Below, one piece after another: positions 1 to 36,231 of a stretch of 36,231 nucleotides of DNA (the stretch's first letter is position 1; the number at the start of each line of letters is the position of its first letter). Source of the DNA: Nanobdellota archaeon (GTDB taxonomy: Archaea; Nanobdellota; Nanobdellia; Woesearchaeales; WJIZ01); assembly GCA_023140175.1 (NCBI GenBank), contig JAGLMD010000008.1, positions 1-36,231 of the forward strand, written 5' to 3'. The position numbers and the translations under genes are program-made. The notes under the pieces were generated by a model. The model saw only the letters and a list, made by a program, of their open reading frames with translations, made no database searches and was not told where the DNA came from.

Positions 1-146
1 ATAGCTCCGGTAGGACTGGCTACAATCCTTGGATCCATCACTGCGATAATAGCTGCAGGTGGGATAGGTTCTGTTATAGGTGAATATATCGGAGGGAAGA
101 CATATGAGAAAGGCGGTGTATCTGAAGATGTTGCCAGATGGATAAC
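1..146. repeat. Terminal direct repeat, left copy
   Basis: Identical to 36086-36231. It joins the two ends of the window inside one reading frame, which means the contig closes into a circle. It is more likely assembly overlap of a circular or permuted genome than a genuine packaged terminal repeat, because it lies inside a coding sequence. Confidence 0.95.
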
Positions 147-294
147 TGAACATCCGAAGATACAGGCAGGGATAGAAGCTTATGCAGGAATACCTGATTA
201 TGTTTATAATATGTTTAGGGGTATGCTCTCAGGAGATAAAGAAGATAATCGCAGGGATCAATTATTGACTCCTCAAGAAGATCTAGTTGGGTGA
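1..294 (+). CDS. Tape measure protein, C-terminal part (continues from right end)
   Basis: Open from base 1 in frame 1 and stops at TGA 292-294. It is the continuation of the gene that starts at 35513: bases 1-146 equal 36086-36231 and the reading frame is preserved across the junction, so the whole protein is 288 residues. This part holds a Gly/Ala/Ile-rich hydrophobic stretch (about residues 1-45 of the fragment) and a short charged tail. Its place between the tail chaperones and the Dit-like gene is the classic slot for a tape measure. At 288 residues it is unusually short for that role, so a truncated or specialised tape measure is possible. The role is inferred from position and hydrophobicity, not from a signature motif. 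Confidence 0.7.
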   Translation: MAPVGLATILGSITAIIAAGGIGSVIGEYIGGKTYEKGGVSEDVARWITEHPKIQAGIEAYAGIPDYVYNMFRGMLSGDKEDNRRDQLLTPQEDLVG

Positions 295-298
295 TATC

Positions 299-1060
299 AT
301 GCCATTGATGAAAATAGAAAATTGGACTGGGACTGTAGATACTTTTACCTGGATCTATAATCCAATAACATTCAATACAGAGTTTGTCAGTAATCATACA
401 GTAACAACTATTGCATATCAGAATCATCATATAATTGTAAGTGGAGGAGGAATAGAACCGAGATCACTTGTATTGAATGGTCATTATTCAGGCGCATCCA
501 AATGGACTAATTATAGATTGATGGCAAAACATTTCCAGGAGACTACAAAAATAAAAAAATTATATTTTGAATCAGATAAATTCTATCTTGGTATTGGAAA
601 ACAATGTAATAAGACTAATACTGGTGGCCGGACTAATTTCATTGATTATATTGCTACCTTTGATACATTGATAGGTATATTGCTTGATAATACAGAAAAG
701 ACATCCGGAACTAATGCAGGTAATGTAACAACATATATAACAGAAATCAGTGGTACTGTCACAAATGGAGCTGTAGATATAACTATTACTGATGGAACAA
801 ATTCTATTAAGATACCTGCTTCAGCATTGACAACAGGCCATACATTCAAATATGAATTAGTTAAGATGGTTGATAGTGGTTCTGGCATTTTTGTATCAGA
901 ATATGCTTATGTAGAACTGAATGGTATTCAGACAAACAAAGTTGAGACTACTGCAGGATTTGGAATATTGAAACTTGCCCCTGCAACAAATGTTACAACT
1001 ATTGTTACAACAAATATTACATCACCTGTAAAGAAATTCAGGGATGGATGGTGTGAATAA
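299..1060 (+). CDS. Distal tail (Dit)-like protein
   Basis: A 253-residue protein. I chose ATG 299 because GGGTGAT (289-295) sits just before it; a TTG at 287 in the same frame has no such site. It follows the tape measure and precedes the large tail hub gene, the usual place for the distal tail protein that forms the ring between tail tube and tip. The N-terminal half has the Dit-like pattern of beta strands with a LVLNG turn (about residue 55), a Y-x-L-M helix and the FIDYIATFDT segment (near 112-121). The C-terminal half is a second beta-rich domain. The assignment rests on position and general pattern. Confidence 0.55.
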   Translation: MPLMKIENWTGTVDTFTWIYNPITFNTEFVSNHTVTTIAYQNHHIIVSGGGIEPRSLVLNGHYSGASKWTNYRLMAKHFQETTKIKKLYFESDKFYLGIGKQCNKTNTGGRTNFIDYIATFDTLIGILLDNTEKTSGTNAGNVTTYITEISGTVTNGAVDITITDGTNSIKIPASALTTGHTFKYELVKMVDSGSGIFVSEYAYVELNGIQTNKVETTAGFGILKLAPATNVTTIVTTNITSPVKKFRDGWCE

Positions 1061-3141
1061 TGGGTTCTTATATCATCAATGTTGAAACTCCATCAGGGGT
1101 GACTGGTTCAGTAGTTGCAGATATTGGCTATAATTATACAGAATTTTTAAACGAGATAAATGAAGCCATACTTAAATTTTCAGGTACTGGTTCAGTAAAA
1201 AGATCATTATTAGTCATTGGTTCCAAAGTTGAGATAAAACGGAATGGAACTAGAGAATTCTATGGCCAGATAGAATCTATTGATATACTTGATTCAGGTG
1301 GTATTGTAGCTTATGTATCAGGATTTGAGATTTGGCTTGCAAAAGAGAACGGATCTTATGCAAGTTCGCCATACATTAATGTTGCATCAGCTACAATCAA
1401 TAGTGATATTATCGGAGAAAGTTCATATTTTACTGCAGGTACTATTGATGCCGGGACAAACATTGATTTCCGAGTAAATAAAGGTGAAAGTCTTTGGAAT
1501 GGTATATCCAACCTCAAACGTAAGACTACTCAAGATATAGGTATAGATTATGTGAATCTAGAGGTTGATATATTGGATCATAAAGGATCTTCAACATCAG
1601 TTGCAACTTTCAATGATGGAATAAATATAAGAAATGTCCGGGTAACTGAAACATATCCCAAAGGGAATAAGGTAAGAGTCTATGGTAAGGGTGACGGTAA
1701 TCTACAGATAACTGCCACAGCAGAAGATGCGACTAGCATATCTACTTATGGTCCTATAACTAGAGATATAACTGATAAGTCACTTATCAGTACCTCTGAA
1801 GCACAGAGACTTGCCAATGCTGAAAGAGATATCACAAAAGATCCAACAAAGATATATGATTTTGAAGTTATAAACCCTAACCAGAGTTTAGTTTCCGGTG
1901 ATGTGATAACATTAAATTCAACTGATAAAGATCTAAGTAATGAAGAAGTCCGTATTGTAGCTATAATTCGAGGAATGCGCGGTAAATCTGAATTCTTGCA
2001 GCTTCAAGTAACAAATTTATCATATAGTCAATTATTGAAACGAAAAAGTAAAGTCTTAGCAAAGATTGAGAAAGATAACAGAGATCTCAATACATATATG
2101 GATGGCACTGGAAATGTCTTGACTTGGAGTAGAGGTATAAATGCAAAATCTGGCACACCTCAAAAAATGTCTTTCTATATCCCATCAGGTTTCATAACTG
2201 ATGAAGCAGGAAATCTCAGAGTAAAATCTATGACACTTGATTATGATATTGATCCATATAGGCGTGGTGTGGCATCAGCTTCTGAGAGCGATAGTAATCC
2301 TGCGCTTGATGGTGCAACAGCCGCAGCAAGCCATGTACATAATCCCGCTGATGCAGGACATCAGCATTCAGATCCATTACAGACTTCATCAAGTTATACT
2401 GGGATGACAGATCAAGGCGCAGATCTTTTCTCAGGTACTACACTCAATATTGGGTGGAACAATAATCAGTTGAGTCAATCTGTCAGTGGTACTCTTGATT
2501 TTATCTATGTTCGAGTAATATTACAGACTGATTTTAATAATTCTGATTTTAATGCGGGTATAAGGATACATGTAGCTGGGAATTATTATATCAATCGTAT
2601 ACATATGCATGCTGATACTGGTATAAGTATACGAGTAATAAGAGAAACATTTATATTCCCTATATTTTCATCAATCTCAAGCACAGTATATGTAGATATA
2701 TATTCAAGTGTCAATAGTTCATATACTGGTTGGTTGCAGGTATATTCTGCAAATATAACTCATACACATACAATATCTCAACATAATGTAGACAGTGGCA
2801 CTTCAAGTATCTCAAGTTCAAACCAGAGTCCAAGCGTGACAGGAAATACAGTAGCTCATAACCATAGCGTGTCGGTCGGGGATGGCATATCTGATGGGGG
2901 GAGTGTCAATGCTTCAGAAGTTGATATATATCTTGATTTCTGGAATACAGGTACTTCGACATGGGACAACAAACATAGTATATTAAATACTGGTAAGACA
3001 CTTGATACTGATGTAGATATAACGGATAGTGGTACATATCCTGATGCGGCAGGATATTGGAGAATAAGAATAGATCCTGATAATGCAAGTCCGGATTATG
3101 TTCAAGGGATTGTAAAACTTCATCATAGTATGGATAATTGA
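1060..3141 (+). CDS. Tail hub / receptor-binding protein with His-x-His clusters
   Basis: A 693-residue protein whose ATG overlaps the previous stop (TAATG), with GGTGTGA upstream. The first ~350 residues resemble the siphovirus Gp37/Tal-type baseplate hub: beta-rich, with a GSKVEIKRNG-type tail-protein motif and a segment GDVITLN near 285, ending in a coiled-coil-like KIEKDNRDLNTY linker. The rest (~370-693) looks like a receptor-binding tip, with Ser/Thr-rich strands and four His-x-His pairs at about residues 425/427, 434/436, 515/517 and 568/570, plus 600/602. In phage T4 gp37, HxH repeats bind iron and hold a trimeric needle. A similar metal-stabilised fibre tip is my inference here. Confidence 0.6.
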   Translation: MGSYIINVETPSGVTGSVVADIGYNYTEFLNEINEAILKFSGTGSVKRSLLVIGSKVEIKRNGTREFYGQIESIDILDSGGIVAYVSGFEIWLAKENGSYASSPYINVASATINSDIIGESSYFTAGTIDAGTNIDFRVNKGESLWNGISNLKRKTTQDIGIDYVNLEVDILDHKGSSTSVATFNDGINIRNVRVTETYPKGNKVRVYGKGDGNLQITATAEDATSISTYGPITRDITDKSLISTSEAQRLANAERDITKDPTKIYDFEVINPNQSLVSGDVITLNSTDKDLSNEEVRIVAIIRGMRGKSEFLQLQVTNLSYSQLLKRKSKVLAKIEKDNRDLNTYMDGTGNVLTWSRGINAKSGTPQKMSFYIPSGFITDEAGNLRVKSMTLDYDIDPYRRGVASASESDSNPALDGATAAASHVHNPADAGHQHSDPLQTSSSYTGMTDQGADLFSGTTLNIGWNNNQLSQSVSGTLDFIYVRVILQTDFNNSDFNAGIRIHVAGNYYINRIHMHADTGISIRVIRETFIFPIFSSISSTVYVDIYSSVNSSYTGWLQVYSANITHTHTISQHNVDSGTSSISSSNQSPSVTGNTVAHNHSVSVGDGISDGGSVNASEVDIYLDFWNTGTSTWDNKHSILNTGKTLDTDVDITDSGTYPDAAGYWRIRIDPDNASPDYVQGIVKLHHSMDN

Positions 3142-3153
3142 TAAGGTGATAAT

Positions 3154-3459
3154 ATGAAAACATTCAAGATAAGGAAAATTGACAAGGAATTTTCAAGAAT
3201 ATCTATTGAGATAGAATTTCTTGAAGATGGTGAACGAAGAAAATTTGGATATCCAATGGGAGAAGGGTGGGAAAACAAGATAGATGGTGTCCCAAAATTC
3301 ATAAAAGATATAAAGAGAATAATATCTGAAGAGGAAGATTCTGAAAAAACTGAAATAAATATAAATGATTTGAAGACGTTTGAAGGAGATATATTTAAAT
3401 CTGATATTTCAAAAGAAAAAATCCTAAAAAAAATAGATTCTAATCAATCTAGAAAATAA
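3154..3459 (+). CDS. Hypothetical protein, tail-operon distal
   Basis: A 101-residue charged protein of unknown function. ATG 3154 follows AAGGTGAT with ideal spacing. The N-terminal ~60 residues look like a small alpha/beta domain and the C-terminus is Lys/Glu-rich and probably disordered. It lies between the tail hub gene and two small membrane proteins, so it may belong to the tail-tip or lysis cassette. There is no motif I can name. Confidence 0.6.
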   Translation: MKTFKIRKIDKEFSRISIEIEFLEDGERRKFGYPMGEGWENKIDGVPKFIKDIKRIISEEEDSEKTEININDLKTFEGDIFKSDISKEKILKKIDSNQSRK

Positions 3460-3478
3460 TGATGCTTGGTAGATACTT

Positions 3479-3781
3479 ATGTTTGAAGGAATATGGACTA
3501 TTGTTGAAATGCGCGGGCCGAGTATAGTCTCATTATTAGGTATCTTTTTTTTATCCTATCTTTATTTCAGTCAAAATAAAAATATTAAAAAATTAAATGA
3601 TGAACTTGAGTCTGCAAAAGAATCTATATATAATAAATTCGGCAAGATACTTGAAAATACTAGTAATAATATGACTATGATAAAAACTGATGTTGGAAAA
3701 CAGACTGAATCAATAAAAGGAATTTGTAAGACGCTTGATAATGTACAAAAAGATATACGACAGATGCGAGAATTAAAATAA
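3479..3781 (+). CDS. Small membrane protein with coiled coil (lysis-cassette candidate)
   Basis: A 100-residue protein. Residues ~14-30 are a hydrophobic transmembrane helix (IVSLLGIFFLSYLYF), followed by a long heptad-type helix to the C-terminus. This TM-plus-coiled-coil arrangement resembles holin-associated proteins such as XhlA, but here the TM is N-terminal. It sits after the tail genes with another one-TM protein directly downstream, where lysis genes are usually found. No clear ribosome binding site precedes it (TTGGTAGATACTT). The function is inferred from topology and place only. Confidence 0.55.
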   Translation: MFEGIWTIVEMRGPSIVSLLGIFFLSYLYFSQNKNIKKLNDELESAKESIYNKFGKILENTSNNMTMIKTDVGKQTESIKGICKTLDNVQKDIRQMRELK

Positions 3782-3794
3782 TGGAGGTGATATC

Positions 3795-3974
3795 ATGAGT
3801 AATTTAGATAAGATCCTAGAAAGTTATGAATTAAAGAGATTTATAAAAATATTTATAACAATCGTATTTACTGGATTTATAGCTTTATATGGTGATGATC
3901 CACGATACATATTATTTGCGCCATTCATAGATAGAATCCGGGCATATCTATTCAGAAGACTTAATATTGATTAA
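3795..3974 (+). CDS. 59-residue membrane protein (holin-like candidate)
   Basis: A short gene with the strongest ribosome binding site in the window (GGAGGTGAT 3783-3791, then ATC ATG). It encodes 59 residues: a charged N-terminus, a hydrophobic helix at about 17-31 (FIKIFITIVFTGFIALY), a loop with DDP, and a basic C-terminus. It could be a holin or holin partner acting with the upstream TM/coiled-coil protein, but no recognised holin signature is present. It is the last gene of the late operon and is followed by a promoter-like TATA element and a hairpin. Confidence 0.6.
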   Translation: MSNLDKILESYELKRFIKIFITIVFTGFIALYGDDPRYILFAPFIDRIRAYLFRRLNID

Positions 3975-4085
3975 ATTTATATACTTTAACACTTAATCAA
4001 TAGATGTAGGTTTATTTCTGGCTGCATGGTATGCTACCTCGTATCATGCAGTCGTATTCCCCCACTAAATGCTTATTGATAGGAG
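3975..4085 (+). ncRNA. Possible structured RNA downstream of a TATA box
   Basis: A TATA-like TTTATATA lies at about 3976-3983. About 15 nt on, ATCAATA (3996-4002) pairs with TATTGAT (4074-4080), enclosing a strong 11-bp hairpin at 4022-4051. No ORF of note is present on the + strand. It could be a small transcript, or only the 3' untranslated region of the late operon. Low certainty. Confidence 0.25.
4022..4051. terminator. Strong hairpin, possible bidirectional terminator
   Basis: CTGCATGGTAT pairs with the mirrored arm ending CATGCAG: 11 bp with two G-T wobbles and an 8-nt loop. It lies between the end of the late + strand operon (3974) and the end of the candidate minus-strand gene (4137), where a shared terminator is expected. 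It lacks a long T run, which archaeal intrinsic terminators normally have. Confidence 0.35.
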
Positions 4086-4136
4086 TATCAAGTCTTATAG
4101 AAATAATTTATGGTATTGAGACACCCCTCAGTTTCT

Positions 4137-4250
4137 TCAGAAAAGATTGATATTTTGTATTCCTGCAATCTTCCTGATGCGTGCCATGTCTTTAGAATTA
4201 CCAGTATTTATGGCATTTGTATACATTGTCTGGAGTTGTCTTTTATCCAT
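4137..4250 (-). CDS. Candidate minus-strand 37-residue gene
   Basis: The only plausible gene on the minus strand. ATG (4250-4248) is preceded on that strand by AGGTGG (4262-4257) at 6-nt spacing, and by a TATA-like TTTATATA around 4305-4298, about 25 nt before a likely transcription start near 4275. The peptide (starting MDKRQLQTMYTN, ending NINLF) is basic and amphipathic and is not low-complexity, which argues against chance. No family is recognised. Its position opposite to the early genes suggests a regulator, but this is inference. Confidence 0.4.
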   Translation of the reverse strand: MDKRQLQTMYTNAINTGNSKDMARIRKIAGIQNINLF

Positions 4251-4256
4251 TTCAGT

Positions 4257-4307
4257 CCACCTTTTGAGTGTATGAGATATTCTTTATTTATAAGTAGTAT
4301 ATAAAAC
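4257..4307 (-). promoter_or_regulatory. Candidate minus-strand promoter and ribosome binding site
   Basis: On the minus strand GTTTTATATAC reads as an archaeal TATA box (4307-4297). AGGTGG (4262-4257) is the ribosome binding site for the ATG at 4250. Spacing fits a leader of about 25 nt. Confidence 0.35.
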
Positions 4308-4316
4308 TATCTAAAA

Positions 4317-4705
4317 GTTATTAATTGAAAAACTTACTGCTATCGAAATAAAGTTATTAATCGTTATTAATTAATAACCTTATGTATGTATCTGGCTCAG
4401 CTACACAAGTTAAACAGTACCAAGCCCTTCAAAAAATTAAAAAGAAAGAAAGCCCAAAAGAAAGAAAAAAATTAATAAAGATAAATTATTAATCTATATA
4501 ATGCAAAAAATTATAAAAAGATTTATATATTCTTTTCAACAACCAATATTATAATTAGATTTATTTCTATTGTTTAGTTATTATTAATTAGTGACAATTT
4601 TTTGTGACCAAGTCTTTTGTAAGGATATATATTATTAATTAATAACTATTAATATTATTAACTTTTTTGCTGATATCGTTTTTTTTGATAAAGTTATTAA
4701 CTTTT
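4317..4705. repeat. GTTATTAAT iteron cluster; candidate origin or operator region
   Basis: GTTATTAAT occurs at 4317, 4353 and 4363, and GTTATTAAC at 4693. A 16-nt perfect palindrome GTTATTAATTAATAAC lies at 4363-4378, and its 14-nt core TTATTAATTAATAA recurs at 4632-4645. AAAGTTATTAACTTT at 4690-4704 is an inverted repeat around one base. GTGAC is repeated at about 4591 and 4605. The stretch is extremely AT-rich and lies in the only long gap between operons. Iterons plus AT-rich DNA are typical of replication origins, but operators for a regulator would look the same. Confidence 0.5.
4382..4492 (+). CDS. Candidate leaderless 36-residue basic peptide
   Basis: ATG 4382 opens a 36-residue frame (starts MYVSGSATQVKQYQ, then Lys-rich, ends KINY) closing at TAA 4490-4492. 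There is no ribosome binding site, and the start lies 3 nt after the 16-nt palindrome at 4363-4378, so it would have to be translated from a leaderless message. The composition (SATQVKQYQALQK) is less AT-driven than the flanks, which weakly supports coding. It may equally be chance. Confidence 0.25.
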   Translation: MYVSGSATQVKQYQALQKIKKKESPKERKKLIKINY

Positions 4706-4731
4706 TGATATTGACCCCAAAAAGGATAGAA

Positions 4732-4787
4732 ACATTTATATATATATATAATAATAATTAGAATTATAATAATAAATAGGTGATAAT
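4732..4787 (+). promoter_or_regulatory. Early operon promoter and ribosome binding site
   Basis: TTTATATATATATAT at about 4736-4750 is a long TATA element, about 40 nt before the first early ATG (4788). TAGGTGAT (4778-4785) supplies the ribosome binding site. Confidence 0.5.
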
Positions 4788-4913
4788 ATGATAAAAAAAG
4801 TAGTATGTAAAAAATGTAGATATGAATGGAAAACTAAATCAAAAATGATATTCGTATCCTGTCCTTGTTGTAATAATAAAGTAAGACTGAAGGATATCCG
4901 GAAAAACAGATAA
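4788..4913 (+). CDS. Zinc-ribbon microprotein, first early gene
   Basis: A 41-residue protein with a single zinc ribbon: C7-x2-C10 and C25-P-C-C28, separated by a basic strand-turn-strand segment. AGGTGAT upstream gives a good start. It opens the early operon directly downstream of the iteron region. Such rubredoxin-type knuckles bind Zn and often contact nucleic acid. No specific function can be given. Confidence 0.65.
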   Translation: MIKKVVCKKCRYEWKTKSKMIFVSCPCCNNKVRLKDIRKNR

Positions 4914-4933
4914 ATTATGATATGTGGATGAAT

Positions 4934-5275
4934 ATGGCACAAAAAGATAAAGAGGTAATATCTTTCAACATTGATTCTGATGCTGTTGAGAAGCTGAAAC
5001 AGATAGTGCCAAAGAACAAATTATCCAAAAGAATCAATCAGCTAATCCTTGATAATATTGAGCTTCATTCAGATTTAATTCTTGAATCAGATTATATCAT
5101 GCACCTTAAAAAAAAGCTGGGTATTATGAGTATAGAACTTAAAGAAAAGACTAAACTATATAGAAAATTAGATGTAGAACTTCCAGTCCTTAAAGAAGAT
5201 ATAAATCATGTTCTCTCACAGATTGAAAAACAAAGAGATATAGAAAATAAAAATAAAATAGAGAGTGATAAATAA
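4934..5275 (+). CDS. Ribbon-helix-helix DNA-binding protein with coiled coil
   Basis: A 113-residue protein from ATG 4934, which has GGATG just upstream; ATGs at 4922 and 4928 lie in frame but have no site. The N-terminal strand EVISFNID followed by helix-turn-helix (DAVEKLKQIVPKNK-LSKRINQLILDNI) is an RHH/MetJ-Arc pattern. Residues ~50-110 form a charged coiled coil. RHH proteins bind palindromic operators as dimers. Candidates in this genome are the palindromes at 4363-4378, 6679-6692 and 12595-12608. Its position as second early gene fits a regulator. Confidence 0.6.
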   Translation: MAQKDKEVISFNIDSDAVEKLKQIVPKNKLSKRINQLILDNIELHSDLILESDYIMHLKKKLGIMSIELKEKTKLYRKLDVELPVLKEDINHVLSQIEKQRDIENKNKIESDK

Positions 5276-5635
5276 ATGCAAATGTCAGAAGAGATGGAAA
5301 TGGTTGTTGCAAGAGGTATAATTAATAATGGTAGAGTTACTCCTGCAATAATAAAAAGTATATATTCTGCAGCTATAAGTGGTGAACGATGTGCAAGTAT
5401 ATTACGTAAGATAGAGACTCTTGGTTATATAAGATCTACCAAATATTTTGGTATATTCATGGTTAGAGTAAAAGAGATCAAGATAGGATCTAAAAAAAAG
5501 CTTGTATGGGCAGTCCCTCAGGAAATAATTGATATGTCAAATAATCTTCAAGATATACAGAGTACTGCAAAAGATGAAGATGATTTATTAAAAAAGTATA
5601 AAAAAACAAATGGTGATACAGATATTTCCATGTAA
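5276..5635 (+). CDS. Winged-helix-like protein
   Basis: A 119-residue protein whose ATG follows the previous TAA directly, with GAGAGTGAT as ribosome binding site inside the upstream gene. Residues ~5-70 have a helix-rich start (GIINNGRVTPAIIKSIYSA, then GERCASILRKIETLGYIRS) and a beta wing (FGIFMVRVKEIKI) typical of winged helix domains, followed by an acidic tail. It is probably a transcription regulator, but the family is not identified. Confidence 0.5.
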   Translation: MQMSEEMEMVVARGIINNGRVTPAIIKSIYSAAISGERCASILRKIETLGYIRSTKYFGIFMVRVKEIKIGSKKKLVWAVPQEIIDMSNNLQDIQSTAKDEDDLLKKYKKTNGDTDISM

Positions 5636-6017
5636 AGAATTAATTGAATCTGGAAAATGCGCCGGAGATTGTTGCGGAATAGTACCTATAAACAGATTAA
5701 TATTCAAATTGAATAAACGAAATTATCAAGTCAAGATAAAAACGCTTATCAGAGATAATAGAACTACAATATATCCAATTACTGAAGATGGGAAATGTAT
5801 ATTCCTGAATAGATCTACATATCAATGTAGCATCTATGACAAACGACCTTTAATCTGTCGGCATTATGGAACTATAAAAGGTCTTGAATGTCCTTATATC
5901 AGATTTGATGAAACAAAACGTAATGAACAAGAGATAAAAGCTACTCAGGATATGATTGATAATTCAGTTGATAAAAATATTGATCTTATGAAGAAATCAT
6001 GTTTAAAATGCAGGTGA
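5610..6017 (+). CDS. YkgJ-type cysteine-cluster protein
   Basis: A 135-residue protein that overlaps the end of the previous gene by 26 nt. It carries the YkgJ/CxxxCC signature: F-P-C near the N-terminus, CAGDCCG at about residue 17-23, and the hallmark CSIYDKRPLICRHYG (near 72-86), with further Cys at the C-terminus (SCLKCR). Family members bind zinc or an Fe-S cluster; their biochemical roles are mostly unknown. Other phages encode them as accessory genes. Confidence 0.75.
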   Translation: MVIQIFPCKELIESGKCAGDCCGIVPINRLIFKLNKRNYQVKIKTLIRDNRTTIYPITEDGKCIFLNRSTYQCSIYDKRPLICRHYGTIKGLECPYIRFDETKRNEQEIKATQDMIDNSVDKNIDLMKKSCLKCR

Positions 6018-6023
6018 AAATAT

Positions 6024-6506
6024 ATGGGGAATGAAATAAATAGAATTATATCTGAATTTATTGGTATTGCTTTAGTTATCTTTATCTTGGCAGTAACTTT
6101 TGCATGTGGTTATCAATATGCATTATATACATCAATAGATTTACCTATCGAAAAAGAAATAAACTATGATAAGGATATTATAGAAAATTCTATAGTTTAT
6201 AATATTGCAAAAAATCTTCTTTCTGAGAGTAGATATATTGTAACAGATTGGGATTGTTCAAACCAGACAAGTGAGATTGTCAGAAGGTCGCGTATTCAAG
6301 GATATAATGCAGACTATATGGATGTCATGATGAAAGTCAACAATACTTATTTTTGTCATACAATAGTCAATTATACGGGCTATATCGAGGCAACAAGCGG
6401 AACACATATAGATCCAAAGGATATCGGACCAGGAAGAAAATATATAATCAATACAAACGATAATACTACCTGTAAAAATGAGGATGATAGTCTTAGAGTT
6501 GATTGA
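6024..6506 (+). CDS. Membrane-anchored transglutaminase-like cysteine protease
   Basis: A 160-residue protein. Residues ~12-34 are a transmembrane or uncleaved signal helix and the rest would be outside the cell. The outer domain shows a papain/transglutaminase-type order: Cys78 in DWDCSNQT at the start of a helix, GYNADYMDV, His112 in FCHTIV, and an acidic residue in IEATSGTHIDP (Glu122). Archaeal transglutaminase-like proteins share this layout, and pseudomurein endoisopeptidases PeiW/PeiP of methanogen viruses use a Cys-His-Asp triad. A role in cell-surface modification or lysis is possible but unproven. The upstream site is CAGGTGA. Confidence 0.6.
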   Translation: MGNEINRIISEFIGIALVIFILAVTFACGYQYALYTSIDLPIEKEINYDKDIIENSIVYNIAKNLLSESRYIVTDWDCSNQTSEIVRRSRIQGYNADYMDVMMKVNNTYFCHTIVNYTGYIEATSGTHIDPKDIGPGRKYIINTNDNTTCKNEDDSLRVD

Positions 6507-6508
6507 TC

Positions 6509-6631
6509 ATGGATACAATATTATTAGGGGGGATAATCTGTTTTATTTTTGGTTTATTAGTTTTTTCATGGTATTTCTTCAATTATGATCAGATTGAAGA
6601 AGAACACCGCAAAAATGACTATAAATCATAG
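6509..6631 (+). CDS. 40-residue single-span membrane protein
   Basis: ATG 6509 lies 2 nt after the upstream stop. The peptide has one long hydrophobic helix (residues ~3-23, ILLGGIICFIFGLLVFSWYFF) followed by an acidic/basic tail EEEHRKND. The ribosome binding site is weak (GAGTTGAT inside the previous gene). It probably acts with the membrane-anchored transglutaminase-like protein just upstream. Confidence 0.55.
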   Translation: MDTILLGGIICFIFGLLVFSWYFFNYDQIEEEHRKNDYKS

Positions 6632-6660
6632 AATATCATCAAAATATAGTTAATTAATAG

Positions 6661-6726
6661 AAAGATATATAAACTCTTACATATATATATGTATTATAAG
6701 GAAATAAGCGATTTCCTTTTGAACGA
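6661..6726 (+). promoter_or_regulatory. Promoter with 14-nt palindrome and operator hairpin
   Basis: AGATATATAAAC (about 6663-6674) is a TATA box. ACATATATATATGT (6679-6692) is a perfect palindrome found again at 12595-12608, also just before a gene block. AAGGAAAT (6698-6705) pairs with ATTTCCTT (6711-6718), a hairpin at the expected 5' end of the message. Together they indicate a regulated second early promoter. Confidence 0.5.
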
Positions 6727-6744
6727 ATGAATGAGGTAATAAGA

Positions 6745-7041
6745 ATGAATGAAAACGAAAAGAAACAACTTGAAAAGATAAAAGAACAAGCAGATATAAT
6801 ATTGAAAAAAGAAGAATCCGAAAAATCATATTATGAATATAACCTCTGGGAAAGAAACGGAAAGAAAATAGCATATTTCAATGGTTTTGAATCCGGACAT
6901 GGGATGGATGGGTGCAAAATTAAAGAACTAAGAAGGACCGGATTCTATGTTGATATGGTTGAAGGAAAGATAGTAGCTGAAGGATTATATGCAAAACTTT
7001 TTGAGATAAGAAACATAGAGGTTGTTTTGAATGGACAATGA
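6745..7041 (+). CDS. Hypothetical early protein
   Basis: A 98-residue protein counted from ATG 6745, which has GAGGTAAT at 6732-6739; an in-frame ATG at 6727 has no such site. The N-terminal half is an amphipathic charged helix (KKQLEKIKEQADIILKKEES). The C-terminal half is beta-rich with FNGFESGHGMDG. First gene after the palindrome-bearing promoter. Not recognised. Confidence 0.6.
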   Translation: MNENEKKQLEKIKEQADIILKKEESEKSYYEYNLWERNGKKIAYFNGFESGHGMDGCKIKELRRTGFYVDMVEGKIVAEGLYAKLFEIRNIEVVLNGQ

Positions 7042-7150
7042 AAAGATGAAAACTTGCAAAAAATGTAATGGTCTGATGACTACAGATGATTATCACTGCA
7101 ATCCTCTATGTGAGTTTTGTCTTGATGCAAAAAAAGGATTTTTTGATTGA
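7031..7150 (+). CDS. Zinc-finger microprotein
   Basis: A 39-residue protein overlapping the end of the upstream gene. It has two CxxC knuckles: CKKC (residues 9-12) and C-x2-C in CEFC (27-30), plus H22/C23, a typical small treble-clef or zinc-ribbon pattern. ATG 7046 is an alternative start. Probably nucleic-acid or protein binding. Family unknown. Confidence 0.6.
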   Translation: MDNEKMKTCKKCNGLMTTDDYHCNPLCEFCLDAKKGFFD

Positions 7151-7172
7151 AAATTGAGTGAGGAAGATTTGA

Positions 7173-7322
7173 ATGAATAAACGAAGATACAGGAAAATAA
7201 TGAATAACCGCATAATGATTGATACAAAGAAAAAAACACTACTCAAGCCATTACGATATTATATTGCAGGATTGCGTATGAGATACCCAACTAAACAAGG
7301 ATATCTTGTTATTGATAAATAA
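7173..7322 (+). CDS. Hypothetical basic 49-residue protein
   Basis: ATG 7173 follows GAGGAAGATTTGA. The protein is strongly basic at the N-terminus (MNKRRYRKIMNNR) and ends in LVIDK. The next gene uses the very similar leader GGGGATTTGAATGAA. No known family. Confidence 0.5.
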   Translation: MNKRRYRKIMNNRIMIDTKKKTLLKPLRYYIAGLRMRYPTKQGYLVIDK

Positions 7323-7332
7323 GGGGATTTGA

Positions 7333-7569
7333 ATGAATGAAACTGAACTGACTGAATATATACGATGCATGCTCTCTGAAGATATACAAAATCTAGTCAC
7401 AAGAGAAATTATGGTAACTAGCATAATTAATATTGATAAAACTCTTGATAATGATACAATCCACAAGATCATAGTTGGTAAACTTTATGATTTTTTCAAG
7501 AATAAAAAGATTGTAATTGCGATTAGTATAAAGATAACTAAAAGACTCAAAGAGGTAGATACAAATTAG
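7333..7569 (+). CDS. Hypothetical 78-residue protein
   Basis: ATG 7333 follows AGGGGATTTGA. Mostly helical, with a short beta segment (KIVIAISIKIT) near the C-terminus. Its last codons encode LKEVDTN because the ribosome binding site of the next gene (AAAGAGGTAGAT) is embedded there, a clear sign of translational coupling. Function unknown. Confidence 0.55.
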   Translation: MNETELTEYIRCMLSEDIQNLVTREIMVTSIINIDKTLDNDTIHKIIVGKLYDFFKNKKIVIAISIKITKRLKEVDTN

Positions 7570-7669
7570 AATTTCATTATCATCTGAAGATCTTGAAACT
7601 TTACAATCTGGTGAAATGGTCACTCTATATCGAGATGGCCAGGAAATAGAATTATATCTAGGTGATTGA
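7565..7669 (+). CDS. 34-residue microprotein with apparent non-AUG (ATT) start
   Basis: The frame is closed upstream by TAG 7556-7558 and ends at TGA 7667-7669. It contains no ATG, GTG or TTG before codon 18, yet the conserved-looking peptide RISLSSEDLETLQSG...EIELYLGD starts right after a good site (AGAGGTAGAT, 7551-7560). The pattern 'I-S-x-x-D-L-x-x-L-x-x-G' is common in small archaeal ORFs that begin with M-K-I-S. ATT at 7565 lies 12 nt from GAGG, matching the spacing at ATG-starting neighbours. ATA 7559 or ATT 7571 are alternatives. Confidence 0.5.
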   Translation: MRISLSSEDLETLQSGEMVTLYRDGQEIELYLGD

Positions 7670-7671
7670 TT

Positions 7672-8040
7672 ATGAAATTTGAAGACGCTGAAAAAGAACA
7701 TGACAAAGGCAAGGATGTATATTTGAAATATGATCCTGATTGGTTTTGGTTAGGTAGTGATGTATTCATGTGCTTGACAAATAAATCAAGAAACAGAACT
7801 AAATGTATTACAGACAGTGATCGTAGATCCACCGACTGGGCTGTCGTGGAGGAGAAGAAAGTGTTTAATTTAAGTGATACTGTTAAAGATATGAAGGGAT
7901 TAGAGGCATATTATGAATATGACATCCAACAGTTCATCACCGAGATAAAAAAGATTGTTGCTGATAGACATTGCAAAGACAAAATAATATCTGAAACATT
8001 AAATAAAATAGATGAATGTGCAGGAGAGCGGTTTAAATGA
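7672..8040 (+). CDS. Hypothetical; weak resemblance to DUF2829 (Tad2) proteins
   Basis: A 122-residue protein. ATG 7672 has GGTGAT at 7661-7666. The first ~65 residues follow the DUF2829 layout: MKFEDA with a helix, a GK-x-V turn, an aromatic strand (YDPDWFWLG), and an ending S-T-D-W-A-V-V like the family's closing (A/T)-x-D-W-x-V. DUF2829 includes Tad2, which counters Thoeris defence by sequestering its signal molecule. The middle does not match well and the C-terminal helix extension (66-122) is extra. Treat as a hypothesis. Confidence 0.35.
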   Translation: MKFEDAEKEHDKGKDVYLKYDPDWFWLGSDVFMCLTNKSRNRTKCITDSDRRSTDWAVVEEKKVFNLSDTVKDMKGLEAYYEYDIQQFITEIKKIVADRHCKDKIISETLNKIDECAGERFK

Positions 8041-8363
8041 GTTTATGGAATAGAGTAGTTGGAAATAAATCTGAATGTAATCACCTATGTGAAGAAATGC
8101 CTGATAAAATAATAAAACTCAAGGGTTACTATATAATAAAAAATACAGTAAGTGGTAAATTTGACACAATCAAAATCAGTAAAAAGGTTTGTATATTATG
8201 CAATAAACAGTTTTACGAGTATAGTAAGTTAGTTGATAATCTAAGATTTTTTTTAGGTAATAACCAATATTATTATAGGGGATCAGAAAATTGTCCAATA
8301 AAAATTTTAGATGAGACCAAACAAGAAATTGACCTTAATAAATTTATAAGTGATAACCTATGA
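8037..8363 (+). CDS. Hypothetical protein with CxxC zinc motif
   Basis: A 108-residue protein that overlaps the upstream stop (ATGA), with AGGAGAG as ribosome binding site. Residues ~14-20 carry C-x3-C (CNHLC) and ~52-55 carry CILC, a possible zinc ribbon with the beta strands KIIKLKGYYII between them. The rest is mixed alpha/beta. No family recognised. Confidence 0.55.
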   Translation: MSLWNRVVGNKSECNHLCEEMPDKIIKLKGYYIIKNTVSGKFDTIKISKKVCILCNKQFYEYSKLVDNLRFFLGNNQYYYRGSENCPIKILDETKQEIDLNKFISDNL

Positions 8364-8500
8364 CAATCTTTGATGCAGTCGAACCACAGGACATCCTCGT
8401 GCCAGAGGTTGCATATAGATGTGGGTTCATAGATCATAAGGGATATATAAAATATAAGGAAATTGAGAGCTGGAAAATAATTGATGGGCGAGTACAATGA
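8360..8500 (+). CDS. Hypothetical 46-residue protein
   Basis: ATG 8360 overlaps the upstream TGA (ATGA), and its own TGA overlaps the next ATG (8497) in the same way, so it sits inside a tightly coupled gene chain. The peptide (MTIFDAVEPQDILVPEVAYR...) has no recognisable motif. Confidence 0.5.
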   Translation: MTIFDAVEPQDILVPEVAYRCGFIDHKGYIKYKEIESWKIIDGRVQ

Positions 8501-9054
8501 ATGAAGAAATAACAATTGATGGGATAAAATATCGTCAAGTAAACTCTGATGAAGATACAAATAAAGATAGTGATGGAAACATAGAATGTAATAATTCCAC
8601 ATGGTGTGATAATTCCAAGGGGTGTGATAATTCCAAGGGGTGTAATAATTCCACATGGTGTAATAATTCCACATGGTGTGATAATTCCAAGGGGTGTGAT
8701 AATTCCACGGGGTGTAATAATTCCACAGGGTGTGATAATTCCAAGGGGTGTGATAATTCCAAGGGGTGTGATAATTCCAAGGGGTGTGATAATTGTGCCT
8801 ATTGTCTATATTGTGAGAGTCTTGTATTGGAAAAATATATGGTTTTCAACAAACAGGTTTCAAAAGAAGAATACAAAAATATAAAAAATAAAATACAAAA
8901 CAATCTACATTATTGGGTTCTACCAATAAACTTATCAAAAAATGATATTGCTTGGCTAAAAAAGAATATCAAACAGTTTGATCAGAAAGTTTTGAATAGT
9001 ATAATTGAAAATAGTATTTTGCCAGATAAACCAAAAGACTATACTAATCTTTGA
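8497..9054 (+). CDS. Cysteine hexapeptide-repeat protein
   Basis: A 185-residue protein in three parts: a short N-terminal strand domain (1-30), 11 consecutive six-residue repeats of the type C-(N/D)-N-S-(T/K)-(W/G) at ~31-96, and a C-terminal part (CAYCLYC ... EKYMVFNKQVSKEEYKNI) of ~90 residues. The KY-x-V-x-NKQ-x-S/T-KEEY motif after a Cys-repeat also occurs in proteins of CPR/DPANN and phage genomes (known to me as unassigned Cys-rich repeat proteins). The repeats probably build a right-handed beta-helix-like rod or a metal-binding ladder. ATG overlaps the upstream stop. Confidence 0.6.
   Translation: MNEEITIDGIKYRQVNSDEDTNKDSDGNIECNNSTWCDNSKGCDNSKGCNNSTWCNNSTWCDNSKGCDNSTGCNNSTGCDNSKGCDNSKGCDNSKGCDNCAYCLYCESLVLEKYMVFNKQVSKEEYKNIKNKIQNNLHYWVLPINLSKNDIAWLKKNIKQFDQKVLNSIIENSILPDKPKDYTNL
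8587..8784 (+). repeat. Eleven 18-bp tandem repeats inside a gene
   Basis: Eleven uninterrupted copies of TGTRATAATTCCAHRKGG, each encoding one Cys hexapeptide. Several copies are identical at DNA level (three consecutive TGTGATAATTCCAAGGGG copies at 8731-8784), which implies recent copying. The repeat keeps other frames on both strands open, which explains spurious antisense ORFs here. Confidence 0.95.
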
Positions 9055-9065
9055 GGGTGTGCGAG

Positions 9066-9254
9066 ATGAGTGAAAATAAATCAGAATCGGATAAATTGAT
9101 ATTACTTAGAGCATCAAGTCTTGATAGTATTCAAGATGATGTTGTTGAAAATCCAAAAGAATTAGGAAACACTTTCAATGCTGGTGCAATGTGTGTTTTG
9201 GGTTTAATCAGAAGACATGGAATATTGACTGAATTGCCAAAAGGTGTTAAATGA
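9066..9254 (+). CDS. Hypothetical 62-residue protein
   Basis: ATG 9066 has GAGGGTGTG upstream (9052-9060); a TTG at 9051 in frame is less likely. The peptide has an acidic N-terminus and the segment NTFNAGAMCVLGLIRRHGILTEL. Its stop overlaps the next start (ATGA at 9251). No known family. Confidence 0.55.
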   Translation: MSENKSESDKLILLRASSLDSIQDDVVENPKELGNTFNAGAMCVLGLIRRHGILTELPKGVK

Positions 9255-9466
9255 TGGAAATGGAAAAAGTTAGATTAGAACAGGCAGATGCACAATTCAT
9301 AGGATTTTTTCATGCTAAGACAGGATTCAATATACTTGATCTTGTTGAAAGCATGGGCTTGACCGAAGAAGAATGGCTTATAATCAAAAAAGATTATACA
9401 AGTATCCCCGAAAAAGAATCTAAAGAGATAGATGAATATTTTGATAATATTGGTGGTGTGAGATGA
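9251..9466 (+). CDS. Hypothetical 71-residue protein
   Basis: ATG 9251 overlaps the upstream TGA; ATG 9254 is an equally possible start. The predicted fold is helical, with FNILDLVESMGLTEEEWLIIKKDY resembling a small helix-turn-helix. The C-terminus GGVR encodes the ribosome binding site of the next gene (GGTGGTGTGAG). Function unknown. Confidence 0.55.
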   Translation: MMEMEKVRLEQADAQFIGFFHAKTGFNILDLVESMGLTEEEWLIIKKDYTSIPEKESKEIDEYFDNIGGVR

Positions 9467-9747
9467 GTGAAGAAACTATTAAAACTGGAAATATTAAATT
9501 ATCTGTGTTTAATACTTTTCCATATATAGAATTAAGAAAAATATGTGATCAAATCTGTGAATTAGGTTATGATTCTAATTTTGTAGATAATGGTAATATC
9601 GTGTTTCAAAAAAAAGAGGATAACCAACAATTTCCTTCAGAAACAAAAAAGATAATCTCTAAACTTGAAGACTTGTTGAGTGTAGCTGATGAAGGTGATT
9701 GGGGTTGTAGATTAGAAGAATTAATTAAGGAGTTGAAAAAACAATGA
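9463..9747 (+). CDS. Hypothetical 94-residue protein
   Basis: The start overlaps the upstream stop (ATGA). An N-terminal strand region is followed by a helix (IELRKICDQICELGY) and a C-terminal helical segment with EGDWGCRLEELIKELKKQ. No family recognised. It is part of the coupled early gene chain. Confidence 0.55.
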   Translation: MSEETIKTGNIKLSVFNTFPYIELRKICDQICELGYDSNFVDNGNIVFQKKEDNQQFPSETKKIISKLEDLLSVADEGDWGCRLEELIKELKKQ

Positions 9748-9905
9748 CTGACCGCATTTTCAAGGTGGGCGATGTGATATCTATGGCTGAAATTGAATTA
9801 TTGAGTAGCAAGTATCTCTTACGAGCAATAACAAACGATCATAGTTTAGGCGATTGTCTCAAACCAATCAAACTCAAGATAGTCGCGTTGCCAGAGGTTG
9901 ATTGA
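9744..9905 (+). CDS. Hypothetical 53-residue protein
   Basis: ATG 9744 overlaps the previous TGA (ATGA). The peptide begins with a beta segment (RIFKVGDVISM) and ends PEVD, where the DNA (CCAGAGGTTGATTGA) supplies the next gene's ribosome binding site. No known family. Confidence 0.5.
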   Translation: MTDRIFKVGDVISMAEIELLSSKYLLRAITNDHSLGDCLKPIKLKIVALPEVD

Positions 9906-9907
9906 AG

Positions 9908-10048
9908 ATGAACTGTAAAAGATGTAAACGAAATTATTATGATGGTTCATGTGAACCTAATCTGTGTGATGAGTGTTATGATATAGTTGCAGATGAAAAA
10001 GAAGAATTAAAACAGATGAATGTAGTAAAAAGAGGTGGATTGAAATAG
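9908..10048 (+). CDS. Zinc-finger microprotein
   Basis: A 46-residue protein with two CxxC knuckles (C3-x2-C6 and C20-x2-C23) and an acidic helix after them, similar in layout to the microprotein at 7031. ATG 9908 is 2 nt after the upstream stop, with AGAGGTTGATT as ribosome binding site. Its last codons (KRGGLK) contain the site for the next gene. Confidence 0.6.
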   Translation: MNCKRCKRNYYDGSCEPNLCDECYDIVADEKEELKQMNVVKRGGLK

Positions 10049-10164
10049 ACAATATTGATAAAATAAAACAAGAGATAAATATGTTATCTAATATTTTGGA
10101 TGATGTACAATGTCTCATAGCTCAGAAAAGAGATTCACTAAATTTATTACAAAGAAAGAGGTAG
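10045..10164 (+). CDS. 39-residue coiled-coil microprotein with apparent ATA start
   Basis: The frame is closed upstream at TGA 9994 and has no ATG, GTG or TTG before ATG 10081. A strong site AGAGGTGG (10031-10038) places translation start near 10045, where ATA opens the peptide DNIDKIKQEINMLSNILDDVQ..., a regular heptad helix that would be cut by starting at 10081. The last codons AAG AGG TAG hold the next gene's ribosome binding site. Similar spacing to other ATA/ATT starts in this operon. Confidence 0.5.
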   Translation: MDNIDKIKQEINMLSNILDDVQCLIAQKRDSLNLLQRKR

Positions 10165-10171
10165 CTGATTG

Positions 10172-10327
10172 ATGTGTAATAAACTAAAACCTATAACCCC
10201 TACCCCCGTATTGAATATAGCTGATGTGAGCAAGTTTGTTGATAACCTCGAAAGACAATCAGAACGGAAAGATGTTAAGGAAGCTTGGGATAGGTGCAGG
10301 AAAAAGTGTAATAAATATAATAATTAA
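10172..10327 (+). CDS. Hypothetical 51-residue protein
   Basis: ATG 10172 follows GAGGTAGCTGATTG, the usual spacing in this operon. The peptide has a Pro-rich start (MCNKLKPITPTPVL) and a charged helix at the C-terminus. It is the last gene before the tRNA-like cluster. No family recognised. Confidence 0.5.
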   Translation: MCNKLKPITPTPVLNIADVSKFVDNLERQSERKDVKEAWDRCRKKCNKYNN

Positions 10328-10336
10328 ATATTGAAT

Positions 10337-10474
10337 GTCGGTGAGGGCGGAATGGAAAGCCGCTAAACCTACAGACACATAAACGATGACAATACCTTAC
10401 GACCTCGAAAGAGCGATGGGGAAGGAGTTGACTTGGGAAGTGTCCTAAAGCAAGTTCGAATCTTGCCACTGACA
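10337..10474 (+). tRNA. tRNA-like element with long insert and class II variable arm
   Basis: The acceptor strands GTCGGTG (10337-10343) and CACTGAC (10467-10473) pair over 7 bp. A canonical T arm GCAAG-TTCGAAT-CTTGC lies at 10450-10466, and a D-arm-like GCGG...CCGC near 10347-10363. Just before the T arm, TTGGGA and TCCTAA pair as a long variable arm of the Leu/Ser type. Between D arm and variable arm are about 70 nt where no proper anticodon stem is evident. It may be a tRNA with an intron, or a tRNA-like RNA. The amino-acid identity is not assignable. Confidence 0.45.
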
Positions 10475-10479
10475 ATCAT

Positions 10480-10548
10480 AGTGGGTTAGGACAATGGGAG
10501 TTCACTGAACGCAGTTTAGTTATGGGGGTTCGAATCCCCTGCCTGCTA
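10480..10548 (+). tRNA. Putative tRNA-Cys (GCA), short
   Basis: The acceptor AGTGGGT / GCCTGCT pairs over 7 bp with wobbles. The D arm is GGAC-AATGGGA-GTTC, the anticodon arm ACTGA-ACGCAGT-TTAGT gives anticodon GCA, the variable region is 3 nt, and the T arm is GGGGG-TTCGAAT-CCCCT, with A73. Unusual points: position 33 is C instead of the near-universal U, base 26 is missing, and the total is only 69 nt. It may be a functional divergent tRNA or a decaying one. Confidence 0.6.
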
Positions 10549-10573
10549 TAAATAATCATAAGAGATGATGAAT

Positions 10574-11254
10574 ATGACACAAGAAAGGTTAGCTATTCAA
10601 AAAGTCAAGTATAGTTATGGTAAATATAACAAATTTGACGACAAGGAACAATGGATAAGAATAACTGAGGGTTGTCCTCATAATTGTCCTTATTGTTATG
10701 AACCTAAAAAAATCAAAATATTTAACTGTCCGGATATTGTTCGTAATGAAGTTAAAATCATGGACATGAATATTTTGTGTAAACCTGAATCATTAGACAT
10801 AATTAAAAAGTTAGGCAATATAAAAGTAAATAATAAAGTTGTATATTATGAATTAATCTGTGGTATAGATTATAGATTTTTAACTTTAGACATTGCTATT
10901 GCTTTAAAACAAAGTAGGTTTAGAAAACTTAGACTTGCTTGGGATTGGTTTTATAAAGATCAAGTTAAAATTAAAGATTCATTATGTTTATTATTTAAAG
11001 CAGGTTATAGTCCAAAAGACATTATGATCTTTATGATTTGTAATTGGAAAATACCTTATGATGAATGTTGTAAAAAGTTAGACTTATGTAAAATTTGGAA
11101 TGTTCAAGTTGCAGACTGTTACTTTGACAACCAACTTGCACCTAATATAATCCCTGAGTTTTGGACTGCTATTGAGATCAAAAAGTTCAGGTCAAAGTGT
11201 AGGAAACATAATCAGTTAGTTAATTTTGGTATTGACCCAGAATTATCAAAATAA
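10574..11254 (+). CDS. Radical SAM superfamily protein
   Basis: A 226-residue protein from ATG 10574, chosen because GAGATGAT (10563-10570) precedes it; ATGs at 10565 and 10568 lie inside that site. Residues 34-41 are C-P-H-N-C-P-Y-C, the CxxxCxxC motif that ligates the [4Fe-4S] cluster for S-adenosylmethionine cleavage. Later segments (YYELICGIDYRFL; KLRLAWDWFYKDQ) have the beta-alpha barrel rhythm of the superfamily. Similar compact proteins of unknown substrate occur in other phages. Its neighbours are tRNA-like genes on one side and the pseudoknotted RNA on the other, so RNA modification is an attractive but unproven idea. Confidence 0.8.
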   Translation: MTQERLAIQKVKYSYGKYNKFDDKEQWIRITEGCPHNCPYCYEPKKIKIFNCPDIVRNEVKIMDMNILCKPESLDIIKKLGNIKVNNKVVYYELICGIDYRFLTLDIAIALKQSRFRKLRLAWDWFYKDQVKIKDSLCLLFKAGYSPKDIMIFMICNWKIPYDECCKKLDLCKIWNVQVADCYFDNQLAPNIIPEFWTAIEIKKFRSKCRKHNQLVNFGIDPELSK

Positions 11255-11262
11255 TCATAATT

Positions 11263-11403
11263 CCATCCGTCAAAGGACACATAGTAATCCTTAGATTATT
11301 ATGTAAAAGCGACTGGGCTTCCGCAAGATATGTGAAATAGTGTAAGAGGTTGAAAACCCTGTGAGACATATCTCAATCCCTGTCGCTGTCCGGCGGAAGA
11401 TGG
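11263..11403 (+). ncRNA. Candidate structured RNA with pseudoknot
   Basis: It fills the gap between the radical SAM gene and the next ORF. Paired segments seen directly: CCATC 11263-11267 / GATGG 11399-11403; GGACA 11275-11279 / TGTCC 11387-11391; an 11-bp hairpin 11279-11304; AGCGACTGGG 11308-11317 / CCCTGTCGCT 11378-11387 with one mismatch; AGATATGT 11326-11333 / ACATATCT 11366-11373; and a small GGTT/AACC hairpin near 11348-11357. CTTCCGC (11318-11324) is perfectly complementary to GCGGAAG (11393-11399) outside that stem, forming a pseudoknot. No RNA family is recognised. It may be a riboswitch-like leader, a ribozyme or a free ncRNA. Confidence 0.55.
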
Positions 11404-11433
11404 CAATATTGATAGAAAATAAGAAGTGATTAA

Positions 11434-11733
11434 ATGGGTACGAATTATTACACCAAGACTGATGAAGGGGAAGAATTACATATCGGCAAGTCAAGTTTCG
11501 GCTGGACATTCAGCTTCCATGCAACAGACGAAATTAGAAGCTATGAACACTGGCTGAAATATCTGAAAGACAGAAAGATATACGATGAATACGGCAAGGA
11601 CATATCTCTGAAGGATTTCAATAAGCTTGTGGAAGCGAAGAAAAGCAATAAACTAAATCATGCACTGGAGTGTATGGATGGAAGCTTCAGAGATGAGAAC
11701 GACAACAGTATGACTCCATGTGACTTCAGTTGA
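11434..11733 (+). CDS. Conserved phage-type protein (MGTNYY family)
   Basis: A 99-residue protein starting MGTNYYTK, with LHIGKSSFGWTFSFHA and an I-x-D-E-Y-G-K-D-I-S motif. Phage proteins with M-G-T-N-Y-Y, H-I-G-K-S-S-x-G-W and D-E-Y-G are widespread, often with a CxxC knuckle between the first two motifs. That knuckle is missing here. Function unknown. It is preceded by AGAAGTGAT and lies right after the pseudoknotted RNA. Codon use is less AT-rich than its neighbours, suggesting a separate origin. Confidence 0.65.
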   Translation: MGTNYYTKTDEGEELHIGKSSFGWTFSFHATDEIRSYEHWLKYLKDRKIYDEYGKDISLKDFNKLVEAKKSNKLNHALECMDGSFRDENDNSMTPCDFS

Positions 11734-11750
11734 AAGATGAGTGATTAAAT

Positions 11751-11825
11751 ATGAAAACAAAAGTACCATTCCATATAAAATATGGTAGTTGGCAACAATT
11801 ACAGAAAAAGAAGAGGATTGATTAA
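11751..11825 (+). CDS. 24-residue microprotein
   Basis: ATG 11751 has AGTGATTAAAT before it and ends at TAA 11823-11825. The final codons AAG AGG ATT GAT TAA (KRID) also form a ribosome binding site for the next frame; the gene at 16760 ends in the same way. A competing frame from ATG 11782 overlaps it completely and has no good ribosome binding site. Confidence 0.4.
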   Translation: MKTKVPFHIKYGSWQQLQKKKRID

Positions 11826-11826
11826 A

Positions 11827-12024
11827 ATAGATAATATACATGATGAGAGTATAACTGTGAGTAAAGGAATGTTGAAATATGGTGGGAGTTTCATAAGATC
11901 TATTGGTGAATCGCTTAATCATGCAGATGATAATAACAAACAAAAAATAAAAGATACCTGGCCTGAAGAATGGAATAAATATCCTGAATTAGGTCTGTGT
12001 ATAGAATTTGAGGATAGAGAGTGA
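11827..12024 (+). CDS. Hypothetical protein; ATA start preferred
   Basis: The frame is open from ATG 11782 to TGA 12022-12024. The part upstream of 11827 overlaps the 24-residue gene and reads as low-quality NNYRKRRG. A site AAGAGGATTGATTAAA ends exactly at ATA 11827, giving a 65-residue protein DNIHDESITVSKGMLKYGG... The near-identical leader GAGGATTGATTAAAT precedes a true ATG at 16909. If ATA initiation is wrong, the start is ATG 11782. The product has WPEEWNKYPELGLCIEFED at its end. Family unknown. Confidence 0.5.
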   Translation: MDNIHDESITVSKGMLKYGGSFIRSIGESLNHADDNNKQKIKDTWPEEWNKYPELGLCIEFEDRE

Positions 12025-12029
12025 TAACG

Positions 12030-12185
12030 ATGAGATGCCCAGACTGTGGATCAGAAAGACTTGAAGTTGATGAGACTCATAAAGTAGATGATCATGTCCG
12101 TAGATATAGACTATGCAAAGATTGTGGGTTTCGTTTCCGGACTGAAGAAAAAGTATGGATCAGATATCCAAAAAGAGGTAGTTAA
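12030..12185 (+). CDS. NrdR-like zinc ribbon protein
   Basis: A 51-residue protein: M-R-C-P-D-C-G at the start, a two-strand hairpin, then R-R-Y-R-L-C-K-D-C-G-F-R-F-R-T-E-E. This is the layout of the N-terminal zinc ribbon of the regulator NrdR, without the ATP-cone domain. It may bind DNA. The start has GAGTGATAACG upstream, and the last codons (AGAGGTAGTTAA) carry the next gene's site. Confidence 0.65.
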   Translation: MRCPDCGSERLEVDETHKVDDHVRRYRLCKDCGFRFRTEEKVWIRYPKRGS

Positions 12186-12187
12186 AT

Positions 12188-12406
12188 ATGAATGAACAAC
12201 TAGATCTAATTGATAAATTAATAATGGATCAGATAAAAAAATCTGATAAAGGATTGAATACATATGAGCTTGGTAAAATCATAAATCTCTCATGGAGTAC
12301 TACAAATATACACTGTTTTCGTTTGCAAGCCATGAATAAACTCACAAATAAATTGCATAGTAATCTAACTCAACGCAGAAAACGTGTATGGCGTATAAAA
12401 AAGTGA
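12188..12406 (+). CDS. Winged-helix DNA-binding protein
   Basis: A 72-residue protein: helix 1 (LIDKLIMDQIKKS), helix 2 (NTYELGKIINLSWSTTNIHCFRLQAMNKL, turn plus recognition helix) and a basic beta wing (TQRRKRVWRI). That is a minimal winged-helix repressor. It has GAGGTAGTTAAAT upstream and lies within the zinc-ribbon/regulator cluster. Confidence 0.6.
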   Translation: MNEQLDLIDKLIMDQIKKSDKGLNTYELGKIINLSWSTTNIHCFRLQAMNKLTNKLHSNLTQRRKRVWRIKK

Positions 12407-12412
12407 TTAATT

Positions 12413-12580
12413 ATGGGAACAGCATTAATAACTATTGAGACATGTAATGATGGGCAAGGAACAAACATAAAATATATCCCAAAAAATATAAACCAATATA
12501 CTGTTGTAGGTGTACTTAGATCACTAATAAAAAATATCGAAGAACAAAATGATTCATCTTCATTAAAAATGATGAAATAA
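12413..12580 (+). CDS. Hypothetical 55-residue protein
   Basis: ATG 12413 follows AGTGATTAATT. Beta-rich N-terminus (TALITIETCNDG) and a short helix (VGVLRSLIKNIEEQ), ending MMK. It ends its operon: the next block has its own promoter at 12581-12675. Not recognised. Confidence 0.5.
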   Translation: MGTALITIETCNDGQGTNIKYIPKNINQYTVVGVLRSLIKNIEEQNDSSSLKMMK

Positions 12581-12675
12581 TACATAACACCATAACATAT
12601 ATATATGTATATAACCAAGTAATTATACAAACAAATTATGTTAAATACATAATAGGTTTTAGAGGTAGATTAATT
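12581..12675 (+). promoter_or_regulatory. Promoter with the shared 14-nt palindrome
   Basis: ACATATATATATGT at 12595-12608 is identical to the palindrome at 6679-6692, and both continue GTAT then A/T-rich. It doubles as a TATA-rich element about 70 nt before ATG 12676. GAGGTAGATTAATT supplies the ribosome binding site. It is probably co-regulated with the 6745 operon. Confidence 0.5.
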
Positions 12676-13086
12676 ATGTATGAAAATAATATAGGAACGC
12701 TTAAAATCGTTGCAAGTACAGGGGGATTAAAACTATTCGGTTCTGATAAATGGATAAATCCTGCACAGAAAGTGACTGAAGATGGGATGAAACATCTTGA
12801 ATCATTGAAATCAAAAAAAGTACTTATCAAATTAAATGATAATGGGAAATATGTCAACATAGATATATGTACTGATCATGATACAAAGTCCACACAAAAC
12901 TCCGCACCAAGACCTATGAGCCCACCAGATACTCAGACAAGTATCATAAGACAATCATGTCTAAAGGTTGCAGGAGAAGTTATGAAAACTAGATTAAAAC
13001 AAGTAGACGATACTACTGAACAATTATCTATGCTTACTATTGATATGGCTGAACGCTTTGAATCTTGGGTGACAAGATGTAGCTGA
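12676..13086 (+). CDS. Possible ssDNA-binding (OB-fold-like) protein
   Basis: A 136-residue protein. Residues 1-65 are beta-rich (IGTLKIVAS, KLFGSDKWINPAQKV, KKVLIKLNDNGKYVNIDI), compatible with an OB fold. A Pro-rich linker (APRPMSPPDTQ) leads to a C-terminal helix pair, SIIRQSCLKVAGEVM...AERFESWV. The tail motif I-x-R-Q-x-x-L-K-x-A...A-x-x-F-x-x-W occurs at the C-termini of many phage recombination/ssDNA-binding proteins. It is the best replication-related candidate here, but the evidence is only a pattern. Confidence 0.4.
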   Translation: MYENNIGTLKIVASTGGLKLFGSDKWINPAQKVTEDGMKHLESLKSKKVLIKLNDNGKYVNIDICTDHDTKSTQNSAPRPMSPPDTQTSIIRQSCLKVAGEVMKTRLKQVDDTTEQLSMLTIDMAERFESWVTRCS

Positions 13087-13091
13087 TTGAT

Positions 13092-13283
13092 ATGGAATTG
13101 ATAACCTGTAATCGTTGTGGGATAGTTTTTGATTTAGATACAATTAATAAGGATCCTAAATATTATAAATTACATCAAGAGTTAGCAATTGATGATGAGA
13201 TTATAATTGATATTTCCTCTTATGATGGACGAGTTAAGGAATTTAAATGTCCTGTATGTAGACATAATATAAACTGTGATTGA
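13092..13283 (+). CDS. Zinc-ribbon protein
   Basis: A 63-residue protein with C6-x2-C9 near the N-terminus and C54-x2-C57 (CPVC) near the C-terminus, separated by ~44 mostly acidic residues: a zinc ribbon with an inserted acidic loop. ATG 13092 follows TGATTGAT. The function is unknown. Confidence 0.6.
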   Translation: MELITCNRCGIVFDLDTINKDPKYYKLHQELAIDDEIIIDISSYDGRVKEFKCPVCRHNINCD

Positions 13284-13284
13284 T

Positions 13285-13623
13285 ATGGTACTCGGATTAA
13301 ATCTATCTAAAAAAGATAAGGATAATGAACTCAAAAAGATAATTCAAGAACTCATACTTAAGAATGATAAATTATCTGTAGATATGAATTTTAAAATTGA
13401 AGATATATTGCCATCTATTGAAACTTTAGACCAAGATAAACTATATATCATTATTTTGAATGAACAGAAAGATAGAGAATCATTTACAAGATTTTATAGT
13501 AGATTAAGATTAACATTAAAATGGACTGCACCAACTATATTGGTATCTTCAAGACCTTTACAGGAATTATCTGAAAAAGAACTTGAATCATTACTTGAAA
13601 AGATAAGATCTAATAAGAAGTGA
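13285..13623 (+). CDS. Hypothetical 112-residue protein
   Basis: ATG 13285 follows TGTGATTGAT; an upstream GTG (13276) lies within that site. Mostly helical and charged, with LYIIILNEQKDRESFTRFYSRLRLTLKW in the middle and EKELESLLEKIRSNKK at the end. Not recognised. Confidence 0.55.
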   Translation: MVLGLNLSKKDKDNELKKIIQELILKNDKLSVDMNFKIEDILPSIETLDQDKLYIIILNEQKDRESFTRFYSRLRLTLKWTAPTILVSSRPLQELSEKELESLLEKIRSNKK

Positions 13624-13627
13624 TTGG

Positions 13628-13921
13628 ATGAAAAGTTATGCAATTTATCGGTTTATCATCAAACCTGTAGGTATGAGCTTATTGTTGAATATAGATAATA
13701 ATATGGTCAAAGAACTTGCATCTATAACTGGTATGACCTCAGGACATATAAATATAATACTTCTTGAGATGGAAAAAGAAAAATTAATCGAAAGATCCTA
13801 TAAGAAAAGACATATAGGTAATAATGTAAGACCTTATGTATATACCTATGATCGTACTGAAAAAGGAAACGAATTATGTAAACATTTACGAGAGATAAAA
13901 AAGATAATTGAACGTGATTAA
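13628..13921 (+). CDS. MarR-type winged-helix regulator
   Basis: A 97-residue protein with the order of a winged helix: LLLNIDNN-MVKELASITGMTSGHINIILLEMEKEKLIERSYKK, then a wing (HIGNNVRPYVYTYDRTEKG) and a C-terminal helix. The T-x-x-G recognition segment and the D-R/T-E-K-G wing end are typical of MarR/ArsR-like phage regulators. It has AAGTGATTGG upstream and directly abuts the next start (TAA ATG). Confidence 0.65.
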   Translation: MKSYAIYRFIIKPVGMSLLLNIDNNMVKELASITGMTSGHINIILLEMEKEKLIERSYKKRHIGNNVRPYVYTYDRTEKGNELCKHLREIKKIIERD

Positions 13922-14317
13922 ATGAAACGATTAAAACGCGCATGGTTCAAAAATAGGACGAATATATCTGTAACAAAAGATACACGATCAAGATTGAAAA
14001 AATATAGCAATAATAAGGAATCATTTGATGGAACAATAAACAGGTTACTCAGTGGCAGAACTGAGAAAGAACGGAAATATAATCCAATATTGAAACAATT
14101 ATCTGAGGATAAGGATCTTATACAAAAGATACATGATAATTCATTAAAATTAAGACATCTATGTCCGGCAATAACAGATAATACTTGTTATACAACTGCA
14201 ATCTATGTATGTCTTAGGAAATCCGGCCAAGAGATTTCAATGCGAGAAGTAGAAGAACTTATGGGTGTATGTTGCGGTACTATAACAAGATATTATCAAA
14301 GATTGATAAAAGATTAA
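13922..14317 (+). CDS. RHH plus TFB-like cyclin-fold transcription factor
   Basis: A 131-residue protein. Residues ~13-45 (TNISVTKDTRSRLKKYSNN...DGTINRLLSG) look like a ribbon-helix-helix. Residues ~78-131 (LCPAITDNTCYTTAIYVCLR ... EISMREVEELMGVCCGTITRYYQRLI) match one cyclin repeat of archaeal TFB, including the helix-turn-helix T/S-x-x-E-V-x-x-x-x-G-V-x-x-x-T-I-x-x-Y. TFB recruits RNA polymerase to TATA/BRE promoters. A single repeat fused to an RHH would be a compact virus-specific factor or TFB mimic. The fusion and function are inference. Confidence 0.5.
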   Translation: MKRLKRAWFKNRTNISVTKDTRSRLKKYSNNKESFDGTINRLLSGRTEKERKYNPILKQLSEDKDLIQKIHDNSLKLRHLCPAITDNTCYTTAIYVCLRKSGQEISMREVEELMGVCCGTITRYYQRLIKD

Positions 14318-14327
14318 GGTGATATAT

Positions 14328-14558
14328 ATGGAATTTCAAATAACGAAAATAACAAAGACTGATGTTGAATCTGATGATGTTAATAAAGATTCAACAAGAT
14401 TTAAGATACAGATGATATCAAAATCAAAAAATGATAATCCTATGACAATAAATATTGTTGAGGATCTTATTGATGATAATCAACCAAATTATAGTTCATT
14501 TTCAATCGGTGATCTATGGAGTCTTGAACTCAAATCAAAACAGAGCAAGTTAAGTTAA
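14328..14558 (+). CDS. Hypothetical 76-residue protein
   Basis: ATG 14328 follows AAGGTGATAT. Beta-rich (MEFQITKITKTDVES, TRFKIQMISKS, MTINIVEDL, FSIGDLWSLEL), compatible with a small barrel. Situated between the TFB-like gene and the recombination/coiled-coil genes. Not recognised. Confidence 0.55.
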   Translation: MEFQITKITKTDVESDDVNKDSTRFKIQMISKSKNDNPMTINIVEDLIDDNQPNYSSFSIGDLWSLELKSKQSKLS

Positions 14559-14569
14559 TGGTGATAACT

Positions 14570-15046
14570 ATGGATAAGATTGTAACTGAAGACGATTTTA
14601 AAAAAACAATAAAGTTTGAATGGCTTGCACGCACTGATAGTTCACAAAAATTCATGCTTAAGAGTTATCTAAACATATTATTGGCAGGTGGTAAGATAAC
14701 AAAACTTTGTAGGGCTTATATTGTAGATAGAATAGATAAATCATCAATAAATCCTGCATTCTTCAGCGAACCAAATCAACGGCTTAAGAATGAAGAGGAT
14801 ATAATCCCTGAAGTAAAGGATGGAATCTCTGCATTGATAAGTCAATTCATAGATATGTTGAGAAAAAGAGAATGGACGACAGAAACTTCACAGATAGAAG
14901 AATTTGATGAGAATAATAATATAATAGATTATCAGTCGGTTGATGAAACTAAAACTGTGATTGTTTCAAAAAGAGTAACAACGACAATAAAAACAGAATA
15001 TTTTATAGATGATTCATTAACAATTGAAGAATTAAAATTAAAGTGA
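14570..15046 (+). CDS. Hypothetical 158-residue protein
   Basis: ATG 14570 has ATGGTGAT (14558-14565) as its site, so the in-frame ATG at 14558 is not the start. The N-terminal half is helical (FEWLARTDSSQKFMLKSYLNILLAGGKITKLCRAYIVDRID). The C-terminal half has alternating strands with TKTVIVSKRVTTTIKTEYFI. Function unknown. Confidence 0.55.
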   Translation: MDKIVTEDDFKKTIKFEWLARTDSSQKFMLKSYLNILLAGGKITKLCRAYIVDRIDKSSINPAFFSEPNQRLKNEEDIIPEVKDGISALISQFIDMLRKREWTTETSQIEEFDENNNIIDYQSVDETKTVIVSKRVTTTIKTEYFIDDSLTIEELKLK

Positions 15047-15051
15047 TACCT

Positions 15052-15558
15052 ATGACTGAAAAACAACAGAATATGAAAGAAGAATTAATAAAGCGCGACA
15101 TTGTCGTAAATGATGACGGTTCAGTAATACTGACAGATCATCTTAAATATACAGTTAATATGAATGCCAGGGATTTCCTAACCTTTACCAGAAATCAGAC
15201 AGATGCAATATCCAAAATAAATGATCAATTGACTGAAGAAAGACGAAAATTCTTACTTAAAGAAAAGACAAAGATAGAAAAACAGATAGAAGATATAAAG
15301 CCATATATCGAAGATTCAGAAAAGAAGGCCCTGGAACATAACAAAAAAATAGAACTTGAAAACAAGACTAAAGCAATAGAACATATATTATCAAAGAAAC
15401 ATGCAGATAGAAACCTGAATTTCCTAAATGGTGTACTCCAAAACCTTAAAGATGGGGAATATCTGAAAATCATAAACGGATTGTCAAAAGAGTCATATAA
15501 GATAGAATTACAATCATTTATGCAACAATTAAGGAAAAAAAGGGCTATGAAGAAGTGA
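15052..15558 (+). CDS. Coiled-coil protein
   Basis: A 168-residue protein from ATG 15052 (AAGTGATACCT upstream). It starts with a small beta domain (DIVVNDDGSVILTDHLKYTVNMNARDFL), followed by ~75 residues of charged coiled coil and a helical end. Such proteins are common near phage recombination genes, but there is no defining motif. Confidence 0.55.
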   Translation: MTEKQQNMKEELIKRDIVVNDDGSVILTDHLKYTVNMNARDFLTFTRNQTDAISKINDQLTEERRKFLLKEKTKIEKQIEDIKPYIEDSEKKALEHNKKIELENKTKAIEHILSKKHADRNLNFLNGVLQNLKDGEYLKIINGLSKESYKIELQSFMQQLRKKRAMKK

Positions 15559-15562
15559 TCTC

Positions 15563-15715
15563 ATGACCTGTCCAAAAGATGCAAATTATACTCCAGGAAT
15601 AATTATGTGTAGAGAACCAAGTGAATGCCTTTGCTATGTATGTACTCGCAAGAAAGGACACAAAGGTAAACATCATGCACATGGTGATTCTGGACATTGT
15701 TGCGCTGTTTGGTGA
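15563..15715 (+). CDS. Cys/His-rich microprotein
   Basis: A 50-residue protein rich in possible zinc ligands: C3, C16, C22/C24/C27 (ECLCYVC), then the H-x-G-x-H-H-x-H-G-x-S-G-H-C-C motif and a terminal AVW. The form 'C...HxGxH......C...W' recurs in small phage and archaeal proteins. AAGTGATCTC precedes the ATG. Function unknown. Confidence 0.55.
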   Translation: MTCPKDANYTPGIIMCREPSECLCYVCTRKKGHKGKHHAHGDSGHCCAVW

Positions 15716-15719
15716 TGAT

Positions 15720-15845
15720 ATGACAAAAATAGAAACAAAGACATTCAATAATGACAATATCCCCATAAAGAGAATTATAAAAAGATATTGTCCTTACTGT
15801 AAGAATTTTTATTATACAGATATATGTAAATGTAAACAAAAGTGA
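15720..15845 (+). CDS. Zinc-ribbon microprotein
   Basis: A 41-residue protein from ATG 15720, which has GGTGAT (15711-15716) with perfect spacing; the longer frame upstream overlaps another gene and has no site. It ends with a one-knuckle ribbon C-P-Y-C ... C-K-C. Confidence 0.6.
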   Translation: MTKIETKTFNNDNIPIKRIIKRYCPYCKNFYYTDICKCKQK

Positions 15846-15850
15846 TTGAT

Positions 15851-16426
15851 ATGGAAATTGATAAAGAATTTAATAAAGGATATATTTTGATGTTATTATC
15901 AAGAATAAAACGAGAAGGTATGCAAGGACTCATTAATTTTATTGAAAAAGAAACGGATTATTTTGATGCTCCTGCAAGCACAAGATATCATTTATCTTGT
16001 CCTGGAGGATTAGCACAACACCATCGTAATGTATATGATTTTTTCAAGGATAGATGTAAAGAATTCAATCTTGGACTTAGCAAAGATTCTATAATAATTG
16101 TTAGTCTATTACATGATATATGCAAATGTGGATTATATCAAAAAACAAATTATTCATATAAATGTGATAATATCATAAAGAATCAAGGCCATGCAAAGCG
16201 TAGTATTGAATTATTGACTAAATACATAAAACTTACTGCTGAAGAAGAAGCCATCATAAAGTATCATATGGGAACGTTTGGCGTATTTGATTATAATGAT
16301 ATTGAGATAGGTGAATATAAGATTATAGATATACATAAATCAATCAAAAGATATGCATCAGTGCAGATATTCGCAGCTTGTGACATGGGCTCTTCCAAGT
16401 TTGAGAAATGTTTTGATAATAAATGA
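15851..16426 (+). CDS. HD-domain phosphohydrolase
   Basis: A 191-residue protein from ATG 15851 (AAGTGATTGAT upstream). Metal ligands of the HD superfamily are visible: His57 in GGLAQHHRN, His88-Asp89 in SLLHDICK, His114 in GHAKRS, His139 in KYHMG. The segment FDAPASTRYHLSCPGGLAQH is typical of phage HD hydrolases related to nucleotidases and nucleotide phosphohydrolases. It probably alters host nucleotide pools or signal nucleotides. The substrate cannot be told. Confidence 0.8.
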   Translation: MEIDKEFNKGYILMLLSRIKREGMQGLINFIEKETDYFDAPASTRYHLSCPGGLAQHHRNVYDFFKDRCKEFNLGLSKDSIIIVSLLHDICKCGLYQKTNYSYKCDNIIKNQGHAKRSIELLTKYIKLTAEEEAIIKYHMGTFGVFDYNDIEIGEYKIIDIHKSIKRYASVQIFAACDMGSSKFEKCFDNK

Positions 16427-16437
16427 GGTATATAGAT

Positions 16438-16647
16438 ATGATAAAATGTAAGCGGTGCAATTCTGTTTTAGTCATAAAAAAACAAGCAACAATGAGCAGA
16501 TCATATAGACATGGTCGATATATGCACAGGACTGAACATGGTTGGGATAAACAATCACGAAAAGTATCTAAATCATCAAAATCAGCAGTACCTAAATTAG
16601 CATTGATCTGTGAAAAATGTGCAGGTATAAGAATAAAAAGGAGATGA
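16438..16647 (+). CDS. Zinc-ribbon protein with basic insert
   Basis: A 69-residue protein from ATG 16438 with GAGGTATATAGAT upstream; ATG 16423 lies within the previous gene's end. C4-x2-C7 at the start and C58-x2-C61 at the end form a split zinc ribbon with a long basic, Ser/Arg-rich middle (SRSYRHGRYMHRTEHG), which suggests nucleic-acid binding. Confidence 0.6.
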   Translation: MIKCKRCNSVLVIKKQATMSRSYRHGRYMHRTEHGWDKQSRKVSKSSKSAVPKLALICEKCAGIRIKRR

Positions 16648-16650
16648 TAT

Positions 16651-16758
16651 TTGAACATGATAACAACAAAGGAAGATAATATCTGTGATGTAATACGAGA
16701 CCGTAATACATTAATCTGTATTTGTGGTTCAGATTGTGATGAAAAAGAGGTAGATTAA
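16651..16758 (+). CDS. 35-residue microprotein, TTG start
   Basis: GGAGATGAT (16640-16648) lies 2 nt before TTG 16651, the likely start; ATG 16657 in the same frame is the alternative. It contains three cysteines near the end (CICGSDC) and finishes EKEVD, where AAAGAGGTAGAT provides the next gene's ribosome binding site. Confidence 0.5.
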   Translation: MNMITTKEDNICDVIRDRNTLICICGSDCDEKEVD

Positions 16759-16759
16759 T

Positions 16760-16906
16760 ATAGGTTTAGATTGTGAATGGTGTAAATCTGCTATGTTATG
16801 TGTAAATCGTGAATGTACTATATATCGTTGTCCTATTTGTGGTCGTGGTCGAGATATATATAGACATATAGATTTACCAAGTTCTCGAAAAAAGAGGATT
16901 GATTAA
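16760..16906 (+). CDS. Zinc-ribbon protein with apparent ATA start
   Basis: The frame opens after TAG 16751-16753 and ends TAA 16904-16906. There is no ATG, GTG or TTG before codon 12 (16793), but the first zinc knuckle (CEWC, codons 5-8) lies before that, pairing with CPIC downstream. Translation must therefore start upstream of 16793. GAGGT 16747-16751 is 13 nt before ATA 16760, the same spacing as at ATG-starting genes. The protein is 48 residues, ending SSRKKRID, whose codons contain the next gene's ribosome binding site. Confidence 0.6.
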   Translation: MGLDCEWCKSAMLCVNRECTIYRCPICGRGRDIYRHIDLPSSRKKRID

Positions 16907-16908
16907 AT

Positions 16909-17148
16909 ATGAACATCGCATACAGATTTGGCAATTTCTGTCCTAAGACAGGGGCAGATAAACCTGATTGTGACATTGCTATGAATGCGATGTATCAGTT
17001 GGTCAGAGATAAAGATATATACAAAGATGACATGATTCATGGAGGAGCTGATACAGTTATGATGAACTGCGGTAATGGTAACTGTGGCACTGCTGTGAAG
17101 AGTTATATCTCATTGATAGATTATATTGAGAAATTGAATGGTGAATAG
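16909..17148 (+). CDS. Hypothetical 79-residue protein
   Basis: ATG 16909 follows GAGGATTGATTAAAT. Four or five Cys are spread along the chain (CPKTGADKPDC, MNCGNGNCG), so metal or disulfide bonding is possible. Codon use is less AT-rich than the flanking genes. No family recognised. Confidence 0.55.
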   Translation: MNIAYRFGNFCPKTGADKPDCDIAMNAMYQLVRDKDIYKDDMIHGGADTVMMNCGNGNCGTAVKSYISLIDYIEKLNGE

Positions 17149-17159
17149 ATGTGTGTGAT

Positions 17160-17351
17160 ATGAATATAGGATTAAGTCTGCTGATTGCAACAATATCTGC
17201 AATGATACTCTGTGTAATTATCTGGAAAGGTATGGAATTTGACAACAATCGTAGCATGGCACGATCATTGAAGAGACTGGCTGAAGAGCCGAAGGCGAAT
17301 CCTTTGGTTGACAGGGACATACAATGTATCAACAGGAAAATAGGTGGGTGA
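17160..17351 (+). CDS. 63-residue single-span membrane protein
   Basis: ATG 17160 follows GTGTGAT. Residues ~2-22 form a transmembrane helix (NIGLSLLIATISAMILCVIIW), followed by a basic/amphipathic cytoplasmic tail. It is the last gene before the packaging genes. The function is unknown. Confidence 0.6.
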   Translation: MNIGLSLLIATISAMILCVIIWKGMEFDNNRSMARSLKRLAEEPKANPLVDRDIQCINRKIGG

Positions 17352-17354
17352 TGA

Positions 17355-17816
17355 ATGATGGAGATAATAACTAAAAAAAGTACGAAACCTGACAAAAAGT
17401 CTCATTTAACAAAAAAAGAACAATTAAGAACAATATATAATAAACAAAAATTACTGAAATCTATGATTAAATGTTTAGGTAATGTTACTAATGCCTGCAA
17501 AAAAACAGGATTGAGTAGAGAAACTTATTATAGTTATTTAGATAATGATAAAAAATTCAAGCAACAGATACAAGACATATCAGATATTAGACTGGACCAT
17601 GTCGAAAGCAAGTTAGATAAATTGATTGATAATGATGATCCTAAAGCAATAATGTTCTTTCTTAAGACAAAAGGAAAAACTAGAGGATATATCGAAAGAA
17701 CAGAGGTTGATGCTAATGTCAGAGATGACAGATTGACTGGCAAACATTTTGCTGAGGCGTGGAAGACGGCGAATGAGAAACCTACACAAAAATTGAAGAA
17801 GTCTAAGAAGAACTAA
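17355..17816 (+). CDS. terS: Terminase small subunit
   Basis: A 153-residue protein. The N-terminus is basic; residues ~40-62 form a helix-turn-helix (GNVTNACKKTGLSRETYYSYL) followed by DNDKKFKQQIQDISDIRLDHVESKLDKLI and DDPKAIMFFLKTKGKTRGYIER. This HTH + 'D-x-x-F' + 'A-I-x-F-x-L-K-x-K-x-x-x-x-G-Y' sequence is typical of small terminases of the phage pac/cos type. It binds the packaging site and hands DNA to the large subunit encoded downstream. ATG 17355 (or 17358) follows GGTGGGTGAT. Confidence 0.75.
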   Translation: MMEIITKKSTKPDKKSHLTKKEQLRTIYNKQKLLKSMIKCLGNVTNACKKTGLSRETYYSYLDNDKKFKQQIQDISDIRLDHVESKLDKLIDNDDPKAIMFFLKTKGKTRGYIERTEVDANVRDDRLTGKHFAEAWKTANEKPTQKLKKSKKN

Positions 17817-17902
17817 ACCGGTATGCTTAGGTGTCTTAATATAGGCGAGGTATACCTTAACTATATAAAGTATATGACCTAAGTATACCTAAGGTGTGTA
17901 TC
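17817..17902 (+). promoter_or_regulatory. Promoter with triple operator half-sites
   Basis: The TATA box CTATATAAAG is at 17861-17870. Around it are related half-sites: GGTATGCTTAGG (17820-17831), GGTATACCTTA (17849-17859), and CCTAAGTATACC with TATACCTAAGG (17878-17894, overlapping inverted copies). AAGGTGTG is the ribosome binding site. A dedicated, tightly controlled promoter for the nuclease-like gene. Confidence 0.55.
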
Positions 17903-18361
17903 ATGCATGAAAGTGAATTGATAGCTTATGATTGGCTTAAGAAAAAAGGCATTATTGTTAAGAAAAACAGATCTTCTCCTGATTTTATAGGTGAGAAAGA
18001 GACATATGAAGTAAAGAGATTATATGGTAACAAATTAATCTTTTATGAAACACAAAGAGAAAACATTGAAAAACACAAACCTTTGATACTTGTTGTATCT
18101 AAAGGTAAAGTAATAAGTTCTTTTCGTTATGGAACTAAATTACCTCAAGAATTTGAAATTATTTGGGTAGATTATAAAAAATATGGTAAACTTGTAAGAT
18201 TAAATGATGATGTGGAAGCTTGGCTTAACAAGATTAACAAGAATACAAATAAAGCATTAGATACAGTAAAATCAAATTTCATAACAAATAAGGAATTATC
18301 TAAATTAATTGAAGATTCTACAGATAACATATTAACAGAGATAAGGGACTTGAAATCATAA
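17903..18361 (+). CDS. PD-(D/E)XK-like nuclease
   Basis: A 152-residue protein from ATG 17903. An N-terminal helix (HESELIAYDWLKKKGI) precedes P26-D27 in SSPDFIG and E36-V-K38 in TYEVKRL, the PD...ExK core of restriction-endonuclease-fold enzymes, followed by a strand (KPLILVVSKG). The C-terminal third is a charged helix. It sits between the small and large terminase genes with its own operator-rich promoter and tRNAs downstream, which suggests an inserted, self-regulated cargo gene. Resolvase, homing-type or defence roles are all possible. Confidence 0.55.
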   Translation: MHESELIAYDWLKKKGIIVKKNRSSPDFIGEKETYEVKRLYGNKLIFYETQRENIEKHKPLILVVSKGKVISSFRYGTKLPQEFEIIWVDYKKYGKLVRLNDDVEAWLNKINKNTNKALDTVKSNFITNKELSKLIEDSTDNILTEIRDLKS

Positions 18362-18362
18362 T

Positions 18363-18436
18363 GCTTGTGTAACTCAGTTCGGGAGAGTCCTAGTTTTGTA
18401 AACTAGAGGTCAAGAGTTCAAATCTCTTCACAAGCT
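18363..18436 (+). tRNA. tRNA-Thr (TGT)
   Basis: A complete cloverleaf: acceptor GCTTGTG/CACAAGC (7 perfect pairs), D arm ACTC-AGTTCGGGA-GAGT, anticodon arm CTAGT-TTTGTAA-ACTAG with U33 and anticodon TGT, variable AGGTC, T arm AAGAG-TTCAAAT-CTCTT, and discriminator T. No CCA is encoded, as is common in archaea. Confidence 0.9.
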
Positions 18437-18444
18437 TGATTAAT

Positions 18445-18521
18445 AGCGAGTTAGCTTAGTTTAGGAAAGCGTTTGGTATATACCCTACCAAAATACGAGG
18501 GTTCAAATCCCTTGCTTGCTA
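18445..18521 (+). tRNA. tRNA-like gene with enlarged anticodon arm
   Basis: The acceptor AGCGAGT/GCTTGCT (with two wobbles), D arm GCTT-AGTTTAGGA-AAGC, 4-nt variable region and T arm GAGGG-TTCAAAT-CCCTT are all normal. The anticodon arm has stem TTTGG/CCAAA but an 11-nt loop TATATACCCTA, which can be drawn as a 7-bp stem with 7-nt loop TATACCC. Thus 4 nt are extra and the usual U33-anticodon register is unclear; TAC (Val) or ATA (Tyr codons) are possible readings. Confidence 0.65.
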
Positions 18522-18524
18522 TCA

Positions 18525-18561
18525 ATTATCAGTAGGTAAGGATAACTTACACACTGATAAT
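18525..18561 (+). promoter_or_regulatory. Long hairpin in the large-terminase leader
   Basis: ATTATCAGT (18525-18533) pairs with ACTGATAAT (18553-18561), and inside it GTAAG (18536-18540) pairs with CTTAC (18546-18550). It lies 15 nt before the large terminase ATG, which has no ribosome binding site of its own. It may act in tRNA 3'-end processing, translation control or packaging-site recognition. Confidence 0.5.
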
Positions 18562-18576
18562 CATAATATAATATTC

Positions 18577-20550
18577 ATGGACCTCCCACCAGAACTCATA
18601 GAGGCAATGCGCAAGCGAGATGTAAAGTTCTTAGTTAAACAACTATTTCCTAATATTGAAGCTGCGCAGAAGATAACGCCTATGCAATGTTATATCGTTA
18701 GGATTATTGCTTTTTCTGAAAAGAAAAGGATATCTATATCTGCATATACACGATATGGAAAGACACAAACTGTAGCAATAGCTGTTGCATTATATATCCT
18801 TATCAATGAAAATAAGCGAGTTAATTTTATTGGTCCCTCTGTAGATCTTGCAAGTCTTATCCGAGAATATATGGCTGATCTTATCCTTGATTGTGAACCT
18901 CTTCTTGAGATGGCAGACCTTGAAGCAACAGGTAAACAAAGACTTAAAAAAGAAGCTACAAAGAATCGGCTAACATTCAGTAATGGTTGTGAATATCGTG
19001 TAGTCACTGCACATGGTAAAGGATTCTCTGCTATGGGAAAGGGTGGGGATCTTAATTGTTTCCCAGAACATACAAATATCAATACAGACAGAGGTCTATT
19101 GGATATAAAAGATATTGTTGAATCAAAGATTGATTGTAGAATATTGAGTCTAAACCATAGAAACAATTCACTTGAGTATAAGCCAATATTAACTTATTTT
19201 AAAAATAATTCACAAGATTTTATAAAAATAATTACTTCTAAAAATAATATTATATGTACCCCAAATCATCCGATTTATACATCAAGAGGATATATTCCTG
19301 CAAAGGATTTATGTGTAATGGATAAAATTTATATGTGTAAGTTGTCATGCAAAGACAAACTACAAAAGAGAGATCTGAAAGAAATTCCTATCCAGAGAAT
19401 TGAAAAAATACATACTGACAAAAGACCAGTCTATAATTTAGAGATAAAAGACAATAATAATTATTTTGCTGATTCTATACTTGTCCATAATTGCATGGAT
19501 GAAGCAGCATTAATATCAAGAGAAGCATATGCGAAGATAACAAGAATGCTTGGAGATGATCCAGAAAACAGTATCCTTATAGAACTGATGAATCCTTGGG
19601 ATAGAGATACAAAAGCATTTGATCATAGTATCAGTCCTAGATTTGAGCGTATAGAAATAGATTATAGGATAGGGATTGAGGAAGGCCGGACAACACAGAC
19701 ATTTATTGATGAACAACGTGATGATATATCTCCTTTAGAATTCACTGTGTTGTATGATAGTAAGTTCCCAGATGAAAGTGAAGATTCCATACATTCTCTT
19801 AAGAAGATAGAACAAGCAGAAAAGAACAGATTCTATATAGAAGAGGATATCAAAGATATACTTAAGATAATCAATCATTCTAAAAAATATAAAGAATCTG
19901 AAGTAAAGATTGCCAAGAAAGAACTCAAAAGATATAAACGTATTATTTCTTGCGATCCTGCTGAAATGGGTCTTGATGAAACTGTCATAAAAAATGTATC
20001 TTCACAGGATGATAGATATTTTGAAGTCAATGATATGTATTCTGAATTTAAGAGTGACCCTATGGAACTTGTTGGAAAAATCATGAAACGTGCGCGAGAA
20101 TATATAGGATTCATTGTCCCTGGTGAGATACATATTGATAGAGTAGGTATAGGCTCAGGTGCATTCAGTAGATTAAAAGAATTGAAAAGTGAGTATAACA
20201 TGAAAAATCTAACTATTATCGGTTGTCATAATGGAGAGAGGCCTATATCTACGACAAAAGAATCAAAACGGAAAGGAAGAAATAAGAAAAAGGGAGAATT
20301 CAGTAATAAAAAGATAGAAAACAACTGGAGACTTAAAGATCTATTATTTGATAATTGTATATCCTTATATAATATTACAAAATATAAAGATTATAATAAG
20401 CTTAAGACACAGATGTTAGCGATGAAATGGAAGATAAACAGTTCAGAATTAAAAGAGATAATAACTCCTGTTGATTCACCGGATTTCAATGATGCTTTAG
20501 TTTATGCAATTTGGCGCGATCAACAGAAGCTGACATATTCCTTTATCTAA
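18577..20550 (+). CDS. terL: Terminase large subunit with embedded mini-intein
   Basis: The 657-residue precursor drives DNA packaging (ATPase) and cuts the genome (nuclease). The Walker A-like site is R59-Y-G-K-T63; the adenine-binding and motor segments follow. At residue 161 a 145-residue intein interrupts the Walker B region, and after splicing the extein (512 residues) reads GGDLN-CMDEAALIS, with D308-E309 (precursor numbering) as the catalytic acids. The RNase H-like nuclease domain has IISCDPAEMG, HIDRVGIGSG and DFNDALVYAIW, giving the acidic metal ligands. There is no ribosome binding site, only a hairpin upstream, so a leaderless or processed message after the tRNAs is possible. Confidence 0.9.
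   Translation: MDLPPELIEAMRKRDVKFLVKQLFPNIEAAQKITPMQCYIVRIIAFSEKKRISISAYTRYGKTQTVAIAVALYILINENKRVNFIGPSVDLASLIREYMADLILDCEPLLEMADLEATGKQRLKKEATKNRLTFSNGCEYRVVTAHGKGFSAMGKGGDLNCFPEHTNINTDRGLLDIKDIVESKIDCRILSLNHRNNSLEYKPILTYFKNNSQDFIKIITSKNNIICTPNHPIYTSRGYIPAKDLCVMDKIYMCKLSCKDKLQKRDLKEIPIQRIEKIHTDKRPVYNLEIKDNNNYFADSILVHNCMDEAALISREAYAKITRMLGDDPENSILIELMNPWDRDTKAFDHSISPRFERIEIDYRIGIEEGRTTQTFIDEQRDDISPLEFTVLYDSKFPDESEDSIHSLKKIEQAEKNRFYIEEDIKDILKIINHSKKYKESEVKIAKKELKRYKRIISCDPAEMGLDETVIKNVSSQDDRYFEVNDMYSEFKSDPMELVGKIMKRAREYIGFIVPGEIHIDRVGIGSGAFSRLKELKSEYNMKNLTIIGCHNGERPISTTKESKRKGRNKKKGEFSNKKIENNWRLKDLLFDNCISLYNITKYKDYNKLKTQMLAMKWKINSSELKEIITPVDSPDFNDALVYAIWRDQQKLTYSFI
19057..19491 (+). other. Mini-intein in TerL (no homing endonuclease)
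   Basis: 145 residues, starting at Cys (CFPEHTNINT) and ending V-H-N, followed by Cys+1 of the extein. Block A: CFPEHTNINTDRGLLDI. Block B: ICTPNHPIYTSRGYI with the T-x-x-H motif. Block F: VYNLEIKDNNNYFADSILVHN. Blocks C-E of a LAGLIDADG endonuclease are absent. All residues needed for standard splicing (Cys1, T-x-x-H, His-Asn, Cys+1) are present, so it should splice itself out. Confidence 0.9.
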
Positions 20551-20560
20551 ACCTCGACAA

Positions 20561-20609
20561 TAAAAAGACATATAAGTAAACATATATTAAATGAAAATAT
20601 CTCATAATT
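20561..20609 (+). promoter_or_regulatory. Late promoter before the portal gene
   Basis: AAAAAGACATATAAG (20562-20576) lies 34 nt before ATG 20610. It matches AAAAAGACTTATAAG at 22871-22885 and AAAAAAACTTAAAAGG at 33103-33118. It looks like a BRE/TATA pair. No ribosome binding site is seen before the ATG, so the leader is short or absent. Confidence 0.5.
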
Positions 20610-22850
20610 ATGTATTCATTAAAAGATTTTATCTTTGGCAAGAAATCAGTACCACATATAACTTTATTGGAAGAAACAACTAGAGAGGGTATTAATAAGG
20701 CATACATACCTAAATTTTTGTATCGTCCCCCATTTGGTTATCCTAGATATTCTAATATACCATATACTCGGCATCTTGCACAGACGCCGTATGTGGAAAT
20801 GTGTATCTCAACAATTCTTGAAGAATTATGTGCTGTAGAATGGGATATAGTCCCTACTGAAGGAATGGAAGACCAAGCGGTGGATTCTGAGATTGCACAC
20901 ATAAAGAATTTCTTCAAGAACCCCAACACCAATGATGAATCGTTTGAGGATGTATTTATCAAGATGCCAATCAGGGATGTGCTAGAAGTCAATACAGGTG
21001 TATTGAACAAAGTATATAATCTTAGACAGGATATGGTTGAGATAGTGGCGAGGGATGCTGCAACATTCACAAAGAGCCCGGATATACATGGTATGTTCAC
21101 TGACAGGATTGATATTCTTACACCAAAACATATAGTTACTAATCCTGGTGAAGTGGTTAACGATTTTCAACAGATCCCAATACATATGGTAACAGAACAA
21201 GCAGCATATTATCAATATGGTTGGATTGCAGGTCCTGTTCCAGTTCCATTCGGGAAACGTGAAATTGTATGGATGCAAGGCATGCAAAGGACAGATGATA
21301 TCTATGGATACAGTCCTGTCATGTTATTAGAGAAAAGTCTACAGATGCTTATTTATCATATTGAATCCGATTTGGATTATTTCAATAACAACAACATACC
21401 TAAAGGTATAATCGGATTAGATGGTGGTGATTCAGATGATATAGATGCCTTCAAGCAGCAATGGAACGACATCCAGATGCAGAAGGACGATTTCGGCAAC
21501 TACAAGAAGATGATGCATAGAATCCCTATACTTTCATATTCACCGAAGTTTGAACGGATAGAATTCACATCTAACGAAATGCAGTTGATAGAGAAGCAGA
21601 AATGGTACACAAAGATGGTCTGGGCGTGCTTTTCAGTGACCGCAACCGAACTGGGCTATACTGAGGATGCACAAGGATCAGCCAATCAGATAGTCCAGAG
21701 CAAGGTGTTCAGGAAGAAAGCAATCAATCCGAAACTAAGGATGATGGAGAACAGGTATAATGCAGATATAGTCTCTGAGTTTGGCTATGTAGGATTCCTG
21801 AAATCCAAAGGTGGAAACATCGAAGTGCCAAAATATAGGTTCAAGTTCAAGATGTTCGATGTTGATGAAGAACGCAACAAATATGAACTTTTTGAACTCC
21901 AGACAAAATCCGGTATAAAGACTATCAATGAAATCCGCACACAGGAAGGACTTGATGAAGTAGAATGGGGCGACAAGCCACCAAGAGAATGGCAACAGGC
22001 AGAAAATAATAACTTTTTCGGAAACAATCCATTCAATAAAGATAATAATCCTGATGATAAACAATTTGATGATAGACAGAAAGATGCACAAAATACAAAA
22101 CTTAGAACAAAAGAACCTGATATTGATAAAAAAAAAAGTAAAAAGTCACAGGATGTAGAATCTGAATATGAACAATTATTATTATCTGTATTGAAAGATA
22201 ACGAAAATAAGATAAAAGAACTTATATCTCAGGAAGTAAAACCTGATATAATCTCTCAGATAAAATCTGAAAAGAAAGCTCTTGATGATATAATAAAAAG
22301 GATATCTGATATAATCTCTATAGGTGTACTTAAAAAAGCTACAGATTATTTTGTTAGGACACAATTCATGAAAGGTTGGGATACTGCAGAGAAAGAACTT
22401 GATAGGAATTTCATACCTGATCCTTCAGCAATAAAATTTATAGAAAATTACAGTTTTGATCTTGTTAAGGGAATGACTGAAGATATATCTAATAGATTGA
22501 AAGGAGAATTATCGAGAGGTCTGATTGAGGGGGAGGGAGTCAATGACCTCAAAGCACGAGTGACTAAAGTGTTTGATGTGAGTGAAAATAGAGCTGAAAT
22601 GATAGCTCGGACAGAAAGCCAAAGAGCAACTTCTTTGGGAAAGTTGCAGGCATATAAAGCCTCTGGCGAGAAAGCAAAGAAAGTATGGATAACTACATTT
22701 GATAATAGGACTTGTCCTCTATGCAAAAGGATGCATAATCAAGAAGTGGATTTAAATGATTCATTCAAGGATCCTAATACTGATTGGAAAAGCCAGATAC
22801 CATTAAGACATCCTCGTTGCCGATGTGTTTTATTCATCAAAGTAGACTAA
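20610..22850 (+). CDS. Portal protein fused to MuF-type head morphogenesis domain
   Basis: A 746-residue protein. Residues ~1-480 have the features of a phage portal: PPFGYPRY...PYVEMCISTILEEL near the start, the clip/stem segments FNNNNIPKGIIG and ELGYTEDAQGSANQ, and a tail EVEWGDKPPREW. A polar, Lys-rich linker (~490-560) leads to the MuF / SPP1 gp7-like domain: ARTESQRATSLGKLQAY, then KVWITTFDNRTCPLCKRMHNQEVDLNDSF and PLRHPRCRC with Cys/His metal ligands. Normally these are two genes; here they are one. The portal is the DNA gate of the capsid, and MuF proteins help head assembly. Confidence 0.85.
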   Translation: MYSLKDFIFGKKSVPHITLLEETTREGINKAYIPKFLYRPPFGYPRYSNIPYTRHLAQTPYVEMCISTILEELCAVEWDIVPTEGMEDQAVDSEIAHIKNFFKNPNTNDESFEDVFIKMPIRDVLEVNTGVLNKVYNLRQDMVEIVARDAATFTKSPDIHGMFTDRIDILTPKHIVTNPGEVVNDFQQIPIHMVTEQAAYYQYGWIAGPVPVPFGKREIVWMQGMQRTDDIYGYSPVMLLEKSLQMLIYHIESDLDYFNNNNIPKGIIGLDGGDSDDIDAFKQQWNDIQMQKDDFGNYKKMMHRIPILSYSPKFERIEFTSNEMQLIEKQKWYTKMVWACFSVTATELGYTEDAQGSANQIVQSKVFRKKAINPKLRMMENRYNADIVSEFGYVGFLKSKGGNIEVPKYRFKFKMFDVDEERNKYELFELQTKSGIKTINEIRTQEGLDEVEWGDKPPREWQQAENNNFFGNNPFNKDNNPDDKQFDDRQKDAQNTKLRTKEPDIDKKKSKKSQDVESEYEQLLLSVLKDNENKIKELISQEVKPDIISQIKSEKKALDDIIKRISDIISIGVLKKATDYFVRTQFMKGWDTAEKELDRNFIPDPSAIKFIENYSFDLVKGMTEDISNRLKGELSRGLIEGEGVNDLKARVTKVFDVSENRAEMIARTESQRATSLGKLQAYKASGEKAKKVWITTFDNRTCPLCKRMHNQEVDLNDSFKDPNTDWKSQIPLRHPRCRCVLFIKVD

Positions 22851-22859
22851 GTAGACTAA
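22842..22859 (+). repeat. Tandem 9-bp duplication at the portal stop codon
   Basis: GTAGACTAA occurs twice in a row; the first copy holds the portal gene stop (22848-22850), and the second copy repeats it in the same frame, giving a double stop. Confidence 0.8.
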
Positions 22860-22870
22860 TTCTTAACATT

Positions 22871-22885
22871 AAAAAGACTTATAAG
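22871..22885 (+). promoter_or_regulatory. Late promoter before the protease-scaffold gene
   Basis: AAAAAGACTTATAAG is nearly identical to 20562-20576. It lies 25 nt before ATG 22910, the spacing expected for a leaderless archaeal transcript. No ribosome binding site is present before that ATG, which agrees. Confidence 0.55.
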
Positions 22886-22909
22886 GCATCAATTATCATA
22901 TTACTAATT

Positions 22910-24070
22910 ATGCTAGACAAATCTTTTATTTTTTATACCCATTCTATTGAAGCTAAAAGCGAGACTGTAAAGGGTGTAAAAAGATATTATGTTAAAGGTC
23001 ATATAGATTCAGAAAAAATAGACCTTGTAAATGATATAGTTACTAAAGCTTGTATGGATGATGTATCTGTACAATTTAAAAATAGAAATCTTAAACTTGA
23101 TTTCAACCATGAAACTCTTATAGGCGATACCGAACTTGAAGGCAGGATCGCGCTTACAAAAATTCCTCTTGGTAAAGCATTAGAACAGACACAAGATGCA
23201 AAAGGAAACTTTGTTAAATTTGAACTTAATCCTAATTGGAAAAAGTTTGATAGCAAGGGAAATATAACTATGACTTTTGCTGAGATATGGGCTAATATAA
23301 AAAGCAAGATGTATGATGCATTTTCTATTGCATATATTCCTATAAATACAACTGATAAAATTATGTCTGGAAAAACTGTAAGGATGTTGGATAAGATAAA
23401 TCTTATCAATGTTGCATTAACTGGCAACCCTATAAATCCAGATGCTACGCTTACGAGTGTAATGGCAAAAAGTTTAGCATATTTGAAATCTAAAGAAGAT
23501 AAAGAAAATAGCTATAAGAAAAAATCGTTTGATAAAGATGGTGCTCATGCGCACACAGACGAATCTCCAATAGGAGAACATAATCATGCAGAAATAGAAC
23601 GAATCATGAATGAACGTTTAGATTATGTTCATGAAAGAATTAATAATCTCTCTAGACCTGAAACATCAAAAGATGATGATAGTCTTATGATCGGAAAAAG
23701 TAATAACGGTGATATTATGACAGAAGAAGAAGATAAAAAGAAACAGACAAAATCCGGTGAAGAAGAATCCGGTGATACTGGTAATTCAAATGATAATGAT
23801 GATTCCAGTACTAATACTCAAGAATCTAATACTGAAGGCAAGGCATTAGATACAAAGATTGTCGAGATAAAAAGTATTCTTGAGAAAACTACTGAAAAGA
23901 TTGATGCTTTAGTTGAATCAAACAAAGCTCTTCAGGCAAAAAGTAAAGAATTTGAAACAATTCTGGCAAAAGCAAGACCTGCTGCAAAAGGTGCTGAATC
24001 AAAAGATGCACAGGCAGAAGCTAATACGAAATCAGATGTTAAAACATCTGGACCTCTAGACATTATTTAA
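22910..24070 (+). CDS. Prohead protease fused to scaffold
   Basis: A 386-residue protein from ATG 22910, which sits 25 nt after a TATA box; the longer frame upstream would overlap the portal gene. Residues 1-~185 are an S78/HK97-type prohead protease: His67 in DFNHETL and Ser139 in YDAFSIAYIP as catalytic pair, ending with the family's NVALTGNPINPDATL. Residues ~190-386 are charged, with a His-rich DGAHAHTDE and coiled coil (EIKSILEKTTEKIDALVES), the mark of a scaffolding domain that is cleaved during capsid maturation. Confidence 0.85.
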   Translation: MLDKSFIFYTHSIEAKSETVKGVKRYYVKGHIDSEKIDLVNDIVTKACMDDVSVQFKNRNLKLDFNHETLIGDTELEGRIALTKIPLGKALEQTQDAKGNFVKFELNPNWKKFDSKGNITMTFAEIWANIKSKMYDAFSIAYIPINTTDKIMSGKTVRMLDKINLINVALTGNPINPDATLTSVMAKSLAYLKSKEDKENSYKKKSFDKDGAHAHTDESPIGEHNHAEIERIMNERLDYVHERINNLSRPETSKDDDSLMIGKSNNGDIMTEEEDKKKQTKSGEEESGDTGNSNDNDDSSTNTQESNTEGKALDTKIVEIKSILEKTTEKIDALVESNKALQAKSKEFETILAKARPAAKGAESKDAQAEANTKSDVKTSGPLDII

Positions 24071-24084
24071 ATCAGGTGATATTA

Positions 24085-25281
24085 ATGGAAATGACAAGTA
24101 CACAAGGTGGGGCGACTCACACAATGAATACTGCTGATATGAAAGCAGAAATGACAAGATTAGCTGGAATTGGTATGACTCAAAATGATTGTTATACTCA
24201 CAGTTTCGGTCCTATCGCAGGGAAAACACGATATACAGATGCATGGGCATCTCATGATATGAGACCTATGATAAAATCTGCTGTCGATATCGGATTCACA
24301 AGGATACATCAGAAAGCACTTGGCCCTACTTCAGGCGGAGCAGGAACAGCAGGATATGCACTTGTACCTATCTATGTTGATCCTCGTATTGTTGACCAGT
24401 CAAGGAAATATACACCACTGGTTGAGATGATCCCAAGAGTGACTAACATGGGAACTACTGCTGATTACAACATAATTACAGCAAAAGGCGCAGCATACAC
24501 AGCAAATGCAGATGCAGCACTACCTGAAGCTGATGATACAGAAGACAGACAGAGTGTCGCAATCAAGTATCTATATTCAGTCGGAAGGGTATTGGGTCCT
24601 ATGCAGGCAGCTATGCCAAGTTATGTCCTTGAAGGTTTTAATCCATCAGGCGCAGGCGTATCTCCGGGTACATCTTTCAGTCCATCAGCAGCACCAAATG
24701 CAAAACAGTATCAGGTACTGATGAAAGCAAGGGCAATGAAAGAACTTGAAGAAAATCTTATCGTAAACGGTGATGCTTCAACAGATGCAACACAGTTCAG
24801 CGGTATTGTAAAACTTCAGGCAACAACAAACCAGAATGATCTAGCAAGTGCTGCTCTTACATGGGATGATGTTGAAGATACTGTTCAGATGGCATTTGAT
24901 GATGGTGGAAGACCAAATCTTGCTATTGCATCCAGTTCTGTTGTAACTGATCTTAGAAAAATCATGATTGATACATTCAGATTTTCACCGGATCAATTGG
25001 TTGCAGGATCAACACTATCTTTTGGAGTACCATCAATGATTGTAATACAGTCAATGGTTGGTCCAATAACAGTGATACCATCAATGTATTTAAGCAATAC
25101 ATCCGGAGCAAAACAGATATATTTCCTTGATACAGACTTCATTGAAATGAGAGTACTGCAGGACATGACTTACGAAGAATTAGCAAAGACTAATGATTCA
25201 AATAAATTCATGTTGAAGATATATGAATGTATGATTATGCGGTCAACTCCGTTTAATTCGTTCATAGACAACATAGGGTAA
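24085..25281 (+). CDS. Major capsid protein, HK97 fold
   Basis: A 398-residue protein from ATG 24085 (GGTGATATTA upstream). It follows the protease-scaffold gene directly. HK97-fold features: a Met/Thr-rich N-terminal arm, P-domain helix with A-x-x-E-x-E-x-x-x-x-x-G-D-A (MKARAMKELEENLIVNGDAS), the segment W-x-D-V-x-D-T-V near the middle, and a C-terminal TPFNSFIDNIG. It has many Gly/Ala and relatively GC-rich codons, which suits a highly expressed gene. Confidence 0.85.
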   Translation: MEMTSTQGGATHTMNTADMKAEMTRLAGIGMTQNDCYTHSFGPIAGKTRYTDAWASHDMRPMIKSAVDIGFTRIHQKALGPTSGGAGTAGYALVPIYVDPRIVDQSRKYTPLVEMIPRVTNMGTTADYNIITAKGAAYTANADAALPEADDTEDRQSVAIKYLYSVGRVLGPMQAAMPSYVLEGFNPSGAGVSPGTSFSPSAAPNAKQYQVLMKARAMKELEENLIVNGDASTDATQFSGIVKLQATTNQNDLASAALTWDDVEDTVQMAFDDGGRPNLAIASSSVVTDLRKIMIDTFRFSPDQLVAGSTLSFGVPSMIVIQSMVGPITVIPSMYLSNTSGAKQIYFLDTDFIEMRVLQDMTYEELAKTNDSNKFMLKIYECMIMRSTPFNSFIDNIG

Positions 25282-25298
25282 TTAAAAGGTGATATGAT

Positions 25299-25631
25299 AT
25301 GGCAGTATTAACTGAAGGAACAGATTATGAAATTGTTGGAGTCAATAGAGGAGATTGTACAAATGAGATAGTAATTAAAACAATCAATACTGTTGATGCA
25401 GCAGATACATTAACTGTAGACCTAACAAAATATGGAATAAAAGCAGATGGACTTTTGGGTGTTATAGGGTTCAAACATACAACAGATAATTCTGTAATGG
25501 CTCAAGAACAACCAACAACCGCAGTTTCAAGCGGGACACTGACAATGACAGTCCCTGCAGGAACAGATAACGATGCAAGATTCTACTGTGTGAAAGGATT
25601 TACTGAGACAGCTGGCGCAGCAACACTATAA
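25299..25631 (+). CDS. Capsid-associated protein (decoration candidate)
   Basis: A 110-residue beta-rich protein directly after the major capsid gene, with AAGGTGATATG as ribosome binding site. The sequence alternates strands (DYEIVGVNRG, EIVIKTINT, DTLTVDLTKYGI, GTLTMTVPAG), which fits a small barrel. Position and composition suggest a head decoration or cement protein; no family match is seen. Confidence 0.5.
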   Translation: MAVLTEGTDYEIVGVNRGDCTNEIVIKTINTVDAADTLTVDLTKYGIKADGLLGVIGFKHTTDNSVMAQEQPTTAVSSGTLTMTVPAGTDNDARFYCVKGFTETAGAATL

Positions 25632-25642
25632 GGTGATTCATT

Positions 25643-26431
25643 ATGGGAGATTTACCTAATGGATTAAGGTCCTATAAAGGACCCGCCAGTCCACCTTATG
25701 CACATGGACCTTATGAACAAAATCAACTGACAATATTCCAGAAACCATCAGTTGACAGTTATAAACGGTCTGTTCTTGAAGAGAACTATAACCAAAGACC
25801 TGGACTCAATGCAAGTGTCGGGATAGCTTTTAATGTTGATTTTGAGATTCTTGGAACAAATGCAGCAGAAGCAGACGTAACCTGGGGAACAACTGTAGGT
25901 GGTGTTGAACTGAAAACTCATGGTGCAGACAACGACCAAGTTATCGTACTGCCTCATCTAGATACACTACAATCCGCATGGACTGGTGTTCTATGGGGTA
26001 CTGAAAACCAAGTTATATGGGAAGCTGCAATAAAAACATCTGATGTTACAACTGGAATATTGTTATGGGCAGGCCTTAAATTGACAAGTGATCCTACAGT
26101 CGCAACAGATGATGACCAAGCATATTTCAGGTTCAGCACTGATGATACAGATACTAACTGGGAAATCGTAAACAGTATTGGAGGCACAGACACAACTGCA
26201 GATAGTGGTGTTGCTGTTGCTGCAAGCACAAATTACTATTTCAGGATAGAGATAGACTCAGCTAGGAAAGCGCACTATTTCATAAACAATAAAGAAGTTT
26301 ATGTCAGCACTGCAATGACTAATGATATAGATTTGATACCTTATGTAGGTGTTCAATGTCTTGATGCAACTCCATCATCACAGTATCTATATCTTGTTAA
26401 GCAGAAGATTAGTAGAATAATTTATGAGTGA
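25643..26431 (+). CDS. Jelly-roll / LamG-like structural protein
   Basis: A 262-residue protein with AAGGTGATTC upstream. Residues ~60-262 look like a concanavalin/LamG-type beta sandwich: VIWEAAIKTSDVTTGILLWAGLKL, DDQAYFRFSTDDTDTNWEIVNS, TNYYFRIEIDSARKAHYFINNKEVY. Such domains are used by phages as capsid or tail decorations that bind glycans. It ends the capsid transcription unit: a terminator hairpin overlaps its stop. Confidence 0.6.
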   Translation: MGDLPNGLRSYKGPASPPYAHGPYEQNQLTIFQKPSVDSYKRSVLEENYNQRPGLNASVGIAFNVDFEILGTNAAEADVTWGTTVGGVELKTHGADNDQVIVLPHLDTLQSAWTGVLWGTENQVIWEAAIKTSDVTTGILLWAGLKLTSDPTVATDDDQAYFRFSTDDTDTNWEIVNSIGGTDTTADSGVAVAASTNYYFRIEIDSARKAHYFINNKEVYVSTAMTNDIDLIPYVGVQCLDATPSSQYLYLVKQKISRIIYE

Positions 26432-26461
26432 TTTTTAATCACTCTTTTATATTATTTTTTC
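26426..26461 (+). terminator. Intrinsic terminator after capsid genes
   Basis: GAGTGATT (26426-26433) pairs with AATCACTC (26437-26444) around a TTT loop, followed by TTTTATATTATTTTTT. It is the only classic stem-plus-T-tract in the window and overlaps the stop codon of the upstream gene. Confidence 0.75.
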
Positions 26462-26475
26462 AGAGGATGATTAAC

Positions 26476-26865
26476 ATGGCAATGCCAAGACGAGAAATAA
26501 CCACAGAGATCCAGACAGCATCAGTGATTCATGCAGCTGAAACTGTTATTGGTTCAGAGATTGATGTAAGAAATTTCAGTACAATGTGTATCTATATAGA
26601 TTATACTAATGGTGATGAGACCTCAGTAGATATAATTCCAAAATTTCTAAGAGTTTCAAGCGGTGATGAATATCCAGACTGTAGTTGGAGCGGTGCTGCC
26701 GGAACTAGAACTGTAACAGCAGATATCTATAGATTGACTGCAACAGGTAAACATTTCTTAGTTCTTGATGTTCGCGGAAAAAATATAATAAAATTATATG
26801 AGGATGCAACTGGCGGTACACCAACTGGAACTGTTGCCGTGTCCTACGCCTTGAGTACGGATTGA
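26476..26865 (+). CDS. Hypothetical structural protein
   Basis: A 129-residue beta-rich protein. ATG 26476 follows AGAGGATGATTAAC; an in-frame ATG 26482 is close by. Segments such as NFSTMCIYIDYTNGDETSVDIIPKF and GKHFLVLDVRGKNIIKLY suggest an Ig-like or jelly-roll fold. It lies between the capsid block and the exported fibre genes. Not recognised. Confidence 0.5.
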   Translation: MAMPRREITTEIQTASVIHAAETVIGSEIDVRNFSTMCIYIDYTNGDETSVDIIPKFLRVSSGDEYPDCSWSGAAGTRTVTADIYRLTATGKHFLVLDVRGKNIIKLYEDATGGTPTGTVAVSYALSTD

Positions 26866-26878
26866 GATTGGTGATTAA

Positions 26879-27649
26879 ATGAAAAAATTAATAATTGCAA
26901 CTATATTATGTCTATTCGTTTTATCTTCTGTAATCTATGCAGGCCCGATAAATGTTGATGAAGGTTTTGCAGAACTTATGGCTTGGTCAGGATTATATAG
27001 TTATCCTTCAGCATGTCCAGCTGGAAGTGCAATCACACAATTAGATGATAGTGTCACTTGTACTGATGGATGGGTAAATATAGACGGTGACAATTGGACC
27101 GGAAACATGAACGCAGGAGATTATAATATAACTAATATCTCAAATGTAGATGCTAATGGAAACATAACTGCAGAGAATGTATTCATTCTGTCAGACATAT
27201 ATCTACACACAGATTATGCGCGAGCAGTTTCCAATGCAGGAACTTGGTATAATATATCTTTTACACATAATGGTAATATATTAAAACAGAATATTCAACA
27301 TACCTATAATGATAATACAAATGATACTATAACAATTTTAAATTCAGGGATATATGATTTTAAATATGCTGCTAATTTTAATAATACAAATGCAAATCCT
27401 GATGATTATGCAGTTATAAGACTTACCATAAATGGCATTGAACTAAATGGTTCTGGTATGGGTCGACATATGTCAAAAGCAAATGCTAATGTACCTATAA
27501 CTGGTTGCACAAGATATAACTTGACTGCAGGTGATGAAATAAAAATGCAATTCACGAGTACATCAACAGATACAAGTCTAGAATTACAGTCAGGTTTATA
27601 TTTGGATCATTATGATAGTGCAAGATTATGTATTGTAAAAATAAGGTGA
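26879..27649 (+). CDS. Exported C1q/TNF-like fibre protein
   Basis: A 256-residue protein. Residues 1-21 are a clear signal peptide (MKKLIIATILCLFVLSSVIYA). A short stalk with Asn/Asp repeats (INVDEGF, WVNIDGDNWTGNMNAGDYNITNISNVDANGN) is shared with the 29641 gene. The C-terminal ~130 residues are C1q/BclA-like: SGIYDFKYAANF, DDYAVIRLTINGIEL, and a TSTSTDTSLELQSG strand. Such tips trimerise and bind surface ligands. A signal peptide is unexpected for a virion tail protein built in the cytoplasm. Confidence 0.65.
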   Translation: MKKLIIATILCLFVLSSVIYAGPINVDEGFAELMAWSGLYSYPSACPAGSAITQLDDSVTCTDGWVNIDGDNWTGNMNAGDYNITNISNVDANGNITAENVFILSDIYLHTDYARAVSNAGTWYNISFTHNGNILKQNIQHTYNDNTNDTITILNSGIYDFKYAANFNNTNANPDDYAVIRLTINGIELNGSGMGRHMSKANANVPITGCTRYNLTAGDEIKMQFTSTSTDTSLELQSGLYLDHYDSARLCIVKIR

Positions 27650-27654
27650 TAATG

Positions 27655-28071
27655 ATGGAAATTACAATTAAAGAAAAATTGGTTGCAGGAATGACACTTA
27701 TAGTTGCTATTCTTGCAGGATTCGGTGGAAGTGAATATATCGATCAAGATATATTAGAAGATACTTATGTATGTACGACAAATGATTTGATATCATATTG
27801 TCCGGGTAATCCTTCACATATAAACTCATTGAGTTCAACAGCTAAAAGTTGTTATTATGTCAATGATGTAGGTGAAAATAAATATAAACGCTGTTTAAAC
27901 GGCTATTTTCAACCAATAACAGATTATGCGGAAGATAGAGGCATCAATCCAGATACATTGATAAAAGAACAGTTAAATGTTGAAGCAGTTATATCTGAAC
28001 CTATTGATAAAAAAGTAGATATCGGAATAAAACATTATGTCTGCTCTCCACAAGGATGCGTATCAAAATAA
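27655..28071 (+). CDS. Membrane protein with Cys-rich outer domain
   Basis: A 138-residue protein from ATG 27655 (AAGGTGATAATG; spacing favours 27655 over 27652). A transmembrane helix at ~8-26 (LVAGMTLIVAILAGFGGSEY) is followed by an outer domain with six cysteines (VCTTNDLISYC, SCYYVND, RCLNG, VCSPQGC), probably disulfide-bonded. It lies next to the exported fibre gene and may work with it at the cell surface. Confidence 0.6.
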   Translation: MEITIKEKLVAGMTLIVAILAGFGGSEYIDQDILEDTYVCTTNDLISYCPGNPSHINSLSSTAKSCYYVNDVGENKYKRCLNGYFQPITDYAEDRGINPDTLIKEQLNVEAVISEPIDKKVDIGIKHYVCSPQGCVSK

Positions 28072-28098
28072 TGATCAAACCAACATATTGGTGATATT

Positions 28099-28596
28099 AT
28101 GAACTTTATAAACAATACTAAAAATGATTCTAAGATTAAAATCATGGATAAGAAAGAAAAACTTGGATTCAGATGGATAACTGTAAAAGTAGGCACAGAA
28201 GTAGATCTTCCTCAAGAGACTGGTGAAAGAGAAAATTTTACTCATTCAAAATCTAAAAGTATTATAGAGGTCATTGGGAATAGATTAAAAAAAAGTACTA
28301 AAGAAAAATCAAATAAAAATAAATCTGATGACAAACTAAAAGATAATGCTGAAAAGGAACTAGATGAATATAAACAAAAACTAAGTTCAATCAATGGTAT
28401 TGGCGCAAGAATTGTGGAAGATATCGTAAAGGGATATCCAACTGAAGAATCATTGGTAAAAGCAATAGATTCAAAAGAGCACCTGCCGTTCAGGAATGAT
28501 ATTGTTGATAAGTTATGTGTTGTATTTGGAAAAGATTCTACATCTGATGATGATGATGAAGAAAAAGATATAGATAAAACAAAAGATGATGAATGA
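28099..28596 (+). CDS. Helix-hairpin-helix protein, head-completion region
   Basis: A 165-residue protein from ATG 28099 (TTGGTGATATT). A short N-terminal beta part (FRWITVKVGTEVDLP) and Lys-rich linker lead to a helix-hairpin-helix (LSSINGIGARIVEDIVKGYPTEESLVKAI) at ~95-125, and a very acidic end (DDDDEEKD). Proteins of this kind often precede the head-tail adaptor in phage genomes. The HhH may touch DNA at the portal. Confidence 0.6.
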   Translation: MNFINNTKNDSKIKIMDKKEKLGFRWITVKVGTEVDLPQETGERENFTHSKSKSIIEVIGNRLKKSTKEKSNKNKSDDKLKDNAEKELDEYKQKLSSINGIGARIVEDIVKGYPTEESLVKAIDSKEHLPFRNDIVDKLCVVFGKDSTSDDDDEEKDIDKTKDDE

Positions 28597-29411
28597 TGAG
28601 TTATATATCTGTGACTTCGGTACGAGCAGCATGCGGTGCTCCAACTGCATTAGTCACAGATACAGTCATAACACAATTCATCACAGAAGTGGAAAACCTG
28701 ACAGGTAAATGGTTGAATGCTGCATTTGAGCCGACAAGAAGGATAGATATATTGGACGGCAATGGTCTTCCATATTTCTATGCTATGAAAAATCCTTTAC
28801 TTTCGGTCAGAAAATTAACAAGTGATGGTACGGAATTAACATTATCTGATCTGCATATATACAAGAACTCCGGAAAGATAGCTTTATCTGGCGATTCTGA
28901 CTTAAGTTCTTTTGTTGCAGAATCAAGAAGTGTAATCTGTGAATATTATCATGGTTGGGTTGAATATTCAACAACTACAACTGATACAGATACAGCATCA
29001 ACTGCTGGATCATCTGTTGCATTATCGGTTGATAGTGAATCAGGTTTTTCAGCCGATGATTGGATAGAAATAATTGGTAATGATGGATATCAAGAAAGTG
29101 CAAAGATAACTGCAACCGGTACAGGAGAAATAACTGTAGATATATTGATGTATAGTCATGAGAGCGGATCAATTATAACTAAATTACAAATCCCTGAATA
29201 TATAAAACGGTTCATGGAATTGGAAGCAGGTATATGTGTGGCTATAAATGCTATGGGTTCAACATATACGTTCAATACATCTTATACTATTGGAGACTTC
29301 ACTACAAACCTTGGAGTTCCGTATCCACATTTTCAGACACAGTTTACTAATATGGTAAAAGAAAGAGACGGGCTTGTAAGGAAATTAAGGCCCAGAATGG
29401 GTATAAGGTGA
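28593..29411 (+). CDS. Head-tail connector / adaptor protein with beta insert
   Basis: A 272-residue protein; its start overlaps the upstream stop (ATGATGAG; 28593 or 28596). The N-terminus SVTSVRAACGAP-TALVTDTVITQFITEVENLTGKWLN is the helical start of gp6/gp15-type adaptors, with FEPTRRIDILDGNG as a following strand. Residues ~125-200 are an inserted Ser/Thr-rich beta domain. The C-terminal helices (IPEYIKRFMELEAGICVAINAMG) close the adaptor fold. It forms the ring under the portal. Confidence 0.65.
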   Translation: MMSYISVTSVRAACGAPTALVTDTVITQFITEVENLTGKWLNAAFEPTRRIDILDGNGLPYFYAMKNPLLSVRKLTSDGTELTLSDLHIYKNSGKIALSGDSDLSSFVAESRSVICEYYHGWVEYSTTTTDTDTASTAGSSVALSVDSESGFSADDWIEIIGNDGYQESAKITATGTGEITVDILMYSHESGSIITKLQIPEYIKRFMELEAGICVAINAMGSTYTFNTSYTIGDFTTNLGVPYPHFQTQFTNMVKERDGLVRKLRPRMGIR

Positions 29412-29416
29412 TTAAG

Positions 29417-29644
29417 ATTACATGGGATGACAGTAAAGTAGCGAATGATAATTTTCCGAGTGTGGATTATAATGCTATGGTAACAGATCAGAAAACTAGA
29501 TCTATCAGAAGTACTGGTGCTGGCGCACCGTCAACAGCTCCGGCAAATACTGGAGACATTTATATTGACACGACAAATAAGAAGATGTATATTGCTATGG
29601 GAACTTCTGCAGCAAGTGATTGGAAGAAGGTGGTATCACAATGA
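29417..29644 (+). CDS. Small fibre-type structural protein; start uncertain (ATT or GTG)
   Basis: The frame runs to TAA/TGA at 29644. GTG 29408 lies inside the ribosome binding site AAGGTGAT itself; ATT 29417 sits 4 nt after GGTGAT, exactly where ATG falls in neighbours. The product is 75-78 residues and ends STAPANTGDIYIDTTNKKMYIAMG...WKKVVSQ. The motif G-x-I-Y-x-D-T-T-N-K-x-Y recurs at the C-terminus of the next gene, so both belong to the same fibre family. Confidence 0.55.
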   Translation: MTWDDSKVANDNFPSVDYNAMVTDQKTRSIRSTGAGAPSTAPANTGDIYIDTTNKKMYIAMGTSAASDWKKVVSQ

Positions 29645-32154
29645 ATATGAAATATGTAATATTTATTACAATGTTAGTGATGTGTTCGCTTGTATATGGA
29701 TCTCCATATCTTGTGGATGAAAACATGAACATGCTTGAGAATGATGTTTATAATGCAACTAATATCAATTCAACAAATGTAAATGCAACTACTATATATG
29801 GAACAACAATTTATCAAAATAATAATATCGTGCTTGATTCAAGTAATGAGAGTAGTATGAATGTCAATAGCAGTGTATATTGGGGCAGTTATGATACTGT
29901 TTCAGATTTGAATAATCTTATATTATCTCATTGGGATAACATAACTAGCAAGTTCATCACCGCAGTTGATGAGATTTATATAAATATGATCGGGACTACT
30001 GCAACACTTAATGAGACAAAACTAAACGAAAGTATCCGGGTTATAGACACTGCAACTAATACAAGTATGGCAACTTATGTTGACGGAAAATTTATTGGAA
30101 AGACAGACAATTTCGTTGGTGATGTGTCTGGTACTTATGATGCCAATATTGTTGCAGACAACAGCCATCTCCATGACGCTGAGAACATTACTAATCCTCC
30201 TGCTGCATGCCCTAGTTATTCTGCAATCACTGCATTCAATACAAATTTCAGTTCTGCCACTTGTTCTGATTGGTGGGTTGATATCAATGGCGATACATGG
30301 ACGGGATCTATGGATGCCGGTAGTAATGATATAACTAATATTGATGATACCAATTCAACAGAATTTTATCAGGGAACTAATAAGGTGCTTGATGTTTCAT
30401 CATATATACAATCTGATAAGTTACGCGGGACTCCGGTATCATGTAGTGCAGGATATTATATGACAACTTTTGAGGGTGCTAATTCAACTTGTGTTTCTGC
30501 AATGCGGACTACAGGGGAAAATGTAACTGGTAATTATAATCTTTCTGGAATACTTGAAATTGATGATGATGATAATAAATTGCGGTCAAAAGTATATACT
30601 ATAATTGATCAGAATACTGATGAATATGGGTTAGCAATTGATTCTGAGGCAACAACATCTGGAAAATATGCATTAGACATAAGTACTGGACAAGGAGCTA
30701 GTGCATTACGAATTTTAGACGGCGCTTATAGTTCTTATTATCTTGGTGTACCTGCAAATGGTGGTGTTGGCGGTTCAACATATTCTTTACGAAATCTTGC
30801 ATCTGCTGATACAAATATACCTGTGATGATGGTTATAAATGATCATGCAGGTGATGATCAAGCAAGTCTAAAGAATCAGAATGATGGATCAGGTAATAAT
30901 TTTGAATGTGTCAATTCCGGTACTGGCGCTTGCCTTGATGCTGGCACAAAAGATATTATCAATGTTGATGATATCAATGCAACAGAATTTTATCAGGGTA
31001 CAAACAAGGTGCTTGATGCTGCATCTTTGAGTGAAAATAGTCCTTATCTTACTCTTGCAAACAATGTGTTTGGTTTTGTTGAAAGTTATCTTAATGGTAC
31101 TATTGATGATAGAAGTATATCCTTAGAGACAGATCCTTATTGGACTGCAAATCAATCAAGTTATTCAACAAAAACTGTTGCTGATACTTTGTATGCTCCG
31201 ATAAATTATGGTGATGACTGGAACAAGACTTATGCTGATACATTATATCGTGCTGAATCTTGGGACAATCTCACAGGCATCCCTCATGCAACACCGTCAA
31301 ACGGTGATGTGACACATTTCAGTCTTGCAGACGAAATCTATGATTGGGTAATCGGATTAGGATATTCAACAACAACTGGAACTGTGACAAGTGTAGCAAC
31401 GACTGCACCTATATCTGGTGGCACTATCACAAGCACAGGAACAATCAGTTTGGCAACTGCTACTCCAAGTGATGGTGATACAACCCATGCTTCGACTGCA
31501 GACCATATATGGAACTGGGCAGTCGGAAGATGGCTTGACAGTTCAAAGTTACGCAGCACGCCTGCCGAATGTTCAGCCGGAAATTATATGACACGGTATG
31601 AAGGAGCCAATTCTACATGCGTGGCAGCTGTCAGGACTACCGGTGACACTATCACAGGAACCGTAACGATTGATCAGGACACTGATGCTATCAGTCTTAA
31701 TATAGACAGTGAAGCTACATCTAATCATCTTATATTTACAACAAAAACTGACGCAAATACTGGCTCATGTTTTTGGGGTCAGGATGATAGCGCTACTACA
31801 ATTACAAAGCTTATCGGTAGTAAAGCAACATCATCTGGTTCTAATCTATTCCTAAGAAATTTGGCAAGTGCTAACACTACTGGTCCAGTAGTACAGATTG
31901 AACAGGATAATGCAGGCGATGATCAAAATGCTCTGAACCTACAGAACGATGGATCCGGAAACGGGATATTTGTCGATGGCGCTAATGGTATAGGTATAAA
32001 AATAGATACAGAGGGAAATGAACCGCCAATAGTTCTTATGACAAATGCAACAGGAGTTACTTGTGATGCTGCAAATGAAGGAGGGATATATTTTGATACT
32101 ACGACAAACAAGCATTATGGTTGCGATGGAACAAGCTGGAATGCGTTTTATTGA
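29641..32154 (+). CDS. Large exported fibre/adhesin-like protein with internal duplications
   Basis: An 837-residue protein. ATG 29641 (or 29647) is followed by a signal peptide (MKYVIFITMLVMCSLVYG). The body consists of repeated strand-rich modules: TEFYQGTNKVLD twice (about 239 and 448), KLR-x-TP-x-x-CSAG-Y/NYMT...EGANSTCV twice (~258, ~638), and LRNLASA...AGDDQ-x-x-L twice (~380, ~740). It ends with GGIYFDTTTNKHYGCDG. Module pairs each carry two Cys. Tail fibres of this kind bind surfaces, but the signal peptide implies export by the infected cell. Confidence 0.65.
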   Translation: MNMKYVIFITMLVMCSLVYGSPYLVDENMNMLENDVYNATNINSTNVNATTIYGTTIYQNNNIVLDSSNESSMNVNSSVYWGSYDTVSDLNNLILSHWDNITSKFITAVDEIYINMIGTTATLNETKLNESIRVIDTATNTSMATYVDGKFIGKTDNFVGDVSGTYDANIVADNSHLHDAENITNPPAACPSYSAITAFNTNFSSATCSDWWVDINGDTWTGSMDAGSNDITNIDDTNSTEFYQGTNKVLDVSSYIQSDKLRGTPVSCSAGYYMTTFEGANSTCVSAMRTTGENVTGNYNLSGILEIDDDDNKLRSKVYTIIDQNTDEYGLAIDSEATTSGKYALDISTGQGASALRILDGAYSSYYLGVPANGGVGGSTYSLRNLASADTNIPVMMVINDHAGDDQASLKNQNDGSGNNFECVNSGTGACLDAGTKDIINVDDINATEFYQGTNKVLDAASLSENSPYLTLANNVFGFVESYLNGTIDDRSISLETDPYWTANQSSYSTKTVADTLYAPINYGDDWNKTYADTLYRAESWDNLTGIPHATPSNGDVTHFSLADEIYDWVIGLGYSTTTGTVTSVATTAPISGGTITSTGTISLATATPSDGDTTHASTADHIWNWAVGRWLDSSKLRSTPAECSAGNYMTRYEGANSTCVAAVRTTGDTITGTVTIDQDTDAISLNIDSEATSNHLIFTTKTDANTGSCFWGQDDSATTITKLIGSKATSSGSNLFLRNLASANTTGPVVQIEQDNAGDDQNALNLQNDGSGNGIFVDGANGIGIKIDTEGNEPPIVLMTNATGVTCDAANEGGIYFDTTTNKHYGCDGTSWNAFY

Positions 32155-32163
32155 GTTGATCAT

Positions 32164-32667
32164 ATGACATTAGTAATAACTAAATTTGATGATACTGATA
32201 ACAATAATGTCACATTTGATTATTCTAAGTTTGATTATTTCTTTGATGATGCTACATTCCCTACTGATGTAGCTACAGATTTTGATGATGTATTGCTTGA
32301 AATCGGTGCTGGATTCAGTGTAACTAGACAGACTACAACAGAAGATACAACTGGAAAGACTACAGCAGTATCAGATTCATCATTCAATATCTATGCATAT
32401 ATTGTAGATATAACTAAAAAAGATCGACAAGTTCATGAGATGGGTCTAGCAGTACCCGGAAACAGGATATTATATCTAAAACCAGTATATACTATTACTT
32501 CAGCAGGTGTTGATACTGAATATGTCGTCAAGGAAGGCGATATATTCACTGACAGAAACGATTATAGTTGGAAAGTCATAACAATCATCCATGAGCCTTA
32601 TATATCTGGGACGCAGATATATAAAAAAGTTGTAGTACAAAATATAGGATTGGCAGGATCACCATGA
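32164..32667 (+). CDS. Head closure-like protein
   Basis: A 167-residue protein, ATG 32164 after GAGTTGATC. Its middle (SDSSFNIYAYIVDITKKDRQVHEMGLAVPGNRILYLKPVY, VKEGDIFTDRNDYSWKVITI) has the beta-barrel pattern of phage head closure proteins that report 'G-D-x-I-x-D' and W-K-V strands. Its place between adaptor and gp10-like protein supports this. Moderate certainty. Confidence 0.5.
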   Translation: MTLVITKFDDTDNNNVTFDYSKFDYFFDDATFPTDVATDFDDVLLEIGAGFSVTRQTTTEDTTGKTTAVSDSSFNIYAYIVDITKKDRQVHEMGLAVPGNRILYLKPVYTITSAGVDTEYVVKEGDIFTDRNDYSWKVITIIHEPYISGTQIYKKVVVQNIGLAGSP

Positions 32668-33104
32668 ACTTCAGTTTTGATATTCAATTGACGGGTTTAA
32701 ATGAATCAAAAGAAAAAGTGATTAAAGATCAGAAAAAAGTATTATGGTTAGCAATGCACAAAATGTGGGCATTAATGTTAAATCGTGTTCCTGTTGATAC
32801 TGGCCATCTAAAGAGTTCTATACATATAGATCCTAAAAGTCAAGGATTCAATACATACACGATAGCGACAGGCGTGAAGTACGCAGTTGATATTGAATAC
32901 GGGACATCCCCTCATCACATAAATCTTGTAGACCTGAAAAGCTGGAGCAGACGGAAGCTCGGTGATGAGAATCTTGCTGGAGCTGTGCAGCAGAAGATTG
33001 CTGAGAAAGGTACTGATGCACAAGTTTTCTTCAGGAATTCTATCGCTGAAGTAAAAACTGTATGGTTGCCATTATATTGGGCAAAAGTTCAAGCTCAACA
33101 ATAA
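32664..33104 (+). CDS. HK97 gp10-like tail completion protein
   Basis: A 146-residue protein that overlaps the upstream stop (ATGA). It shows the family's core: R-V-P-V-D-T-G-H-L-K-S-S-I (~49-61), then Y-A-V-D-I-E-Y-G-T-S-P-H-H (~81-93) and L-x-x-W-S-R. Gp10-like proteins act in head-tail joining or tail completion. Followed by a new promoter. Confidence 0.8.
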   Translation: MNFSFDIQLTGLNESKEKVIKDQKKVLWLAMHKMWALMLNRVPVDTGHLKSSIHIDPKSQGFNTYTIATGVKYAVDIEYGTSPHHINLVDLKSWSRRKLGDENLAGAVQQKIAEKGTDAQVFFRNSIAEVKTVWLPLYWAKVQAQQ

Positions 33105-33174
33105 AAAAACTTAAAAGGGAATAGTATTAAATTATATTTGCCAAGAGGCCTTATAGTTCCAAGAGGAAAGTAGT
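33103..33174 (+). promoter_or_regulatory. Tail-operon promoter
   Basis: AAAAAAACTTAAAAGG (33103-33118) resembles the late promoters at 20562 and 22871. The leader before ATG 33175 is longer here and contains AGAGGAAAG as ribosome binding site. Confidence 0.4.
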
Positions 33175-33876
33175 ATGTACATAAATCCAAAATTAATAAT
33201 TTCAGATTTCCTTCGAGAAAATTTGGTAGACCCGAGAGATAGAGCTGAAGATACAAATACAGAAAACTTGACAGCGACAGCATCACAGACTACCTTTTCA
33301 TTGACTGCTCCATCAGGGAGCGTATCATGTGTGACTACAGTTATAGTTGATTCCGTTACAAAGGTCAAATGGCGTGATTATTATCCTGATATAAGGGGTG
33401 AATCTATAATATTCTTCACAGCATTGACTGGCGGAGAAGCTGTAGATGTGACATATAAATATGGTACTTCTAACTGGATTTATGATGATAAACCCAATAC
33501 GAAATTAAGTTCTTCATCATTTCCAAGAATAAATATAATGTTGATTGCAGGTCCAGGAGTAAGACTTGGTAATGTGGACGCTCCTATAATGAGCAGTATT
33601 ACATTCCAGATAGATATATGGGCTAAAGAAAGACAGACCGGACAGATATGGACTATTGATAGCAAAGTATATACTGGGCAGAATCTTGTTGATTATCTTG
33701 CATATAAGATCAATCAAGCTTTTGAAGATAATGAAGATGATCTTTATCCATCATTACATGATTATATTCCGTCACAGTCACCGCCACCGGATCTTCCGTT
33801 CAATATAGAATATCAATGTTTCCACAAAGCTGTGGAGTTCACAATAAATGGTATCAGCGTTGGTACCGTTGAATAA
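33175..33876 (+). CDS. Tail terminator-like protein with beta insert
   Basis: A 233-residue protein between the gp10-like gene and the major tail protein, the normal site of the tail terminator. It begins with a helix (NPKLIISDFLRENL), has an inserted beta domain (~35-105, ATASQTTFSLTAPSG...AVDVTYKYG), then FPRINIMLIAGPG, SSITFQIDIWAKE and VEFTINGIS, matching the alternating pattern of terminator proteins that form a ring at the tube end. Confidence 0.55.
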   Translation: MYINPKLIISDFLRENLVDPRDRAEDTNTENLTATASQTTFSLTAPSGSVSCVTTVIVDSVTKVKWRDYYPDIRGESIIFFTALTGGEAVDVTYKYGTSNWIYDDKPNTKLSSSSFPRINIMLIAGPGVRLGNVDAPIMSSITFQIDIWAKERQTGQIWTIDSKVYTGQNLVDYLAYKINQAFEDNEDDLYPSLHDYIPSQSPPPDLPFNIEYQCFHKAVEFTINGISVGTVE

Positions 33877-33929
33877 TATAAATAATATAAATATGATTAA
33901 TATGATAAATAATATGAGGAGATTATGAT

Positions 33930-34892
33930 ATGGCTTTTACAGAGTACATTTTATCTAAGAGGGAAAGAATGGCATGGAAAGCAGAATCCACTTATGGAAC
34001 TGCTGTCACAGTTGACCAGATAGTTGGTCTTGATTGTGCGATAACACCTGACTTCAGCAAGGGATGGCAGGAAATATTGACTGCCGGTGCAGATAATCTC
34101 AAGGTTCAGTCAAGGATAGTTGCAGCTGATATATTGCCCTATGTGATGAATTTCACACCACATAACTGGCGATGGCTTAAATATCTGATGGCAGTATCTG
34201 ATGGAGATGATTCAGGAATTAAGACTCATACATTCACTATACGGAATACCATACTGAGCTATACTATGGAATGGCAGAAACGACACACTACTAGTCATGT
34301 AATTACTTTAGATGGCAATTTCGTAAAGTCTGCCACTATGTCATGGACAAAGGCAACTGGTGAAGGAAAAGATGGTCTTCTGAAAGTATCAATGAATTGT
34401 GTTGCTCAGGGGTCTGCACAAGGATCTTCAGCAACATCTGTATCAGCAATAACAGATGATCCATTCCTATATAGGAACTGTAAGCTTACTCTTGAAACAA
34501 CAGAGATACCAGAACTCAATAATGGCGAAATGACAATAGATCTCGGCATAACAGAAGAAGATAGCAGATATTGTAACAGTACTCTTGATATGTCTATAGG
34601 AGAACCTATTCCTGGAACTTTCAGGGTATCTGGAAGATTCAATGTCAACATCAAAGATAAGACATATTATGATATGTGGGTATCTGAAGCAGTATTGACT
34701 GGTACAAATACATTATTGTTTGATAGAGATGGTACTGGTGATGACCAAATACTGTTCACATTTTCCGGACTGATAATCCATAAGGGTGTTGCTCCGACAA
34801 AGCTTGAAGGTGGAGCTACAAATGTAGATCTTATCTGGACTGCTTACGGATTTACGTCAGTCGTGAGTCGCGATGCCGTTGCCGTATACTGA
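33930..34892 (+). CDS. Major tail (tube) protein
   Basis: A 320-residue protein with a strong site (GAGGAGATTATGAT) before ATG 33930, fitting high expression. It is the only tube-like protein and no sheath follows, so the tail is probably long and non-contractile. The sequence is two beta-sandwich halves: KRERMAWKAESTYGTAVT at the start, GLLKVSMNCVAQ, NNGEMTIDLGITEEDSRY, FRVSGRFNVNIKDKTYYDMW, and TNVDLIWTAYGF near the end, as in two-domain archaeal-virus and phage tube proteins. Confidence 0.75.
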   Translation: MAFTEYILSKRERMAWKAESTYGTAVTVDQIVGLDCAITPDFSKGWQEILTAGADNLKVQSRIVAADILPYVMNFTPHNWRWLKYLMAVSDGDDSGIKTHTFTIRNTILSYTMEWQKRHTTSHVITLDGNFVKSATMSWTKATGEGKDGLLKVSMNCVAQGSAQGSSATSVSAITDDPFLYRNCKLTLETTEIPELNNGEMTIDLGITEEDSRYCNSTLDMSIGEPIPGTFRVSGRFNVNIKDKTYYDMWVSEAVLTGTNTLLFDRDGTGDDQILFTFSGLIIHKGVAPTKLEGGATNVDLIWTAYGFTSVVSRDAVAVY

Positions 34893-34908
34893 ATTATAGG
34901 TGTAAATT

Positions 34909-35277
34909 ATGTATGAAAACGATTTTGTAAAAGAAGAAATAGTATCCTTTGATCTAGAAGGCAGGAAATTCAAATATCTCCCGACAACCGCAGGTATTGA
35001 GAATGATTGGCTGAATCAGTATATGTATCTTGATGAGAAAGGCAAGCCAATCCATGATTTCGGAAAATTGAATCAATTAAAATTATTACGATTGGTTGAA
35101 GTTCCTTATGATGCAAAAACAATCAATGGCTGTATCGGTATTGAGAAAGAATGGAAAGATCTTAACGATGAACAGAGATGGAAATTATTGAGATCTTTAA
35201 GTGGAAGTATGTTTGATAAGATATTGACTGCTATAACAAATATTGATAAAGGAGAAACAGTCATAAAAAAAAACTAA
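34909..35277 (+). CDS. Tail assembly chaperone (gpG-like)
   Basis: A 122-residue protein directly after the tube gene, with ATAGGTGTAAATT upstream. Helical second half (WKDLNDEQRWKLLRSLSGSMFDKILTAITNI). It ends ...VIKKN followed by TAA. The last codons, A AAA AAC (35268-35274), are a perfect -1 slippery heptamer, so part of the ribosomes should enter the next frame, making a gpGT-like fusion. Such chaperones coat the tape measure during tail assembly. Confidence 0.75.
   Translation: MYENDFVKEEIVSFDLEGRKFKYLPTTAGIENDWLNQYMYLDEKGKPIHDFGKLNQLKLLRLVEVPYDAKTINGCIGIEKEWKDLNDEQRWKLLRSLSGSMFDKILTAITNIDKGETVIKKN
35268..35274 (+). promoter_or_regulatory. -1 ribosomal frameshift site A AAA AAC
   Basis: In the zero frame the heptamer reads A AAA AAC, followed by TAA. 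A -1 slip continues as AAA AAA CTA ATT GAA ATG into the downstream ORF with no stop between. The fusion is 201 residues. Confidence 0.8.
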
Positions 35278-35282
35278 TTGAA

Positions 35283-35513
35283 ATGATCCAGATATGTAAT
35301 CTTAAAGATGGATTTGAGACTACAGATCCTAAGATGTCATTATTGATCTGGAAATATAGATATTTCAAGGCAGGAATTCCTTGTCATATGTTCAGACAAG
35401 AACAAAAACGAGATATACTGGATATAATAGCCATTGATAATGCATTCAATGAAAAGTCTGAAAGAGAAGCTGAAATAAGTGCCCTGATGGGAAAAATTAA
35501 AAGTGGAATGTAA
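35283..35513 (+). CDS. Tail assembly chaperone frameshift extension (gpT-like)
   Basis: 76 residues in the -1 frame relative to the upstream gene. ATG 35283 has no ribosome binding site (CTAATTGAA), which supports expression mainly by frameshifting. The content (KMSLLIWKYRYFKAGIPCHMFRQEQKRDILDI) is helical, as in T-parts of phage chaperones. It overlaps the tape measure start (TAATG at 35511). Confidence 0.75.
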   Translation: MIQICNLKDGFETTDPKMSLLIWKYRYFKAGIPCHMFRQEQKRDILDIIAIDNAFNEKSEREAEISALMGKIKSGM

Positions 35514-36231
35514 TGGTTGGAGCTACAACAGGAGCAGGTGCAGGATTGCAAGTTAGGGGTGGCATAGATACATCTATGATTGAACGTGGCTTTGACCGGG
35601 TGCGCCAGAGTTTTGATGGTGTAAAAAGCCAGGCAAAATCATTCACTTCTGATATAGTAAGAATGGATCTTGCATCAGGAAGATTAGTCAACAAACTTGC
35701 TCAAGTTGGAACTATAGGTACTTCTGCTATAATTGGTCTTGCGTCAAAAGCTCCTGCAGTTGCAGGATCTATCGCGAAGATGAGTGTTGAGTTTGACCGG
35801 TTGGCGAGGATATTAGGAACACAGTTCAAGTCAGAGTTTGAGACTGCATCAAATCTGTTCACCAAGTTTGTCAATTTTGTGCGGGATAATGAAGGTGTAG
35901 TAAAAGGTTTTGTTTTTGGAGCTACGGCTATAACTGGATTATCTGTAGCCAAATCATTTGTAAAATTATTGGGTACGGTTGTTGTTGGAAGTGGATTAAA
36001 AAAAGTAATAACCTTTTTAGGTGGTTTCACGAAAATTGCTGGATTAAATGCTGCCAAAAAGCTGATAACAACAATAGGGGCATTCATAGCTCCGGTAGGA
36101 CTGGCTACAATCCTTGGATCCATCACTGCGATAATAGCTGCAGGTGGGATAGGTTCTGTTATAGGTGAATATATCGGAGGGAAGACATATGAGAAAGGCG
36201 GTGTATCTGAAGATGTTGCCAGATGGATAAC
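35513..36231 (+). CDS. Tape measure protein, N-terminal part (continues at base 1)
   Basis: ATG 35513 overlaps the previous TAA. The frame stays open to the window end and continues in frame at 1-294, giving 288 residues in all. The N-terminus MVGATTGAGAGLQVRGGIDTS has the usual 'sigma'-type tape measure start and is followed by FDRVRQSFDGVKSQAKSFTSD and several hydrophobic Ala/Gly/Ile helices (VGTIGTSAIIGLASK; VFGATAITGLSVAK). By the usual 1.5 Angstrom per residue, the tail would be only about 43 nm, or other proteins also set its length. Confidence 0.75.
   Translation, partial: MVGATTGAGAGLQVRGGIDTSMIERGFDRVRQSFDGVKSQAKSFTSDIVRMDLASGRLVNKLAQVGTIGTSAIIGLASKAPAVAGSIAKMSVEFDRLARILGTQFKSEFETASNLFTKFVNFVRDNEGVVKGFVFGATAITGLSVAKSFVKLLGTVVVGSGLKKVITFLGGFTKIAGLNAAKKLITTIGAFIAPVGLATILGSITAIIAAGGIGSVIGEYIGGKTYEKGGVSEDVARWI
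36086..36231. repeat. Terminal direct repeat, right copy
   Basis: 146 bp identical to 1-146; it closes the circle within the tape measure gene. Confidence 0.95.

Follow-up and report, generated by a model that had tools for sequence, protein, structure and literature searches.

A 150-base GC-rich stretch, lying between a radical SAM gene and an MGTNYY family gene in a tailed virus of Woesearchaeota, is probably a real structured RNA. The reading as a structured RNA that fits none of the known families was supported by the stability of its fold, the GC pocket in which it lies, a bias of the fold towards the + strand and the absence of matches in Rfam. It is read here, tentatively and at a little less than even chances, as an orphan cis-acting + strand RNA in the 5' leader of the MGTNYY gene, where it could form a stable mRNA-end or processing element, although the details may differ.

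The window, meaning the whole 36,231-nucleotide stretch of DNA that was analysed, was a contig of a 2.07-Mb genome bin. Tailed-virus genes were identified in it, namely a portal gene with a Mu-F domain, an SU10-like capsid protein and a terminase split by an intein-like domain, and the window belongs to a tailed virus of Woesearchaeota. The TATA-binding protein family was present in the bin and, among 14 control genomes, was detected only in the four archaea; the host of the virus is a Woesearchaeota-type archaeon. The terminase large subunit gene (18577-20550, +) was apparently split by a HINT domain at about residues 176-305, and in related viruses the terminase matches flanked both sides of the HINT insertion point.

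The element was intergenic, as the first-pass annotation had stated, since the stop codon of the radical SAM gene occupied 11252-11254 and the MGTNYY gene started at 11434; the identities given there for both flanking genes were also borne out by phrog_9298 and phrog_12436. The element filled nearly the whole gap between them, and the main genes around it were all on the + strand. Relatives of the MGTNYY protein were present in bacterial viruses. The genes and the parts of the fold were placed as follows.

10565-11254 (+), radical SAM gene, upstream neighbour of the element; phrog_9298, E 2.4e-11
about 11255-11413 (+), nested fold in full, which gives the element its revised limits; minimum free energy (MFE) -50.7 kcal/mol, z -5.37, 0/200 shuffles as stable
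11260-11266 (+), 5' strand of the outer helix P0, AUUCCAU; pairs with 11400-11407, leaving one base bulged, and can coexist with the pseudoknot
11266-11271 (+), alternative extension of the outer helix, UCCGUC; pairs with GGCGGA at 11392-11397 in the MFE and centroid structures, excludes the pseudoknot
11275-11279 (+), 5' strand of P1, GGACA; pairs with UGUCC at 11387-11391
11280-11303 (+), hairpin 1, 10 bp with a CUUA loop
11304-11308 (+), three-way junction segment UAAAA
11309-11317 (+), 5' strand of P3, GCGACuGGG; pairs with CCCuGUCGC at 11378-11386
11318-11324 (+), candidate pseudoknot strand CUUCCGC; perfectly complementary to 11393-11399 over 7 bp, about 4% by chance
11326-11373 (+), hairpin 2, AGAUAUGU/ACAUAUCU, interior weakly paired
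11393-11399 (+), candidate pseudoknot strand GCGGAAG; complement of 11318-11324
11400-11407 (+), 3' strand of P0, AUGG(C)AAU; partner of 11260-11266
11434-11733 (+), MGTNYY family gene, downstream neighbour of the element; phrog_12436, E 9.5e-7

All the helices described in the first-pass annotation were recovered at the positions given for them, including the pair CTTCCGC (11318-11324) and GCGGAAG (11393-11399). The nested fold of 11263-11403 reached -47.8 kcal/mol, against -29.8 +/- 3.7 kcal/mol in shuffled sequences (z -4.9, 0/200 as stable), and an independent shuffle run gave z -5.15 with 0/300 as stable. When the flanks were included (11255-11413), the value of -50.7 kcal/mol corresponded to z -5.4. 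The element had the lowest energy for its composition among the 141-nt windows of the 36-kb stretch (both strands, step 20), while random windows (n=300) averaged z -0.2 +/- 1.15, the lowest being -3.8. The fold was also biased by strand, with z -5.15 on the + strand and -3.2 on the - strand, each relative to its own shuffles. The nested fold is thus real in a statistical sense, and the earlier statement that so many compatible pairs are improbable by chance held for the nested fold (z about -5) but not for the pseudoknot, which was at chance level.

The element had a GC content of 0.447, against 0.275 for the upstream radical SAM gene, 0.20 for the 30 bases that follow the element and 0.40 for the MGTNYY gene. 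Equally GC-rich windows made up only 0.7% of the region from 3 to 18.5 kb, and the sole other pocket was formed by two tRNA-like genes. In AT-rich genomes densely packed with genes, a GC-rich gap is an established sign of a structured RNA (PMC6429828). The element resembles the prokaryotic RNAs found by such GC-IGR analysis: its gap exceeds 100 nt and is GC-rich within a genome of that kind, it folds strongly, and it lies upstream of a gene. Those RNAs were accepted on covariation among many homologues (PMC6429828), whereas the element is a single sequence.

No coding signal was detected in the element, with stops in the + frames and no PHROG match, so a degraded coding region was not indicated by any test. 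A frameshift stimulator was also considered and dropped, since stops occurred in the frames through the element and inspection of the radical SAM stop revealed no slippery heptamer.

A stable fold is by itself no proof of function, and the stretch could be a functionless GC-rich intergenic remnant that arrived with the GC-richer MGTNYY gene, its helices being coincidental. This would agree with the GC content of that gene (0.40) and with the failure to find the gene in any of the 352 other genomes of the order that were searched, as well as with the lack of relatives of the element and the chance level of the pseudoknot. The nested fold, however, still had z about -5 after correction for composition and was the best of the window, and a functionless origin is considered rather unlikely.

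The pseudoknot is the weakest part of the finding, though it was the part that made the element look special. When the loop bases were permuted with the nested helices fixed, a perfect helix crossing them and 7 bp or longer arose in 117/3000 controls (4%), and whole-sequence shuffles contained one of at least 7 in 168/1000. A search pattern for the complete arrangement (P1, hairpin, P3 and adjacent pseudoknot) had 859 matches across 1.26 Mb of related DNA, compared with 830 in resampled sequence. On these three counts the pseudoknot was not beyond chance and its alleged improbability was not borne out; it is possible, statistically not significant, and may lock the fold. Accordingly, of the earlier label "unrecognised pseudoknotted RNA", the significant fold without a known family (z about -5, Rfam) stood and the pseudoknot did not.

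The outer helix and the pseudoknot had been said to share one base (11399) and to be possible alternative states, as in a riboswitch. The overlap was real, but it comprised five bases (11393-11397), because the best nested fold lengthened the outer helix by UCCGUC/GGCGGA; the shorter outer helix AUUCCAU/AUGGcAAU was fully compatible with the pseudoknot. The nested state had -50.7 kcal/mol, and the pseudoknot-compatible nested fold had -44.4 kcal/mol before pseudoknot stacking, with -10.4 kcal/mol for the seven pseudoknot pairs taken as a duplex (duplexfold). The usual pseudoknot penalty is about 9 kcal/mol, replacing the duplex initiation term. With this penalty little difference in stability is predicted between the two states, and they could not be ranked.

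A two-state, riboswitch-like switch, in which 11393-11397 would pair either in the outer helix or in the pseudoknot, would thus be energetically possible, with real overlap and states of nearly equal energy. Against it, the pseudoknot complement was within chance, the ribosome-binding site lay outside the element with its accessibility unchanged, and no ligand-related gene, homologue or conservation was seen. An expression platform, either a terminator or sequestration of the ribosome site, was sought between the element and the MGTNYY start and was absent, as was any T-run terminator after the element. The switch is unsupported on the grounds of the unchanged ribosome-site accessibility, the missing terminator and the lack of a riboswitch family match in Rfam, and it appears very improbable. 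The riboswitch and ribozyme readings are both without support.

The covariance search of Rfam 15 gave no match for the element at the gathering threshold, including riboswitches, self-cleaving ribozymes and viral elements, and at E up to 10 only snoRNA-like and SL2-like noise appeared, far below threshold; the first-pass annotation, which could name no riboswitch, ribozyme or ncRNA family, was therefore right on this point. ARAGORN, run on 11200-11480 with introns allowed, detected no tRNA, intron-containing tRNA or tmRNA. With blastn against phages, plasmids, the virus's own genome bin and 99 related genomes, only the window itself and short matches of low significance were returned. A covariance model was then built from the single element sequence, which detects only fairly close relatives, and was used on genome sets that overlap. 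It found only the window in 145 relatives, three weak matches at chance level (E 0.2-0.5 per genome) in 353 genomes of the order, and no homologue in 371 genomes of the phylum, in nine viral records with relatives of the flanking genes or in 65 with relatives of the capsid gene. With filters off, it gave only noise in two related viral contigs. Pattern scans of IMG/VR yielded chance matches only, those inspected looking unrelated and mostly coding DNA, and the model detected nothing around the matches of three such scans. The element is an orphan, and "unrecognised" holds only in that sense.

The capsid-gene search brought up 298 related viral stretches, and 80 of the 298 were kept. The stretches pointed to a large, mostly unnamed tailed-virus family in IMG/VR, with capsid genes 59-77% identical to that of the window and with Woesearchaeota records among the related genomes. 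One capsid relative (69%) was in a bin labelled as a candidate division WOR-3 bacterium, most likely a mis-binned archaeal virus contig. Seven of the longer related genomes had the head genes and some other genes in common with the window, but almost nothing in them corresponded to its accessory region (about 9-16 kb), to which both genes flanking the element belong. Radical SAM relatives in IMG/VR, 61-69% identical, were followed by other DNA, and the element was not found downstream of them. Two viral relatives of the MGTNYY gene directly adjoined their upstream gene, without such a leader.

In one related virus (IMGVR_UViG_3300008255_000082), a perfect 25-bp palindrome was present in a non-coding stretch at 15880-15945, with more long inverted repeats after it. 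The stretch reached -68 kcal/mol in 141 nt, gave no match in Rfam, and is possibly a replication or attachment site. The element itself might likewise act as DNA, as a replication or attachment site, instead of as RNA, since inverted repeats also occur as DNA features and the related virus has its palindrome in a gap. This is highly unlikely, because the + strand was favoured over the - strand relative to shuffles, the fold was branched instead of forming a single palindrome, and flanking repeats were absent apart from short ones.

The nearby tRNA-like RNAs noted in the first-pass annotation were located about 700 bases upstream of the element. For the first (10336-10475, +), ARAGORN with introns allowed and the fold showed an 8-bp acceptor stem, a D-arm and a T-arm, with an insertion of 51 bases in the anticodon loop; it was overlooked by the default ARAGORN and Rfam runs, and blastn found no relatives of it in phages. 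A tRNA-Cys(GCA)-like gene (10479-10549, +) followed it directly, scoring 32.1 bits with the Rfam tRNA model when searched alone. An identical 12-mer, AAATAATCATAA, was present at 10550-10561 and 11249-11260 (+), that is after the tRNA-Cys-like gene and before the element, and its 8-base core AATCATAA also lay beside tRNA-Thr (18354) and after tRNA-Val (18559). As a motif near RNA genes AATCATAA was dropped, since it was not enriched over the window.

Like the two tRNA-like genes, about 0.7 kb upstream, the element is probably a GC-rich structured RNA on the same strand, but unlike them it contains no tRNA or tmRNA detectable by ARAGORN. It could be a free-standing small noncoding RNA, processed from the transcript as the tRNA-like genes would be and acting in trans. 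Its GC pocket resembles that of the tRNA-like genes (10336-10549), the outer helix closes the fold on itself close to both flanking genes, and the identical 12 bases stand just before the element and just after the tRNA-Cys-like gene. On the other hand, no promoter or terminator of its own was recognisable, no homologues were found and the repeated 8-mer was not enriched, and the chance of a trans-acting RNA of this kind is regarded as fairly low.

The layout of the fold also recalls the class 1 xrRNAs of flaviviruses (PMC7527734, PMC5760640), in that a three-way junction is present and a segment of the P3 loop could pair just 3' of P1. The order of helices matches that of an xrRNA, with P1, a hairpin, P3 and a loop segment that would pair immediately downstream of P1 (PMC7527734), so that the element might block an exonuclease in a similar manner. 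The sequence conforms to this layout of three-way junction and pseudoknot, yet the same layout occurred at chance frequency in control DNA. In class 1 xrRNAs the junction between P2 and P3 is one conserved C or none (PMC7527734), whereas in the element it is UAAAA, five bases. In addition, the element has a further hairpin inserted beside the pseudoknot strand, is about twice the size, has no Rfam match and comes from another domain of life, and a ring is not inferable from secondary structure. The element is not assignable to xrRNA class 1, since its junction departs from the defining one and the layout often arises by chance, and by this analogy an exonuclease-blocking role would be very improbable. 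It would be just as far-fetched to suppose a new class of compact pseudoknotted RNA in DPANN viruses that blocks a host 5'-3' nuclease, sets and protects mRNA ends and has acquired a ring-like fold independently of the flaviviruses.

For the favoured reading as a cis-acting leader element, cotranscription with the neighbouring genes is probable, since the nearby genes were all on the + strand and no T-run was present between the element and the MGTNYY start. The element would then be transcribed within a polycistronic viral mRNA and, as part of the MGTNYY 5' leader, would act in cis. The stability of the fold, its + strand bias, the GC pocket and the lack of a coding signal also favour this reading. 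Its compact stem-junction could provide a stable new 5' boundary or processing point, and such a boundary may protect the downstream mRNA and uncouple the MGTNYY message from the upstream gene. No direct effect on initiation is predicted, because the ribosome-binding site was equally accessible with and without the element. This speaks against the leader reading, as do the failure to find a homologue in the collections searched and the two viral MGTNYY relatives that have no such leader. For a compact closed fold that heads a downstream gene in a polycistronic viral transcript, the most economical proposal would be that it sets or protects an mRNA end.

To our knowledge, little is known of viral RNA biology in DPANN archaea. 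At present the element has a well-supported fold and no relatives. Should it be real, it would represent a structured RNA in a virus that infects uncultivated DPANN archaea, and would provide a starting sequence from which a family may be found as more such viruses are sequenced.
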